Below are positions 1 through 64,000 of a stretch of DNA of 64,000 bases, one piece after another; position 1 is the first letter of the stretch, and every line of letters starts with the position of its first letter. A program made the translations under genes and the position numbers. Origin of the DNA: Spirochaetota bacterium (GTDB lineage Bacteria > Spirochaetota > Spirochaetia > Treponematales > UBA12059); NCBI GenBank assembly GCA_026398615.1, contig JAPLSN010000022.1, positions 1 to 64,000 on the forward strand. The letters are read 5' to 3'. Under the pieces are notes generated by a model. It was not told the origin of the DNA, did no database searches, and worked only from the letters and a program-made list of their open reading frames with translations.

Positions 1-32
1 TTAGCACTTGTCAGCCGGTTTAGCAAGGGATT

Positions 33-50
33 TTATACGGATCAGTATAA
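33..50. repeat. short perfect inverted repeat beyond the 3' end of the integrase gene
   Basis: TTATAC and GTATAA form a perfect 6-bp inverted repeat around a 6-base spacer. It lies about 30 bp past the integrase stop codon. Between it and the stop is a pyrimidine-rich stretch (bases 54-80) that repeats CCCTAC/CCCAC-like units. In integrons with inverted integrase orientation the attI site lies on this side, so this is where attI would be expected. I could not identify canonical GTTRRRY core sites in these 80 bases. It may simply be a weak terminator. Confidence 0.35.
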
Positions 51-80
51 GACCCTACTCCCCACTCCCTACACCCCACT

Positions 81-1271
81 TCACAGCCCATCCACCGGAC
101 TGCGCACCCCCGACGGCCCTCGGTTGAGCACATGGGTGTATATCATGGTCGTTTTTACATCGCTGTGACCCAAAAGTTCCTGAACCGTCCGGATATCGTA
201 CCCATTTTCGATCAGATGGGTGGCAAAGGAATGGCGGAAAGTATGGCAACTGGCCCGTTTTGTCAAACCGGCTTTCAGGACAGCCTCATGCACCGCCCTC
301 TGGAGGAGCGATTCATCCATGTGATGACGTCCTTGCTCACCTGTTTCCTTGTTGACCCAACGCCTCGCTTGTGGGAAAAGCCATTGCCAAAGCCAGTCTT
401 TCGGGGCATTGGGATACTTGCGATCCAGTGCAACGGGCAGTTGGACCTGCCCCCATCCCTCTGCCAGATCCTGGACATGGATTGCCTTGACCAGCTCAAG
501 CTGCTCCCGAAGCGGCTTTTTCATCGTTTCAGGCAACATCGTGATTCGGTCTTTCGCGCCTTTTCCGTTGCGGACGAGAATCTCATTACGGGAGAAATCG
601 ATGTCCTGGACACGAAGGCATAGACATTCCATGAGACGCAATCCGGTTCCGTACATCAGCATTGCTGCCAGCCACATTTCTCCTGAAAGATGGGACAAAA
701 CAGCCTTGACTTCATCACGGCTCATGACCACCGGCAGGCGCGTGGACTTGCGGGCATGGATAAGCTCGCCCAAATCGCCGGGCTGGCGACCGAGAACCGT
801 GCGATAGAGGAAAAGCAATGCTGCAAGCGCCTGGTTCTGTGTCGAGGCACTGACATTTTCCTTCACGGCCAGATGTGTAAGAAAAGCGTTCATCTCGGGT
901 TCTGACATGTATTGGGGCGGTCTGGAACCATGGAAATCGATGAATTGCCTGATCCAGTGAATATACGTCTGCTCGGTGCGCATGCTGTAGTGGCGGGAGC
1001 GGAAAGCCTGGTGCAGGGCTTCCATGAGCCCGGCGGAATCGTCGGCATTGCCGTCGGCAGCATCGAGGGGCTGATCGCTGAAAAGCCCGGTTTTCCAGAG
1101 CGAATGCATCAGGAGATCGACATGGGCCTGGGAGTCTGGAAGAATCCATGCCTTCTGGACCGCATCCCACCGCCGTCCGGGGATACTGTGCATCGCAGTG
1201 ACGAGAGTCTGGTCATAGGGAAACTCTACGCTGAGCTTACGGGGTTGATCTCCCCGGATTGAAAGAATCAC
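81..1271 (-). CDS. intI: integron integrase (IntI-type tyrosine recombinase) with HARP-like N-terminal module
   Basis: Site-specific tyrosine recombinase of the IntI family, which moves gene cassettes between attC and attI sites. From about residue 85 it aligns by eye with IntI1: [16 protein letters not shown], then the catalytic Arg in [11 protein letters not shown], Lys in [24 protein letters not shown] and Tyr in TMIYTHV. The IntI-specific insertion ([19 protein letters not shown]) is present, which separates it from XerC/XerD. The first ~65 residues ([20 protein letters not shown]) resemble the HARP module at the N-terminus of some bacterial recombinases. The start is GTG with AAGGAGG seven bases upstream. 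It lies only 48 bp behind the GlpA-like gene on the same strand and shows no clear promoter of its own, so read-through is possible. All catalytic residues are present, so it looks functional. Confidence 0.93.
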
Positions 1272-1319
1272 GGATTGGCCTCCTTGATTTTGGACAGACA
1301 GCTGCGGTTGTGGGGCATT

Positions 1320-2501
1320 TCAGTCCGCCCGCCGGTAATAGTCCCGCCAGCTCGGGAGTATCCTCTCCTTCGTGACGCAGGGCGCGTCGATACCCAGTTT
1401 CGTGCAGACCAGGTCGGTCGCTTTTTCGGCCATGGCGCGCAAAACCGTGGCCTTGCCGCCAAGCACGGAGCAGAAGCCGCCGACGCCGTCCCGCAGTTCG
1501 TGGTCGAGCACGGCGAAGTCCCGGCTCACGGATCTACCGTCGTCGTCGGACTTGCCGGCCAGGGGGCGGGCGGCGCACCAGGTCGCGTGGAACGGCGCGG
1601 AAGCGAAGGCCGGCACGAGTTCGGCGCCTGCCGCGCGCAGGAAGGCGGTTTCCTCCGGGGTCGGCAGGAGGCCGTCGGCGGAATCGGCTTTCCGCTGGGT
1701 GGAACCGATGATGGACAGGAGCCGCTGGGGGACGAGGATGTCGCCGTCGCCGGGCGGCCGCAGGCGCGATACCACCATGTCGACGAGCCTGCCCTTCACG
1801 GCGAGCATGGCTCCGGCCGCGGGTGTTACGCTCACGTCGACGCCGGCGAGGGCTCCGACCTTTCCGGCCCAGGCGCCCGAGGCGTTCACCACGAAGTCGG
1901 CGCAGAAGGACAGACGTTTCCCTGAGGCATCGACCGCGGTGATTCCCGTCGCGCGGCCGCCGTTCGCGCAGATCGAAACGACTTCGGTGAAAGCCCTGAT
2001 GTCGGCGCCCTCCGCTTTTGCGCCGGCCAGGAAGGAAAGCGGCACGCGGAAGGCGTCGAAGGTGCCGTCGGGTACGAGGAACGCGCGCCTGATCGCTGGA
2101 TTGAGGTTTTTTTCCAGGCGGAGCGCGCGCGCAACGGGTATCTCGGCGACCGGTATTCCGGCTTCGCCGCAGGCATCGGAAAACGGATGCGCGTAGTCCG
2201 CGTCGTCATCGCCGATCGCGACGAAGAGCCCGCCGTTGTATTCGATCGCTTCCGGGACGATCCTGCGGAGCGCGAGGCTTTCCTCGTGGCACTCGCGGGC
2301 GATGGCGCGGTCCCCGACGGCGTAGCGGGCGCCGCAATGGAGCTGGCCGTGATGCCTGCCCGTCGTGCCGCCGGTCAGCTCACCGCGTTCGAGGAGGAGC
2401 ACCGAGCAGCCGCGCAGGGACAGGTCCCAGGCGAGGGCCGCGCCCGTGCCGCCGCCGCCGATCACGACGACGCGCGGGCGGTCTCCGGTATCCGTTGTCA
2501 T
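1320..2501 (-). CDS. GlpA-like FAD-dependent glycerol-3-phosphate dehydrogenase, short form
   Basis: FAD-dependent oxidoreductase of the DAO/GlpA family, predicted to oxidise sn-glycerol 3-phosphate to dihydroxyacetone phosphate. The N-terminus has the dinucleotide-binding VVVIGGGGTGAALAWDLSLRG. GELTGGTTGRHHGQLHCGARY follows, the conserved loop of GlpA and GlpD. The protein has 393 residues against ~540 in E. coli GlpA. It stops after the DAO domain and lacks the C-terminal [2Fe-2S]/BFD-like region, so it may need a partner or act on another 2-hydroxyacid. No glpB or glpC is adjacent. It sits between intI and an M29 aminopeptidase on the same strand, 45 bp after the latter. Family is secure, exact substrate is not. 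Confidence 0.82.
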   Translation of the reverse strand: MTTDTGDRPRVVVIGGGGTGAALAWDLSLRGCSVLLLERGELTGGTTGRHHGQLHCGARYAVGDRAIARECHEESLALRRIVPEAIEYNGGLFVAIGDDDADYAHPFSDACGEAGIPVAEIPVARALRLEKNLNPAIRRAFLVPDGTFDAFRVPLSFLAGAKAEGADIRAFTEVVSICANGGRATGITAVDASGKRLSFCADFVVNASGAWAGKVGALAGVDVSVTPAAGAMLAVKGRLVDMVVSRLRPPGDGDILVPQRLLSIIGSTQRKADSADGLLPTPEETAFLRAAGAELVPAFASAPFHATWCAARPLAGKSDDDGRSVSRDFAVLDHELRDGVGGFCSVLGGKATVLRAMAEKATDLVCTKLGIDAPCVTKERILPSWRDYYRRAD

Positions 2502-2546
2502 GGGCTTGAACCTACCGGGCAGGGGGGGAATCCGGGGTCCGCCGCA

Positions 2547-3692
2547 TCAGGCGCGGAGTTCGCCGTCTTCCTCGATCACCGCTTCTCTGCCGTCCTCGAG
2601 GACGGCGACGATGGTCGGGCGCTTGACGAGGCAGTCGTAGTGAATGAGGGCTGGGGCGTCTTCGTCGTAGTTGGAGCCGATGGCGAAGTGGCAGGTGCCG
2701 AAGGCCTTTTCGTCCTCCAGCATGTTCCCCGAGATGACCGCTTTCGGATTGAGCCCGATGCCGAGCTCCCCGACGTTGCGCGCGTTGCGGGCGTAGGCCA
2801 CGGCCTTGTCCTTCGTGATGCGGCCGTCGTCCGCCATGGCGCGCGCGTTGTCCGATCCCGACGCGACGGCCTGCTCGAGCCGCCTGGCGTCCGGGCCGCC
2901 TTCGAAGGAGACGAAGAAACCGTCCCGGACGACCGCGCGGACCGGTTCCGAGACGACGATGTCGCCCGAGTCCAGGGAAACGGATCCGTCGAATACGATG
3001 ACGCCGTTCGAGCTGCCCAGCTCGGGCGACACGAACACCTCTCCCGCGGGCAGGTTGCCGCCCCTGCCCGGCGAGGAAAAGTCCCCGTCGTCGCTCATGG
3101 CGACGCGTCCGCGCAGGCCCACGACGATGTCGGTGCCGCCCTGGCTTCTTACCCGGACGGAAACGGCGTGCTCGAGGAGTTTCCTCACCGCGAGGCAGCG
3201 GCGCTTGAGTTCCGCGTAATCGATCGGGACCGTCTTCACGAACATGGCCTTCGTCACGCTCGGGGACCAGAAAGCGCGCAGGGTCTTGGCCCCGTGGAGC
3301 TGGTAGTGGAAGATATGGTCATAGGAGACGTCGTCCCAGTCGTAGGGCGTCCGGAGGCCGGACCGGTCCTTCCCGAGCTTTTCGGCGCTCAGCGACATGA
3401 CGACGTCCGGCTGCGACTCGAACGCTGCGATGACGGATTCCTCGGCGTAATCCATCTGCGTCTTCACCCTCTGGATGATGATGGATGCCCGCGCGCCGGA
3501 CGCGATCGACGTGTCGAAGAGGGCGTACGAGATCTCCGCGACGTCCCGGGCGGGGTTCGTGATGATGATGACCTTTTCGCCGGGCTGGATTTTCAGCGAG
3601 CCGCGCACGGCGACCTCGGCGGCCTCGCGCAGGCCGGGATCGATTCCAAAGGTAGAGGCGAAGGAAAACTCATCGGCATCGTGTGTCGTCAT
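2547..3692 (-). CDS. M29-family metal-dependent aminopeptidase
   Basis: Cytosolic aminopeptidase of family M29 (thermophilic aminopeptidase type), which removes N-terminal residues using two divalent metal ions. The 381 residues match the family length. Conserved metal-binding segments appear in order: GEVFVSPE (Glu), NVGELGIGLNP (Glu), TCHFAIGSNYD (His) and LIHYDCLV (His and Asp). The N-terminal PGEKVIIITNP is also typical. It is upstream of the GlpA-like gene on the same strand with a short gap, so co-transcription is likely, but no functional link is evident. Confidence 0.86.
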   Translation of the reverse strand: MTTHDADEFSFASTFGIDPGLREAAEVAVRGSLKIQPGEKVIIITNPARDVAEISYALFDTSIASGARASIIIQRVKTQMDYAEESVIAAFESQPDVVMSLSAEKLGKDRSGLRTPYDWDDVSYDHIFHYQLHGAKTLRAFWSPSVTKAMFVKTVPIDYAELKRRCLAVRKLLEHAVSVRVRSQGGTDIVVGLRGRVAMSDDGDFSSPGRGGNLPAGEVFVSPELGSSNGVIVFDGSVSLDSGDIVVSEPVRAVVRDGFFVSFEGGPDARRLEQAVASGSDNARAMADDGRITKDKAVAYARNARNVGELGIGLNPKAVISGNMLEDEKAFGTCHFAIGSNYDEDAPALIHYDCLVKRPTIVAVLEDGREAVIEEDGELRA

Positions 3693-3758
3693 CCGTACAT
3701 TTCATACCCGTCAGTCGAGGATGTCAAGGACGGAGCGAGGCCGTCGGATCGAGCGGCG

Positions 3759-4268
3759 CTATTTCCCCGTCCGGAATCCCGGCGACCATGCGAGTGCGAT
3801 CCCGAGGCGGGTTCCGGACGCGAATTCCCCGAAATCCAGCGGGCCGCGCGTACCGAACGCGGATGCGTCCGCGAAGCGGAGGAAGGCGGAAAGGCCGAAG
3901 GGACCGCCGCCGCGCAGGATTTCGACGCGGAGCGCGAACGCCGGCCTGACGCCTTTTTCTCCCGCGGCATACTCGACCCCGGCCTGGGCTTCCAGTCCTT
4001 CGCTCAAACCCGCCAGGAAGAACCCGGAACAGCGCGCGAACCCGCTGCCGGAGAAACCGGCGTCGACCGATGCGCCGATCCGCACGGGGCCGGCATCGAC
4101 GCCCGCCTGGGCCGAGCCGCCTGATTCCGAAAGACCCCCCGAGACATCGAAGGTCGATTCCAGTCCCAGGCGGACGAAGGGGCGGAGCGCGGAACCCTTG
4201 TCCGCGCCGGCGACGTGGGCGGCTGCGATCGTCGCGAGCAAGGCCGCCAGTATGCGGGGTTTCATCAT
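3759..4268 (-). CDS. small exported protein, possible outer-membrane beta-barrel
   Basis: Unrecognised 169-residue protein with a clear signal peptide (MMKPRILAALLATIAAAHVAGA, cleavage probably near residue 22). The rest is rich in Gly, Ala and Ser with alternating hydrophobic residues and no cysteine cluster, and ends in an aromatic/basic tail (AWSPGFRTGK). This resembles a small outer-membrane barrel or periplasmic protein, but no family can be named. The start has AGGAGG six bases upstream of the first of two consecutive ATG codons. It lies downstream of ispH on the same strand, 90 bp away. Confidence 0.6.
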   Translation of the reverse strand: MMKPRILAALLATIAAAHVAGADKGSALRPFVRLGLESTFDVSGGLSESGGSAQAGVDAGPVRIGASVDAGFSGSGFARCSGFFLAGLSEGLEAQAGVEYAAGEKGVRPAFALRVEILRGGGPFGLSAFLRFADASAFGTRGPLDFGEFASGTRLGIALAWSPGFRTGK

Positions 4269-4358
4269 GGAACGCCTCCTGCCGGGCCGCGCGCCTGAAT
4301 CCGGCCGGCCGGCCCGCTGTGGAGTAAACGTCGTCGCGTCGGCCCCGCGCTTGTGCGT

Positions 4359-5219
4359 TCAGGAGGCAGGGAGGGTTTTCAGGTAGTCGATGATCTCCGA
4401 TTCGATGAATCCGGGCGTGGAGGAGGAGGAGACGACGATGGCGGTCCGGACGCCCGAAAGGTCGAGGCGCAGGGCCTTGAGGCCCTCGAGATCCTCGACG
4501 AAGCGCGCCCGCCCGTCGTCGAGCGCCTTGAAGAGCTTGCCGGCGTTGGACGACGCCGGATCGCCGACGACGACTACGATGTCCGCGCGCCCGCGCAGGG
4601 CGATGGCGGCGCGTTCCCTGCGCGAGGTGACGGGGCAGATGCTGTCGACGACGTCCACGCGGCGTCCCGGGAGCGCGGACACGCGGTCCGCGGTCTCGCG
4701 GAAGAGCGCGGGATCGCCCGTGGTCTGGGAAATCACGAGGATGCCCCGGCCGGGGTCGGGCGGCCGCGAGAGGAACGTGTCCAGGTTCGCGCTTGTCTCG
4801 ATGACGACGGGATCGTCGGCGTAACTCACGAGGCCGCGGGTTTCCGGATGGGCCGCGGCGCCCGAGATGACGACGAGTTCCCCCCGGTCGGACCTCTCGC
4901 GCACCAGGCGCTGGAGGCGCTTGACCGTGCCGCAGGTCAGGTCGATCACCTCCGAGCGCGAACGCGCGGCGGCTTCTCGTTTCCGGTCGATCCCGTGGGT
5001 CCGGATGGCGATCGCGGCGCCCGACGGGGCTTCCGCGGGATCGGCGATCGTGCGGACGCCGAGGGATTCGAGCCTCTCGACGAAGCGGCGGTTGTGGATG
5101 AGCTCCCCGAGCACCACGAGCGGCCTGCCGGGATGCCTGGCGAGTTCGTCCATGATGCGATTCTCGGCGCTCTTGACGCCGGGGCAGAATCCCGAGTAAG
5201 CGGGGACGAGGACTTCCAA
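4359..5219 (-). CDS. ispH: 4-hydroxy-3-methylbut-2-enyl diphosphate reductase (IspH/LytB), TTG start
   Basis: Last step of the MEP isoprenoid pathway: reduces HMBPP to IPP and DMAPP with a [4Fe-4S] cluster. The three cluster cysteines are visible in YSGFCPGVKSAE (Cys12), DLTCGTVKRLQ and DSICPVTSRRERAA. LGELIHNRRFVERL and VVSSSSTPGFIESEIIDYL are also typical. The open frame extends further upstream, but that part overlaps the prenyl synthase gene and looks non-coding. The best start is TTG at 5219, one base past the stop of the upstream gene; it puts the first cluster Cys at residue 12, as in E. coli. The resulting length is 286 residues. It is almost certainly translated together with the polyprenyl synthase, joining supply and use of IPP in one operon. 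Confidence 0.9.
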   Translation of the reverse strand: MEVLVPAYSGFCPGVKSAENRIMDELARHPGRPLVVLGELIHNRRFVERLESLGVRTIADPAEAPSGAAIAIRTHGIDRKREAAARSRSEVIDLTCGTVKRLQRLVRERSDRGELVVISGAAAHPETRGLVSYADDPVVIETSANLDTFLSRPPDPGRGILVISQTTGDPALFRETADRVSALPGRRVDVVDSICPVTSRRERAAIALRGRADIVVVVGDPASSNAGKLFKALDDGRARFVEDLEGLKALRLDLSGVRTAIVVSSSSTPGFIESEIIDYLKTLPAS

Positions 5220-5220
5220 T

Positions 5221-6306
5221 TCAGGATTCCCGGGTGGAGACGTACCCGACGAGGGCCTGGAGGAGGGCTCCAGGACCGGGTGCGGCGTCGAGGGAACTGA
5301 TTTTCCCAAGTGCTCCGCTCGCGAAGCTTTCGGCGAGGAGACCGACTTCCCGGCGGACACCGAGTCCTTCCAGGAGGCCGCGGACGTAATCCATCTCCGA
5401 CGGCCCCGCTTCCGCGTACCCGAAGATGCCGGACAGACGTTGACGATCTTCCGGTCCGGCGGCACATTCGAGCGCCACCCGGTACATCGTCATCTTGCCT
5501 TCGCGGATGTCGGAACCGAGGGGCTTGCCGAGCTTCTTTCCCGAGCCGAACAGCCCCAGCTCGTCGTCGCGGATCTGGAAGGCCACGCCCGCGTCTTCGC
5601 CGATACCGGCAAGGATCCCGACTGTATCGGGATCCTTGCCGGCCAGCAGGGCTCCGGCAGCCAGCGGAAGCGAAAAAGTATAGCGGGCCGTCTTGTGGCG
5701 GTACATGCGAAGGACGTCGTCCGCGGTCGGCGCTTCCGGGGAAATCCCCCAGCGCACGTCGCGCATCTGCGCGAAGGCCACGCCGGCCAGCTCGCGCCCC
5801 GCGAGGGCCACGATGCCGCGGATCGCGTCCGGGGCGGCCCCGCAGGACGCCAGTTCTTCGAAGCCGGCGAAGAAGGCGGTATCGGCGGCGCAGATGCCCA
5901 GGGACAGACCCTCGTGGCCGGGGTCGCGGGATCCCGCCCGTTCCGCCGCGTCGGCGTAGGCGCGGTGGAGCGTCTTCATGCCGCGGCGGAGCTCGTCGCG
6001 GTCCATGATGTCGTCGTGGACGAGGAGGCCCGTCTGGAAGAGTTCCATGGCGGCGGCCACGCGTGCGACGACCACGTCGGAAGGTTCGGCGCCGAAAAGG
6101 TCGCGGCCGAGGAAGACGAGCGCGCCGCGGAGCATCTTGCCGGGCAGGGTAAAGTCCCTGAGGGCGTCGGCGAGCCCCGCGCCCTCGGGGCCGATTTCGG
6201 CGAGCCGTTCAGCCAGTTCCGCCGCCAGTTCGGCGACGCGCCCGCCCGTGAGCGCGCGCTTTTCCGAGAGATAAGCCACGAGTCCCGCGTTCGCTGGGTC
6301 GATCAT
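5221..6306 (-). CDS. polyprenyl diphosphate synthase (IspA/GGPP-synthase family)
   Basis: Trans-isoprenyl diphosphate synthase condensing IPP with allylic diphosphates to build longer prenyl chains. The first Asp-rich motif is in LVHDDIMDRDELRRG and the second in FQIRDDELGLFG, followed by KKLGKPLGSDIREGK. The ATG at 6306 gives 361 residues and begins just before the first family-like helix (MIDPANAGLVAYLSEKRALTGG). Upstream in-frame ATGs would extend into the divergent promoter region. Product chain length cannot be read from sequence. It is the first gene of a pair with ispH. Confidence 0.88.
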   Translation of the reverse strand: MIDPANAGLVAYLSEKRALTGGRVAELAAELAERLAEIGPEGAGLADALRDFTLPGKMLRGALVFLGRDLFGAEPSDVVVARVAAAMELFQTGLLVHDDIMDRDELRRGMKTLHRAYADAAERAGSRDPGHEGLSLGICAADTAFFAGFEELASCGAAPDAIRGIVALAGRELAGVAFAQMRDVRWGISPEAPTADDVLRMYRHKTARYTFSLPLAAGALLAGKDPDTVGILAGIGEDAGVAFQIRDDELGLFGSGKKLGKPLGSDIREGKMTMYRVALECAAGPEDRQRLSGIFGYAEAGPSEMDYVRGLLEGLGVRREVGLLAESFASGALGKISSLDAAPGPGALLQALVGYVSTRES

Positions 6307-6497
6307 GGGGCGAGCATAGCATTTCCGGGCGGTGATCGCAAAGCGGGCGGCGTGCGCCCGCGGAATCGGCGTTGCCATGTCCGGCTCGCCGGTGTACGAT
6401 ATCGGTTTCGCGGGTCGGGCCGGTCCCCATGAACTTCGCGCCGGCCCGCTGGCGGCAGGATCCGGCTCCACGTTTCCGCCGCCCGAAGGGAAGAACC

Positions 6498-7769
6498 ATG
6501 GCAGGAAAGAAAGCCTTCGCCACAATCGCGTTGTGCGCCGCCATTTCGCTCTGCCGCGCCGGAGCGGCTCCCGGTCCGGCAGTCGCGTCGGGAAAGAAGC
6601 AGACCGTCGTGTTCAGGACGGCCCCGGCCGACGCCCGCGTCTTCGAGGACGGCGTCCAGGTCGCGTTCGCGAAGGCCGGGAACGGCGGCAGGACGGCGGT
6701 CTTCGGCCCCGGCACCCACGTCGTCAGCGTCAGGGCGGAAGGGTACGACGCGAAGCGCGCTGGGTTCAGGGTCGACGGCCGGGATCTCGTCGTGGAGGTC
6801 AAGCTCGAGCGCTCGGACTCGGGCCTCGTCTTCCTGGGATTCTACCCGACGTCGCGCTGCCCGAAGAGCGTGGAGTACACCCCGGACGGCCGCTACCTGG
6901 TCAGTGCGCCCCTGTCCGGAACCGCGGTGGACGTGTTCGACGCCGTCACACTGCGGCGCCATGCCACCCTCGCCGTGCCGGAGGCGTACGCGAAGCAGGA
7001 AGGCTTCGTGGAGATCGCCTTCGTGGAATCGCTGGATGAAATGTGGGTATCCCAGATGCAACCCAACGTCGTGCACGTCTTCTCGCTGTCCGACTTCAGC
7101 TATCTGGCGACCCTGCCGTCCGGCGGCGTCTTCCCCAAGGTGCTCCTGGCCCACCCGGACGGCACGCGGGTCTTCGTGGCCAACTGGCTGTCGGGCAACG
7201 TGGCCGTGATCGACCCCCGCACCCGGAAGCTCGTTTCGACCATAGCGACCGGGGGCATACCCCGGGGCATGGCGCTGTCCCCGGACGGCAGACGCCTGTT
7301 CGTCGCGGACTTCGACCGCGGCGCCGTGCACGTCGTCGACCTGGCGACGGGCAAGGTCGTGAAGACCATCGCAGGCGGCATCGCGATGCGGCACCTGGTG
7401 ACGGACCCGGCCTCGAACCGGCTCTACGCCTCCGACATGGGGAGGCGGAGCGTCTCCGTCTTCGACATGGACAGCTACGCGAAGCTCGGCGAGGTGACGA
7501 TCGGCGGCAACGTCAACACGATCAAGCTGTCGCCCGACGCCACGCGGCTCTACGTTTCCACGCGCGGCCCGAACAATCCCGTCGACTACACGATCAAGGG
7601 ACCGGAATTCGGCAGGCTCGTCGTCGTGGACTGCGTCACGTTCCGGGCGATCGACTGGCAGTGGGGGATGAACCAGCCGACGGGCCTGGCGGTATCCCCT
7701 GACGGGCGCACCATCGTGCTCACGGACTTCCTCGACCACCGGCTCGAAGTCTACGGGACGGCGCGATGA
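6498..7769 (+). CDS. exported YVTN-type beta-propeller protein with PEGA-like N-terminal domain
   Basis: Secreted protein of 423 residues. A signal peptide (MAGKKAFATIALCAAISLCRA) is followed by a ~70-residue PEGA-like beta domain (VFRTAPADARVFEDGVQV, GPGTHVVSVRAEGYD). Six to seven propeller blades follow, with repeated units such as VEYTPDGRYLV, LLAHPDGTRVFVANW, MALSPDGRRLFVADFD and IKLSPDATRLYVSTRG. Such propellers serve as surface binding or scaffold modules; no ligand is evident. The start was chosen for GAAGGGAAG just upstream and the signal peptide. Its stop overlaps the nudC start (ATGA), so the two are translationally coupled. It is divergent from the prenyl synthase gene. Confidence 0.83.
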   Translation: MAGKKAFATIALCAAISLCRAGAAPGPAVASGKKQTVVFRTAPADARVFEDGVQVAFAKAGNGGRTAVFGPGTHVVSVRAEGYDAKRAGFRVDGRDLVVEVKLERSDSGLVFLGFYPTSRCPKSVEYTPDGRYLVSAPLSGTAVDVFDAVTLRRHATLAVPEAYAKQEGFVEIAFVESLDEMWVSQMQPNVVHVFSLSDFSYLATLPSGGVFPKVLLAHPDGTRVFVANWLSGNVAVIDPRTRKLVSTIATGGIPRGMALSPDGRRLFVADFDRGAVHVVDLATGKVVKTIAGGIAMRHLVTDPASNRLYASDMGRRSVSVFDMDSYAKLGEVTIGGNVNTIKLSPDATRLYVSTRGPNNPVDYTIKGPEFGRLVVVDCVTFRAIDWQWGMNQPTGLAVSPDGRTIVLTDFLDHRLEVYGTAR

Positions 7770-8572
7770 GCGATGCAGGTCGTCTTGCCGGCGCGCCCGT
7801 CCTCGCGTTCCGCGGTCCGGAGCTGCTCCTCGACGAAGCCTCCGGCCGTCCCGCGCCGCCGCCCGCGGACGCACGGGTCGTCGACCGCTTCGACGCCCGC
7901 GACGGGCTGCCGGCGGCATGGACGCTGGCGGCCGATTGCCCCGCGCCCGCGGGAACCGCGTGGACCACGGTGCGCTCCCTCCTGGGCACCGATCCCTGGA
8001 CTTCCCTCAAGCCCGCGCTCAAGGCGCTGGCGATCCTCAACTGGCGCGCGAGCTCCCGTTTCTGCGGCCGCTGCGGCGCGCCCGCGGCCGACAAGGCCGA
8101 CGAGATCGCCCGGGTCTGCACCGCCTGCGGGTCTATCGTCTACCCGAGGCTCTCGCCGGCCATCCTCGCGGTCGTGACGAAAGGCGGCCGGCTGCTCCTC
8201 GCACGCAACGCGAACTTCAAGGGCGGGATCTTCAGCCTCGTGGCGGGCTTCGTGGAACCGGCCGAAAGCTTCGAGGAATGCGTCGTACGGGAAGTTCTCG
8301 AGGAAACCGGCGTGGAGGTCGGCGCCCCGCGCTACCGCGCATCGCAGGGCTGGCCCTTCCCGGATTCGCTCATGGTCGGTTTCGAGGCCGAATGGATTTC
8401 GGGCGAGATCAGGCCCGACGGCGTGGAGATCGCGGAGGCGCGCTGGTTCTCCCCGGACGATCCTCCGCCCCTGCCACTGCCCGGCAGCCTCTCACGCGCG
8501 TTGATCGACGCGGCTTTCGGGCGGATCGGAGGGGAACCTCAGGCACCCTTCACGATGCCAGCACCTTCCTGA
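7766..8572 (+). CDS. nudC: NudC-type NAD+/NADH pyrophosphatase (Nudix hydrolase with zinc ribbon)
   Basis: Hydrolyses NAD(H), and in characterised homologues also removes NAD caps from RNA 5' ends. Order of domains in 268 residues: variable N-terminus, zinc ribbon (FCGRCGAP, then VCTACGSIVYPR), then a perfect Nudix box GFVEPAESFEECVVREVLEETGV. The NudC-specific motif SQPWPFPxS is present as SQGWPFPDS, with Gly replacing Pro. Length is close to the E. coli 257. It overlaps the preceding propeller gene by four bases. Its 3' end overlaps the convergent hydrolase gene by 23 bp. Confidence 0.93.
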   Translation: MSDAGRLAGAPVLAFRGPELLLDEASGRPAPPPADARVVDRFDARDGLPAAWTLAADCPAPAGTAWTTVRSLLGTDPWTSLKPALKALAILNWRASSRFCGRCGAPAADKADEIARVCTACGSIVYPRLSPAILAVVTKGGRLLLARNANFKGGIFSLVAGFVEPAESFEECVVREVLEETGVEVGAPRYRASQGWPFPDSLMVGFEAEWISGEIRPDGVEIAEARWFSPDDPPPLPLPGSLSRALIDAAFGRIGGEPQAPFTMPAPS

Positions 8573-9311
8573 TGAACTCCACGCTCAGTTCGGAAACCCG
8601 GTCGAGTTCCCTGTCCAGCGTCACGGCGTGATTGGAGTTTTCCATCCAGTGGAGTTCCTTGACGTCTGATGCGACCGCTTTGGCGATGATATCACCGGCG
8701 CCGGGGTCTACGGTCGTATCCTTGCGCCCCTGGAAGATGATGATCGGCTGATGGATGCGCCGCAGACGGGAGCGCACCGACTTTTGCATCTGCAACAGCT
8801 GTATCGCGCCTTTGAGCGGCAGGCCGGGATAGCCTTGCCACGTTTCGGCGCAATCCAGGGAACTTCGATCTACCTGGGCGATGAAGGAAGACCCCAGGTA
8901 CAGCTTGATGATGTCGACCGGTTTCATCGCCAGCTTTGCGGCCGGAGCGTAGCAGAGAACCCCGGCGATGTCCGGATGCTCGATGGCCAGGGAGAGCGCC
9001 ACCATCGCCCCCATCGATTCGCCGCCGACGAAAATTCTTTCGCAGCGTTCTTGCAGCCGCAGGTAGGTTTTCTCGCCTTCGGCCGTCCAGTCCTGCCAGC
9101 GGACGCGGTTCAAGTCGCCTGGCTCGGTACCATGGCCGGGAAGCAAGGGGCCTGCCACCGTGTAGCCCTGTTCGTGAAGCTTCTTTGCCAGCGGCCGCAC
9201 TTCGGCGGTGGTGGCCGTGTACCCGTGCGAAAGAAAAACGCCGACCGGGCCCGCCTCCCAGAAAAAGGCCTCCCCTTCAAGATGAGGATTGTGAAGGAAT
9301 TCTGTTTTCAT
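8550..9311 (-). CDS. alpha/beta hydrolase, carboxylesterase / monoacylglycerol lipase type
   Basis: Serine esterase of 253 residues with no signal peptide, so probably cytosolic. The oxyanion region is FLSHGYTATTAEVRPLAKKL, the nucleophile elbow GGESMGAM, the acid GRKDTTVDP and the catalytic His NSNHAVTLD. This arrangement matches short bacterial carboxylesterases of the Est30/monoglyceride lipase type. GGGAGAG precedes the ATG at a good distance. It is the last gene of a minus-strand run with the metallophosphoesterase and CHAT genes. Substrate unknown. Confidence 0.87.
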   Translation of the reverse strand: MKTEFLHNPHLEGEAFFWEAGPVGVFLSHGYTATTAEVRPLAKKLHEQGYTVAGPLLPGHGTEPGDLNRVRWQDWTAEGEKTYLRLQERCERIFVGGESMGAMVALSLAIEHPDIAGVLCYAPAAKLAMKPVDIIKLYLGSSFIAQVDRSSLDCAETWQGYPGLPLKGAIQLLQMQKSVRSRLRRIHQPIIIFQGRKDTTVDPGAGDIIAKAVASDVKELHWMENSNHAVTLDRELDRVSELSVEFIRKVLAS

Positions 9312-9401
9312 CGAGGATCTCTCCCACGGCGCAAGGATGACGGGCGCATGGGAAGTATAGGATCGATTGCCCTAGCCCGGCAATGGAGTATCCCTCAGGC
9401 G

Positions 9402-10469
9402 TCAGGCGCGTTGACCGAGCAGGTCGATGCGGGCGAAGACTTCGTCCATCTCAACCTGCTTGAGGAGGTACCGTGCGCAGCCAGTGCCTTCGATCTCGTC
9501 CCTGCGGATCGCTTCCATCTCAATGTACTCGCGAGGCCGCTTCGAACCCGACCAGTGGACGAGCCCGATGCGGCCGCCCTCGATCTCGAGCGCGGTCATG
9601 CCCTTGCGCCCGGTCGCGCAACCCGAGTTGAAGAGGCAGGGAATGAGGAGATCGCAGTCGTCGTAGAGGCTTCGGGAGAGTCTGAAACGGAGTTCCTTCC
9701 TCCCGAGGCGCTCGAACTCGGAGCGGTAGAGGGAAACGGACGAGGCGATCTGGGCGCGCCGCCCCGGATCCGCCCCGGGGTATTCGCGCACGAGTTCCTC
9801 GATGGACCAGCGCAGGCTGTCGTACTTGGAGTGGGATTCGAAAAGGGGGCGGTGGGTGTGCCCCATGATCGAGAGCATGCCGAGCATCTTCGAGGCGCGG
9901 TAGATCCGGCGCTCCGCCTTGAACCGATAGCGGTCATCGGCCGAGATGCCCGTGTTCCTGATCCGGAGCGGCTTGGCGAGGTAGCGGACGATGAAATCGG
10001 AAAGGTAGCTGTGGCGGACGAAGAACCGCGACGCCTGGTGGCCGTGGAAGGCGAAGAGTTTCCTGCCGTCCCGTTCGAGGACCAGTCCGTGCAGGAGCTC
10101 GTAGGGCTGTTCCTTCTCGCGGAAGAGGCCGAGGTCGTGGTTCCCCACGATCTTCCGAAGCGCGCCCCGTGCGGCGAATGCGTCGATGATGGCGTAGAGG
10201 GCGGGCCAGGCCGCGCGTATCTCCGAAAAGCGGTATTTGCTCAGGTCCTCAATGTCGCCGTTCAGGACGAGGACGTAGCCCCGCTCGAGATACCGGCGCG
10301 CGAGCGCGGTCTGGACGAGTTCGCGGTTGCGCACGAGATCGTCATTCCCGCCGCCGTCACCCATGTGCAGGTCGCTCATGAACACGTAGCGGGCGTCCCG
10401 GTCCAGATTCTCGACCCGGCAGGACTTCACCAGTTCGACGAAGGAAGGGTAAAAATCGGAAAACCTCAT
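9402..10469 (-). CDS. calcineurin-like metallophosphoesterase
   Basis: Two-metal phosphoesterase of 355 residues. All signature blocks are present: FMSDLHMGDGG, LNGDIEDLSKY, KIVGNHDLGLF, FHGHQASRFF and MGHTHRPLF. It has no signal peptide or membrane segment. The N-terminal motif and overall length recall the LpxH/UDP-diacylglucosamine hydrolase branch, but the assignment beyond superfamily is not secure. AGGAGG precedes the ATG. It follows the CHAT gene by 75 bp on the same strand, so the two could share a transcript. Confidence 0.85.
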   Translation of the reverse strand: MRFSDFYPSFVELVKSCRVENLDRDARYVFMSDLHMGDGGGNDDLVRNRELVQTALARRYLERGYVLVLNGDIEDLSKYRFSEIRAAWPALYAIIDAFAARGALRKIVGNHDLGLFREKEQPYELLHGLVLERDGRKLFAFHGHQASRFFVRHSYLSDFIVRYLAKPLRIRNTGISADDRYRFKAERRIYRASKMLGMLSIMGHTHRPLFESHSKYDSLRWSIEELVREYPGADPGRRAQIASSVSLYRSEFERLGRKELRFRLSRSLYDDCDLLIPCLFNSGCATGRKGMTALEIEGGRIGLVHWSGSKRPREYIEMEAIRRDEIEGTGCARYLLKQVEMDEVFARIDLLGQRA

Positions 10470-10544
10470 CCAAGCCTCCTGGCGCCCCGATCGTACCCGA
10501 ACTGCGCGAGGCGTTCATGTGGAATCGATGGGGAATCGGCCGGA

Positions 10545-13500
10545 TCAGAAGCCATAGAGCGTGAACGCGGCCCACCAGTACGGCGACGCCCTGCCCTTCG
10601 ACGCGGCGAAGTCCCGCTTGGTTTCGGCGATGGCGCGTTTGACGCTCTTGCCGTCCTTGACCATGCGGGAGTACGCGGCGACCATGAAATCCCTGGTCGC
10701 GGCGTCATCCACCTTCCAGAGCGTCACGAGCGCACGGTCGGCTCCAGCCGTCATGAACGCGCGCGTGAGTCCGACGACGCCGTCGCCCCTGACCTCCTTC
10801 CCGAGTCCCGTTTCGCAGGCGGAAAGGGTGAGCAGGTCCGCGTCCAGCTTGAGGAGGGCCGCCTCTTCCACCGAGAGGTAGCCGTCCTCGGCGCTGCCCG
10901 GGGTCCCGCCCGAGGATTCGGAGAGCACGACCGCTGAGAACTCGGGATTTTCCGCGTCGAAGAAACCGTGGACCGCGAAATGCACGACGCCGAATTTTCC
11001 CAGCTTTCCCGAGGCGGACAGGGCCTTGAGCTCCCGCTCCGAGGCGTCCGCGTTGGTTTTTACGGTCGAGGCCGCCGGCCCGAATACCGAGTTCCGCAAG
11101 GCTTCGATCTCGTACCAGGTGCCCGGCAGCTCCTCCCAGCCGTTCGGGTTGGTGCGCCGGTAGTAGTCGGCGGAGGTCGTCGATGCCGTTCCGGCTGGAC
11201 CGTCTGCGGCCGCAGGCAGAGTGCCGTAGAGCGCCGACCCGAAGGCCAGCAGGCCGGAGCGCGGCGTCGCCGTCCCGGAGAGCGAAGAGGCGAGCACGGA
11301 GACCGAGGGCGCGAGGGACAGGTCGTACGACTGGCAGAGCCAGGGCGACAGGTCCGAGGCGCGCAGGGCGTCGAAGGGGAGGAAGGCGAGCGGGCCGTCC
11401 GGCACGATGACGAGGGCCTTCTTCCCCGCGATGCGCGATTCCACCGGGGCGATGAGGGTACGGTACAGGCTGGCCGACAGGCGCGCGACCGCCGTGCGGT
11501 CCTCGTCGGCGAAGACGGCGTCCCGGAAGGCCTTCACCGTTCCCGACCAGTCGAAGTCCCTGTCCAGTTCCGCGATCGAGGCGCCTTCCCGGGTCACGAC
11601 GATGCACCACGAGCGCTTCCGCGCGAAATCCGGGGATTCCGGATCCTTTTCCTCCCAGATGACGTACTCGAGGATGGCGGCATCCGGCGGGCAGAGCCGC
11701 TGCGCGTCGGCGAGCGTCGCGACGCGCGGGCTCCTCAGCTCGCGGTAGCGGTCCAGCCTGAACAGGCGCCCCTCGATGCCGCCCATCTCGACCTCGAAGG
11801 CTTTCTTGTCCTTCCCGAGCGAGGAGATCAGCGCGCGGTCCTGCTTCGATTCCGGCTTTTCCAGTTCGCGCGAAAGGCGGGAGGCGGAAAACTCCACGCG
11901 CTCGGAGAGTTCCAGCATGCGGTCGCGGTCGGCCGGGACGATTCCCTCCGACTCAAGGGCCGCCTTGAGGGACAGCCGGTCCAGGAAACCGCGTGCGCGC
12001 AGCGATTCCGCCGACGCGAAGGCGCCGGCGAGATCGCCGAGCTTGACGGCCGCCTGGATGGACAGATGGTAGATCCCGAGGTTGCGGGCCACGAACGAAG
12101 TCCTTGTGGTGCCCATCTCCCTGCGCGCCGTTTCCACGGCAGCCGCGCCCGAGTCGAACGCCTTTTGCGCGTCGGCAAACCTGCCCAACCCGAGGCGGAC
12201 CATGCCGAGCTCCGCGGCGTAATCGGCCATGTCCTTCCGCGATGCCGAGGCCTCGGCCAGGTCGAAGGCCTTGCGGTACCATGTTTCCGCCTGCGCGAGG
12301 TCGCCCGCGTTCCCGGCCGACGCGCCGAGGAAGCTGTAGTTCGAGGCGATCGACAGGTGGCCGGGACCGAATGCGGCCGCGATGATGGCCGTCGAGCGTT
12401 CGAAGCATTCCACGGCCTTGGCTCGATCTCCCTTGCCGGCGTATGCCCTGCCGAGGTTGGTAAGTGTCGGCGCGACATTGCGGTCCGCCGGTCCGAATTT
12501 GGCCGCGTGGATCGAGATGGCCAGGTCGAAGTACCTGATGGCGTCGTTCCACGCCCGTTTCCGGATGAGGGCGGCGCCGATGTTGTTGTAGACGATCCCG
12601 ACGCTCTCGTGGTCGGGGCCGAGCAGGTCGATGAAGATCTCGCAGGCCTTGTCGAAATACTCGATGCCCCGGTCGAATTCCTTCCTGCCGACGTACACCG
12701 TGCCGAGGTTGCTGTAGCAACGGGCTGCCGAGGGGTGCTTCGGCCCGAAATGCGAGAGCGTGATGGCCAGGCTCCTGTCGAATTCCTCGATGGCCAGGTC
12801 GAAATCACCCCTGTCCGCGTGGAGCGACCCCAGGTTGTTCCAGCACACGGCGACGCTTTCGTGCTCCGGGCCGAGGACCTTCGCCATTATTGCGAGCGCG
12901 CGCTCGTAGCAGTCGAGGGCGCGGAGCCAGTCGCCCCTGTCCTGGAAGACGTAGCCGAGGTTGTTGAGGGTGACGGCGTAGTCCGGGTGTTCTGTGCCCG
13001 AGGCCTTCGCGGTGATGGCGAGCGCGGTTTCGAAGCATTCGACGCCGCGCTTGTAGTCTCCCTGCCTGGACCGGGCTACCCCGAGGTTGTTCCATACGGC
13101 GACCGTGTCGGGATGCCCGGCACCCGACACGCGGATACGGAGCGCGAGGGCTTCCTCGAGCAGGGCTATCCCCTTTTCATAGTTTCCCAGGTCGATCTGG
13201 GTTATACCCAGATTGCTCAGGGTATGCGACACGGTCGGGTGCTCCCGGCCGTAGGCCTTGATCCGGATGGCGAGCGCCTTTTCCATGCTCGCCGCGGCTC
13301 CCTCGAAGTCACCCTTCGCGCTGAGCACCGTGCCGATGTTGTCGTAACAGAGCGCCATGTCGGGGTGATCGGGACCGGAGATCTTTTCGAAGATGGCTTT
13401 CGCGCGCCCGTAGTATGCCAAAGCAGCATCGCAGTCGCCCTTGTCGGAAAGGACCACGGCGATGTTGTTGCACATGGTTGCCGCGGTCCGACTCCCGGGT

Positions 13501-15842
13501 CCTTCGCCCTTTTCCGCCGCGGCGAGCGCCTTCCGGTAATACGAGATGGCGTCGTCGAAGGCCGCGATGGAACGGTACGCGTCTCCGAGGATGCTGCAGG
13601 GGATCACGAGGCGGGGATCGTCCGGTCCGTACGCGGCGACGAGCAGGTCGACGGTTTTCCGGTAGTAGGAAGCGGCCATCCGGTAGTCGCCCTTGGCGGC
13701 ATACATCGATCCGATGTTCCCGTAGATGTCCGCCACTTCGTTCGAGCCTTCCCCGAGGGTCTTCCGGTATGTGGCGAGGGCTTCCTCGAAGCGCGCGAGC
13801 GCGGGGTCCCAGTCGCCCGTGTCGCTCAGCACGAGGCCGAGATCGTTGGCCGCGGACGCGGCGGGCAGTTCGTAACCAGGCCCCAGCTTCCGGAATGCCG
13901 CGACGGCGCGCCCGAGAACATCGACGGCCTTGTCCGCGATGCCTGCTTCCTTGTACGCGCGTCCGAGGTCGAGGAGGCTGTTCGCCACGTCGCCGTGGTC
14001 CGGGCCGAGCGTCTCGATCCTGATGGCGAGGGCCTGCTCGAGGTACGGGAGCGCCTTCGCGAAGTCCCGCAATCCCGTGTATGCCCGCCCGGCTTCCGCC
14101 ATCGCCTCCGCGGTCAATACGGATTTCAGGCCCTTCAGCTCCCTCCGGATGGCGACGGCCTTTTCCAGGTGAACCGCGGCGCGCTGCCATTCCTTCGCGT
14201 TGTTGCAGGCGATTCCGGCCATGACCCGGCAGGTTCCCGCCTCGAGCGAGTCGGGACCGTACGCGGCGAGCGTCAGGCGGAGAGCTTCATCGAAGGCATC
14301 GGCCGCCCGGGTGTAATCGCCATCCTGGTTGCATGCCTTGCCGAGCTCGATCCACGCGAGTATGGGCGTCTCATCGCCTGTTGCCGCGGTTTGCGCGAGT
14401 ATTGGTGCGGCCTCCGACAGGTACCGGATCGCGCGCTTGTAATCCTTGGCGGCCAAGCAGGCCTGCCCCATGCCGTAGAGGCAGAAACCGCCCTCCCTGC
14501 CGTTCCTCCACGTCGACGCCGTCGCGGCCGCCAGCCCCTTTCCGTACGCATCGAGGGCGCCTTCCGTGTCTCCCCCTTCGCGTCGGGCGTTGCCCAGGTT
14601 GTACCAGGCGATGGCCGTGTTCCTGGCGTTCGCCCCGTAGAACGCGACGCAGGCCGCGACCTCGCCCTCGAAACAGGTTTTCGCGCCGGCATAGTCCCCG
14701 CTGTCATAGCAGGCGGCGCCTAGCTTGTTGAAGGCGGCCGACGCGGGCAGGGTGTCCGGCCCGAAGAGGAGGAGGACGGCGTCTTTCAGCGGTTCGAGCA
14801 CGGCGATGGCGGCGTCGTACTTGCCCTGGTCGGTAGCCTGCTTGCCGACGGCGAGCCAGGCGAGGAGGAGGTCCTTGTCTTCGCCGATGGTGTCGACGCG
14901 CCACGCCCAGACGCTTTCGACGATCCGCAGCTTCGAGGTGTCGCCTTTCGCCTCGTAGAGATCATGGAAGGCTTCGAGCGTGCCTGCGAGCATCCTGCCG
15001 CCCCGCGCGAGCGCGCCTGCGGTGACCGCGGTGTCGGCGTGCTGGAGGATGAGGGCCGAATCAGCGTCCGAACCGAGGGCGTAGCGGCAGAACCAGACGG
15101 CGGTCCATGCGCCCGGGGTGGGCGGCTTGGCGTCCAGGAAGTCGACGAGATCGCTGTCGAAGGCTTCGACGATGCCTTCGTTCTGCTCCGGTTCGAGGAT
15201 AGCCGCGTCATAGCCCGCGAAGAACCAGCGCATGCCTTCGCGGTCATCCTTGCGCGCGAAGCAGGATAGCGCCGCGACGAAACGGGGGCCGGCCGCCCTG
15301 GGTTCCAGTTCGGCGGATTTGGCCGCGTTCGCCGTCGAATCCGCCCAGTTACCGTCCTCGTAGCCGAACCAGGCGAGATTCCAGTAGAGACGGAAGCGAT
15401 CGGTTTCCGGCACCTTGGGCACGGCCGCACGGAGCAGCCGGTCGGCCCCTCCCGCATCGCCCTTGGATCGCATGGTGTAGGCCGTTTCGATGTATGCGTC
15501 CGCCCAGCCGGGATAGCATTTCCGCAGGATGGCGAACGCGGCGAGCGACTCGTCATACCGCCCGAGCTCGCGGTACGCGCAGGCGCGCATCCAGAGGCAG
15601 TCGGACCATGCGTCCTCTTCGGCCGTGGTCGAGCCGTCCTTCGAGGGCTTGTGCACCGTCTCGTAGCGGATGCCCAGGGCGTCCATCTCGAGGGTGATCG
15701 CGATGGTCGATTCCCAATCACCGCCGTCGTACGCCGCGGCGGCCCGTTCGTGGATGTCGGCGAGGCGCTTCGAAACGGATTGGCCCGAAACCGTGACGGC
15801 GATCAAGGAAAACGCGACGGCGAACAGGAAGGCTCGTTTCAT
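10545..15842 (-). CDS. giant exported TPR-CHAT protein (caspase-like protease fold)
   Basis: Protein of 1765 residues. A signal peptide (MKRAFLFAVAFSLIAVTVSG) is followed by a long array of TPRs, many of the 42-residue kinesin-light-chain type (for example LGNYEKGIALLEEALALRIR and AKAVECFERSTAIIAAAFGP). The array covers roughly residues 30-1330. The C-terminal ~300 residues form a CHAT domain with the caspase-like dyad: His in HFAVHGFFD (about residue 1625) and Cys in LTLSACETGLG (about 1676). The final motif is SPYWWAAFTLYGF. CHAT is peptidase clan CD; TPR arrays usually act as sensors or docking surfaces. The start at 15842 was chosen for GGAGAGG and the signal peptide. Export to the periplasm or surface separates it from cytoplasmic TPR-CHAT defence proteases. 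Confidence 0.9.
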   Translation of the reverse strand: MKRAFLFAVAFSLIAVTVSGQSVSKRLADIHERAAAAYDGGDWESTIAITLEMDALGIRYETVHKPSKDGSTTAEEDAWSDCLWMRACAYRELGRYDESLAAFAILRKCYPGWADAYIETAYTMRSKGDAGGADRLLRAAVPKVPETDRFRLYWNLAWFGYEDGNWADSTANAAKSAELEPRAAGPRFVAALSCFARKDDREGMRWFFAGYDAAILEPEQNEGIVEAFDSDLVDFLDAKPPTPGAWTAVWFCRYALGSDADSALILQHADTAVTAGALARGGRMLAGTLEAFHDLYEAKGDTSKLRIVESVWAWRVDTIGEDKDLLLAWLAVGKQATDQGKYDAAIAVLEPLKDAVLLLFGPDTLPASAAFNKLGAACYDSGDYAGAKTCFEGEVAACVAFYGANARNTAIAWYNLGNARREGGDTEGALDAYGKGLAAATASTWRNGREGGFCLYGMGQACLAAKDYKRAIRYLSEAAPILAQTAATGDETPILAWIELGKACNQDGDYTRAADAFDEALRLTLAAYGPDSLEAGTCRVMAGIACNNAKEWQRAAVHLEKAVAIRRELKGLKSVLTAEAMAEAGRAYTGLRDFAKALPYLEQALAIRIETLGPDHGDVANSLLDLGRAYKEAGIADKAVDVLGRAVAAFRKLGPGYELPAASAANDLGLVLSDTGDWDPALARFEEALATYRKTLGEGSNEVADIYGNIGSMYAAKGDYRMAASYYRKTVDLLVAAYGPDDPRLVIPCSILGDAYRSIAAFDDAISYYRKALAAAEKGEGPGSRTAATMCNNIAVVLSDKGDCDAALAYYGRAKAIFEKISGPDHPDMALCYDNIGTVLSAKGDFEGAAASMEKALAIRIKAYGREHPTVSHTLSNLGITQIDLGNYEKGIALLEEALALRIRVSGAGHPDTVAVWNNLGVARSRQGDYKRGVECFETALAITAKASGTEHPDYAVTLNNLGYVFQDRGDWLRALDCYERALAIMAKVLGPEHESVAVCWNNLGSLHADRGDFDLAIEEFDRSLAITLSHFGPKHPSAARCYSNLGTVYVGRKEFDRGIEYFDKACEIFIDLLGPDHESVGIVYNNIGAALIRKRAWNDAIRYFDLAISIHAAKFGPADRNVAPTLTNLGRAYAGKGDRAKAVECFERSTAIIAAAFGPGHLSIASNYSFLGASAGNAGDLAQAETWYRKAFDLAEASASRKDMADYAAELGMVRLGLGRFADAQKAFDSGAAAVETARREMGTTRTSFVARNLGIYHLSIQAAVKLGDLAGAFASAESLRARGFLDRLSLKAALESEGIVPADRDRMLELSERVEFSASRLSRELEKPESKQDRALISSLGKDKKAFEVEMGGIEGRLFRLDRYRELRSPRVATLADAQRLCPPDAAILEYVIWEEKDPESPDFARKRSWCIVVTREGASIAELDRDFDWSGTVKAFRDAVFADEDRTAVARLSASLYRTLIAPVESRIAGKKALVIVPDGPLAFLPFDALRASDLSPWLCQSYDLSLAPSVSVLASSLSGTATPRSGLLAFGSALYGTLPAAADGPAGTASTTSADYYRRTNPNGWEELPGTWYEIEALRNSVFGPAASTVKTNADASERELKALSASGKLGKFGVVHFAVHGFFDAENPEFSAVVLSESSGGTPGSAEDGYLSVEEAALLKLDADLLTLSACETGLGKEVRGDGVVGLTRAFMTAGADRALVTLWKVDDAATRDFMVAAYSRMVKDGKSVKRAIAETKRDFAASKGRASPYWWAAFTLYGF

Positions 15843-15860
15843 GGAATGCCTCTCCGTTGA

Positions 15861-15888
15861 AGCATAATGCAATGCATGCGAAGGGCAA
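15861..15888 (-). promoter_or_regulatory. candidate sigma-70 promoter for the TPR-CHAT gene
   Basis: On the minus strand TTGCCC (15888-15883) and TATGCT (15866-15861) are 16 bp apart, about 20 bp upstream of the TPR-CHAT start codon. Both are close to sigma-70 consensus and fit the gene's orientation. The gap would leave a very short 5' UTR that still contains the GGAGAGG site. No other evidence. Confidence 0.35.
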
Positions 15889-16083
15889 CACCGCCTCTCC
15901 CGCTTGCCGCCGGGGATGGTTCAGCCTCCCCGACCGTTCCGGGCGCTGGTGGACATGAATCCATTCTTACCCCCAATCGTTCTGTGGCTCGGACATTCAA
16001 CATTTCCTTCCCCATAGCCGCACTGCATGGTAAGATAGTAATGAAATGGTATGGAGAAAATAGAGAAAAGAGGTCGTATCAAT

Positions 16084-16200
16084 ATGCCTTTGGAATCGTC
16101 CAACCCATTCTTCGACCACCCCATCCTGAACTCGCCCTATTCGCCTCCCGCACGGAACTAGGAGTTGGATGAACAAGGGCAGCCAACTCAAAGAAGAGTA
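16084..16200 (+). pseudogene. remnant of the 5' end of a type III restriction endonuclease R-subunit gene
   Basis: Translation from ATG 16084 begins MPLESSNPFFDHPILNSPY and continues to PPAR. This matches from memory the conserved N-terminus of type III restriction/helicase (Res) proteins, NPFFDHPILNSPY..PARHWELDEQGQPTQ. After PPARN an in-frame TAG replaces the Trp codon expected before ELDEQGQPTQR. The frame then loses similarity, and the helicase and nuclease domains are absent. Only about the first 38 codons survive, so this is a decayed, truncated gene. It sits in an AT-richer stretch beside another disrupted gene. No methyltransferase partner is visible. Confidence 0.6.
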
Positions 16201-16344
16201 AGGGTCTCTCCAGCCGGAAGCGTTTGGGCATTGGTTTCAGATCCCTGTCTGGCGACCTCGTCAGGTTCCCTCATATGCCATGGTACTGTTGGACAAAATG
16301 CCAAAGATGGAATATTCTCATTCCATTACCATAAGGAGCATAAA

Positions 16345-17567
16345 ATGAAGAAACTATTCACCGCAATAGTATTTTTTTTCTTGCCCTCAATTCTTTCACG
16401 CAGGAAGCATTCACCCGCTATATCCCCATTCAAAGCTATGCTGGCTTGCCGCTTATCACGCTCCAGTCCCTGGATGATGTTCTTGATCTGGCAAAACAAG
16501 GCAGGGTTACGACCGCATTCCTGAGTTGGACAAAAGAAAACAGGTCTTCATCGACTTTGCTGATCAAGGCGAATGATACTTACTATGTCTTCAACCTGAA
16601 AGGTTACAGCGCCGTCGGAGATTACCGGAAAGGATTGAAAATTGGATTCATGAATGGAGGGGATTACTACGATTCTGTTGCCCTGGGTCTCCCCAACAAT
16701 GAACTCTATACCTTCTACACGCGGAATAATTTTGCATCCATCGAAGACTGCAAGAAAGCATTTGCCAATGGTTTTGCAAGGGAAAAGGAAACCCCACCCG
16801 TTGCTGTCTTACCATTGGAAATCAGCGTTGATCGTGTTAAATTCCTCTCACAATACATTCCTGTTCTTGCTGTTTATATAAGCGTGTATAGACTTGAAGG
16901 AAACATCTATAAATTGTCTCATACTCGTGAAATGATCTTGAATGGGGATGCCGGATACGAAAAAATAAAAGAGATTGTTCAGTCACGTGATAAGAGCGCC
17001 AAACCTCCAGAACTGAAAGCGCGCGAATCTCAAGCCTTTTATTGGGCTGAGGTTAATGGGATATCAAAATACGATGACTATCTGAAATTCATTGCGACTA
17101 TTACCGGTGTGGTCGCCGAAGGATATCGCTCCGTCAAGGATCAGGAGACAGGGATCTCCAATGGATTTACCGATGGTGATATATTCTATGAGGCTAAAGA
17201 AAATGGATTTGAAAACGCTGAAGATTTCCGCCTTGCGGGGGAGTTTGGCGTCCGCACTTTTGAACAGTACAAGACAATCAAGGCAATCGCTGATGGCATA
17301 AACTCGATCATGAAAAAAGATAGCAAGACATTCCCGGATTCTGCCTTCATCTATCTGTTGACCAGTATTCCCCGTGGCAAATCATACTCCATTCCCAGCA
17401 TTGCCGAGTATCTGATGAAGAATGTCATTAGTCCTGAATGTCAGAAATACCTGCATCGCAAAAGAGTTGAATGTACGGAAAATAACCTGAAGGCCTTCCT
17501 GATGGCAAACCCGACATTGAGTATCGGGAAGTGGGACGCGGAGGGCGGCGTCTTCGTGAGAAACTAG
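16345..17567 (+). CDS. secreted hypothetical protein, frame broken at a T8 tract
   Basis: Two reading frames together encode one exported protein. ATG 16345 has AAGGAG upstream and starts a signal peptide (MKKLFTAIVFFF). The frame then fails within T8 at 16372-16379. One base over, the frame continues with LALNSFTQEAFTRYIPIQSY and runs without a stop to 17567. The mature part is ~390 residues, has no recognised family, and repeats units of the type DYY..A...G and GF....DF (for example GFMNGGDYYDSVALGLPN and ENGFENAEDFRLAGEFG). A -1 slip, one extra T, or a sequencing error would restore it. A downstream ATG at 16446 could give a cytoplasmic product without signal. Codon and base use are AT-richer than the neighbours. 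Confidence 0.7.
16372..16379 (+). repeat. T8 homopolymer at the frame junction of the secreted protein
   Basis: Eight consecutive T residues fall inside the signal-peptide coding part, exactly where the reading frame switches. Nine T (or seven plus an adjustment of two) would fuse the start and the body. Such tracts cause slipped-strand phase variation or programmed slippage in some genes and are also a common place for sequencing errors. Confidence 0.7.
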
Positions 17568-17622
17568 ATGCTCTGTCACCGACCCGATTGTGGGACTGAT
17601 TGTTGCCAAAACGATCCCTTCC

Positions 17623-17955
17623 TCAAGGAATGCTGGAGGAATACTTCGCGCAACCCTTGAGCAGATCACCGATCTGGAAGACATCCCGCCCCTTCCCCGC
17701 ATTCGGCAGGTACTCGAGCCTTTTCCCGCCTGAATGCTGCGAATAGCACAGGCGTGCCTTTCGAATCCCTTCCAGCAGTGCGACATCCACAAATCCGCTT
17801 GAAAGCAGTTTCTTTCCCAGCGGTGTTTCGGAGATGGGAAGGCTCGCTCCATCCGCATCGAAAACGAAATCCGCCATGTCGAACAAGGCCATCAGGTTGT
17901 TCGTAGAAATGTGGTAGGTCCTGAGGATCCGCTCCGACCAGACGAGGGATTTCAT
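17623..17955 (-). CDS. hypothetical protein of 110 residues
   Basis: Unrecognised protein with no signal peptide or membrane segment. It starts MKSLVWSERILRTYHISTNN and contains SHSGGKRLEYLPNAGKGRDVF-like basic segments. Its ATG overlaps the stop of the upstream small ORF (ATGA at 17955-17952), the usual sign of a two-gene operon. An overlapping tiny pair in an AT-richer island could be a toxin-antitoxin module, but I recognise neither partner, so this remains a guess. Downstream is the convergent end of the secreted-protein gene. Confidence 0.45.
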   Translation of the reverse strand: MKSLVWSERILRTYHISTNNLMALFDMADFVFDADGASLPISETPLGKKLLSSGFVDVALLEGIRKARLCYSQHSGGKRLEYLPNAGKGRDVFQIGDLLKGCAKYSSSIP

Positions 17956-18137
17956 CTCCACACCCGAAATGACAGGGTATCGGGGCGGTAGCCGATCTCG
18001 TCGTAGATCGATTGGTTCAGGTCCGTGAAAAAATCCGGCGACGCGTCGCGGGACCGCACCATCACGCAGAAGACGTTGGAATCCCACGTGTATCGCCCTA
18101 CCACGGCGGGTAGATCTTCATCTTGTTGAAGATGCAT
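17952..18137 (-). CDS. hypothetical small protein of 61 residues
   Basis: Small ORF beginning MHLQQDEDLPAVVGRYTWDS, with no recognised domain. A TAA codon directly precedes the ATG in frame, so it cannot extend upstream. The only G-rich stretch able to act as a ribosome site is the 3' arm of the strong hairpin just upstream (18142-18170), which would hide it when folded. It is coupled by a 4-base overlap to the 110-residue protein. Confidence 0.4.
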   Translation of the reverse strand: MHLQQDEDLPAVVGRYTWDSNVFCVMVRSRDASPDFFTDLNQSIYDEIGYRPDTLSFRVWR

Positions 18138-18141
18138 TTAC

Positions 18142-18170
18142 ATCCCCCCCGGGGAGACACCGGGGGGGAT
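18142..18170. terminator. perfect 11-bp GC hairpin between potD and the small ORF pair
   Basis: ATCCCCCCCGG and CCGGGGGGGAT form a perfect 11-bp stem around a 7-base loop. It lies 86 bp past the potD stop, and a terminator of the pot transcript is the simplest role, although no T-run follows on either strand. On the minus strand the closing arm ends five bases before the ATG of the 61-residue ORF, so it could also control translation of that ORF. Confidence 0.5.
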
Positions 18171-18255
18171 GATGGACAATCAGGAAAATCATCTGCGCCG
18201 ACAGTGCACCGGCCAAGGTCGGAATTCCTCCGCCGGCGCCTGTCCTGATTTCAGA

Positions 18256-19332
18256 TCACTTGCCCACCTTGATGTCCTGCCAGACCTGGTTGTAGATGGC
18301 CAGGTCTTCGCCCAGGTCGAGCTTGAGTTCGCAGTTGCCGAGCTGGTCGACCGTGTAGTGCGGCGTGGTTTTCAGGAGGCCCCGGGCGGGCACGTTGGCC
18401 GTCGCGGGGAAGCGGAAGTAGTCGCAGAACTCCGCGTAGATTTCCGGCCGGTGGATGAAGTCCATGAACTTGTACGCCAGGTCGACGTTCTTCGAGCCCT
18501 TGAGCAGGACCATGCTGTCGATGTAGAGCGGCCCGCCTTCTTTGGGGATGAAGAAGTCGACTTCTCCCCACCTGGTTTCCTCGAGCTCCGCGAAGATGAC
18601 TTCGGCGTAGCCCTGCGCGACGACGACCTCTCCCTGGGCGAAACTCTTGCCGAAGGCTTCCGCGTCGAACTTGAGGAGGTTGGGTTTCCATTCCTTGGCG
18701 ACCAGGTCGGCGGCTGCCTTGACCTTGGCCGGGTCGGTTTCGTTGACGGACATGCCCTTGAACTTGAGCGCGTCGCCGAGGACTTCCCTCATGTCGTCGA
18801 GCATGCACATCTTCCCCTTGAGGTCCTTGCGGGCGAAGACGCTCCAGCTCTTGTCGTACGTGCCGACCGCCTTCCTGTTGACGGCCACGCCCGACGCGCC
18901 CATGTAGTACGGGACCGAGTACTCACAGCCCGGGTCGTAGACGGCTTTTGCCACGAGGCCGGGATCGACGTTCTTCCAGTTGGCCAGGCGCGCCTTGTCG
19001 ATGCCCTGCAGCATTCCCTGTTTGGCCATGATGGTGACGTAGTCGGCAGAGGGGAAGACGATATCGTAGCCGGCGCCCCCGGCTTCGAGCTTGGAGTACA
19101 TCGTCTCGTTGGAATCGAAAACGTCGTAGACGACGTCGACCCCGAACTCCTTCTCGAACTTCTCGATGACCGAATCGGGGGTGTAGTAGGTCCAGTTGAA
19201 GATGTAGAGCTTTTTCGGCTCCTCTTTTGCGGTGCCGCCACCCGTCGGCGCGGGAGCCTTCCCCTGGCAGGAGGATGATGCGAGCGCGAGCGCGAGGGCC
19301 GCGATCCCTGCGATGTGCGAAAAACGTTTCAT
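18256..19332 (-). CDS. potD: PotD spermidine/putrescine-binding lipoprotein
   Basis: Substrate-binding protein of a polyamine ABC importer, 358 residues. It begins with a lipoprotein signal (MKRFSHIAGIAALALALASSSC) whose lipobox places the lipidated Cys at residue 22. The body has PotD hallmarks: KKLYIFNWTYYTPDSVIEKFEKEFG, YDIVFPSADYVTIMAKQGML, VPYYMGASGVAVNRK and IPKEGGPLYIDSMVLLKGSKN. The start at 19332 has GGAGGT upstream and gives the correct signal peptide. It is the last gene of potABCD, 90 bp after potC. Confidence 0.95.
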   Translation of the reverse strand: MKRFSHIAGIAALALALASSSCQGKAPAPTGGGTAKEEPKKLYIFNWTYYTPDSVIEKFEKEFGVDVVYDVFDSNETMYSKLEAGGAGYDIVFPSADYVTIMAKQGMLQGIDKARLANWKNVDPGLVAKAVYDPGCEYSVPYYMGASGVAVNRKAVGTYDKSWSVFARKDLKGKMCMLDDMREVLGDALKFKGMSVNETDPAKVKAAADLVAKEWKPNLLKFDAEAFGKSFAQGEVVVAQGYAEVIFAELEETRWGEVDFFIPKEGGPLYIDSMVLLKGSKNVDLAYKFMDFIHRPEIYAEFCDYFRFPATANVPARGLLKTTPHYTVDQLGNCELKLDLGEDLAIYNQVWQDIKVGK

Positions 19333-19422
19333 GGGTACCTCCGAAACCGTGTCGGGCGGTGGTCGGTCCGCCCGGAATGGCAAATCGTGTTGCGTCGGCG
19401 CTTCGCGGCGCCGGCGGAACGT

Positions 19423-20238
19423 TCAATGAACGGCGAAATCCTTGAGGAATTTCCTCAGGGGGATGGCGAGGAGGGCGGTGCCCGCGATCATGAGCACAGA
19501 GAGCGCGTTGATCACCGGCGAAACGCCGTACCGGATCATGGAGTAGATGTACAGCGGCAGGGTCGTGGAACCGGGACCCGAGACGAAGAAGGTGATGACG
19601 AAGTCCTCGAGGGAGAGGGTCACCGCCGTGAGGAATCCTGACAGGATGCCCGGCATGATCGTCGGGAGCACGACGAGGGTGAGGGTTTGGATCTCGTTCG
19701 CCCCGAGGTCGTACGCCGCTTCGACGATGGAGTAGTCGAACTCCTCCATGCGCGCGGAGACGAGGAGGAAGACGAAGGGGAGGTTGAAGCTCACGTGCGC
19801 CAGGAAGATGGTGAAAAGGCCGAGCTTGAGGCCGATGCCCGCGAAGAACATGGACAGGGAGACGCCGATGATGATCTCCGGAAGGATCATCGGCAGGAAC
19901 CCGATGGTCTGGACGTAGCCCCGCAGCCTGAACCTGTAGCGGGCCGCGCCGATGGCGCCGAGGGTGCCGATCGCGGTGGCGACCGCGCCGGAGCCGATGG
20001 CTATCACTATGGAATTGCGGAAGGCCCGCCACAGGTCGGGCGAACCGGAGAAGAGCTTTTCGTACCACTTCGTCGAGAACCCGGTCCAGGACATAGTCCT
20101 GGAGTCGTTGAACGAGTACGCCGCGAGCACGAGGAGCGGCAGGAGGAGGAACCCAATGGTCAGCGCGCAGACGATCCGCGAGAACGTGAAGACGTCGCGG
20201 TTCCACGCAATCCGCTTCATCACCTCCGGGCGGTACAT
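19423..20238 (-). CDS. potC: PotC polyamine ABC transporter permease
   Basis: Inner-membrane permease of 271 residues with about six hydrophobic segments and the EAA loop VEAAYDLGANEIQTLTLVVLPTIMPG, which contacts the PotA ATPase. SLEDFVITFFVSGPGSTTLP is typical of PotC. ATG 20238 overlaps the potB stop (ATGA). A second ATG six codons later has GGAGG too close to it, so the first was kept. Confidence 0.94.
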   Translation of the reverse strand: MYRPEVMKRIAWNRDVFTFSRIVCALTIGFLLLPLLVLAAYSFNDSRTMSWTGFSTKWYEKLFSGSPDLWRAFRNSIVIAIGSGAVATAIGTLGAIGAARYRFRLRGYVQTIGFLPMILPEIIIGVSLSMFFAGIGLKLGLFTIFLAHVSFNLPFVFLLVSARMEEFDYSIVEAAYDLGANEIQTLTLVVLPTIMPGILSGFLTAVTLSLEDFVITFFVSGPGSTTLPLYIYSMIRYGVSPVINALSVLMIAGTALLAIPLRKFLKDFAVH

Positions 20239-21131
20239 CAACGCCCCCCGTTGCCGTTCGCGGCGGCGTAGTCGGCGGCGATCGCGGCGTCGGCCTCGGC
20301 CGAGCGTTCGGGAGCGGCCTGCAGCCTCATGAGGATGAGGATGCCGATGGTCGTGACGAAGGTGACGAGGAGCGACAGCGACGCCGTGAAGGGCAGGTTG
20401 CGCGCCTTCGTGAGCTGGTCGGCGATGAAGTTGCCCAGCATGTACGAGTTCATGTCGCCGACGAGCAGCGGCACCGCGTACGCGCCGAAGATGGGTATGA
20501 AGGTGAAGAGGAAGGCGGCGAAGATGCCGCCCTTTATGTTGGGCAAGAGCACCCTGACAATCGCCTGGAGCTTGCTCGCGCCCAGGTCGCGGGCCGCCTC
20601 GAGGAGGGTGAAGTCGAACTTGTCGATCGTGCTGAAGAGGGGCAGGATGGCGTAGGGCAGGTACACGTAGACGAGCACGAGGAGCACCGCGCCCTGCGTG
20701 TTGAGAAGCCTCAGCGACGACTTCACGAGACCGGTCCTGAGGAGGATGTCGTTCACGAAGCCGTTGTTGCCGAGTATCACCATCCACGCGAAGACGCGGA
20801 GGAGGAAATTCGTCCAGAACGGCACGATGACGAGGAGGAGCAGGAGTACCTGGCGCTTCGACCGCGCCATGCGGTAGCCGGTGGGCAGCGCCAGCGCAAG
20901 GGTGATGACGGTGGCGACCATCGAGACGACGAAGGTCTTCACGGTCACGGCGACGAGGTTCGGGGTCCCGACCGCCTTCCATGCGTCCAGTGACGCCTGC
21001 CATTCGACGCCGCCGTACAGTCCCTTCCTGAGGAAGCTGAACCCGACGATGATCAGCAGCGGCACCGTGAAGAAGACCGTGAGCCAGAGGATCATGGGGC
21101 CCGCGTACAGGTTGCCGAGGTTCCGCTTCAT
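20238..21131 (-). CDS. potB: PotB polyamine ABC transporter permease
   Basis: Inner-membrane permease partner of PotC, 297 residues from ATG 21131, which overlaps the potA stop. Hydrophobic segments begin with LYAGPMILWLTVFFTVPLLI. PFWTNFLLRVFAWMVILGNNGFVN is a PotB signature, and the EAA loop is LEAARDLGASKLQAIVRVLLPNIKGG. The C-terminal tail (APERSAEADAAIAADYAAAN) is an Ala-rich extension beyond the last helix. Confidence 0.94.
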   Translation of the reverse strand: MKRNLGNLYAGPMILWLTVFFTVPLLIIVGFSFLRKGLYGGVEWQASLDAWKAVGTPNLVAVTVKTFVVSMVATVITLALALPTGYRMARSKRQVLLLLLVIVPFWTNFLLRVFAWMVILGNNGFVNDILLRTGLVKSSLRLLNTQGAVLLVLVYVYLPYAILPLFSTIDKFDFTLLEAARDLGASKLQAIVRVLLPNIKGGIFAAFLFTFIPIFGAYAVPLLVGDMNSYMLGNFIADQLTKARNLPFTASLSLLVTFVTTIGILILMRLQAAPERSAEADAAIAADYAAANGNGGR

Positions 21132-22321
21132 CAGGCGTCGGACCCGGGACCGACGATATAGCCGTCGTCCGAGCTCCACGAGACGAACACGCGGTCCTTC
21201 CACGCGATGTCGGGACCTTCCTCCTGGTAGCTCGCGTGCTGCTTGAAGACCTTGAGGGTGGCGTCGCCGCAGCGCACGAAGAACTTGGACTGGAACCCGG
21301 AATAGATGGGCTCCTCCACGACGCCCTCGAACACGTTGAGGTCGGAGCGTCCGCCGTCCGGACGCTCGTGGTCGATGTGGATCTTCTCAGGCCGTATCGT
21401 GAAGATGGCGGTGCCGCCCGGGGCCGGCCCTTTCGCGGTCTCCACGAGCACCTTGCCCAGACCCGGTACGGAGAGCGAGGCTCGGCCGCCCCCGACGGAT
21501 TCCACCGAGGCGTCGAACAGGTTGGTTTCGCCGATGAAGCGGGCGACGAACTCGGTGGCCGGGTTCTCGTAGATTTCGTAGGGCGAGTCGCACTGGAGGA
21601 CCTTGCCGCCGTTCATCACGGCGATGCGGTCGGAAACCGAGAGCGCTTCCTGCTGGTCGTGGGTCACGTAGATGAAGGTGATGCCGATCTTGTCGTGGAT
21701 GGAATCGAGCTCGATGAGCATGTGCTGGCGGAGCTTGGCGTCGAGCGCCGACAGGGGTTCGTCGAGGAGCAGGACGCTCGGCTCGTTGATGAGGGCGCGG
21801 GCGATGGCTACCCGCTGCTTCTGCCCGCCGGAGAGCTGGCTCGGCTTCTTCCGGGCGTGGTCGACGAGCTGGACGAGTTCGAGGTACTCGCCCACCTTCG
21901 CGCGGATGGCCTTCGGCGCGGTCTTGCGGAGCCTCAAGGGGAACGCGACGTTCTCGAATACCGAGAGGTGCGGGAAGAGGGCGTAGCTCTGGAACACCGT
22001 GTTGACCCCGCGCTTGTTCGGTTCGAGCGGCAGGACATCGATACCGTCGATGTTCACGAGGCCTTCGTCGGGGTTTTCGAAGCCGGCGATGATGCGCAGG
22101 AGCGTGGTTTTGCCGCACCCCGACGGTCCCAGGAGCGAGAAGAACTCGCCCTTGTTGATCCGCAGGCTCACGTCGTCCAGCGCCTTGAAATCGCCGAAGG
22201 ACATGGAAACCCGCCCGATGTCGAGATCGCTGCCTTTCAATGCTTTTCGTCGCCCTCCCTTTCCGTATGATCGGCCACCGTGAAACAACAACGGATCGCC
22301 GGCCTTTGTCAAGCGTTCCAT
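21131..22321 (-). CDS. potA: PotA polyamine ABC transporter ATP-binding protein
   Basis: ATPase of the polyamine importer, 396 residues as drawn. It shows Walker A GPSGCGKTT, Q-loop FQSYALFPH, signature LSGGQKQRVAIARAL, Walker B LLLDEPLSALD and the switch His in YVTHDQQEAL. The C-terminal TOBE-like domain includes IFTIRPEKI. The first ~27 residues are unlike the family; a TTG at 22240 just before the conserved DIGRVSMSFGDF is an alternative start with GGGAGGG further upstream, and a TTGACA at the far end of the region would then be outside the gene. It heads the potABCD operon, divergent from the DUF438 gene. Confidence 0.93.
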   Translation of the reverse strand: MERLTKAGDPLLFHGGRSYGKGGRRKALKGSDLDIGRVSMSFGDFKALDDVSLRINKGEFFSLLGPSGCGKTTLLRIIAGFENPDEGLVNIDGIDVLPLEPNKRGVNTVFQSYALFPHLSVFENVAFPLRLRKTAPKAIRAKVGEYLELVQLVDHARKKPSQLSGGQKQRVAIARALINEPSVLLLDEPLSALDAKLRQHMLIELDSIHDKIGITFIYVTHDQQEALSVSDRIAVMNGGKVLQCDSPYEIYENPATEFVARFIGETNLFDASVESVGGGRASLSVPGLGKVLVETAKGPAPGGTAIFTIRPEKIHIDHERPDGGRSDLNVFEGVVEEPIYSGFQSKFFVRCGDATLKVFKQHASYQEEGPDIAWKDRVFVSWSSDDGYIVGPGSDA

Positions 22322-22425
22322 CGACCTTGCCGTTCGCGACGACCGGGCAGTATCATTATACGCGTCGAAGGCGGGGAAATCGCCGGCGGCTCGGTTTTTT
22401 TGATGAAATTCGCGGGAGGCAGGCA

Positions 22426-23646
22426 GTGAGCGACGATCGCGGCGCCGACGGGGGAAGACAGGCGGGCCTCAAGGCCATCATACGGAAGCTCCACGACGGT
22501 ATGCCCGCCTCGGCGGTGAAGCGGGAATTTGCCGGGCTCATCAAGGGGGTGAGCGCCGGCGAGGTCGCGGCGATGGAGCAGGCCCTCATCGACGAGGGTT
22601 TTCCCGTGGAGGAAGTCCAGCGCCTCTGTGAAGTGCATGTCGAGGTTTTCGAGAACGAGCTCAGGCGGGGAGGTTCCCCGAAGCGGATGCCCGGCCACCC
22701 CGTCCATACCTTCATGGCCGAGAACAGGGAAGCCGCCAGACGGGTTTCGGCCCTCGTCCGCGCGGCCTGGGCCTGGCGCTGGTGGGGAGGGGGCAGGGAC
22801 GGAGCGGCCGCGGCGCTCTCCGGCCTGGCCGGTATAGTCGTCCATTACGCGAGGAAGGAAAACCAGCTGTTCCCCTTCCTCGAACGCGTGGGCTTCACCG
22901 GGCCCTCGAAGGTGATGTGGGGCAAGCACGACGAGATCCGCGCCCAGCTCAAGGATGCAGAAGCGGCCCTGGGGAAGGACGCGGCGGGATTCCTGAAGAC
23001 GGCGAAGTCCCTGGCCTCGTCGATCCGGCGGATGATCTTCATGGAAGAGCGCATACTCCTGCCGAACGCCCTGTCGCGCCTGGACGCCCGTGACTGGGCC
23101 GCCATCCGCGCGGGAGAGGGCGCCATCGGCTACGCGTGGGTGCGGCCTGGCGCCGAATACGACGCCGCGATCGCCGCGTCGGCCTCCCCGGCCCGCAGTG
23201 GCGGCGCGGCGCCTTCCGGTACGGCGTCGTCCCCGGCGGACGGGATCGTCGAACTCGGGGTCGGCCGCGTGCCGCTCTCGATCCTGGATCTCGCCCTCAA
23301 GCGTCTGAGCGTGGACATCAGCATCGTCGACGCCGACGACAGGGTTCTCTACTATTCGGATTCACCCGACCGCGTCTTTCCGAGGAGCCCCGGCGTCATC
23401 GGCCGCTCGGTGCAGAACTGCCACCCCCAGAAGAGCGTCGCGACCGTGCAAAGGATACTCGAATCGTTCAGGAAGAAGGAGCGGGACAGCGCCCTGTTCT
23501 GGATCCGCATGGGCGGGCGTTTCGTCGTCATCGAGTACCGGGCACTCTACGACGGAGCGGGCAATTACCGCGGCACGCTCGAAATCAGCCAGGACGCAGC
23601 GGGGATCCGCGCCATGGAAGGCGAGCGGAGGCTCCTCGACTGGTAG
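22426..23646 (+). CDS. DUF438 - hemerythrin (HHE) - PAS protein
   Basis: Three-part cytosolic protein of 406 residues. A DUF438 domain (LKAIIRKLHDGMPASAVKREF) is followed by a hemerythrin-like four-helix domain with candidate iron ligands in GHPVHTFMAENRE, HYARKENQLFPFLE, GKHDEIRAQL and MEERILLP. A Pro/Ala linker leads to a PAS domain (IVDADDRVLYYSDSPDRVFP, GRSVQNCHPQKSV). The pattern suggests a sensor of O2, NO or redox state; no output domain is present. GTG 22426 with GGGAGGC upstream is the start; the frame stays open further 5' but without family similarity. Confidence 0.87.
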   Translation: MSDDRGADGGRQAGLKAIIRKLHDGMPASAVKREFAGLIKGVSAGEVAAMEQALIDEGFPVEEVQRLCEVHVEVFENELRRGGSPKRMPGHPVHTFMAENREAARRVSALVRAAWAWRWWGGGRDGAAAALSGLAGIVVHYARKENQLFPFLERVGFTGPSKVMWGKHDEIRAQLKDAEAALGKDAAGFLKTAKSLASSIRRMIFMEERILLPNALSRLDARDWAAIRAGEGAIGYAWVRPGAEYDAAIAASASPARSGGAAPSGTASSPADGIVELGVGRVPLSILDLALKRLSVDISIVDADDRVLYYSDSPDRVFPRSPGVIGRSVQNCHPQKSVATVQRILESFRKKERDSALFWIRMGGRFVVIEYRALYDGAGNYRGTLEISQDAAGIRAMEGERRLLDW

Positions 23647-23777
23647 GCCCCCGCGGGTGAACGGGCCCGGTCGTGTTTGACAGCGTGACCCGCCTTTCGA
23701 TAGACTTTCTCGATTATGCAGCGCGGACGTCCGGATCGCTTTCGGTCGGGACGAAACAGCCGACCAGGAGTACCAAC

Positions 23778-24098
23778 ATGAGCGAACACGAATTCACTTC
23801 CGCCAATTTCGACGCCGAGGTGCTCAAGTCCGACCTGCCCGTCCTCGTCGATTTCTGGGCCGAGTGGTGCGGTCCGTGCAGGATGATCGCCCCCTTCGTG
23901 GCGGAAGTGGCGCGGGACTACTCGGGCCGCGCCAGGGTGGGTTCGGTCAATGTCGACAATGAAGGCGATCTCGCGAATGCCTGGGACGTGGCGTCGATTC
24001 CCACCCTGATCGTGTTCAAGGGCGGGGTGATCGTGGCGAAGCGGATAGGTGCCGTCCCGAAAAAAGACATCGAGGCGCTCCTCAAGGACTTCGTCTGA
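23778..24098 (+). CDS. trxA: thioredoxin
   Basis: Classic 106-residue thioredoxin, the general protein disulfide reductase. The active site is DFWAEWCGPCRMIAPF (Cys31 and Cys34), with the cis-Pro in VASIPTLIVFKGG. AGGAG precedes the ATG. It lies 131 bp after the DUF438/hemerythrin gene on the same strand; a shared redox theme is suggestive only. Confidence 0.95.
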   Translation: MSEHEFTSANFDAEVLKSDLPVLVDFWAEWCGPCRMIAPFVAEVARDYSGRARVGSVNVDNEGDLANAWDVASIPTLIVFKGGVIVAKRIGAVPKKDIEALLKDFV

Positions 24099-24181
24099 CT
24101 TCAATCCGGCCCGCCAGGGGGAAAGCCGACGGTGAACGCGCCCTTGCCGGAACTTCCCTTCCCGTCATTGACCCGTGAGGT

Positions 24182-24955
24182 TCATATTTCGATGACGAGC
24201 CCGTCGTGCGCGGGGCGGGCTTCGCAGCGCGTTCCGAGCGCCGAGCAGATTTTTTCGAGTTCCGCGTGCGAATGGTCGTGGCAGATGTGCGTGATGAAAG
24301 CGCGCGAAGCGCCGATACGCTCGGCCTCCTCGATGGCCCGTTCGACGGTGAAATGCGTGGGATGGGGCTTCGTCCGCATGCCGTCCACGACCACGACGCT
24401 CACGCCCCTGAGGATCGCGTAGGAGGATTCGGGTATCTCCGAGCAGTCGGTGAGGTACGCGAAGGCGCCGATCCGCCACCCGAGCACCCCGATCGTGCCG
24501 TGGAGCAGGGGGACGGGGATCGCCACGAGATGCCCGATCTCGACGCCCGAGGACGGCGCGACCGAGAGGTCCAGCTTCGGGACGCCTCCGCCCGCCTGCC
24601 TGGGCGAAAAGGCGTAGGCGAAGCGCACGCGGAGTTCGTCGATGCATTCGGCATCCCCGACGATGCGCACCGGTTTCCGGCGGCACAGGGGGCGCACGTC
24701 GTCGATGCCGTGCACGTGGTCCGCGTGCGCGTGCGTCACGAGGAGGGTGTCGATGCGGGTGAGTCCTGCGCGCAGGGCCTGGAGCCTGAATTCCGGCCCC
24801 GCGTCGATGACTGCGATTTCGTCCGCGTCGCCCCGCAGGAGCACCGACGAACGGTAACGCGCGTCGCGGGCGTCGGGCGAGCGGCAGACCGGGCAGGAGC
24901 AGGCGAGGACCGGGATGCCATGGCTGGTTCCCGTTCCGAGGAATTCGACGGTCAT
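24182..24955 (-). CDS. MBL-fold metal-dependent phosphodiesterase (PhnP-like)
   Basis: Metallo-beta-lactamase fold hydrolase of 257 residues. It has FLGTGTSHGIPVLACSCPVC, the zinc motif THAHADHVHGIDD, FAYLTDCSEIP and ITHICHDHS. The N-terminal GTGTSxGxP and paired Cys match the PhnP/cyclic phosphodiesterase branch; substrate is not certain. Its start overlaps the stop of the upstream exported-protein gene by four bases (ATGA), a coupled pair. Confidence 0.86.
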   Translation of the reverse strand: MTVEFLGTGTSHGIPVLACSCPVCRSPDARDARYRSSVLLRGDADEIAVIDAGPEFRLQALRAGLTRIDTLLVTHAHADHVHGIDDVRPLCRRKPVRIVGDAECIDELRVRFAYAFSPRQAGGGVPKLDLSVAPSSGVEIGHLVAIPVPLLHGTIGVLGWRIGAFAYLTDCSEIPESSYAILRGVSVVVVDGMRTKPHPTHFTVERAIEEAERIGASRAFITHICHDHSHAELEKICSALGTRCEARPAHDGLVIEI

Positions 24956-26364
24956 CGCGGCGGCAGGGGAGGGGGATCGAATTCCGCCTCGGCCGGGAAA
25001 CGCACGAGCCGCGCGAAGGCGCCGCCGTACCGGCGGGTCAGCGAGTCCATCCCCGTCTCCGCGCCGCTTTCGAACACGGCGATCGCGAACCTGCCGTCGG
25101 GTTCGAAATACGGGAACAGCGCGGCCACGTGCGTGTAGCGCCGGAGTTCGGGCCCGGCCGACGAGTCCGGAACGTTGAACGCCGCGAGGTAGAATCGTCC
25201 CGGTTCGCGCATGGCCAGGATGTAGAGCACGGCTTCGAGCCCGTCGACGCGGTATCCGCCGGTCGGGAAGTCGATCGGGTAGGTTTCGTACTTGCCCCCG
25301 CCGTTGAGCGGATCTAGGCCGGGGACGATGAGGCCGAAGGGTTGGGCGAGCACGTCGTTGTCCGTGATCTTTTCGCGCGACGCTGCAGGCGACGCCACAA
25401 GCGAGGGGTGCATGGCCCTGGCGGTTTCGAAGGCCAGGTTCCTGGACCAGTCCAGCCCGAAGAACGGATCCAGGCTGGTCTCGTATGGTGACGTGAAACT
25501 CGTCCCCCGGACGCCCTCGCGCCGCTCTTTCAGGGGCTCGATTTCCAGCCACGATCCCGCAACGGGCTTGATGATGCCGTCGACCAGCCATTTCGCGAAA
25601 CCCGAACAGTTGACGCCACCCCGGCCCGGTTGGGGCTTCCCCGTCGAGATGAAAACGGGTTTGCCCGACCCGTCGAAGGCTCCGTCCTCGACGTAGTCGA
25701 AGAGCGGGAGGCGCTCGCGCACGGACGCGATCAGTTTCCTCGAATCCGCGTAGAGCCCCGGATCGGGGGAGAAGAGCGACCATTCGACCGTTCCGGAGGT
25801 CCAGCGGACGATGTCGGCGACCGGCGCCACGAGCAGACGGTCGATGGGAACGGGCAGGATGACTTCGCGGCGGAGCACGCCTCCGTAGGCGACGACGTCC
25901 ATTTTCGCGCGGTCCGCAAAGGGATAGATGCGGAGGAATACTTCCTGGTCGCCCCGCATGAACACCTTGGCCTGCGTGACGGAACCGTCACGCCGCGAGC
26001 GCTTGACGATCCACGCCCCCTGGCCCCAGACGGGGAAGCTCCCGTCGGCTTTCGGTACGAGGAGCAGGTAGAAGGCGTCGGGTTTGATCTCGACCCTGAG
26101 CCGCCAGGATCCGTAGTCGTTGAGTTCCAGTCTCGGTTTCAGGGCCATCGCGCGTTCCATGGGCGCGAGGAAGACTTCGTCGCGGAGCCGCGAACGAATG
26201 TCGTCGGTTTCCGGGAATTTCCGGAGCGGCCGGTCTCCCGGGAGGCGGCGGGCGCCGGAGACGGGAGCTTGCGCACCGGCTTCGGGGACGGCCAGCGAAA
26301 GAAGGATCGCGAGGACGGCAAGGGCGATGCGAGGCGTCGGAGGAAGGCGCGTGTCGGGTATCAT
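24952..26364 (-). CDS. exported protein with NlpC/P60-like Cys motif
   Basis: 470 residues with a signal peptide (MIPDTRLPPTPRIALAVLAILLSLAVPEAGA). I do not recognise the whole. The segment GGVNCSGFAKWLVDGIIKP resembles the catalytic-Cys helix of NlpC/P60-type peptidases (xCSGxxxW), and later His-containing segments exist, but a complete catalytic set was not established. It could be a cell-wall-acting or surface protein. The start at 26364 is the ATG that gives the signal peptide; longer versions run into the divergent promoter. It is translationally coupled to the MBL-fold gene. Confidence 0.7.
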   Translation of the reverse strand: MIPDTRLPPTPRIALAVLAILLSLAVPEAGAQAPVSGARRLPGDRPLRKFPETDDIRSRLRDEVFLAPMERAMALKPRLELNDYGSWRLRVEIKPDAFYLLLVPKADGSFPVWGQGAWIVKRSRRDGSVTQAKVFMRGDQEVFLRIYPFADRAKMDVVAYGGVLRREVILPVPIDRLLVAPVADIVRWTSGTVEWSLFSPDPGLYADSRKLIASVRERLPLFDYVEDGAFDGSGKPVFISTGKPQPGRGGVNCSGFAKWLVDGIIKPVAGSWLEIEPLKERREGVRGTSFTSPYETSLDPFFGLDWSRNLAFETARAMHPSLVASPAASREKITDNDVLAQPFGLIVPGLDPLNGGGKYETYPIDFPTGGYRVDGLEAVLYILAMREPGRFYLAAFNVPDSSAGPELRRYTHVAALFPYFEPDGRFAIAVFESGAETGMDSLTRRYGGAFARLVRFPAEAEFDPPPLPPR

Positions 26365-26549
26365 CAATAGATTATCGACAGTCAGATGCGGACTCTTCAA
26401 GCGATCATGCATGGATCGGATGTCCCGGCTCGGAGATTCACGACAAGTCGCTTCAATTCGGTTCCCGCGGTACCGATAGATAAACGGGGGCGTCCGCGCC
26501 CGCCATCCGATCCCGGAATCCCGGTATGGTACGTCCAAGGAGCATTCCC

Positions 26550-27602
26550 ATGTTTTTCACGTCACGACAGGCGCGATCGTTTTTCGTCGCGGTGGCGATT
26601 TTGCTGCTGTCCGTGGCGTTCGCGCCGCCGGCGGCCGCACAGGGCGCCGGCGATCCCGCGCTCGCGCCCCAATCATCCCGGAATGCCCACTTGACCCCTC
26701 CCGAACCCTATCGGCTGTTCCCCGGCATGTATTTCCGCGACATATATGCCCGCTACCTGCTCGAACACCCCGCCACCCATGACGTCCCGATCAGCGACGG
26801 AAACGACGCGCCGTCCGTCGCCGACCGGGTGCCGATCCTCGCGGGCAGCCACATTGTCGCCTTCTACGGCAAGCCTGGCTCCAGGTCCATGGGCATCCTC
26901 GGGGAGTATCCCAAGGAAAAACTGGCGACACTCCTGCAGGGCTACGCGAAACTGTACGATGACGCCAACGGCGATTCGGGGATCGTTCCCGCGTTCTACC
27001 TGATCTACGGAACCTGTTGGCCGGGCGGCGAGATCGGCACCCTCAAGGACGAAGTCGTGCTCGATTACATCGAATACGCGGCTTCGATGGGTTGGCTGGT
27101 CTTCCTGGACCACCAGATCGGGAAGTACACGGTGGAAGAATCCATGGCGAAGCTCCTGCCCTGGCTCAAGTACCCGAACGTCCACCTGGCGCTCGATCCG
27201 GAATGGCACACGCCGGAACCGATGGAAGCCATCGGCAGCGTCGAAGCCGACGAGCTCAACCGCGCTCAGGAGCAGATGCAGGCGTACATGATCGGGAACG
27301 GCATACGGGGCGTGCGCATGCTCGTCGTGCACCAGTTCACTGAACACATGATCGGCGACCGCCCCCGCCTCAGGGCCGATTTCGACCGCGTGCTGCTCGT
27401 GCATACGGCGGATGGGTTCGGACCTCCCGCGCTCAAGAGATACACCTACGCCAACAATGCCAGGGCCGGCAACCTGCCCGTCAAAGGCTTCAAGCTCTTC
27501 TTCAGGGCCAGGACTCCCCACGCGGGTTGGGACGATCCCCTCCTTACACCGCCCGAAGTCCTCGCCCTCGAGCCGGAACCGCTCCTCATCATGTACCAAT
27601 AG
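26550..27602 (+). CDS. exported hypothetical protein
   Basis: 350 residues with a signal peptide (MFFTSRQARSFFVAVAILLLSVAFAPPAAAQ). AAGGAG precedes the ATG. The mature part contains GSHIVAFYGKPGSRSMGILGEY, GWLVFLDHQIGKYTVEESM and NVHLALDPEWHTP, which suggests a TIM-barrel-like fold with conserved acidic and His residues. I cannot name a family or activity. It is divergent from the other exported-protein gene at 26364 and shares the intergenic region. Confidence 0.72.
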   Translation: MFFTSRQARSFFVAVAILLLSVAFAPPAAAQGAGDPALAPQSSRNAHLTPPEPYRLFPGMYFRDIYARYLLEHPATHDVPISDGNDAPSVADRVPILAGSHIVAFYGKPGSRSMGILGEYPKEKLATLLQGYAKLYDDANGDSGIVPAFYLIYGTCWPGGEIGTLKDEVVLDYIEYAASMGWLVFLDHQIGKYTVEESMAKLLPWLKYPNVHLALDPEWHTPEPMEAIGSVEADELNRAQEQMQAYMIGNGIRGVRMLVVHQFTEHMIGDRPRLRADFDRVLLVHTADGFGPPALKRYTYANNARAGNLPVKGFKLFFRARTPHAGWDDPLLTPPEVLALEPEPLLIMYQ

Positions 27603-27936
27603 AGGGATACGGGTTTCCTGTACTTTTTTACGATACCGTAATAAAGTAGATGGGAATGCCCCGACCGGCCGCATGGACCGTTCCGGGTTTTCCCCGCGGG
27701 CGGCACGTCCTGTAACGAAATCCCGTCCGCGTTCGTTTCCATGGCATGGCCCCGTTTCCAGGCGGCGTGCCGATCTTCGGGACATGATGCGTTTCGACGA
27801 GCCGCCCCGCGATCCCGATGGCACGGGACCGCAGCCACGGTTTCCCGCCGGAACAATGCGCCTGGTACCTCGGCAATCGTTTCATCCGGCTTCGCGCGGC
27901 CCACAACGGTCGCCGTCATAAAAATGGAGGATCTTC
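27603..27936. other. intergenic region with an AT-rich 12-bp inverted repeat (27621-27648)
   Basis: TACTTTTTTACG (27621-27632) and CGTAATAAAGTA (27637-27648) pair over 12 bp with one mismatch around an ATAC loop, 18 bp past the preceding stop. It could be a weak terminator or an operator, and it is unusual in being AT-rich here. In the rest of the 334 bp I see no gene; a GGAGG-like site lies just before the next start. Confidence 0.4.
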
Positions 27937-30900
27937 ATGTCATTGGTCAGGAAATCGTTAGCCCCGGCGCTCATCATGGCCGTATTCGCATCCTCGGCCT
28001 TCGCGTTCGACCCGCCGACGGGAGGCGACGCCGTCGCGGGCCTCGCGTACGCGCCGACCGTGGCCGGGGGCATCACGGTGACATCCGGAGATTCTCCCTG
28101 GGCCGACGCGCTGAACCCGGCCGCTTCCGGCGGACAGCAGCGGACGGTCCTCGACATGAACTACGTCGTTTTGGCCGGGTTCGAAGGCCAGGACGGTTTC
28201 GGCCAGGGCTTCAACCTCGGCGTGACCGTGCCCAAGCCCTACGGCGTGTGGACTTTCGGCGCCGGATTGCTGTCCGTTCCCGCGACCATCACGTCCATGC
28301 CGCTCGGAACGGTCGGCGGCGGCCGCATCTCTATTTCCAAGGACCTGTACCCGGACCTCTATGCGGGCATCGGCGTGGACGCGCGCGCGGGCGTCGCTCC
28401 CGCAGGCCAGGTCGACTGGGGCCTGGGCGCCTCGATCGGCATCCTCCACAAGCTCGGTGCGGTGGGTTTCGCCCGGGATGTCGCCTGGGGGCTTTCCCTC
28501 TCCGGCCTCGGGAAATCCTATTCGCCCGATGGTGTCGCCGCCGACGGAGGAAGCCTTTCGGGCTTTCCCTCTCCCTTCACGCCCGCGCTCGGCATCCGCG
28601 GCGACCTCGTCCAGGCCAAGGCCTTCCGCATCGGCCTCAACGCCGACCTTTCCTTCCCGACCTTCCAGAACGCCCTGTTCGGCATCGGGCTCGACGCCGG
28701 CATCATGGGACTCGTCTCCCTGCGCGCCGGCTGGAACCTCAACGCGCGCGAACTCCTGGACGATCGCGCCGACTCCTTCATTCCCTCCTTCGGAATTTCC
28801 GGCGTCATCCCGCTCGACCGCAAAGGCGACGAATCCTTCATCTCGAAAAGCGGATGGGACCGCAGCGAACTGCGGCCGACCCTCGGTGCCCAACCCCTCT
28901 ATGACGGAGGGTGGGCCGTCGCCGCCGGCGTCAACCTGCCGCTCGGCGTCGTGGACCGCAGCGCCCCGAAGATCAAGGTGGACTTCCCGAAATCGAAGTA
29001 CGATTCGTACTACATATCCCCGAACGACGACGGCAAGCTTGACGCCGTCGGGTTCCCCCTCTCGATCACGGATGAACGTTATCTCGCCTCGTACACGATG
29101 TTCGTGTACCGCAAGGGCGAGGAATCGGGCTCCCCGGTCCGGACGATCGGCAACAAGGAATCCCGCCCGTCGTCCGAAGGCTTCCGGGGCTTGTGGGATC
29201 GCATAACCTACGTCAAGAAGGGCATCCCGGTCCCGGAAACCCTCTCGTGGAACGGCGTCGGGGATTCAGGCGAAATACAGGTTGACGGCGGGTACACCAT
29301 CGTCATCGAGGCGCGCGACGACAACGACAACCCGGCGCGGAGCGAACCGTACGCGGTTTCGATGGACAGGACGCCGCCCGTCGCCGCTGTCGACAAGCCC
29401 GCCAACCCGGATGATCTCATCTTCAGCCCGGACGGCGACGGATCGAAGGATATCGTGCTCCTGGGTCAGTCGGGCAGCGTCGAGGACCAGTGGGCCGGAA
29501 CCGTGTCGGATGTTTCCGGCAAGGCGGTCAGGACCTTCTCGACGAAATCGGCCGCCCCCGCCCCCGTCTCCTGGGACGGTGCCAACGACGCCGGGGAGAC
29601 GGTTCCCGACGGCGTGTACTCCTACCGCCTTGCGGCTGTCGACCGCGCTGAGAACGGCGCGGAAGCCCAGCTCGGCAACATCATCGTCAATACCCGCAAG
29701 CCCCCGGTCGGACTGTCCATCGACAAGGCCGCGTTCAGTCCGAACGGCGACGGCGTGAAAGACCTGCTCGGCATCGTTCCCGACGTTCCCGCCCGCGACG
29801 GCATCGCGACGTGGAAACTCTCCGTCATGGATGCGTCCGCGACCGAGGTCTGGTCCGTTTCGGGAACAGGGACGGACGGAGTCGCGGACAGGCGCGATTT
29901 CGACGGCAAGCGCTCCGGCGCCATCCTGCCGGAAGGCCAGTACCAGGCGACGCTCAAGGTAAGCTACCGGAACGGCCACGCTCCTTCCGCTACCACTTCC
30001 AGATTCGTCCTCGACGTGACGGCTCCACGGGCCGTCGTATCGGTGGACCGCGAAGCATTCGATCCCGCGGGCGAGGGAGAACGGACCAAGGTTCGCATCA
30101 GCCAGGAAGCTTCGGCGGAAACCGCGTGGTTCGCCGAGATCTCGGGCGAAGGGAAGGTCGCGCGCCGCTACAAGTTCATCGGCAAGCCCGAGTCGGCCGT
30201 CGACTGGGACGGGCGGGACGAGGCGGGCGCGATCGCCCCGGACGGGCTCTACGTCTACTCGTTGGCCGCCGAAGACGAAGCGGGCAACTCCTTCAGCGCG
30301 AAGACCCGTGAATTCAAGCTCGACACCGAGAAGAAGGCCGCGACGCTCTCCGCGGACCGGCGCGCGTTCAGCCCGAACGGCGACGGCGTGTTCGACTCGG
30401 TCAGGATATCCCCGGACGTCCGTTCCTCGGACGCGCCGGTGGAATGGAAGCTCCGGATCTACCCGGTCCAGGATTCTTCCGCGTCCGCGCGCTCGCTGTC
30501 CGGGAAAGGCGCCTACCCGAAGCCCTTCACCTGGGACGGACGCGACGACAAGGGCGGACGGCTGCCCGACGGGTCGTACCGGGCCAGGCTCGAACTGAGC
30601 TTCGCGAACAGCGCCCAATACGCCGTAGAGACGGGCGACATCGCGCTCGACACGGTGGCCCCGAAGATCGAAGTATCGGCGTCCACGGTCATCTTCTCCC
30701 CCAACGGCGACGGGCGCAAGGACGACGTCACCGTGACGCAGGCATCCGTGCCCGGAGATTCGTGGGAAGGCTCCATCCTCGATCCCTCCGGAAAGGCGGT
30801 ACGGAAGTATTCGTGGAAGAACCGCGCCGAGACCTTCTCGTGGGACGGCACCGACGCCACCGGCAACAAGGTCCCCGACGGTTCCTATTCCTACGCGGTG

Positions 30901-32067
30901 GAATCCACCGACGCGGCGGGCAACTTCTTCTCCGCCCGGGTGCCGCGCGTCGCGCTCGACACCCGGCAGGCGGACGTGTTCGCCACCGCCTCGGCCCTCG
31001 GCTTTTCGCCGAACGGCAACGGCCGCTTCGACCAGATGGACTTCGGCCTCATCGTCTCGCTCAAGGACGGGGTTTCCTCGTGGTCGCTCAGGATCCTCGA
31101 CAGGAAGGGCGCCGCGTGGAAGACCTGGTCGGGCTCGGGGTCGGGCACCATACCCGACAAGGTTTCGTGGGATGGCCGCGGGAACGACGGGACGGTGGTG
31201 CAGGGCGTCTTCACGGCCGCTTTCGCGGTGGAATACGAGCGCGGCGACGCTCCGGAAGCCAGGACCGCGCAGTTCGTCCTCGACATAGACGGCCCCCGCA
31301 TCTCGTTGCGGACCATGCCGGAGTATTTCAGCCCGGACAACGACGGGGTGGACGACGAGCTGGTCGTCGACCTCTCGGTGGAAGACGCCTCCGCCATCGC
31401 GGACTGGCGGCTCGACATCACGGAAACATCCTCCGAAGACATCGACGGACCCGGCAAGCAGCGCGCCTTCACCGGTTTCGGCGGCACGGGCATGCCCGCG
31501 TCCCGCATCGTGTGGGACGGCCGGTCCCGCAAGGGCGAACTCGTCGAATCGGCCACCGACTACCCGATCCGGCTCGCCGTGACCGACGTGTGGGGCAACG
31601 CCGCCTCCGTGACTACCACGGTGACGACTGACGTCCTCATCATCAAGGACGGCGACAAGTACAAGATCAAGGTGCCGTCCATCGTGTTCAGGCCCATGCG
31701 CGTGGACTTCAACGACCTGCCCGCTGAAAAGATGGAGCGCAACATGGTCGTCCTGAGGCGGATCGCGGCCATTCTCAACCGGTTCAAGGACTACCGCGTC
31801 GCGGTGGAAGGGCACGCTGTGAACGGCGCCAAGCTGGAAGGCAGGAGCGCGGCCGCGATCGACCAGGAAGAGACGAGCTTCACGATGCCGTTCTCCGTGA
31901 AGAGGGCCCAGGCCATCCGTGCGATGCTGATAAAGCTCGGCGTCGACGGGGCGCGGCTCACGGTTGTGGGCTTGGGCTCGAACTCGCCTGCCGTACCCCT
32001 CTCGGACGTCGAAAACCGCTGGAAGAACCGACGCGTGGAATTCATCCTGGAGAAGAACGTGAAATAG
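27937..32067 (+). CDS. giant surface protein: beta-barrel-like N-terminus, FlgD-type repeats, OmpA C-terminus
   Basis: Exported protein of 1376 residues (signal MSLVRKSLAPALIMAVFASSAFA). Residues ~25-345 resemble an outer-membrane barrel (Gly/aromatic alternation, LRAGWNLNARELL). About eight ~105-residue Ig-like repeats follow. Each opens with a Ca-binding-like motif (YISPNDDGKLD, FSPDGDGSKD, FSPNGDGVKD, FSPNGDGRKD, FSPNGNGRFD, FSPDNDGVDD) and contains a segment of the type SWDG.DD.G..VPDG.Y, as in FlgD Ig/gliding C-terminal domains. The last ~125 residues are OmpA/MotB-like (VAVEGHAVN, SVKRAQAIRAMLIKLGV, NRRVEFILEK), predicted to bind peptidoglycan. It probably links outer membrane, periplasm and wall. 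It is followed 26 bp later by a small membrane protein. Confidence 0.88.
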   Translation: MSLVRKSLAPALIMAVFASSAFAFDPPTGGDAVAGLAYAPTVAGGITVTSGDSPWADALNPAASGGQQRTVLDMNYVVLAGFEGQDGFGQGFNLGVTVPKPYGVWTFGAGLLSVPATITSMPLGTVGGGRISISKDLYPDLYAGIGVDARAGVAPAGQVDWGLGASIGILHKLGAVGFARDVAWGLSLSGLGKSYSPDGVAADGGSLSGFPSPFTPALGIRGDLVQAKAFRIGLNADLSFPTFQNALFGIGLDAGIMGLVSLRAGWNLNARELLDDRADSFIPSFGISGVIPLDRKGDESFISKSGWDRSELRPTLGAQPLYDGGWAVAAGVNLPLGVVDRSAPKIKVDFPKSKYDSYYISPNDDGKLDAVGFPLSITDERYLASYTMFVYRKGEESGSPVRTIGNKESRPSSEGFRGLWDRITYVKKGIPVPETLSWNGVGDSGEIQVDGGYTIVIEARDDNDNPARSEPYAVSMDRTPPVAAVDKPANPDDLIFSPDGDGSKDIVLLGQSGSVEDQWAGTVSDVSGKAVRTFSTKSAAPAPVSWDGANDAGETVPDGVYSYRLAAVDRAENGAEAQLGNIIVNTRKPPVGLSIDKAAFSPNGDGVKDLLGIVPDVPARDGIATWKLSVMDASATEVWSVSGTGTDGVADRRDFDGKRSGAILPEGQYQATLKVSYRNGHAPSATTSRFVLDVTAPRAVVSVDREAFDPAGEGERTKVRISQEASAETAWFAEISGEGKVARRYKFIGKPESAVDWDGRDEAGAIAPDGLYVYSLAAEDEAGNSFSAKTREFKLDTEKKAATLSADRRAFSPNGDGVFDSVRISPDVRSSDAPVEWKLRIYPVQDSSASARSLSGKGAYPKPFTWDGRDDKGGRLPDGSYRARLELSFANSAQYAVETGDIALDTVAPKIEVSASTVIFSPNGDGRKDDVTVTQASVPGDSWEGSILDPSGKAVRKYSWKNRAETFSWDGTDATGNKVPDGSYSYAVESTDAAGNFFSARVPRVALDTRQADVFATASALGFSPNGNGRFDQMDFGLIVSLKDGVSSWSLRILDRKGAAWKTWSGSGSGTIPDKVSWDGRGNDGTVVQGVFTAAFAVEYERGDAPEARTAQFVLDIDGPRISLRTMPEYFSPDNDGVDDELVVDLSVEDASAIADWRLDITETSSEDIDGPGKQRAFTGFGGTGMPASRIVWDGRSRKGELVESATDYPIRLAVTDVWGNAASVTTTVTTDVLIIKDGDKYKIKVPSIVFRPMRVDFNDLPAEKMERNMVVLRRIAAILNRFKDYRVAVEGHAVNGAKLEGRSAAAIDQEETSFTMPFSVKRAQAIRAMLIKLGVDGARLTVVGLGSNSPAVPLSDVENRWKNRRVEFILEKNVK

Positions 32068-32093
32068 GGGAAACCCACGCTGAAGGATGCCCG

Positions 32094-32468
32094 ATGGGAA
32101 TGGCCATCGCGCTCAACGCCTACGATGACATCTTCTCGGACTTCGACGAGCGGCGCGCCCATTACCGGCGCGAGAATCGCAGGTCGAAGGTCGAGTTCCT
32201 CCACTTCACGTCCATCGGGCTCGCCCTCTCCTTCGCGGCCAATTTCTTCGTGGATCGCTTCGACTTCCTCCCCCTGTTCAAGGACTTTCTCCTCATCCCG
32301 GCCTGGTTCTTCGTCTGGAGCGGCCTCGAGCTCTTCATGAGGAACAGGAACGAGATCGCGAAGAAAAGGAAATATTACGACGCACTCGCCGCGGCAAGCG
32401 TCGCCTTCAGGGACCTGGAGGCAGCCTGGCCCCGCGGGGGCGGAGGATCGGAAGGTCACGATGACTGA
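32094..32468 (+). CDS. small membrane protein with two transmembrane segments
   Basis: 124 residues, unrecognised. A charged N-terminus (ERRAHYRRENRRSK) is followed by two hydrophobic segments (FTSIGLALSFAANFFV and LLIPAWFFVWSGLELFM) and a basic cytosolic tail. This matches the general 2TM layout of small bacterial membrane proteins. It is 26 bp downstream of the giant FlgD/OmpA gene and probably in its transcript; a role in its assembly is only inference. Confidence 0.6.
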   Translation: MGMAIALNAYDDIFSDFDERRAHYRRENRRSKVEFLHFTSIGLALSFAANFFVDRFDFLPLFKDFLLIPAWFFVWSGLELFMRNRNEIAKKRKYYDALAAASVAFRDLEAAWPRGGGGSEGHDD

Positions 32469-32561
32469 AACGGCGGGCCCCGTCCGGAACGGTCCCTGAG
32501 CCCGCCCCGCCGCCGCGCCTGCCCGGGGAGGCCTGCTTCAAGTATCCTGGTTGCCCATCGC

Positions 32562-34994
32562 TCATACCTCGTCCGGGGTCTTGGCCGCGAGCAGCCTGGA
32601 AGCCAGCTTGCGTTCACCGAATTCCCGGGCGATGGCGGCCAACGCGTCGAGATGCACGGAAGGATCGGCCTGGATCGGCGTGCAGAGGATGACGAGGATT
32701 CTCACCGGCGAATCGATCGCGATGAGGTGCCAGCCTGCGGGCCTCGCGCCGAAGAGGAACACGGGCTCGTCGAAACCCTCCACCCGGGCGTGCAGGAGCA
32801 CGACGCCGGCTTCCAGCTCGATCGGGCGCTCCCGGGCCACCGAAGAAAAGCGCGCCGAGAGCCGGGACGCCAGGCGGCGGTCGTCCGGGAAGGCGGCCTC
32901 GAAGATCGAGGCGACCGCGTCGACGACGGAGGTCTCAGCCATGTTCACCGAGATGAGCCCCTCCACCCTGGCCTTCGCCGCCATGTCCTCGAAGCGCGGG
33001 GCGGCGGCAGCGGGAGCGGCCTCGGGGAATGCCTCGGATGTCTCGGGGAGGTAGGCGGCCATGATGGGCGATTCCGGGAAATTCTCCGACACGTCGACCA
33101 GCATGTGCTCGAGGCCGGGATGCCAGAGCGTTCCCGCCGGACGGGAGCTCAGGATGATGAAGGCGGGCCGGGGTCCGCAGGTTTCACGGGCCGTGCGCGC
33201 CAGCTCCTTCCACGACGGCACTTCGACGATGCGTGCGGTCTTGCCGAATCGCTTGAGCGCGGAGCGGGCGGCTTCGGCGGAACCCGTCGTCGTGGCGACC
33301 ACGAGCCGGGCGCGGATCGAGTCGGCGAAGGCGAGGACTGCCTTCATCCCTGCCTCGAACCCGATGTGGGAGACCAGGAAGGGGGGCAGGACCATGAAAA
33401 GCGTGCCGTACGCGGAAAAACGTTCGCTGTGCTTGATGAGGACGATGAACCCGGAGCTCTCGCCGATGACCCGGTCCGTAACGCCGCCGAAGGCGCCGGT
33501 CAGGCGGGGGGGCTTGTTCCAGCCGAATACCGAGCACGCGACGCCAGGTTCTCCGACCGCCGACACGAGACCGTCGGCGGTGACGGCCGCAGACCTGATG
33601 GACGGCATCATCTCGACGCCGAGCGTGAAGCTCAGGGCCATGGCGCGGGCCAGGGAGGTTTCCGCGCGATCCAGGTCCCGGTCGGCGGCTTGTGTACCCG
33701 AGACGACGCAGAGCGGGCTGACGACGTCGGTGGGACGGGTACGGAGGCGGCCGGCGGCGTCGAGGAGTGACGCCACGGTGTCCGGGTTGGCGAGCGCCAC
33801 GAGGACGCGGCGCTGCTGCCGGTTCGAGATCGCCGGACCGTCTTCGGAAGCAGCAGCTTGGGTTCTCCACGCGATGAGCCTGAGCGCGATGCTTGCCGCG
33901 AAGGCGCCCACGGCGAGGCCGACGAGCGTCCCGGGGGGGAGCAGTCCGGCGGATTGGGCGGTCGCGGCGGCAGCGAAGCCTGCCGCGGACCAGCCGAAGG
34001 CGTTCGGGGTGACGATGGTGCCCAACCCTTTGCCGGAGCGGTACGGCAAACCCCTGGCCAGCGCGACGAGGAAGGAAGCCAGGGCGACGGGCGCCAGATC
34101 GAGAGAGACAGGGTCCTTGGGGACGGCGATGAACATGAAACCGCAGGCGGCCGCGACGAAAGGCACGGCCAGTCCCCCGGAGACCGAGCGCAAACGGTCG
34201 GAGAGCCGTCCGCGAGGAGAAATGGCCGGGCCGAGAGCCAACCCCGCGAGGAATGCGCCGACGGCCGGGAAGAGCCCGGCGGTGGACGCGGCCGCGGTCC
34301 CCGTGGCAAAGCCCGCGAGGGCGACCGCGAAGGAAATGGAAGTTTCCTGACGGAGCGTCCGGAGCAGGATGCGCAGGAGTCCCAGGACGAGCACGAGGCC
34401 CGCGCAGAGCGCGATGCGGACTGGCAGTGACAGTTCGGGGAAGGCGGGGTTCTGGGGCGCGAAGAAGCCCGCGGCGAGCACGGCGACGGCAACCCATATG
34501 ACTCCGACCAGCCTTGGTTTGCCTGAATCAGGGAGGCGCGCTGCGGCGAGGACGAGCATGATGCCCGCGGCGTGGCGCAGGATGTCCTGGATGCCGCCGC
34601 GGCCGATCCACGCGTGGGCGGCCGCGATGGCCGTCCACACCGCGAGCCGGACGAAGGTCCGCGACAGCGGGCTTCGTTCGCCCTGCGTGGACGCGGTCTC
34701 GATACCTGCCGAGAAAAGGACGAAGCACGCGGCCGCGAGGCCAACGGCCGAAGCTGACGCCGAGTCCTGCCGGAACCCCAGGAAGGCGAATCCCGCCGCC
34801 GAGCCTGCGACGGCGAACGCGATGAGCGGCACCATGATGCCGTCGGAGTCGCCGTCCGGGAGCGTCGTCCCGGCGAACCGGTAATACGAGGCGAGGTGCG
34901 CGACGAAGGACGCGACGAGGATGACGAGCGTGGTTTCGATGGCGCCGACCGGCATGATTACATAGTAACCCCCCTCCGGCGCGGACGCAAGCAT
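32562..34994 (-). CDS. cation/proton antiporter fused to a C-terminal PTS EIIA-like domain
   Basis: 810 residues in three parts. The first ~400 form a polytopic membrane domain of the CPA/Kef-NhaP type (about 12 hydrophobic segments). Next comes a ~230-residue cytosolic stretch resembling universal-stress-type domains (NRQQRRVLVALANPD, ARLVVATTTGSAE). The last ~140 residues match PTS EIIA of the fructose/nitrogen type, with the phospho-His candidate in AGVVLLHARVEGF and FGARPAGWHLIAI. This suggests ion exchange regulated by PTS phosphorylation. Start is 34994 or ATG 34955 (MPVGAIETTLVILV); neither has a strong Shine-Dalgarno. It is divergent from ymdB. Confidence 0.82.
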   Translation of the reverse strand: MLASAPEGGYYVIMPVGAIETTLVILVASFVAHLASYYRFAGTTLPDGDSDGIMVPLIAFAVAGSAAGFAFLGFRQDSASASAVGLAAACFVLFSAGIETASTQGERSPLSRTFVRLAVWTAIAAAHAWIGRGGIQDILRHAAGIMLVLAAARLPDSGKPRLVGVIWVAVAVLAAGFFAPQNPAFPELSLPVRIALCAGLVLVLGLLRILLRTLRQETSISFAVALAGFATGTAAASTAGLFPAVGAFLAGLALGPAISPRGRLSDRLRSVSGGLAVPFVAAACGFMFIAVPKDPVSLDLAPVALASFLVALARGLPYRSGKGLGTIVTPNAFGWSAAGFAAAATAQSAGLLPPGTLVGLAVGAFAASIALRLIAWRTQAAASEDGPAISNRQQRRVLVALANPDTVASLLDAAGRLRTRPTDVVSPLCVVSGTQAADRDLDRAETSLARAMALSFTLGVEMMPSIRSAAVTADGLVSAVGEPGVACSVFGWNKPPRLTGAFGGVTDRVIGESSGFIVLIKHSERFSAYGTLFMVLPPFLVSHIGFEAGMKAVLAFADSIRARLVVATTTGSAEAARSALKRFGKTARIVEVPSWKELARTARETCGPRPAFIILSSRPAGTLWHPGLEHMLVDVSENFPESPIMAAYLPETSEAFPEAAPAAAAPRFEDMAAKARVEGLISVNMAETSVVDAVASIFEAAFPDDRRLASRLSARFSSVARERPIELEAGVVLLHARVEGFDEPVFLFGARPAGWHLIAIDSPVRILVILCTPIQADPSVHLDALAAIAREFGERKLASRLLAAKTPDEV

Positions 34995-35095
34995 TATCCG
35001 TCGACATCCTTAGTTGCGCGCGAAGCCCGCGCACTGGTATACTCGCCGCGGACGGTCCGGTTCGGGCGCGTACCGGAAGGGACGGAACCTCAGCG

Positions 35096-35872
35096 ATGAA
35101 GGCGCTCATGATAGGAGATATCGTCGGACCCGCGGGCATCAAGGCGGTGGCGGAGCGGCTTCCGTCCCTGGCGCGGGAACTCGGGGCCGATATCATCATC
35201 GCCAACGGCGAAAACGCCGCGGACGGTTTCGGCATCACGAAGGAAGAAGCGTCGGCGCTCTTTGCCGCGGGCATCGACGTGCTGACCGGCGGCAACCACA
35301 TCTGGGAGAAAAAGGACGCGGCCGAACTGCTCGATGCCACCGAGCGGCTCCTGCGCCCCGCGAACTATCCGCAAGGTGCGCCGGGTCACGGGACCGTCAT
35401 CGTCGAAAAAGACGGTTTCTCCTTCCTGGTCATGAGCCTCCAGGGCCGGGAATGGATGACTCCCATCGACTGCCCCTTCCGCGCGGGCAGGGCCGCGGCC
35501 GACGAGGCTGCGCGCCTCGGGGCCGCGCTGGTCGTGGATTTCCACGCCGAGTCCGCGGAGGAAAAGGAAGCGCTCGCCCTGTACCTGGACGGCGACGTCG
35601 CCGCCTTTGCCGGCACCCACACGCACGTGCAGACCGCCGACGAGCGCGTGCTCCCCAAGGGCACGGGGTACATCACGGACCTCGGCATGACAGGACCCCT
35701 CGATTCCGTCATCGGGGTCAAGACGGAAATCTGCGTGCGCAGATCCCTTACGCAGATGCCCATCAAGATGGAATCGGCCGACGGTCCCTCCGGTATCCGG
35801 GGCGTCCTTTTCGAGATCGATCCGGTGACGCGGACCTGCCTGTCCGTCCGGCGGATCGCCGAAGATCTCTGA
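35096..35872 (+). CDS. ymdB: YmdB-family metallophosphodiesterase
   Basis: 258-residue cytosolic enzyme of the YmdB family (2',3'-cyclic nucleotide phosphodiesterase in Bacillus). Motifs: MIGDIVGPAGIKAV, IIIANGENAADGFGIT, LTGGNHIWEKKD, ALVVDFHAESAEEKEA and GTHTHVQTADERVLP. Length and order match the family. It is divergent from the antiporter gene and 77 bp before the GerMN gene. Confidence 0.93.
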   Translation: MKALMIGDIVGPAGIKAVAERLPSLARELGADIIIANGENAADGFGITKEEASALFAAGIDVLTGGNHIWEKKDAAELLDATERLLRPANYPQGAPGHGTVIVEKDGFSFLVMSLQGREWMTPIDCPFRAGRAAADEAARLGAALVVDFHAESAEEKEALALYLDGDVAAFAGTHTHVQTADERVLPKGTGYITDLGMTGPLDSVIGVKTEICVRRSLTQMPIKMESADGPSGIRGVLFEIDPVTRTCLSVRRIAEDL

Positions 35873-35949
35873 ACCCCGCGTGTTCCGGTGTTTAGCGCGC
35901 CGGGCAGGACGGTGTTGACCCGGTCCCCGGTCGTCCGTACTATGCCGGT

Positions 35950-36792
35950 ATGGCCGGAAGATCGAGCGCTTCGAGGAAAAAAAGGGGATCCGGGCAGATC
36001 GGGTGCCTCATCTGGATCATTGCCTTCTGCACGGTGTTCATCCTATTTTTCATGAATTGGGGCAGGATCAAGGCCACGTTCGAGGAAACCGGGTTCAACG
36101 CCGTCGTCGACCAGAACCGGAAGCCGGGGGGAAAGCCGCCACTCGCCCCGGTGACGGTGGAGGAAGAACCCGGATCCGGCGCCAAGCCCGCGGAGCCGGT
36201 GCCCGGAAACGGAGCCGATCCCGATGCTTCGGCCAACCGACCGACGGAAACCGGACCCGTGGCGAAACCCGCCTCGGAGCGGCCCGCCGAACACCCTGTC
36301 TCCCCGGCGCCGGCCGGCGAAAAGCCGGTGACGGGACCGGCAACGCCGACGGAATCGAAACCCGTCGTCACGACGAGGGTCGCGGTCCTCTTTTTCGTGA
36401 GGATCGACGACGACGGCGTGATTTCCCGGCAGGAAGTGAAGCGTACCGTGCAAGCCGGTGATTCACCGCTCACCGACGCCCTCGGCGCGCTCCTGAAGGG
36501 GCCGAACGAAGAGGAGCTCCGGAAAGGACTCATCACCCTGATTCCGCAGGGGACCAAACTCCTGTCGGCCCGCATCCGCGACGGGACCGCTTACCTCAAC
36601 TTCAATGAAGCTTTCATGTACAACAAGTACGGGATCGAAGGCTACGCCGGGCAGCTCAGGCAAGTCATCTATTCCGCCACCGATTTTTCCACGGTCCGCG
36701 ACGTCCAGATTCTCATAGAAGGCCGGACCGTGGACTATCTTGGCGGCGAAGGGGTCTATATCGGGAGACCGCTTTCGAGGTCCTCGTTCTGA
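35950..36792 (+). CDS. membrane-anchored GerMN-domain protein
   Basis: 280 residues. A basic N-terminus is followed by one membrane segment (GCLIWIIAFCTVFILFFMNW), a Pro/Glu-rich spacer (residues ~55-150), and a C-terminal GerMN (sporulation/germination) domain from about residue 155: LFFVRIDDDGVI, DALGALLKGPNEEELRKGLITL, ARIRDGTAYLNFNEAFMYN. Such domains are common in Gram-negative and spirochaete envelope proteins and do not imply sporulation. A terminator follows at 36904. Confidence 0.85.
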   Translation: MAGRSSASRKKRGSGQIGCLIWIIAFCTVFILFFMNWGRIKATFEETGFNAVVDQNRKPGGKPPLAPVTVEEEPGSGAKPAEPVPGNGADPDASANRPTETGPVAKPASERPAEHPVSPAPAGEKPVTGPATPTESKPVVTTRVAVLFFVRIDDDGVISRQEVKRTVQAGDSPLTDALGALLKGPNEEELRKGLITLIPQGTKLLSARIRDGTAYLNFNEAFMYNKYGIEGYAGQLRQVIYSATDFSTVRDVQILIEGRTVDYLGGEGVYIGRPLSRSSF

Positions 36793-36903
36793 TGGCGGCT
36801 CGCCGTTCGGGAAAGGCTCGGGCGTGATTGGCGGCACGGCCCCTGACGAGGCTTGCCGGAGGTATTCCCGCCCTTGCCCCTTCACGGAAAGCATGGTAGT
36901 TTA

Positions 36904-36949
36904 GCGGGGGTTGAAAAGCCGCACGGGTCTTTCAACACCGCCTTTTTTT
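36904..36949 (+). terminator. intrinsic terminator after the GerMN gene
   Basis: GTTGAAAAG pairs with CTTTCAAC (one bulged A) inside an outer GCGG/CCGC stem, followed directly by T7. It lies ~110 bp past the GerMN stop and ends that transcript before the glycine cleavage operon. It could also attenuate read-through into gcvT. Confidence 0.75.
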
Positions 36950-37133
36950 GCGCAATTCCGCAACAGACATCATCAAATGCGGGGAATTGCCGGTCAGCCC
37001 GGCGAGAATCGTCAAGGTTTCCACCAGGCTTCCAGACTCATGTCATCCAGCACCGGGATTCACTGACGCCGCCTGAGCGCGGTTCGACTGAGACCGGCCG
37101 CGCTCTCCGGAACGCATCCGCAAGGAGGATACC
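36950..37133 (+). promoter_or_regulatory. structured leader region before gcvT
   Basis: After the T7 of the terminator, GCAATTCC (36952-36959) pairs with GGAATTGC (36983-36990), extended by GCA/TGC with two bulged G. Nearer the gene, GAGCGCGG (37075-37082) pairs with CCGCGCTC (37098-37105) 17 bp before the AAGGAGG site. The promoter of the gcv operon must lie here, but I could not define its boxes. The conserved core of the known glycine riboswitch is not visible, so a glycine response is not supported. Confidence 0.4.
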
Positions 37134-38228
37134 CTGAAAACCACCTTACTCCATGACTGGCACGTCGCGCACGATGCCAGGATGACGCCCTTCGCCGGTT
37201 ACGACATGCCGATCACCTACCCGACCGGCGCGGTCGAGGAACACCTGGCGTGCAGGCGTTCGGTCGGCCTCTTCGACATCGACCACATGGGTCAGCTCGA
37301 AGTTTCCGGTCCCGGCGCCGACGAATTCGTCTCCCGCATGGCGTCCGCGAAGATCCTGGACATGAAGGACTGGGACGCCCGCTATTCGCTGCTCCTCAAC
37401 GAGAAGGGCACGGTCATCGACGACCTTTTCATCTACCGGCGCCCGGGCGCCTGGTGGATCGTCATCAACGCATCCAACCGCGAAACGGACCTCGCGTGGT
37501 TCGGCGCGCACAAGGGCGCGGGCGTCTCCGTCGTCGACCGCTCCGACGACACGTACATGATCGCCGTCCAGGGACCCAACGCCATCGCCCTCCTGGACGC
37601 CGTATCGGACCGGAAGATTTCCGGTTTCCCGCGCTTCACCTCGGGAGATGCGAAGGTGGCGGGCGTACCCTGCTTTGTCGGCCGCACGGGGTACACGGGC
37701 GAGGACGGCGCGGAACTCTTCTTCCCCGCCGGCAAGGCGGTGAAACTCTGGGACGCGCTCATCGCGGAAGGGATCAGGCTCGGCTTCGCGACCATACCGG
37801 TGGGTCTGGCCGCCCGCGACAGCCTCCGGTTCGAGGCAGGCATGCCGCTCCACGGGCACGAGATCAGTCCCGAGATCAACGCCATCGAAGCCGGCTTCAA
37901 GTGGGCGTGCGATTTCGACAAGGAGTTCACGGGCAAGGCCGCGCTCCAGGCCGTCCTGTCCGAGGGGCCGAAGCGCAAGCTCGTGACGATCGAAGTGCAG
38001 GGCGGCGTCCCGCGCGAGGGCTACCAGGTCCTGAGCCCCGACGGCGTCCCGATCGGCAAGGCGGTGGCGGGGATGTTCTGCCCCACCGTCAGGAAATACG
38101 CCTGCAACGCCTTCGTGGATCCGGCATTCGCCAGGTCGGGGACGGACGTCCAGGTGGTGATCCACGGCAAACCCAAGTCCGGCATCGTGGCCAAGCGGCC
38201 CCTCTACCTCCCGACCTACCGCCGCTGA
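37134..38228 (+). CDS. gcvT: aminomethyltransferase, glycine cleavage T protein (probable CTG start)
   Basis: T protein of the glycine cleavage system: transfers the methylene of the lipoyl-bound aminomethyl group to tetrahydrofolate, releasing ammonia. The family N-terminus reads LKTTLLHDWHVAHDARMTPF at 37134-37193, ahead of the first ATG at 37182. AAGGAGG lies five bases before the CTG at 37134, so translation very probably starts there, giving 364 residues. Other motifs: HMGQLEVSGPGADEF, GYTGEDGAELFF, DSLRFEAGMPLHGHEI and GFFC-type GMFCPTVRKYACNAFV. It heads gcvT-H-PA-PB. Confidence 0.93.
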   Translation: MKTTLLHDWHVAHDARMTPFAGYDMPITYPTGAVEEHLACRRSVGLFDIDHMGQLEVSGPGADEFVSRMASAKILDMKDWDARYSLLLNEKGTVIDDLFIYRRPGAWWIVINASNRETDLAWFGAHKGAGVSVVDRSDDTYMIAVQGPNAIALLDAVSDRKISGFPRFTSGDAKVAGVPCFVGRTGYTGEDGAELFFPAGKAVKLWDALIAEGIRLGFATIPVGLAARDSLRFEAGMPLHGHEISPEINAIEAGFKWACDFDKEFTGKAALQAVLSEGPKRKLVTIEVQGGVPREGYQVLSPDGVPIGKAVAGMFCPTVRKYACNAFVDPAFARSGTDVQVVIHGKPKSGIVAKRPLYLPTYRR

Positions 38229-38410
38229 AACCAACCGGCAGAGCGAACGTCCACGAGGAACGAAGGGGCAGCGGAGAAGCCCGGAGCGCGCGTCGCGCGC
38301 GAGGGCGCGTCAAACCGTTGGTTTGAAGACAGAGCGAGGGGGGAAGGCTTTCCCCTCTCGGGAGAGGCCGCGGGTATGCCCGATGAGCCCGGAAAAGCGA
38401 GGAGAACGAC
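38229..38410 (+). repeat. gcvT-gcvH spacer with four tight hairpins
   Basis: Within 182 bp are GCGCGC-GTC-GCGCGC (38286-38300), CAAACC-GTT-GGTTTG (38311-38325), GGGGAA-GGCT-TTCCCC (about 38340-38355) and CCTCTC-GG-GAGAGG (about 38354-38367). All have perfect 6-bp arms and loops of two to four bases. Inside an otherwise compact operon this is unusual and may stabilise or process the mRNA. See also the nusG-rplK spacer. Confidence 0.55.
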
Positions 38411-38800
38411 ATGAGCACGATCGACAAGAACGCGAAATACCGCCCATCGCACGAATGGGCCCGCAGGGAAGGCAACCTGGTCGTCATCGGCATTTCCGAC
38501 CACGCGCAGCACGCGCTCGGCGACATCGTCTTCGTCGAGCTTCCCGAAACCGGGAAGGTCTTCAAGCAGGGCGATACGCTCGGCGTGGTGGAATCGGTGA
38601 AAGCCGCGAGCGACATCTACATGCCGTTGAGCGGGAAGATCGCCGCGGTGAACGGAGACCTGGCAGGATCGCCCGATCTCGTCAACAAGGACTGCTATGG
38701 CTCGGGGTGGTTCGTCAAGATCGAAGCCGCCAAACTCCCGGAGTGGGATGGGCTGCTCACGCCCGAAGCCTACGAAGTCGAATCCGGCAAGGAGGAGTAA
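38411..38800 (+). CDS. gcvH: glycine cleavage H protein
   Basis: Lipoyl carrier of the glycine cleavage system, 129 residues. The lipoylated Lys is in GVVESVKAASDIYMPLSGKI (Lys64). YRPSHEWARREGNLVVIGISDHAQ and NKDCYGSGWFVKIE are typical. GAGGAGAA precedes the ATG. It is four bases from gcvPA. No lipoyl synthase or ligase lies in the window. Confidence 0.96.
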   Translation: MSTIDKNAKYRPSHEWARREGNLVVIGISDHAQHALGDIVFVELPETGKVFKQGDTLGVVESVKAASDIYMPLSGKIAAVNGDLAGSPDLVNKDCYGSGWFVKIEAAKLPEWDGLLTPEAYEVESGKEE

Positions 38801-38803
38801 ACC

Positions 38804-40129
38804 GTGCCCTTCATACCCAACACCGAAGCCGACCGCCAAGCCATGCTCAGCGAGATCGGCATCGGATCCGTCGAAGCCCTCTTCGACGACATACCCGCGG
38901 GGAAGCGCTTTCCGAAGCTCGACCTCCCGAAGGGCATTTCCGAGATGGAAGTCCTGCGCGAAATCGGGGCGATGGCCGCGAAGAACGCGACCGCATCGAA
39001 CTTCGCGTGGTTCCTCGGCGCCGGCGCCTACAACCACTACATTCCAGCCCTCGTGCCCGCCCTCGCGTCGCGCGGGGAGTTCATGACCTCGTACACGCCC
39101 TACCAGCCCGAGGTGTCCCAGGGTTCACTCCAGGCCATCTTCGAGTACCAGTCGATGGCCGCCGAGCTCTTCGGCATGGATGTCGTGAACGCGTCGCACT
39201 ACGACGGCGCGACCGCCCTCGCCGAGGCGGTCATCCTGGCGTGGCGCAGCGCTCCGGGGCGGAAACGCGTCCTCGTCCCCGAAGCTCTCCACCCCGAGTA
39301 CAAGGAAGTGATCCGGACCTACCTCAAAGCCTTCGACCTGAAGGTCGACGAGTGGACGGGGTCGGCCAGCCGGGCCGCTTCCGGCGTCGACGCCCGAACC
39401 TGCGCCTTCGTGGTCCAGTGGCCGGATTTCCGCGGCGAACTCCACGACCTGGCGGGCGTCGCCGACACGGTCCACGCCGCGGGCGCGCTTTTCCTCGTCC
39501 ATGTCGACCCGATCCTGACCGGGATCTGGAAGAGCCCCGGTTCGTACGGCGCGGACGTCGTCACCGCCGAGGGACAGTCCCTCGGGAACGCCATGAACTT
39601 CGGAGGCCCCTTCCTGGGCATGATGGGCGTCACGACGAAACTCGTGCGCAAGCTGCCGGGCCGGATCGCGGGCGAGGCGAAGGACCACGAAGGGCGGCGC
39701 GGCTTCGTGCTGACCCTCACCGCGCGCGAACAGCACATCCGCCGCGAAAAGGCGGTATCCAACATCTGCTCCAACCAGGGGCTCGTGATGCTGCAGACCT
39801 GCATCTACCTGGCCGCGATGGGCAGGAACGGCATGCGGAAGGTCGCCGAGCTGTGCTGGCACAAGGCTCACTACGCGGCGTCGCTGATCGGCAGGCTCCC
39901 CGGCTTCCAGGTGGCCAACGGCACGTTCTTCAAGGAATTCACCGTGAAGACCCCCGTGCCCGCGGCGGGCATCGTGGAAAAGCTCGAGCGGCTCGGGATC
40001 GTGCCCGGCCTCGCGCTGTCCCGCTACGAGGCGAAGCGCGACCGGGAGCTGCTCGTCTGCGTCACCGAAATGAACACCAGGGAGCAGATCGAGCTCTTGG
40101 CCCGCTCGCTCCAGGAGGCCGCGAAATGA
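38804..40129 (+). CDS. gcvPA: glycine dehydrogenase subunit 1 (P protein, alpha part)
   Basis: N-terminal half of split glycine decarboxylase, 441 residues, in the two-subunit form common outside Enterobacteria. Motifs include FLGAGAYNHYIPALVPALASRGEFMTSYTPYQPE, SNICSNQGLVML and GRNGMRKVAELCWHKAHYAA. It carries the structural half but not the PLP Lys, which is in gcvPB. The start of gcvPB overlaps its stop by four bases, which would keep subunits in equal amounts. Confidence 0.96.
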   Translation: MPFIPNTEADRQAMLSEIGIGSVEALFDDIPAGKRFPKLDLPKGISEMEVLREIGAMAAKNATASNFAWFLGAGAYNHYIPALVPALASRGEFMTSYTPYQPEVSQGSLQAIFEYQSMAAELFGMDVVNASHYDGATALAEAVILAWRSAPGRKRVLVPEALHPEYKEVIRTYLKAFDLKVDEWTGSASRAASGVDARTCAFVVQWPDFRGELHDLAGVADTVHAAGALFLVHVDPILTGIWKSPGSYGADVVTAEGQSLGNAMNFGGPFLGMMGVTTKLVRKLPGRIAGEAKDHEGRRGFVLTLTAREQHIRREKAVSNICSNQGLVMLQTCIYLAAMGRNGMRKVAELCWHKAHYAASLIGRLPGFQVANGTFFKEFTVKTPVPAAGIVEKLERLGIVPGLALSRYEAKRDRELLVCVTEMNTREQIELLARSLQEAAK

Positions 40130-41559
40130 ACCTGATCCCCGAACCCCTGGTCTACGAGCTGTCGTCACCCGGCCGCGTCGGCGTGGCCATGCCGGACTGC
40201 GACGTCCCCGGGACGCCCATTCCCGCCGTCTTCGCCCGTCCCGAACTCAAGCTGCCCGAGATCGACGAACTCACGGCGGTGCGGCACTTCACGAGGCTAT
40301 CGCAGAAGAATTTCTCCATAGATACGCAGTTTTACCCGCTCGGTTCCTGTACCATGAAGTACAATCCGAAGGTCAACGAGGCCGCGGCGTCATTCCCGGG
40401 CTGGCTCCATACGCATCCCCTAGTCGGTGACGGGTACAGCCAGGGAGCGCTCGAGCTCATGTGGAAGCTCCAGCGGGTCCTCGCGGAGATCGGCGGCTTC
40501 CAGGCTGTGAGCCTCCAGCCCGCGGCCGGTGCGCATGGCGAACTTTCCGGCGTGTTCATGATCAGAGCCTGCCAGATCGCGCGCGGGCAGTCCGGACGGA
40601 CCAGGATCCTCATCCCCGATTCCGCGCACGGCACCAACCCCGCGTCCTGCGCGATGGCCGGCATGGAAGCCGTGACGATCCCCTCGGCCCCGGACGGCGG
40701 TGTCGACCTCGACGCGCTCAAGGCGGTCCTCGACGATTCGGTGGCGGGCATCATGCTCACCAACCCGAACACGCTCGGCCTCTTCGAGCGGAACATCGAG
40801 AAGATCGCGGCGATGGTCCACGAGGCGGGTGGGCTCGTGTATGGCGACGGCGCGAACCTCAACGCCCTGGCGGGCATCCTCAAGCCCGGCTCCGTCGGCA
40901 TCGACGTCATGCACTACAACCTGCACAAGACCTTCTCCACGCCGCACGGCGGCGGCGGACCCGGCGTCGGCATCGTGGCTGCGGGATCTACCCTCAAGGA
41001 TTACCTGCCCGGGCCGATCGTCGCCGAAAAGGACGGGACGTATTCCTTCGTGCGGCCGTCCGCTTCCATCGGGCGCATGAAGCTGTTCAACGGCAACTTC
41101 GGCGTTCTCGTCCGGGCCTACACATACATACGGATGCTCGGCGCCGAGGGCTTGCGGCGGATGGCGGAGAACGCGGTCCTGAACGCCAACTACCTCAGGG
41201 TCCTCGTCGAAAAGACCTGGAAGCTGAAGTACCCGCGGATCTGCATGCACGAGTTTGTCGCGATGGGCGACGTCGCGCCGGGCGTCAGGACGCTCGACGT
41301 GGCCAAGCGTCTCATCGACTGCGGGTTCCATCCTCCCACGATCTACTTCCCGCTCATCGTTCCCGAGGCGCTCATGATCGAGCCAACGGAGACGGAGAGC
41401 AAGGAAACCCTCGACGCTTTCGCCGCCACCCTCGCGACGATCGCCAGGGAAGCCGTCGAACACCCGGAACTCCTGGCGCAGGCCCCCCACGTCACGCCGA
41501 TCGGACGGCTGGACGAAGTCGCCGCCGCCCGCTGCCCGGTCCTCTGCTACCGGGGTTAG
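40126..41559 (+). CDS. gcvPB: glycine dehydrogenase subunit 2 (P protein, beta part)
   Basis: PLP-dependent catalytic half of glycine decarboxylase, 477 residues from ATG 40126. The PLP Lys is in NLHKTFSTPHGGGGPGVG. FYPLGSCTMKYNPKVNE, QPAAGAHGELSG, DSAHGTNPASCAMAG and YGDGANLNALAG are family landmarks. It closes the operon; lpdA (L protein) is not in the window. Confidence 0.96.
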   Translation: MNLIPEPLVYELSSPGRVGVAMPDCDVPGTPIPAVFARPELKLPEIDELTAVRHFTRLSQKNFSIDTQFYPLGSCTMKYNPKVNEAAASFPGWLHTHPLVGDGYSQGALELMWKLQRVLAEIGGFQAVSLQPAAGAHGELSGVFMIRACQIARGQSGRTRILIPDSAHGTNPASCAMAGMEAVTIPSAPDGGVDLDALKAVLDDSVAGIMLTNPNTLGLFERNIEKIAAMVHEAGGLVYGDGANLNALAGILKPGSVGIDVMHYNLHKTFSTPHGGGGPGVGIVAAGSTLKDYLPGPIVAEKDGTYSFVRPSASIGRMKLFNGNFGVLVRAYTYIRMLGAEGLRRMAENAVLNANYLRVLVEKTWKLKYPRICMHEFVAMGDVAPGVRTLDVAKRLIDCGFHPPTIYFPLIVPEALMIEPTETESKETLDAFAATLATIAREAVEHPELLAQAPHVTPIGRLDEVAAARCPVLCYRG

Positions 41560-41925
41560 TGCGAAGGAACAGGCCACGCAGGCTGGCTGAATCACGAAGG
41601 ACACGAAGGTAGCGAAGGACACGAAGGGAAGACGACGGATGGAAACGGCAGGAAAAAGTGCAAGACCTCTCCTTCCTGGTTTCTCTCGCTTCCCTTCGTC
41701 CTCTTTCATTCCTTCGTGCCCTTTCTCTTCCCCCTTCGTGATCTTCGTGGTTTCTCTTTGTCCGTGCCTCAGTGGCAAGAAACTCTTCTTCTGTGGCCTG
41801 CCTGCGCCCCATTTACCAAGAACGAAATAAACGGTACCATACCGCGCGAAACGGTTCCGTACGCAGGATTTGACTGCCGGTATACCATCGAGTCGCCTGG
41901 GGCGACGAAGCGACAGGAGTGAAGC
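41560..41925. repeat. spacer with 9-bp CACGAAGG repeats and inverted copies
   Basis: Left arm: CACGAAGGA, CACGAAGGT, AGCGAAGGA and CACGAAGGG start at 41593, 41602, 41611 and 41620, an exact 9-bp period. Right arm: the complement CCTTCGTG at 41711 and 41733 and TCTTCGTG at 41742, plus CCTTCGTC near 41696. The two arms could pair as one long imperfect hairpin about 160 bp across. Just before efp is another small hairpin GTCGCC-TGG-GGCGAC. I see no gene in these 366 bp. Confidence 0.6.
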
Positions 41926-42489
41926 ATGATTCGAGGCGGAGATATCGGGAAGGGCACCTGCCTTCTCTTCAATGGCCACCCCCATCTCGTCGTCGAACGG
42001 GAATTCGTCAGCCCGGGCAAGGGAGCGGCGTTTGCGCGCATCCGGATGAAGAACCTGCGCAACGGCAACGTCGTCCAGCAGACCATCAAGACCCAGGAAG
42101 AGGTGGAAGACGCCGTCGTCGACCAGGTGGATTGCCAGTACCAGTATTCGGACGACGAGTTCTACCATTTCATGAACAACGAGAGTTTCGAGCAGTTCGG
42201 GGTCCCGCTCATCGGCAACGAGGACAAGAAGTTCTACCTCAAGGAAGGCGAAACCTACACCGTCATCCTCTGGGAGCACGAAGCCATCGACATCAAGATT
42301 CCCTTCAAGATGGTCTTTACCGTCACGGAGAGCGAAAATTACGTGAAGGGCGACACGGTGTCCGGCGCCACGAAACCGATTGTCGTCGACACCGGACTCA
42401 CGGTCCGCGTCCCTCTCTTCATCAAGCAGGGCGAAAAGATCCTCGTGAACACCGAAACCAACGATTACGTCGAGCGCGTGAATACCTGA
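41926..42489 (+). CDS. efp: translation elongation factor P
   Basis: EF-P, which relieves ribosome stalling at polyproline. 187 residues with the modification loop SPGKGAAFARIR; the Lys32 equivalent is present, so beta-lysylation or another Lys modification is possible. KTQEEVEDAVVDQVDCQYQYSDD and the C-terminal GLTVRVPLFIKQGEKILVNTET are typical. AGGAG precedes the ATG. Confidence 0.96.
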   Translation: MIRGGDIGKGTCLLFNGHPHLVVEREFVSPGKGAAFARIRMKNLRNGNVVQQTIKTQEEVEDAVVDQVDCQYQYSDDEFYHFMNNESFEQFGVPLIGNEDKKFYLKEGETYTVILWEHEAIDIKIPFKMVFTVTESENYVKGDTVSGATKPIVVDTGLTVRVPLFIKQGEKILVNTETNDYVERVNT

Positions 42490-42546
42490 CAGGACCCGTG
42501 GATACTCCGTGTTTTCCGACAGCCGGTTCATCGCGCCGGGAAAAGC

Positions 42547-42579
42547 AAAACCGCCTCCCGTAAAGGGAGGCGGTTTTTT
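42547..42579. terminator. bidirectional intrinsic terminator between efp and ssb
   Basis: AAAACCGCCTCCC pairs with GGGAGGCGGTTTT around a GTAAA loop, with A-run on one side and T6 on the other. It serves convergent efp (plus) and ssb (minus). Confidence 0.92.
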
Positions 42580-42589
42580 CAATGCATCG

Positions 42590-42976
42590 TCAGAAGACGG
42601 TTTCTTCCTCCAGTGCCGGTTTCTTGACCGCTGGCGGATCCTCGTCCTTTACGACGGGCTTGAATTCGACGTGCTCGGCGACGATCTTGATCTTGGAATG
42701 GGGTTTCCCTTCACCGTCGGTCCAGCGATCCTGCTTGAGCCGCCCGACGACCCGGACGCCGCGGCCTTTCTTGAGGGTCGTGGAGCAGTTCTGCGCCAGC
42801 TTCGCCCAGGCTTCGACGTCGAAAAAGGAAACTTCCTTTTCGTAGTCGTCGTTTTGCTTGAACCAGCGGTTGGACGCGACGGAGAAATCGCAGACGGTCG
42901 AACCGCCGGCCGTCGTCTTGGCGACGGGATCCTTCGTGAGATTCCCTTCGATGAGGATGGAATTGAGGTTGTTCAT
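42590..42976 (-). CDS. ssb: single-stranded DNA-binding protein
   Basis: SSB with an OB-fold, 128 residues: MNNLNSILIEGNLTKDPV, DFSVASNRWFKQNDD, FFDVEAWAKLAQNCS and GRGVRVVGRLKQDRW. The C-terminal tip EEETVF is acidic but does not end in the usual DDxPF. It is shorter than E. coli SSB (178). Alone on its strand between terminator and HAD gene. Confidence 0.92.
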   Translation of the reverse strand: MNNLNSILIEGNLTKDPVAKTTAGGSTVCDFSVASNRWFKQNDDYEKEVSFFDVEAWAKLAQNCSTTLKKGRGVRVVGRLKQDRWTDGEGKPHSKIKIVAEHVEFKPVVKDEDPPAVKKPALEEETVF

Positions 42977-43197
42977 GTTGCCCTCCTGGGCTTCCGCGGG
43001 AATCCGCCGGCCTGCGCGGCTTCCCGATCGCGTTGTACCCGGCCATGCCGGGGCATCCTGATTAACGCCGGGATCGAGGGTTCGCGCTTGTCCGCGAAGG
43101 GGGCATTTCGACCTGTAGATCCGAACCGCTTGCCGAACCCCATGAAAAGGATGTTCCGAACACCGAAGCGCTCGCCGGGGGACAGGGCGAGGCAGCG

Positions 43198-44004
43198 TCA
43201 GCCCAGGTGGCGGGTGATGATGTCAGCCACCGCGTTCTCGTCATTCGTGAACGGCGACACGTAGGAAGCGGCGGTCCTGATCGCCGGGATGGCGTTCGCC
43301 GGCGCGCAGCCCGAGCCGACGGCCGAAACCATGCCCAGGTCGTTCATCGCGTCCCCGGCCGCCAGCATGTCCTCCATGCGGATGCCCAGGATCCCGCCGA
43401 GCCAGGCGAGCGCGAGGCCCTTGTCGGTCCCCGAGGGCAGCACTTCGAGAAAATATGGTTTGGATACAAGGATCTCGAGGCGTCCGCGGAACCGCGCCTT
43501 CAGCGACGGCATGAGCCTGTCGAGTTCGTGCGGATCGGCCGGGACGATGAACTTGAGCTGTCCCTTCGCGAACAGGGCTTCGCGGTTTTCGATGAGCCGG
43601 TTAGGCTGCCCGGTCAGCCTCGTGTCCTCGTCGGTCCACCCGTTCTTCCTGGACACATGGATGACGCCGTTTTCGTAGAGCTGGAAGGGAAAGCCCGCGC
43701 AGTCCAGTTCATCGGCTATCTCGCGGCAGAGGGCGGGGGTGATCCTCGTCTCGCGCACCGGGGTCGAGCGTTCGAGCTCTATGATCTCCGCCCCGTTCGT
43801 GGAGATCATGTGGTTTTTCGAGCCCATGATCCCGAGTTCCCGCGCGTATTTTTCCATGGAGTGTATGTTCCGGCCGGAGGCGAGGACGACGGGAATGCCA
43901 GCTTCCAGCGCGGCCCGGCAGGCGGTCCGGTCGATATCGGAAATGCTCAGGTCGCTCCGAAGGAGCGTATCGTCGAGGTCCAGGGCGATGAGTCTGACGG
44001 GCAT
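43198..44004 (-). CDS. Cof-type HAD-superfamily phosphatase
   Basis: HAD-IIB sugar-phosphatase-like enzyme, 268 residues. Motif I LIALDLDDTLLRSD, motif II Ser/Thr region VLASGRNIHSMEKY, Lys in PSGTDKGLALAWLGG and motif III/IV AGDAMNDLGMVSAVG. Cytosolic. The substrate is probably a sugar phosphate or flavin phosphate but cannot be fixed from sequence. It is divergent from murJ. Confidence 0.92.
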   Translation of the reverse strand: MPVRLIALDLDDTLLRSDLSISDIDRTACRAALEAGIPVVLASGRNIHSMEKYARELGIMGSKNHMISTNGAEIIELERSTPVRETRITPALCREIADELDCAGFPFQLYENGVIHVSRKNGWTDEDTRLTGQPNRLIENREALFAKGQLKFIVPADPHELDRLMPSLKARFRGRLEILVSKPYFLEVLPSGTDKGLALAWLGGILGIRMEDMLAAGDAMNDLGMVSAVGSGCAPANAIPAIRTAASYVSPFTNDENAVADIITRHLG

Positions 44005-44105
44005 GCGGCTTTATACCCGAAGCGCGGGGGAGGAATCAAGCCCGGCCGCTTGCCTGTCTGTTCCGCCATTGCCCGAGACCGGGTCTTTCCTGTATCCTTG
44101 TCGCC

Positions 44106-45695
44106 ATGTCGGACGGCAACGACGGCGGGGCGAGCCTCGTCAGGGAATCGGGAAAGCTCTCCCTCCTCACGATGGTCTCCCGGGTCCTCGGCCTCGTCCG
44201 CGAAATGACGCGGGCCGCGCTCATGGGAACCATGGGTCTCGCGGATTCCTTCACCATCGCCTTCCTCATCCCCAATTTCATGCGCAGGCTCTTCGCCGAA
44301 GGGTCCGTCGCGGTGGCTTTTATCCCCACCATCAAGGGTTACCTCAAGGATGGCGACCGGAAAAAGACGGAGGAGTTCATCTCCGCCACCTTCACCGTGC
44401 TCTGCCTGCTCGTGACTGCCGTCACGGTCGCCGGGATGGCCGCGGCCCCGGCCATCGTCTCCATGTTCAGGAGCGAACCGGTCGAGACCGCCGTCCTCAC
44501 GCGGCTCATGTTTCCCTTCCTGGCCCTGGTGTCCGTCGCCGCCCTCCTCCAGGGCATGCTGAACGCCGTCGGCGTCTTCACGCCCTCGGGGATCGCGCCC
44601 ATACTCTTCAACCTGTGCTTCATCGGCGTCCCCTGGGTCATCGCCCCGTTCGCGCCGAATCCCGCGCGCGCCATGGCCGTCGGCGTGCTCGCCGGCGGGT
44701 TCGCGCAAGCCGCCTGCCAGCTGCCGGCCGTCCTGAAAAACGGGTTCCGCTTCGGGTTCATCGGCATCGGGCGGGCGTTCCGGAACCCGGGGATGCGGCG
44801 CGTGATGGCGCTGATAGCCCCGACCATCGTCGGGATGGCGGCCTACCAGCTCAACGACATCGTGTGCTCGGTCGTCGCGTCCAGGACCGGGGAAGGCGTG
44901 GCGACCTCGCTCACCTTCAGCCTCCGCCTCCAGGAGCTCATCCTCGGCGTGTTCGCCGTCTCCGTCTCCACCGTCATCCTTCCCGAACTCGCCGAGCGCG
45001 CCCACAACGGCGAATGGGCGATTTTTTCGGAGCGCTTCAAGCGCGGGCTCGAGGCCATCGCCCTCATCACGATCCCGATGTCGGTCTTCGCGATGATCGA
45101 AGGCCGGGATATCGTGGCCCTGCTCTTCAAGACGCGCGAATTCGACGAGCGCTCGGTGGAATTGACCGCGAACGCCTTCTTCTTTCACATGCTCGGCCTT
45201 TTCTTCATTGCCGCCAACCGCGTGATCGCGCCGGCGTTCTACGCCAAGGGCGACGTCAGGAATCCCACGATGGCCGGGGTCGCGAGTTTCGCGATCAACA
45301 TACCCCTGGCGATGATCCTCGCCGCGCCGATGAAGGGCGGGGGCATCGCGCTGGCCCTGTCGATCTCGAGCGGCCTGAACGCGGTGATCCTCGTCGGGAT
45401 GCTGCTCCGCATGCGCGTCGCCGGCATGCGCGCGGCGCTCGTCTCCGTCGCGGGCTACTCGCTCCGCATGCTGGTTTTTTCCGCGATCGCCGCGGCGCCG
45501 GTCCTGTTCGCTGCGCCATGCCTGCGCGCCGCGCTTTCCGGCCGCGGGCGCTTTCTCTCGGCGGGTGCGCCGCTCCTGGTTTCGACCCTCGTTTTCGCCG
45601 GGATCGGCGTCGGGCTCCTGGTGGCCGTCCGTGATTCCATCGCCTCGGAACTGCTGTCCAATCTTTTCCGGAAACGCGCACGGCCGCCCGCTTGA
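44106..45695 (+). CDS. murJ: MurJ lipid II flippase
   Basis: MOP-superfamily membrane protein that flips lipid II during peptidoglycan synthesis. 529 residues with ~14 hydrophobic segments, starting SGKLSLLTMVSRVLGLVREM and containing NFMRRLFAEGSVAVAFIP, a typical MurJ N-terminus. No cell-wall gene is adjacent. Start ATG 44106 gives a full-length protein. Confidence 0.95.
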   Translation: MSDGNDGGASLVRESGKLSLLTMVSRVLGLVREMTRAALMGTMGLADSFTIAFLIPNFMRRLFAEGSVAVAFIPTIKGYLKDGDRKKTEEFISATFTVLCLLVTAVTVAGMAAAPAIVSMFRSEPVETAVLTRLMFPFLALVSVAALLQGMLNAVGVFTPSGIAPILFNLCFIGVPWVIAPFAPNPARAMAVGVLAGGFAQAACQLPAVLKNGFRFGFIGIGRAFRNPGMRRVMALIAPTIVGMAAYQLNDIVCSVVASRTGEGVATSLTFSLRLQELILGVFAVSVSTVILPELAERAHNGEWAIFSERFKRGLEAIALITIPMSVFAMIEGRDIVALLFKTREFDERSVELTANAFFFHMLGLFFIAANRVIAPAFYAKGDVRNPTMAGVASFAINIPLAMILAAPMKGGGIALALSISSGLNAVILVGMLLRMRVAGMRAALVSVAGYSLRMLVFSAIAAAPVLFAAPCLRAALSGRGRFLSAGAPLLVSTLVFAGIGVGLLVAVRDSIASELLSNLFRKRARPPA

Positions 45696-45727
45696 CGGAT
45701 GCGCCCGGCTACCTGCCGCCTTGATGA

Positions 45728-45946
45728 CTCGCTCGCGCCGCTTCCCCCGCGGAAGCAGTGCTCGCATTCAACCGGGCGATCGTGGATGCCACGGCCGACG
45801 TCGCCGCCTGCTTCAAGGTGCAGATCGCCTGCTACAAGACGCTCGGGATAGAGGGGTTCGTAGCCCATGCCGGAGCCCTGGGTCCGCTTCGTGGAGTCGA
45901 AGTGGGAATGCCGCCCGAATCCGATGCAAAAACGCGGATCCCGTAG
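45728..45946 (+). pseudogene. pyrF: truncated remnant of orotidine 5'-phosphate decarboxylase gene
   Basis: The frame reads AVLAFNRAIVDATADVAACF, then KVQIACYKTLGIEGF. This matches the segment of type 2 PyrF before the catalytic DxK region (LAFNRAIVDAT.DVAAC.K.QIA.YE.LG.EG). The N-terminal part and the whole catalytic and phosphate-binding part are missing, and the frame ends in a TAG after an unrelated tail. It is only ~70 codons, so it is decayed. It lies just upstream of the tRNA-Thr promoter. Confidence 0.6.
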
Positions 45947-46032
45947 CCACCCCGCTGGACGGGCGATCCGTTTTTCGGGTACAAGTATGTGTAGCAGAAA
46001 ATGTGCCGCACGGCCCGCCTAGGGGTTTTGCC

Positions 46033-46061
46033 TTGACAAAAGGCGCTTCTGCTGTTATTGT
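46033..46061 (+). promoter_or_regulatory. strong sigma-70 promoter of the tRNA/ribosomal/RNA polymerase block
   Basis: TTGACA (46033-46038) and TATTGT (46056-46061) are 17 bp apart, 14 bp upstream of tRNA-Thr. Near-consensus boxes and spacing fit a strong promoter for tRNA-Thr, rpmG, tRNA-Trp, secE and nusG. Confidence 0.78.
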
Positions 46062-46074
46062 ACCGCCGCAAAAC

Positions 46075-46147
46075 GCCCTTGTAGCTCAGTTGGCAGAGCG
46101 CATCCATGGTAAGGATGAGGTCATCGGTTCGATTCCGATCGAGGGCT
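46075..46147 (+). tRNA. tRNA-Thr (GGT)
   Basis: Full cloverleaf: acceptor GCCCTTG/CGAGGGC, D-arm GCTCAGTTGGCAGAGC, anticodon stem CATCC/GGATG with loop ATGGTAA (anticodon GGT), T-arm TCGGTTCGATTCCGA. No encoded CCA. First gene of the block. Confidence 0.95.
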
Positions 46148-46314
46148 TTCCGGTCGGTGGAGAACGGCACTGAACGGGCTGCAATCGTTGCCCGGTGAAC
46201 CGTTTTTCCCGTCACGTGACCTGGTTCATCAGCGCACCGGGACGCGACTGTCCGGGTTCCGGCCGGGGATTCACCCAGCTCCGCGCGCCTTCCGGCGCGG
46301 CAAAGGATTGATGT

Positions 46315-46488
46315 ATGGCAGCGAAGAAGCAGAACGTGGAGCTCATCGCACTCCAGTGCACGGAGTGCAAGCGCCGCAATTATACGACCACGAAGAACCG
46401 CAAGACCACGCAGGAAAAACTGGAGCTCAGCAAGTACTGCAAGTGGGACCGGAAGCACACGATTCACAAGGAAACGAAGATAAAATAG
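46315..46488 (+). CDS. rpmG: 50S ribosomal protein L33
   Basis: 57 residues beginning [18 protein letters not shown] and containing [19 protein letters not shown] and [15 protein letters not shown]. The four Cys (CTEC and KYCKW, one of the last pair missing) show a Cys-containing type with an incomplete zinc set: only three cysteines (CxxC and YCKW) are seen. It lies between two tRNA genes and is short enough to be missed by length filters. Confidence 0.93.
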
Positions 46489-46503
46489 GCCAGGTTCGAT
46501 TCT

Positions 46504-46576
46504 AGGCCAGTAGCTCTAATGGTAGAGCGCCGGTCTCCAAAACCGGATGTTGATGGTTCGAATCCTTCCTGGCCTG
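46504..46576 (+). tRNA. tRNA-Trp (CCA)
   Basis: Acceptor AGGCCAG/CTGGCCT, anticodon stem CCGGT/ACCGG with loop CTCCAAA (anticodon CCA), T-arm with GGTTCGAATCC. It begins 15 bases after rpmG and ends 53 bp before secE. Confidence 0.95.
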
Positions 46577-46629
46577 TTTTCCCGTCGCGTTCCGGGCGTC
46601 TTCACGTCCGGGCGTCACAAGGAGCCCGC

Positions 46630-46809
46630 ATGAAAAAGGTCGTACAGTTCTTCAAGGACAGCATCGGCGAACTCAAGAAGGTCGTATGGCCGAGCCGCGA
46701 CGATGTAATCTCCTCCACGAAGGTCATCATCGTTTCGACCCTCATCGTGGCCGTCGTCCTCGGCCTCATAGACGTCATACTCGTTCGGGGTATGGAATTG
46801 TTCTTCTGA
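46630..46809 (+). CDS. secE: preprotein translocase subunit SecE
   Basis: Minimal SecE of 59 residues with a single membrane segment: MKKVVQFFKDSIGELKKVVW, then PSRDDVISSTKVIIVSTLIV and a hydrophobic helix to MELFF. AAGGAG precedes the ATG. Essential part of SecYEG. The next gene is nusG, as usual. Confidence 0.93.
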   Translation: MKKVVQFFKDSIGELKKVVWPSRDDVISSTKVIIVSTLIVAVVLGLIDVILVRGMELFF

Positions 46810-46830
46810 GCCGGGAGCCGAACCAAAACC

Positions 46831-47388
46831 ATGGCCAAATCCTGGTACGTCCTGCACGTCTATTCAGGCTACGAGAACAAGATCGAAAAAATCATACGGC
46901 TCTATCTCGGGAACGGGGAGCTCGATCCGGCCATCGTGACCGATATCAAGGTACCGAGCGAGGAAGTCGTCGACGTGAAGGACGGCAAGCGGCGCATCTC
47001 GCGGCGCAAGATCCTTCCGGGCTACATTCTCGTCGAGATGGATCTCCCGGAAGCTGGCTGGAAAGCGCCCTGCTCGTCGATCCGCAAGATCACGGGCGTG
47101 ACGGGTTTCGTCGGGGCGACCCAGCACAACAAGCCGACGCCCATATCGCCTGAGGAGGCGCGCGAAATGCTGCAGCGCGCCGGCGAGATCAAGGGCGAGC
47201 GGCAGATCAAGACCAAGCAGACCTTCAACGTCGGCGAGCAGGTCAAGATCATCGAGGGACCGTTCGAGTCCTTCACGGGGATGATCGAGGAAGTCAGCAC
47301 GGACAAGAACAAGCTCAAGGTCATGGTGGGCATTTTTGGGCGCGCGACGCCCGTGGAAGTCGACATGCTCCAGGTGGAAAAGACATGA
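46831..47388 (+). CDS. nusG: transcription termination/antitermination factor NusG
   Basis: 185 residues: NGN domain (SWYVLHVYSGYENKIEKII, RRKILPGYILVEMDL) and a C-terminal KOW domain (GEQVKIIEGPFESFTGMIEEV). It binds RNA polymerase and couples to Rho or ribosome. Length matches the family; no inserted domain. Confidence 0.95.
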   Translation: MAKSWYVLHVYSGYENKIEKIIRLYLGNGELDPAIVTDIKVPSEEVVDVKDGKRRISRRKILPGYILVEMDLPEAGWKAPCSSIRKITGVTGFVGATQHNKPTPISPEEAREMLQRAGEIKGERQIKTKQTFNVGEQVKIIEGPFESFTGMIEEVSTDKNKLKVMVGIFGRATPVEVDMLQVEKT

Positions 47389-47802
47389 AAGGGTTGTGAA
47401 AAAGACCATGGGGCCTTTTTCACAATTGTCAATTTTCTGCAATTGTGCGGAAAACCGCAGGTTTTCCGGGCAATTGCAGGGCAGGTTGTTGAAAAGCGTC
47501 AAGTTTTCCGACGACCTGATCGCGAAAGCGACTTTGCCGGCGGGCCGATGTCCGGCGACAAGGTTTCCTATATAAAGGTCCCCGGTCACGCGTCGCGTGA
47601 CCAGGCATGCGGAACTACCTGGCGAACGAAGTTCGCCCAGGCAAGCGAAGCTTGCCGGGATTCCTTTTGAATGGGAGCTCGTCCCCGCGAGGGAGGCGGG
47701 CGCTACCTCGGTCTTCGCGGAAGGGGATACCCCGAAGCGACGCCCCGCGAAAGCGGAAGGCGGCCAGGCGCGGACCGGGTACACCACGAAAGGAGAATCA
47801 AG
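47389..47802 (+). repeat. nusG-rplK spacer packed with hairpins
   Basis: In 414 bp: (1) TTGTGAAAAAG/CTTTTTCACAA, 11 bp perfect (47394-47425), six bases after the nusG stop. (2) CTGCAATTG-tg-CGGAAAACC / GGTTTTCCG-gg-CAATTGCAG (47437-47479), 18 bp with one internal loop. (3) CAGGTTGTTGAAAA with TTTTCCGACGACCTG (47482-47518), partly G-U. (4) three hairpins with 3-base loops in a row, GGTCACGC-GTC-GCGTGACC (47584-47602), GGCGAAC-GAA-GTTCGCC (47621-47637), GGCAAGC-GAA-GCTTGCC (47640-47656). (5) CCGC-GAAA-GCGG near 47743. No promoter was defined. An L1 autoregulatory site is expected hereabouts. Confidence 0.7.
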
Positions 47803-48234
47803 ATGGCGAAAAAACAGGTCACCGCGATCGTCAAGTTGCAGTGCCCGGCCGGAAAGGCCACGCCCGCCCCGCCCGTCGGACCGGCCCTCGGTCCCCACGG
47901 CGTTTCGGCCCCGATGTTCTGCACGCAGATCAACGAGAGGACCAAGGGCATGGAGGTCGGCCTCACGATCCCGGTCGTGATTACCGTCTTCAAGGACAAG
48001 TCCTTCACCTTCATCACGAAGACGCCGCCGGCGTCCGTGCTGATCAAGAAGGCGATCGGGCTCGAGAAGGGCTCCCCGGTCCCGGACAAGCAGAAAGTCG
48101 GAAAACTTCCGAAGAACAAGTGCGAGGAGATCGCCAGGATAAAGATGGCCGACCTCACGGCCAACGACATCCAGGCGGCGATGCGCATAATCGCCGGGAC
48201 CGCCCGCTCCATGGGCATCGAGACGGAGCTGTAA
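47803..48234 (+). CDS. rplK: 50S ribosomal protein L11
   Basis: 143 residues: [39 protein letters not shown], then [19 protein letters not shown] and the C-terminal rRNA-binding domain. ATG 47803 with AAGGAG upstream was chosen over longer in-frame starts. Part of the GTPase-associated centre. Followed by rplA after four bases. Confidence 0.96.
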
Positions 48235-48238
48235 GGCC

Positions 48239-48922
48239 ATGAAGCACGGAAAGAACTACGAGAACGCGGTAAAGAAGCTCGACCGCACGCAGGAGTACGA
48301 GACCGCCAAGGCCTGCGCCCTGGTGAAAGAACTCCACTACGTCAAGTTCGACGAGACCGTCGAAGTACACATCAAGCTCAACCTCAAGAAGAGCCAGTCC
48401 GTCCGCGATACGATCGTCCTTCCCCACCAGTTCCGCGCCGAGAAGCGCATCATGGTGTTCTGCAAGGCCGACAAGGTCAAGGAAGCGATGGATGCGGGAG
48501 CCACCTTCGCCGGCGACAACGAGTACATCGAGAAGATCAAGGGCGGTTGGCTCGACTTCGACATCGCCGTGGCCACGCCCGACATGATGAAGGACGTCGG
48601 AAAGCTCGGCATGATCCTCGGGCGGAAGGGCCTCATGCCGAACCCCAAGACCGGCACCGTCACCCACGACCTCAAGGCCGCGATTGCCGAGCTCCGCAAG
48701 GGACGCACGGAGTTCCGCACGGACAAGTCAGGCATCATTCACCTTGCCGTCGGCAAGTCGAACATGGAGCCCGAGAAGGTCGCCGAGAATCTCAAGATTC
48801 TCATCGACGAGGTCACGCGAAGGCGTCCCTCCGACGTGAAGGGAGAGTTCATCGAGTCCGTGTACGTCGCCGGCTCGATGACCCCGAGCGTCAAGGTCGT
48901 CACGGCCAAGGCAGAGAGGTAA
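48239..48922 (+). CDS. rplA: 50S ribosomal protein L1
   Basis: 227 residues with IVLPHQFRAEKRIMVFCKADKVKEA, GRKGLMPNPKTGTVT and KGEFIESVYVAGSMTPSVKV. In E. coli it also represses its own operon at the L11 leader; here that would fall in the hairpin-rich spacer. Three bases separate it from rplJ. Confidence 0.96.
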   Translation: MKHGKNYENAVKKLDRTQEYETAKACALVKELHYVKFDETVEVHIKLNLKKSQSVRDTIVLPHQFRAEKRIMVFCKADKVKEAMDAGATFAGDNEYIEKIKGGWLDFDIAVATPDMMKDVGKLGMILGRKGLMPNPKTGTVTHDLKAAIAELRKGRTEFRTDKSGIIHLAVGKSNMEPEKVAENLKILIDEVTRRRPSDVKGEFIESVYVAGSMTPSVKVVTAKAER

Positions 48923-48925
48923 TCT

Positions 48926-49435
48926 ATGGCCATCCGCGGAAAGAAGATACAGTCCAGCAAGATGGAGGCCGTCGAGGCCCTCCGTTCCCAGATCAACGCG
49001 AGCAGCGATTTCATCTTCACCGACTATCGCGGGCTCACGGTGTTCCAGATCTCCCAGCTCCGCAAGCAGCTACGGGCGAAGAACGCCGAGTACCACGTCG
49101 TCAAGAACAACTTCGCGCGCCTCGCGTTCGAGGAACTCGGCTTCACGAAAGAAGTCGTTCCCGTCCTCCTCGGGCCGACGGCCGTCGCGTTCGTCAAGTC
49201 GGACTCCAACGAAGTCGCCAGGATCCTCGTGGATTTCGCCAGGGACGCCCCTCTCAAGGTGAAGGGCGGCCTCGTGGACAAGGACTTCCTCGACCAGAAA
49301 GCCATCACCCTGTATTCGAAGCTCCCCGGCCGGAACCAGCTCATCGCCATGTTCATGTCGACGATGCGGGCGCCCGTCCAGAATTTCGTCTACCTCCTCA
49401 AGGCCGTCGAGGAAAAGGTGGCCGCGCAGGGCTGA
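48926..49435 (+). CDS. rplJ: 50S ribosomal protein L10
   Basis: 169 residues: [23 protein letters not shown] and [16 protein letters not shown], with the C-terminal helix that binds L7/L12 dimers. With only three bases to rplA, the usual L10 leader operator cannot be upstream of it, unlike E. coli. Confidence 0.95.
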
Positions 49436-49495
49436 CTTCCGGCGCGGCACGGCAGACAGAGACATTCGGTCGTCAGGCTTCGGAAGTGCTGCCGT
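49435..49495 (+). promoter_or_regulatory. possible H-type pseudoknot in the rplJ-rplL spacer
   Basis: ACTTCCG (49435-49441) pairs with CGGAAGT (49481-49487), and ACGGCAG (49449-49455) with CTGCCGT (49489-49495). The crossing order is that of a pseudoknot. The first strand overlaps the rplJ stop codon. Seven-pair matches are not rare in GC-rich DNA, so confidence is low. Confidence 0.3.
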
Positions 49496-49559
49496 TCCTG
49501 TCGACCTTTTCGAACGCCACCCGTACGGGAAGGCCAGCGTATTGCCAGGAGAAGATAAT

Positions 49560-49937
49560 ATGGCAGCTATCAGCAACGAGCAGATCCTCGACGCCATCGG
49601 GGAAATGAAGATCACCGAGATCTCCGCGCTCATCAAGGCCATGGAAGAGAAGTTCGGGGTCACCGCGGCCGCGCCCGTAGCTGCCGCGGCCGCCGGTCCG
49701 GCCGCAGTCGTCGAGGAACAGACCGAGTTCACGGTCATCCTCAAGGCCGGTTTTCCCGCCGACAAGAAGATCGCGATCATCAAGGGAGTCCGCGCCATCA
49801 CGGGCCTCGGGCTCAAGGAAGCCAAGGATCTCGTCGAAGCCGGCGACAAGCCTCTCAAGGAAAACGTCTCGAAGGAAGAAGCCGAGAAAGTCAAGAAGCA
49901 GATCACCGAGGCCGGTGGCATTGTCGAAGTCAAATAA
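49560..49937 (+). CDS. rplL: 50S ribosomal protein L7/L12
   Basis: 125 residues from ATG 49560 (AGGAG upstream; the earlier in-frame ATG is less likely). N-terminal dimer helix, Ala-rich hinge ([14 protein letters not shown]) and C-terminal domain ([26 protein letters not shown]). Multi-copy stalk protein recruiting translational GTPases. Confidence 0.96.
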
Positions 49938-50470
49938 GGTCTGTTGCAGACAGTTCGATCGTCTCAAAAGGGGTGTTGGAAAAGCCGGATTCGGCTTTTC
50001 CGACATTTCCGTATCGTCGCGCAAATATGGATGATCGCGAAAAAGTCGCATACGATGAACACGCCGCGCCTGCGGGCGGTTCTGAAACCACGATGAACAT
50101 TGAAGCCGGGACGCTTCCGGCATGGAACATACAGGGCATGCCCGCGGCGCGAACGGCGGCGGGATGGCCGTCCGGGAAAAAAGCCGCTCACGACGGAGAT
50201 CCGAAGTTGGAAGAAAGCGTGAAACGCACGAAAGGGCACCGCCCGTCGCGGAAAGCCCGCGTGGCATCATCAAAAAATGCGAGGACTCCCGAAGGGGAGA
50301 CGTGCCGCAGGCGGTACAACGCCCGCGGACATCGAGCGAGGCGTCGGACGGCATGCGCATCCGGCTCGTCGCGCGGCTCCGCCGGGTCCTAAGGATCGGG
50401 GCGGAAACGCGGGAAACCGCGCGGCCGGCTCGGGAGCCGCATGCTCCCGTCCCGGCCCAGGGGGATACGG
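49938..50470 (+). other. rplL-rpoB spacer with a terminator-like hairpin (49975-50004)
   Basis: GTTGGAAAAGCCG and CGGCTTTTCCGAC form a 13-bp stem (one G-U) around a 4-base loop, 37 bp after rplL. There is no T-run, so partial attenuation before rpoB, known in E. coli, is plausible. CGGCTC-GG-GAGCCG lies near 50427. An open frame from about 49973 exists but shows no coding character. Otherwise nothing recognised in 533 bp. Confidence 0.5.
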
Positions 50471-53400
50471 ATGGCCTATACCGAACACAAGATCATTCGA
50501 AGCTACATCGGCAAGGATTACCAGGAGGCGAGGGAGCTTCCCGACCTTATCGAGATCCAGCTGTCGAGCTACGAACGCTTCCTGCAGCGGAAAGTCCTGA
50601 AGCGGGGGGACGTTCCCGATCTGGCCGGGCTCGAGGAAGTATTCCGCGCGACCTTCCCGATCGAGAGTCCGAACGGCGACATGCTCCTCGAGTACGAGCG
50701 CTACGCCCTCGACGAGGGCGCCATGAAATACTCCGAGATCGAGTGCAAGCAGAAAGGCCTCACCTACGCGGTTCCGCTCAAGGCCAGGATCAACCTCATC
50801 TTCCAGAGGACGGGAGAGATCAGACAGAAGGACATCTACCTCGGCGACGTCCCCCTCATGACCGACCGGGGCACCTTCATCATCAACGGCGCCGAGCGCG
50901 TCGTCGTGTCGCAGATCCACCGGTCTCCCGGCGTTATCTTCTGCCACGAGAAGGGGATCTATTCCGCGCGGATCATACCCTACCGCGGGTCGTGGCTCGA
51001 GTTCGAGATCGACCAGAAGAAAGAGCTCATCTACGCCAAGATCGACCGCAAGAAGCGCATCCTGGGGACCATGTTCCTCCGCGCGCTCGGCTTCGAGTCC
51101 CGCGAGGACATCATAGACGCCTTCTACGAGCATGACACGCTGAAGATCACCGAAAACCGCGACGACAAGGACAAGGCGGTCGGGAGGATCCTCGCCAGAT
51201 CCGTGTGGATCGCGAAGGACGGCGAGCGCAAGAAACTGTACCGCGCGGGGGACAAGCTCCACCTCCACGAAATCGACGATCTTCTGACGGCGGGCATCGG
51301 GTCGGTCGATGTGATCAATTTCGTCCACACGGACAGCCTCCATTTCGACATGATCCTCAATTGCCTCGAGCGGGAGGACATCAAGCTCGTGAAGGAAGAC
51401 GTGGGACAGGACGAGCCCACCAAGGCCGACGCCCTGGCGGCGGTCTATGCGACACTGCTCCCCGGCGAGCCCATCACCGTCGAGAACGCCGAACGCGACC
51501 TCACGACCATGTTCTTCACCGCGAGGCGCTACGACCTGGGCAAGGTCGGCCGCTACAAGCTCAACAAGAAATTCGACTACACCGTCCCGGTCAAGGATTA
51601 CACGCTCAACAAGGCGGACATCATCTCCACGATGAAGTACCTCATGAGCGTCTACTACGGGGAGAACAACGTCGACGACGTGGACCATCTCGGAAACCGC
51701 CGCGTGAGGTCCGTCGGCGAACTCCTCGCGAACGTCATGAAGGGCGCCTTCAGCCGGATGGAACGCATCGCCAAGGAGCGCATGAGCCTCAAGGAGACCG
51801 ACACCATCCGGCCGCAGGACCTGATCTCGATCAAACCCATTGTCGCCGCGGTGAAGGAATTCTTCGGATCCAGCCAGCTGTCCCAGTTCATGGACCAGGT
51901 CAACCCGCTCGCCGAGCTCACGCACAAGCGGCGCCTCAACGCGCTGGGCCCCGGCGGCCTGTCGCGCGACCGCGCGGGCTTCGAGGTCCGCGACGTCCAC
52001 TACACGCACTACGGCCGCATGTGCCCGATTGAGACGCCGGAAGGCCCGAATATCGGGCTCATCGTCTCGCTTGCCACCTATACCACGGTGAACGAGTACG
52101 GTTTCCTGGAAACCCCGTACCGCAAGGTGATCGACGGCAAGGCGAGCAACGAGATCGTCTACCTGTCGGCCATGGACGAGGACCATTACTACATCGCGCA
52201 GGCCAGCGCCAGGATCGACAAGAAGGGGAACTTCGTCGACGAGCAGATTTCCTGCCGCCACCAGGGCGACTACTCGACCCGCGGTCCCAAGGATCTCCAG
52301 TTCATGGACGTATCGCCCAAGCAGGTCATCTCGGTCTCGGCGGCCCTCATCCCCTTCCTCGAGCATGACGACGCCAACCGGGCGCTCATGGGCTCCAACA
52401 TGCAGCGCCAGGCCGTGCCCCTCGTGTTCAACGAACCGCCCCGCGTCGGAACCGGCATGGAGCGGAAGACCGCCTACGATTCCGGCGTCCTCATCAAGGC
52501 GAAGCGCCCCGGCGTCGTGGAATGGGTCGACGCCACAAAGGTCATCATCAAGCCGGACGAGGACAAGAAGGCCCGGGACGAATACCAGATCGTGAAGAAC
52601 GCCCGGACCAACCAGGATACCTGCTACACCCAGCGCCCCATCGTGAAGAAAGGCGAGAAGATCGAGAAGGGTCAGGTGATCGCCGACGGCCCGGCGACCA
52701 AGGACGGCGAGCTGGCGCTCGGAAAGAACATCCTGGCCGCGTTCGTGCCGTGGAACGGCTACAACTACGAAGACGCCATCCTCATCTCCGAGCGCGTGGT
52801 CAAGGAGGACATGTTCACCTCCATCCACATCAAGGAGTTCCAGACCGAGGTCCGCGAGACCAAGCTCGGACCGGAGCGCATAACGCGCGATATCCCGAAC
52901 ACGAGCGAGAAGAGCCTGGACAACCTGGACGCCGAGGGCATCATCCGCGTCGGCGCCAAGGTCAAGTCGGGCGACATCCTGGTGGGCAAGGTGACGCCGA
53001 AGAGCGAGACCGAGACCACCCCGGAATTCAAGCTCCTCAATTCCATCTTCGGGGAGAAGGCCAAGGACGTCCGTGATTCCAGCTTGCGCGTTCCGCACGG
53101 CATCGAAGGGACGATCATCGACGTCCAGCGCCTCAAGCGCTCCGCGAACGACGATCTCTCGCCGGGCGTCGAGGAGGTCGTGAAGGTCCTCATTGCCGCG
53201 AAGCGCAAGCTCAAGGAAGGCGACAAGATGGCGGGGCGCCACGGGAACAAGGGCGTCGTCGCCCGCGTGCTCCCGGTCGAGGACATGCCGTTCCTCGAGG
53301 ACGGCACTCCGGTCGACATCTGCCTCAATCCGCTCGGCGTTCCCTCGCGGATGAACATCGGCCAGATCATGGAGACCGAACTCGGATGGGCTGCCAGCAC

Positions 53401-53965
53401 GCTGAACGAATGGCTATCGTGCCCGGTCTTCCAGTCCCCGAGCCAGGAACAGATCGAGGAAAAGCTCAAGGAAGCGGGCCTCCCCGGTTCCTGCAAGACC
53501 AACGTAAGCGACGGGCGGACCGGCGAGCGCTTCCAGAACGCGGTGACCGTCGGGATCATCTACTTCATGAAGCTCCACCACCTCGTCGACGACAAGATGC
53601 ACGCCCGCTCGACCGGTCCCTACTCCCTGGTCACGCAGCAGCCGCTCGGCGGCAAGGCCCAGTTCGGGGGCCAGCGCCTCGGCGAGATGGAAGTCTGGGC
53701 GCTCGAAGCCTACGGCGCGGCGGCAACGCTGCAGGAGCTCCTCACGATCAAGTCCGACGACATGACCGGGAGGGCGAAGGTATACGAGGCGATCGTGAAG
53801 GGCGAACCCCATACGGCGGCCGGAATACCGGAATCGTTCAACGTTCTCGTCCAGGAACTCCGCGGACTCGCGCTCGACATCAGGATCTACGACGCCAAGG
53901 ACAGGCAGATCCCGCTCACTGAACGCGACGAAGAGCTCATCAGCAAGCAGGGTACCAACTTCTGA
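50471..53965 (+). CDS. rpoB: RNA polymerase beta subunit, with Asn at the Ser531-equivalent position
   Basis: 1164 residues from ATG 50471 (GGGGGA upstream). All main blocks are visible, including the rifampicin region [20 protein letters not shown] then [21 protein letters not shown]. The residue equal to E. coli Ser531 is Asn (AAC at 51938-51940, local residue 490), the substitution associated with natural rifampicin resistance in Treponema, Borrelia and Leptospira. Asn519-region neighbour Asn518 is Val. [18 protein letters not shown] and the C-terminal [23 protein letters not shown] are intact. A long hairpin separates it from rpoC. Confidence 0.97.
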
Positions 53966-53970
53966 CTCAA

Positions 53971-54031
53971 GGCAGCCCGCGCGGCGCCGGACCTTCCGCA
54001 GCGAAGGGCCAGCGCCGCCGCGCGGCCTGCC
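53971..54031 (+). repeat. long GC-rich stem-loop between rpoB and rpoC
   Basis: GGCAGCCCGCGCGGCG (53971-53986) and CGCCGCGCGGCCTGCC (54016-54031) pair over 16 bp with one mismatch. The loop itself holds CCTTC/GAAGG. There is no T-run. It is more likely an mRNA processing or stability element than a terminator, as rpoC must be co-expressed. Confidence 0.6.
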
Positions 54032-54067
54032 GTCCCGGGGCGGGAACAGCCCGACGGAGGGAACCGA

Positions 54068-58426
<4,359 letters not shown>

Positions 58427-58482
58427 AAGGCCTCGTCTTCGGGTTCGTCCCGGCAGACCCCACGGCAATGGCAAACGAAAAT

Positions 58483-58517
58483 GGGCGCGTTCCCCCGAGG
58501 GAGCGCGCCCGATCTTT
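58483..58517 (+). terminator. intrinsic terminator after rpoC
   Basis: GGGCGCGTTCCC pairs with GGGAGCGCGCCC (one G-U) around a CCGA loop, followed by GATCTTTTG. It ends the long rpl-rpo transcript 57 bp after the rpoC stop. Confidence 0.85.
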
Positions 58518-58571
58518 TGCCGGCAACCCCCGGGATCCTACCTGACGCCCTTCCCCCGGAGGAAGGGTGCA

Positions 58572-59591
58572 CTATCGCAGGGCAAGGTCGAGTACGTCGC
58601 GCTCCGGGTCGAACGCCACGCCCGGACGCATCCATGCCCCCTGGAGCCTGGACGGATTGTGGATCTGGACCAGGCGCCCCTCCTGGCGCAGGGCATAGCG
58701 CCCGGCGACGGGTCGATGCCCGGAAATCCAGACGGCATTGCCAGCCGGGATGCGGAGCAGGGATTCCAGGGAGCGCTGGACCGAGCCGGGTTCGGCTTCG
58801 CCGTTGTCCGTCCAGATGAGGGCTTTCACGACTTCGGGACGGCTGCGATACGACGCCAGGTCGTCGGGCGAGAGGGCAAACGCCGGCTCGGCGTGGCTTG
58901 CGCAGAAGGCGGCGCCGCGCACCACGAGCGGGAGCAACCGTTCGTACGCGACGAGGTCGGCGAGGAGACCGGGTCCTCCATAGAGTTGGAACCATGCCGC
59001 CGTCATAGCCCCCTCCCAGGCGAATTTCCCAAACTGCATGTCGCCGCCGGAATCGAGGTTGGCCGCGTTGTCGTGGTTTCCCTTCAGGTAGAAAAATCTG
59101 CCGGGGAAGGCGACCAGGAGTTCGAGGATGAGCCGCACGGCGCGCAATGCTGCCGACATTTCGGCGTCCATGGCCTTTCGCGTCGCGAAAGCGCCCGAGT
59201 ATTCGCGGAACGCCAGCGCCCAGCGCCTCGGTGCGTCGCCTGATTCCGAGTGGAGGACGTCCCCGAGGACGATCAAGGAGGCTTTGCCCGCTTCCAGAGC
59301 TTCGGCGATCGTCAGCCTGAGTCCGGGGGGCGAAAAACGCAGGGCGCTGCAAAGGAGGATGGTCCTGGCGTGAACATCGGGCAGAACGAGCGCGGGAAGG
59401 CCGGGATCGCAGTCCACGATGCCTCCGGGGAGCCCGTTGTCCCCGCGGGGCCGGATCCCGGGCGGGAGTGCGGCAAGTTGTTCGGCCGCGTCCCGGACGC
59501 GGCGGCCGAAAATGACCGCCGACTGGAGATCGCGGGTGTTCCCGAGTTCCGCGGCGAGGGCCAATATCTCGTCAGCCTTCCTTCGCAGCAT
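58572..59591 (-). CDS. metallophosphoesterase, PPP-like
   Basis: 339 residues. Motifs VLPDVHARTILL, VLGDVLHSE, YLKGNHDN, CASHAEPAF and WISGHRPVAGRY give the two-metal set of calcineurin-like phosphoesterases; the first motif has Asp-Val-His as in PPP phosphatases. No signal peptide. Its 5' end is 49 bp after the stop of the TPR gene on the same strand. Substrate unknown. Confidence 0.83.
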   Translation of the reverse strand: MLRRKADEILALAAELGNTRDLQSAVIFGRRVRDAAEQLAALPPGIRPRGDNGLPGGIVDCDPGLPALVLPDVHARTILLCSALRFSPPGLRLTIAEALEAGKASLIVLGDVLHSESGDAPRRWALAFREYSGAFATRKAMDAEMSAALRAVRLILELLVAFPGRFFYLKGNHDNAANLDSGGDMQFGKFAWEGAMTAAWFQLYGGPGLLADLVAYERLLPLVVRGAAFCASHAEPAFALSPDDLASYRSRPEVVKALIWTDNGEAEPGSVQRSLESLLRIPAGNAVWISGHRPVAGRYALRQEGRLVQIHNPSRLQGAWMRPGVAFDPERDVLDLALR

Positions 59592-59639
59592 GGATTCAAG
59601 TCCTGTGGAACCGTTCGGGGCGACGGGCGGCTGTCCGCA

Positions 59640-60758
59640 TCAGGATGAACCCAGGTTGGCGAGCTCCCTGAGTGCGATGGGGTCGGAGGACTCGATCTCG
59701 AGGGCGGCACGGAAGAAGCCCGCCGCCTCGTCCAGACGGCCTCGGCGCTTCGCGAGCACGCCGAGGTTGGAGATGATCTTGATGTTCTCGGGTTCCTTGC
59801 GCAGGGCCGTCTCCAGCCAGCGCCGACTCCCTTCGAACTCGCCGAGTTCCATGAGGCAGATGGCGAGTTCGTTGCAGGTATCGGGTTCCCCGCCCCCGAA
59901 CTCGGTCGCCTTGAGGAACGCGTCCCTGCCTTCTTCCCACCGCCCGAGGCGGCGGAACGCCCAGCCGAGCAGGAACCACGCGTTCCAGACCCTCGGGTAG
60001 CTTTCGAGGAAGGCACGGGCCCTTTCGATGCCCTCTTCCTCGCGCCCCATAGCGATGAAATCGTAGGCTTCCTTGAACAGCGTGTCCAGGAAGCCCTGCC
60101 GCTCGAGGCGTTGCACGATCTCCCTCGCCCTTGCCCTGATGCGGGCGTCGGTCCCGTGGGCGATATAGTTTTCGAAAAGTTCCTTGGCCCTGAGGTAGTT
60201 GCGCTTCTTGAGGAAGAAGTAGCCGGCGTTCATGTAGGTTTCGCTCATGACGTCGTCGAGGGTGAAGAGCCGCTTGTAGGTTTCGAAAGCCCGGTTTCCG
60301 TATTCTTCGGCCACTTCGTCCTTCCCCACCGCGGCGAAGGCGTCCGACCGTTCCTCGTAGACGGATGCCAGGTTCGAAAGCGGCCCGGCAAGGCCGGGAA
60401 ACAGTCCGGCCAGCGCGAGGAACACCTCCTCGGCAACCTCGAATTCTCGGTTCCTGGCCTTGAGGACACCGGTTTCCGTGAGCTCGTCGAGGATGGCGGG
60501 TCTCACGGCGAGCACGAAACGGCGGTAATACTCCGCGTCGCCATGTCCGGGCTTGTCCGCGAGGAACCTGAGCATCCCGGCGATGATGGCTTCCCGGGTC
60601 AGGTCCCCCGGCTTCCACCGATCCGCCCCGCCGCCGGTTTCCACGGGGATGGGGATCGCCGGATCGATGGGGAAGCCGCCGATCTCCCGGGCGAAGGCGG
60701 GCGGCACCTGGATGAACACGATGTTCCTGAGGCGGTCGGTCGTTTCTGGTTCGGGCAT
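59640..60758 (-). CDS. cytosolic TPR protein
   Basis: 372 residues from ATG 60758, five bases past the PilZ stop, so co-translated with it. At least six TPR-like helices (EEVFLALAGLFPGLAGPLSN, FLKKRNYLRAKELFENYIAH, WNAWFLLGWAFRRLGRWEEG, DTCNELAICLMELGEFEGSR). There is no signal peptide. Longer in-frame starts lie inside the PilZ gene. Probably an adaptor for the PilZ partner. Confidence 0.75.
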   Translation of the reverse strand: MPEPETTDRLRNIVFIQVPPAFAREIGGFPIDPAIPIPVETGGGADRWKPGDLTREAIIAGMLRFLADKPGHGDAEYYRRFVLAVRPAILDELTETGVLKARNREFEVAEEVFLALAGLFPGLAGPLSNLASVYEERSDAFAAVGKDEVAEEYGNRAFETYKRLFTLDDVMSETYMNAGYFFLKKRNYLRAKELFENYIAHGTDARIRARAREIVQRLERQGFLDTLFKEAYDFIAMGREEEGIERARAFLESYPRVWNAWFLLGWAFRRLGRWEEGRDAFLKATEFGGGEPDTCNELAICLMELGEFEGSRRWLETALRKEPENIKIISNLGVLAKRRGRLDEAAGFFRAALEIESSDPIALRELANLGSS

Positions 60759-60762
60759 GGAA

Positions 60763-61659
60763 TCAACTCCGGGAAGGTGCGGCGGACTGTCCCGGCCCCT
60801 GCGGGCGCGGCTCATTGGGGTTCGGGGGAGGGGAATCCTTCTTGTCGCCATCCTGAACCAGTATCTTTACCTTGATGAGGAAATCGTTGATATGCATCTT
60901 GTAGGCCATCGGCAGCTGGGTTTCGTCGAAGCGTATCGCGAGGGCCGCGAGATCCTTGCGGCCTTCGACGTCTTCGGACCTGAGGATGGTGCCCTTGATG
61001 TCCACGGTTTCGCGCGGGTCGTCCAGCTCGATGCGGAGCATGCACTCCTTCGTGGACAGGAATTTGGCGATGCCGACGAGGATGATCTTGGAGCCCGAAA
61101 AGGACAGGTCGCGCAGGATGCAGCGCCTCGGTACTCCCTGGATGTAGATGAACGACTCCTTCGAGACGATCCGGAGTTTCCTGAGGGAATCGGCGGTGAC
61201 GAGGATGCGTTCCTCCCGACGCCGCTTGGAGTTCATGTTGGCTTCCAGAAGCTTGCCGAGGATCTCGATCAGGTCGTCGGGCGGCTGCTGGGTGTACTGG
61301 AGTGTGAGAAAGGCGAGATCCTGGCCGCCCTGATAGGGCGCATAGCCCGCGACCTTGGCGCTGATGAAGAACGAAAGGGGTTCTTCCTTGTCCGGAAGCC
61401 TGAAACAGAAACGCAGGTTCGTGATGTTGTTGGATTTCTTGAAACGCTCGAGGATGCCCGTCCTGGTGGAAGCGATGACCTTGGCCATCTCGAAGGAGGT
61501 GGAATACACGACGCAGGGCCACTGGTCGCCGAGGCATTTGAGGAAGACGTGCGGGGGAAGCAGGCCGGTCGACTTGATGACCTCCCTGGTGAAGGTCACG
61601 TCGATCGACTTGAAGGTTTCGTAGTACCTGGTTATTTGCTGGCTGGTTATTATGGACAT
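60763..61659 (-). CDS. PilZ-domain protein with spirochaete-type N-terminal extension
   Basis: 298 residues. N-terminal ~140 residues (QQITRYYETFKSIDVTFTRE, LPPHVFLKCLGDQWPCVVYS) resemble the PilZN-type region seen in treponemes. The PilZ domain has the c-di-GMP motifs RRREERI (RxxxR) and DLSFSGSKI (D/NxSxxG). The tail is Pro-rich. Predicted c-di-GMP receptor. First gene of a PilZ-TPR(-phosphoesterase) set. Confidence 0.85.
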   Translation of the reverse strand: MSIITSQQITRYYETFKSIDVTFTREVIKSTGLLPPHVFLKCLGDQWPCVVYSTSFEMAKVIASTRTGILERFKKSNNITNLRFCFRLPDKEEPLSFFISAKVAGYAPYQGGQDLAFLTLQYTQQPPDDLIEILGKLLEANMNSKRRREERILVTADSLRKLRIVSKESFIYIQGVPRRCILRDLSFSGSKIILVGIAKFLSTKECMLRIELDDPRETVDIKGTILRSEDVEGRKDLAALAIRFDETQLPMAYKMHINDFLIKVKILVQDGDKKDSPPPNPNEPRPQGPGQSAAPSRS

Positions 61660-61743
61660 ATCGCTGGGTCCATAATAGAATGGCTTTGCGCCTTGGTCAA
61701 CCGAAGATACCCTTCATCATCCCCGTGCAGGAGCCCATAGTCC

Positions 61744-62739
61744 ATGCATTCGGTCTACGTCATCGAAAACCCGCTCATGGACTACGTCATGCACGAGGAC
61801 TACGCGTTCCTCGAGCGCTTCAACGCGGACCCCGGGACGATGCGCCTCGTGGACCACGAAACCTTCGAACTCGTGATCTCGTCGGCATCGTCGTACAGGA
61901 TCCTGCCCGGTGGATCTGGCGCCAATTCGGCCCGCGCGCTGGCCATGCTCATCGGATCCGATGCGCGAACCCTCGGAAAGCCCGCCTACTCGGGGTCCGT
62001 CGGCTCCGACCTGCCGGGCGAGGGGTTTTCCCGCATCCTGAACGACGCGGGGATCGATACACGCATGGCCGTCAAGTATGTGCCGACCGGAGTTTCCGCC
62101 ATCGTCGTGACGCCGGACCATGAGCGCACGATGTTCACCTGCCTCGGCGCATGCAGGGATTTCGGTGTCGGGGATATCTCGGGCGAGCTGCTCGCCGACA
62201 GCAGGTTCCTGTACTCCACCGGATACATGTGGGACACCGAGCCCCAGATGTACGCGCTGTTCGCCGCCGTGGACGAGGCCAACCGTCTCGGCATCCCGGT
62301 GTGTTTCGACCTGGCCGATCCCTTCGTCGTGGACCGGTACTATGACAAGCTCCGCGAATGGGTGAAGGGCAGGGTGAAGATCCTCTTCGCCAACCGCCTC
62401 GAGCTCTCGAGGATGACCGATTGCGGGGGCACGGACGCGGAAATCATCCGCCTTGCCGCGGATCTCGCGGAAACCGTCGTCATGAAGATCGGCAAGGGCG
62501 GCTGCCTCGTGCGCTACCGGTCCCGCCTCATCCACGTGCCGACCGAACAGGTGGCCTGCCGGGACACCACCGGCGCGGGCGATTCGTTCGCGGCGGGCTT
62601 CGTGTATGGCCTGCTCCGCGATCTCGACCTGGAAACCTGCGCACGGCTCGGGAACCGGATCGCGAGCCGGATCGTCGCCGTCGAAGGGGTCGACTACGGC
62701 CTCCTCGACCGTTCGGAAATTCTCTCAGCCGCCCTGTAA
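61744..62739 (+). CDS. PfkB-family carbohydrate kinase, adenosine-kinase-like
   Basis: 331 residues. PfkB motif 1 region GGSGANSARALAML and motif 2 DTTGAGDSFAAGFVYGLL with the catalytic Asp. YSTGYMWDTEPQMYALF and VFDLADPFVVDRYY-like segments favour the adenosine-kinase branch. Phosphorylates a sugar or nucleoside; exact substrate open. It is divergent from the PilZ gene and ends three bases before the convergent TPR lipoprotein gene. Confidence 0.88.
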   Translation: MHSVYVIENPLMDYVMHEDYAFLERFNADPGTMRLVDHETFELVISSASSYRILPGGSGANSARALAMLIGSDARTLGKPAYSGSVGSDLPGEGFSRILNDAGIDTRMAVKYVPTGVSAIVVTPDHERTMFTCLGACRDFGVGDISGELLADSRFLYSTGYMWDTEPQMYALFAAVDEANRLGIPVCFDLADPFVVDRYYDKLREWVKGRVKILFANRLELSRMTDCGGTDAEIIRLAADLAETVVMKIGKGGCLVRYRSRLIHVPTEQVACRDTTGAGDSFAAGFVYGLLRDLDLETCARLGNRIASRIVAVEGVDYGLLDRSEILSAAL

Positions 62740-62741
62740 TC

Positions 62742-63659
62742 CTATTCCAGCAGCTTTTTTTCCCGGAACAGCGCGGTCACCTCTTCCCTGGCGGCGAGGT
62801 CCTTTGCCGCCAGGAGCGCCTCGATCGCCTGCTTGTCCGAGAATCCGGCATCGATCGCCTTGTTGAGCGCTTCCATGCCGCCTGAGGCGTCGTGCGCGAC
62901 CGTAAGGCGGAGGCGCGCGAGCGCGAACCACGCGTCCTTGTTCTTCGAGTCCGCCCCGGCGATCGCGGCCCACAGGTCCATCGCGTCCTTGTAGCGCTCC
63001 AGCCGCTCGTACACCCCGGCGAGATCGATCCGCGCGGCCGCGTCGTTCGCCTTCTTGGCGAGATACGCCGACAGGTAACGCTCGGCCGTGAGCCAGTCTT
63101 CGCGCTTCATGGCCACAAGGGCGATGCGGCGGATGACGGTCTCGTCGTCGGGCTTGACCTTCTCGAGTTCCGCGAGCGACGCTTGCGCTTCGTCGTAGCG
63201 CTCCAGCTCGACGAGGATGGCGCAGCGGTTGAGAGCCGTCGGGAAGTCGAATTCGTCGAGCGCGGCGATCCGGTCATAGACCGCGAGTGCTTCTTCCACC
63301 CGCCCGGCCCTGTAAAGCACATAGGCTTTCAACGCGAGGAATTCCGCGTTGTCGCCGTCGCCCCCGAGCAGGCTGTCGACGATCTCGAGGGCTTTCTCGT
63401 ACTTTCCGCCTTCGGCCAGGGCCCGGACGAGGTTGTAACTGGCTGTCGCGAGGCTCGAATCGTAGCGAATGGCCTTGTCGTAGTATTCCCCGGCCTTGTC
63501 CCACCTGCCGAGCGCCAGGTATTCGTTTCCGAGGTTGTAGTACTCCATGGCCAGGTCCCTGGCGGAAGGTCCCGACGTGCAGGCGGACAGCTGAAGCACT
63601 GCCGCCGCCGCGATCGCGAAAACCGCGGCGCCGCCGGACCGATGCGAATGCCCGCTCAT
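62742..63659 (-). CDS. TPR lipoprotein
   Basis: 305 residues. Lipoprotein signal [20 protein letters not shown] with lipidated Cys at residue 27. About seven TPRs ([60 protein letters not shown]). Periplasm-facing scaffold, cargo unknown. Its ATG overlaps the upp stop (ATGA). Confidence 0.82.
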
Positions 63660-64000
63660 CTGCGCAGGACGGTCTCTTCGATCCGCTGTATCTGGGATCG
63701 GTAGAGATTGGATATGTTGGAACCATAGTCGGCGACGAGCTGGAGTATGTCCCGTGGCCTCTCGTGCTCGTCCGCGCCGTTGATCCTGTCCCCGGCGTCT
63801 CCGAGGCCCGGCATGATGTACGCCATTTCATTGAGCGCGGGATCCATCCAGAGGGTGAAGACGTTGAGGTTTTCCACGGAGCGGACGACCCGGAGGGCGC
63901 CCTTGAGCGCCGAGATCACGTTGAAACAGCTGATGGACCGTGGCTTGACGCCCTGGTCGAGGATGTACTTCACGACGGTGACGAGGCTGCCGCCCGTCGC
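63656..64000 (-). CDS. upp: uracil phosphoribosyltransferase, C-terminal part (runs off the window)
   Basis: 115 codons of the C-terminus. The frame is open to base 64000 and reads [19 protein letters not shown] upstream of the first internal Met, which matches the PRPP-binding LATGGS region of UPRTase. The hallmark [15 protein letters not shown] (uracil-binding) is present. Salvages uracil to UMP. It is coupled by overlap to the TPR lipoprotein gene. The 5' part is outside the window. Confidence 0.85.

Follow-up and report, generated by a model that had tools for sequence, protein, structure and literature searches.

Why is the spacer between nusG and rplK of this spirochaete so rich in hairpins, and do these hairpins belong to one structure? 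The spacer comprises 414 nt from the nusG stop codon (47388) to the rplK start codon ATG (47803) and lies in a window, i.e. the entire stretch of DNA analysed, of 64 kb, taken from a genome (G000) of 3.38 Mb in 43 contigs, whose nearest relatives with a name are metagenome-assembled genomes of spirochaetes. The initial annotation described seven stem-loops here, among them a near-perfect palindrome of 43 nt and three triloop hairpins (GTC, GAA, GAA) within 73 nt, and regarded such a density as improbable by chance. The palindrome (47437–47479; 20-nt arms, 90% complementary, with 3 nt between them) and the three triloop hairpins are all present, and the density indeed exceeds the random expectation: the whole spacer folds at -203 kcal/mol (100 dinucleotide shuffles: mean -156.5, sd 6.2, none as low; z = -7.47), and the window contains 15 triloop hairpins of 7 or more Watson-Crick pairs, four of which are located inside the spacer (the GTC unit, the two GAA units and the tip of the 43-nt palindrome), whereas 500 shuffles of the spacer gave 0.05 on average and never more than one. 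The number seven depends on the way of counting, the predicted fold having more than seven hairpins. Our analysis indicates that these hairpins very probably do not form one structure, and represent instead a decayed copy of a MITE, a predicted operator for ribosomal protein L1 and a lineage-specific segment between the two. Both the MITE and the L1 leader are fresh members of already known kinds. The features of the region are as follows:

46831–47388, + strand: nusG (open reading frame call, tblastn anchors)
47389–47518, + strand: MITE copy with three hairpins, immediately following the nusG stop codon (R1 match, dispersed copies, comparison of ends)
47394–47425: outer hairpin at the left end of the MITE
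47437–47479: middle hairpin of the MITE, identical with the 43-nt palindrome
47482–47518: outer hairpin at the right end of the MITE, CAGGTTGTTGAAAAG...CCTG
47519–47660, + strand: lineage-specific segment of hairpins that precedes the L1 site
47584–47602: triloop hairpin GTC, 8 bp
47621–47637: first triloop hairpin GAA, 7 bp, a single occurrence in the genome
47640–47656: second triloop hairpin GAA, 7 bp
47671–47795, + strand: predicted target of ribosomal protein L1, ending in the rplK Shine-Dalgarno sequence (R2 match, anchors)
47671–47677, + strand: ATGGGAG anchor
47678–47700, + strand: helix P77, 47678–47686 with 47691–47700, one bulged base (fold, covariation)
47701–47705, + strand: CGCTA anchor
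47707–47779, + strand: helix P78, CTCGGTC (47707–47713) with GACCGGG (47773–47779) (sequence, covariation)
47783–47795, + strand: ACCAC anchor, then GAAAGGAG (Shine-Dalgarno)
47803–48234, + strand: rplK (L11)
48239–48922: rplA (L1), after rplK

Used as a DNA query against the own genome, the spacer matched seven other places with E < 1e-4. All these non-self matches fall within query positions 1–131, the rest of the spacer showing no repeat at this threshold, which puts a boundary within the spacer near 47518. A model of the repeated part (R1), built from five aligned copies with the window copy in the training set, matches the window at 47391–47518 with 130.8 bits (the score of a training member) and identifies, at E<=1e-4, 20 places in the own genome, the window included; none of them overlaps a predicted gene in a rough codon-model ORF call. 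With the same threshold, matches were found in 12 of the 23 genomes of the family (at least 150 in G002, 35 in G014, 24 in G005, 20 in the own genome and 2–8 in each of eight others) and were absent from 11. The element thus defined is dispersed, non-coding and about 130 nt long, with the ends CAGG...CCTG and with terminal inverted repeats of the form CAGG(N)TGYTGA. The window carries also a second, degenerate copy (36906–37030, + strand, 57 bits), and the long rplL-rpoB spacer contains a hairpin weakly similar to the MITE end (49971–50075; E 0.28 genome-wide).

The ends of the copies read in G014 and G002 are CAGGGTGTTGAAAA ... TTTTCAACAACCTG, with subfamily variants, and the pattern YTARCAGGNTGYTGA has 43 matches in G014, compared with none for the reversed control. 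In 400 kb of G002, taken from contigs with many matches, all 29 strict-pattern copies are flanked by YTAR on both sides, with identical four bases in 26, and 26 of the 29 are identical to the letter; in G014, YTAR flanks both sides of 12/12 copies picked as high-scoring, with identical bases in 11. Taken together, CTAG, CTAA, TTAA or TTAG occurs on both sides of 41/41 copies from these two genomes, and the two flanking tetranucleotides are identical in 37/41. Such flanks mark a mobile element that duplicates its target and has young copies. The copy in the window is an old, decayed one: no target duplication is recognisable in its flanks (ATGA and ATCG), and its left end has AA in place of CA. 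The MITE underwent a burst in G002 (L160, L180–L199; the 29 strict-pattern copies in 400 kb), where L160 carries three copies in succession with a spacing of 422 nt, and in one subfamily (L173–L175, L144) the two outer hairpins have jointly changed GAAAA to GACAA in their arms.

Which transposase uses such ends? Only end fragments of a full-length element were seen in a spirochaete genome: two G014 contigs break off some 125 nt into sequence beginning with CAGGCTGTTGAAA, beside TTAG or TTAA, and one of these contig ends encodes an apparent protein start of 21 residues. Pfam searches with the two end peptides gave no match, and tblastn with the 40-aa right-end peptide yielded no usable hit. The tblastn search with the 21-aa peptide returned two Thauera matches at E = 3, insignificant alone, to the IS5 family transposase of a plasmid; this hit was accepted only because its DNA ends then matched the MITE ends, the Thauera element (L215) being CTAA-CAGGTTGTTGA ... 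TTTTCAACACCCTG-CTAG, with 1384 bp between the YTAR sites. Both ends fit also in a Sphingobium relative (L226, transposase 46% identical), TTAA-CAGGGTGCTGAAAAAGG ... TTTTTCAGCAGCCTG-CTAA, and in a Cupriavidus relative (L227, 45% identical) the left end, TTAG-CAGGCCGCTGA, fits and the right end was not found, so that the three elements with related transposases start with YTAR-CAGG and two of the three are closed by CCTG-YTAR. A Desulfolutivibrio transposase (L228, 26% identity) has no such ends. The Thauera transposase consists of the Pfam domains DUF772 and DDE_Tnp_1, passes the NCBIfam IS5_4 model (230 bits, cut-off 140) and scores 219 bits with the IS1182 model, below its cut-off of 270. YTAR is also a known target of IS5-type elements.

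Among the spirochaete family genomes searched, none yielded an intact autonomous partner. As a marker for such a partner DUF772 failed, the gene being present in one of ten family genomes and its element ends being different, and pairs of element ends 0.5–3.5 kb apart in the stretches examined corresponded only to neighbouring MITE copies, with no transposase recognised between them. We read the 5' third of the spacer (47389–47518) as a decayed non-autonomous element of the IS5/IS1182 type, whose three hairpins are probably the element's own anatomy. It shares with known MITEs of IS5/IS1182-type insertion sequences the lack of coding capacity, the terminal inverted repeats, the YTAR duplications and the ends common to elements with DUF772/DDE transposases, but here each end is itself a hairpin, a third hairpin lies between them, and pairing is kept by compensatory changes. 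ERIC repeats are palindromic and intergenic, measure about 127 bp and have TA as the target; set against this description, the element is alike in being palindromic, intergenic and of similar length, and differs in sequence and in its YTAR target. The outcome is a MITE known across the family, matched by the model at least 150 times in one genome, whose ends can be linked to a class of transposases.

Behind the decayed MITE copy, the 3' part of the spacer presents a different picture. Among 62 distinct nusG-rplK spacers, that of the window included, 44 possess the motifs TGGGAG, CGYTA and ACCAC in this order; an anchor is lacking in 18 (L044, L046, L047, L051, L052, L053, L055–L062, L064, L066, L067, L092), of which L064, L066 and L067 are from Elusimicrobia and L092 has N. 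In an alignment-free comparison of the six-nucleotide arms beside the anchors, pairing with the own partner amounts to 5.70/6 for P77 and 5.57/6 for P78, and pairing with the partners of other species to 3.66/6 and 4.76/6, respectively; for neither helix did any of 2000 partner shuffles match the observed total. The helices of the rplK leader are conserved, with covariation. In the window, the inner hairpins of P78 are particular to its own lineage, and compact leaders of Treponema (L043) read GTGGGAG-hairpin-CGTTA-hairpin-ACACCAC-AAAGGAG.

A second model (R2) was built from ten leaders, with the window left out of the training. Applied to the window and to the loci of 45 of the other 61 spacers (16 were left out: L046, L047, L052, L053, L055–L062, L064, L066, L067, L092), it matched 38 of these 46 sources at E<=0.1, with eight giving no match; the hit in the window covers 47648–47796 (46.9 bits). 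In the R2-fitted alignment 96.7% of cells pair and all 11 pairs show changes on both sides, values that apply to an alignment fitted to the structure. With strict filters and E<=0.001, 55 of 146 genomes of the order have one match each and 91 have none, and in the own family 19 of 23 genomes are matched and four are not. In all 35 matched genomes with a compared rplK position the match ends at most 7 nt from rplK, and in the own genome the single match of this window-free model is the site in the spacer. The predicted operator is located directly upstream of rplK, with rplA in the same operon. The L1 target that the initial annotation had left as an additional option has thereby become a well-supported candidate, 47671–47795, on the strength of the ordered anchors, the covariation and the R2 match.

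The same anchors occur in the 23S rRNA of relatives. According to the review PMC10931766, uL1 binds helices H76–H78 of 23S rRNA and represses rplK-rplA via look-alike sites in the mRNA, which precede rplK in Proteobacteria and rplA or both genes elsewhere; the passages concerned mention no spirochaetes. A 23S gene was not found in the own genome, and the genes of four relatives were used for this reason; in all four the L1 stalk exhibits GTGGGAG ... CGTTA ... AAATACCACC. The three ordered anchors were found at two places in 518 kb of other sequence, both strands: the leader and L182:9791 in G002, the latter with no Shine-Dalgarno sequence behind it. In plain local alignment 3 of 58 leaders are best on the 23S L1 stalk, hence the proposed mimicry rests on the spaced anchors and not on overall similarity. 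The position of CGTTA differs as well: it is placed between the two strands of the inner helix in 23S rRNA and between two hairpins in the leaders.

We propose that 47671–47795 acts as the mRNA operator of rplK-rplA, a look-alike of the 23S site of L1, in which TGGGAG ... ACCAC would frame the covarying helices and the operator would reach the rplK Shine-Dalgarno sequence. Surplus L1 would bind this operator and block the translation of L11 and L1; binding and repression are predicted here from the sequence. Like the uL1 operator of the L11-L1 operon outlined in the review PMC10931766, the candidate precedes rplK, whose operon also contains rplA, and is close to the initiation region. It resembles the stalk (H76–H78) in the spaced anchors, with a different order of the helices; it differs from that operator in the two covarying hairpins between the anchors and in a 5' box, GCTTCTCATA or similar, which 19/21 of the closest relatives' loci add and the window lacks. 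This provides a concrete, testable candidate L1 operator for a spirochaete order in which Rfam matched nothing: the window gave no Rfam match above the curated threshold, and a search of six loci at E<=5 gave three chance-level matches, none of them in the leader or the element. The titles and abstract openings surveyed contain no description of such a spirochaete leader or of such an element, which is a weak negative, and in the main text of PMC7247131 ('Discovery of 20 novel ribosomal leader candidates') no word begins with uL1, L11, spirochaet, rplK or rplA.

Could the 5' part nevertheless belong to another class of repeats, or to the regulation of rplK? The REP-like array suggested by the initial annotation was correct insofar as the 5' 130 nt are a dispersed repeat. 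REP/BIME elements, which are mobilised by a RAYT (Y1 transposase), are likewise dispersed palindromic repeats, and the own genome possesses six PF01797 genes; however, none of these six loci (L102–L107, with flanks of about 1.5 kb as far as the contigs reach) yielded an R1 match at E<=1, on which ground this candidate was rejected. It is contradicted also by the target duplications, the young copies carrying 4-bp YTAR duplications and ends common to elements with DDE transposases, so that what remains in common is the dispersed palindromes and this origin is hardly tenable. Three of the six Y1/RAYT-like genes (L105, L106, L107) have upstream stretches similar to GGGACAG(T/A)GCT, some of them repeated, which represent another repeat. 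That the triloop units are themselves repeats was rejected for the one unit searched genome-wide, the first GAA hairpin (GGCGAACGAAGTTCGCC), which occurs once in 3.38 Mb.

Covariation was found both in the leader helices and in the MITE hairpins, each in several genomes; the outcome that would have refuted the initial annotation, absence of covariation and presence in a single genome, did not occur. In 19 MITE copies from eight genomes, drawn from the better matches, 98.0% of the cells of the three-hairpin consensus are paired and 23/44 pairs have changes on both sides; none of 500 shuffles reaches any of the measures, and slid versions are 37–47% paired, although the consensus tends to beat them partly because it was derived from the same sequences. 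The MITE keeps its hairpins by compensatory change, and for this reason covariation alone cannot assign the 5' part to the regulation of rplK. The same caution applies to the reading of genomes at large: since a mobile element covaries this strongly, covariation on its own does not count as evidence of a regulatory RNA, and even together with presence in several genomes it does not prove a cis-regulatory one. An interpretation of the whole spacer as one large cis-regulatory RNA of rplK, an attenuator or a processing platform involving all hairpins, could appeal to their location in a single spacer, to the extreme folding energy and to the covariation of both outer parts. Yet its 5' 130 nt match 19 other places of the genome; moreover, with R1 run on the nusG-rplK loci of 62 relatives (20 + 42), only L022 has the element in this spacer, in the orientation opposite to that of the window. 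A scan for consensus sites detected nothing resembling a promoter or a terminator in the spacer; the attenuator and the processing sites of the initial annotation remain conjectural, and a single regulatory RNA is very improbable.

Somewhat less improbable, but still unlikely, is the co-option of the MITE copy as the 3' end of the nusG mRNA or as an insulator uncoupling secE-nusG from rplK-rplA. The copy sits exactly behind the nusG stop codon, and in L022 (RA.bin110, of another genus, g9; G014; outside the 41-copy count) the element is again directly behind nusG, the stop codon TAG lying within a CTAG and YTAR being present on both sides with non-identical bases; the opposite orientations may reflect independent insertion or inversion. 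Furthermore, 6/20 copies in the own genome have their left end at most 2 nt from a same-strand stop codon (rough ORF call). Against this, the copy in the window is decaying, L023 of the same genus as L022 has no element in its spacer, and in G002 8/29 young copies directly adjoin, at one end or the other, the stop codon of a long open frame, a number close to the 6.1 expected from YTAR sites, which leaves a preference of the MITE for stop codons unsupported. We infer that the window copy has no essential role at this locus.

Between the MITE and the candidate operator lies a hairpin-rich segment that appears to vary from lineage to lineage. The relatives' leaders inspected have the order AGCGGC, hairpin, GCTTCTCATA, helix ending in CTCC, GATGGGAG, and the box GCTTCTCATA or a near form, an extra conserved 5' element revealed by the analysis of the leaders, is found in 19/21 of the closest relatives (L022–L041, L069; NusG 76–83% identical) and in 31/62 distinct spacers. 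In the window, 47519–47660 occupies the place of the AGCGGC-hairpin-GCTTCTCATA box, and the three triloop hairpins stand where one group of relatives (L024, L025, L027, L028 and L036 among them) has other hairpins. Judging by eye, we read this segment as a lineage-specific growth of hairpins on the 5' domain of the leader. Mimicry of the GTPase centre (the L11 site) by the 5' domain was considered and dropped, the best alignment falling there for 2/35 upstream domains and 1/58 leaders. Might the spirochaete rplK leader be a two-domain switch, the 5' domain competing with or gating the L1 site? This is a tentative and rather doubtful idea, entertained because CTCC can pair either with the upstream G-rich arm or with the GGGAG that belongs to the L1 site. 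Helix P2 was recognised in the leaders by visual inspection. If it were true, the conserved 5' domain (the AGCGGC-hairpin-GCTTCTCATA box with the CTCC helix) might sense a second input, and the species of the window would exhibit a 5' domain in the course of replacement with the L1 site kept.
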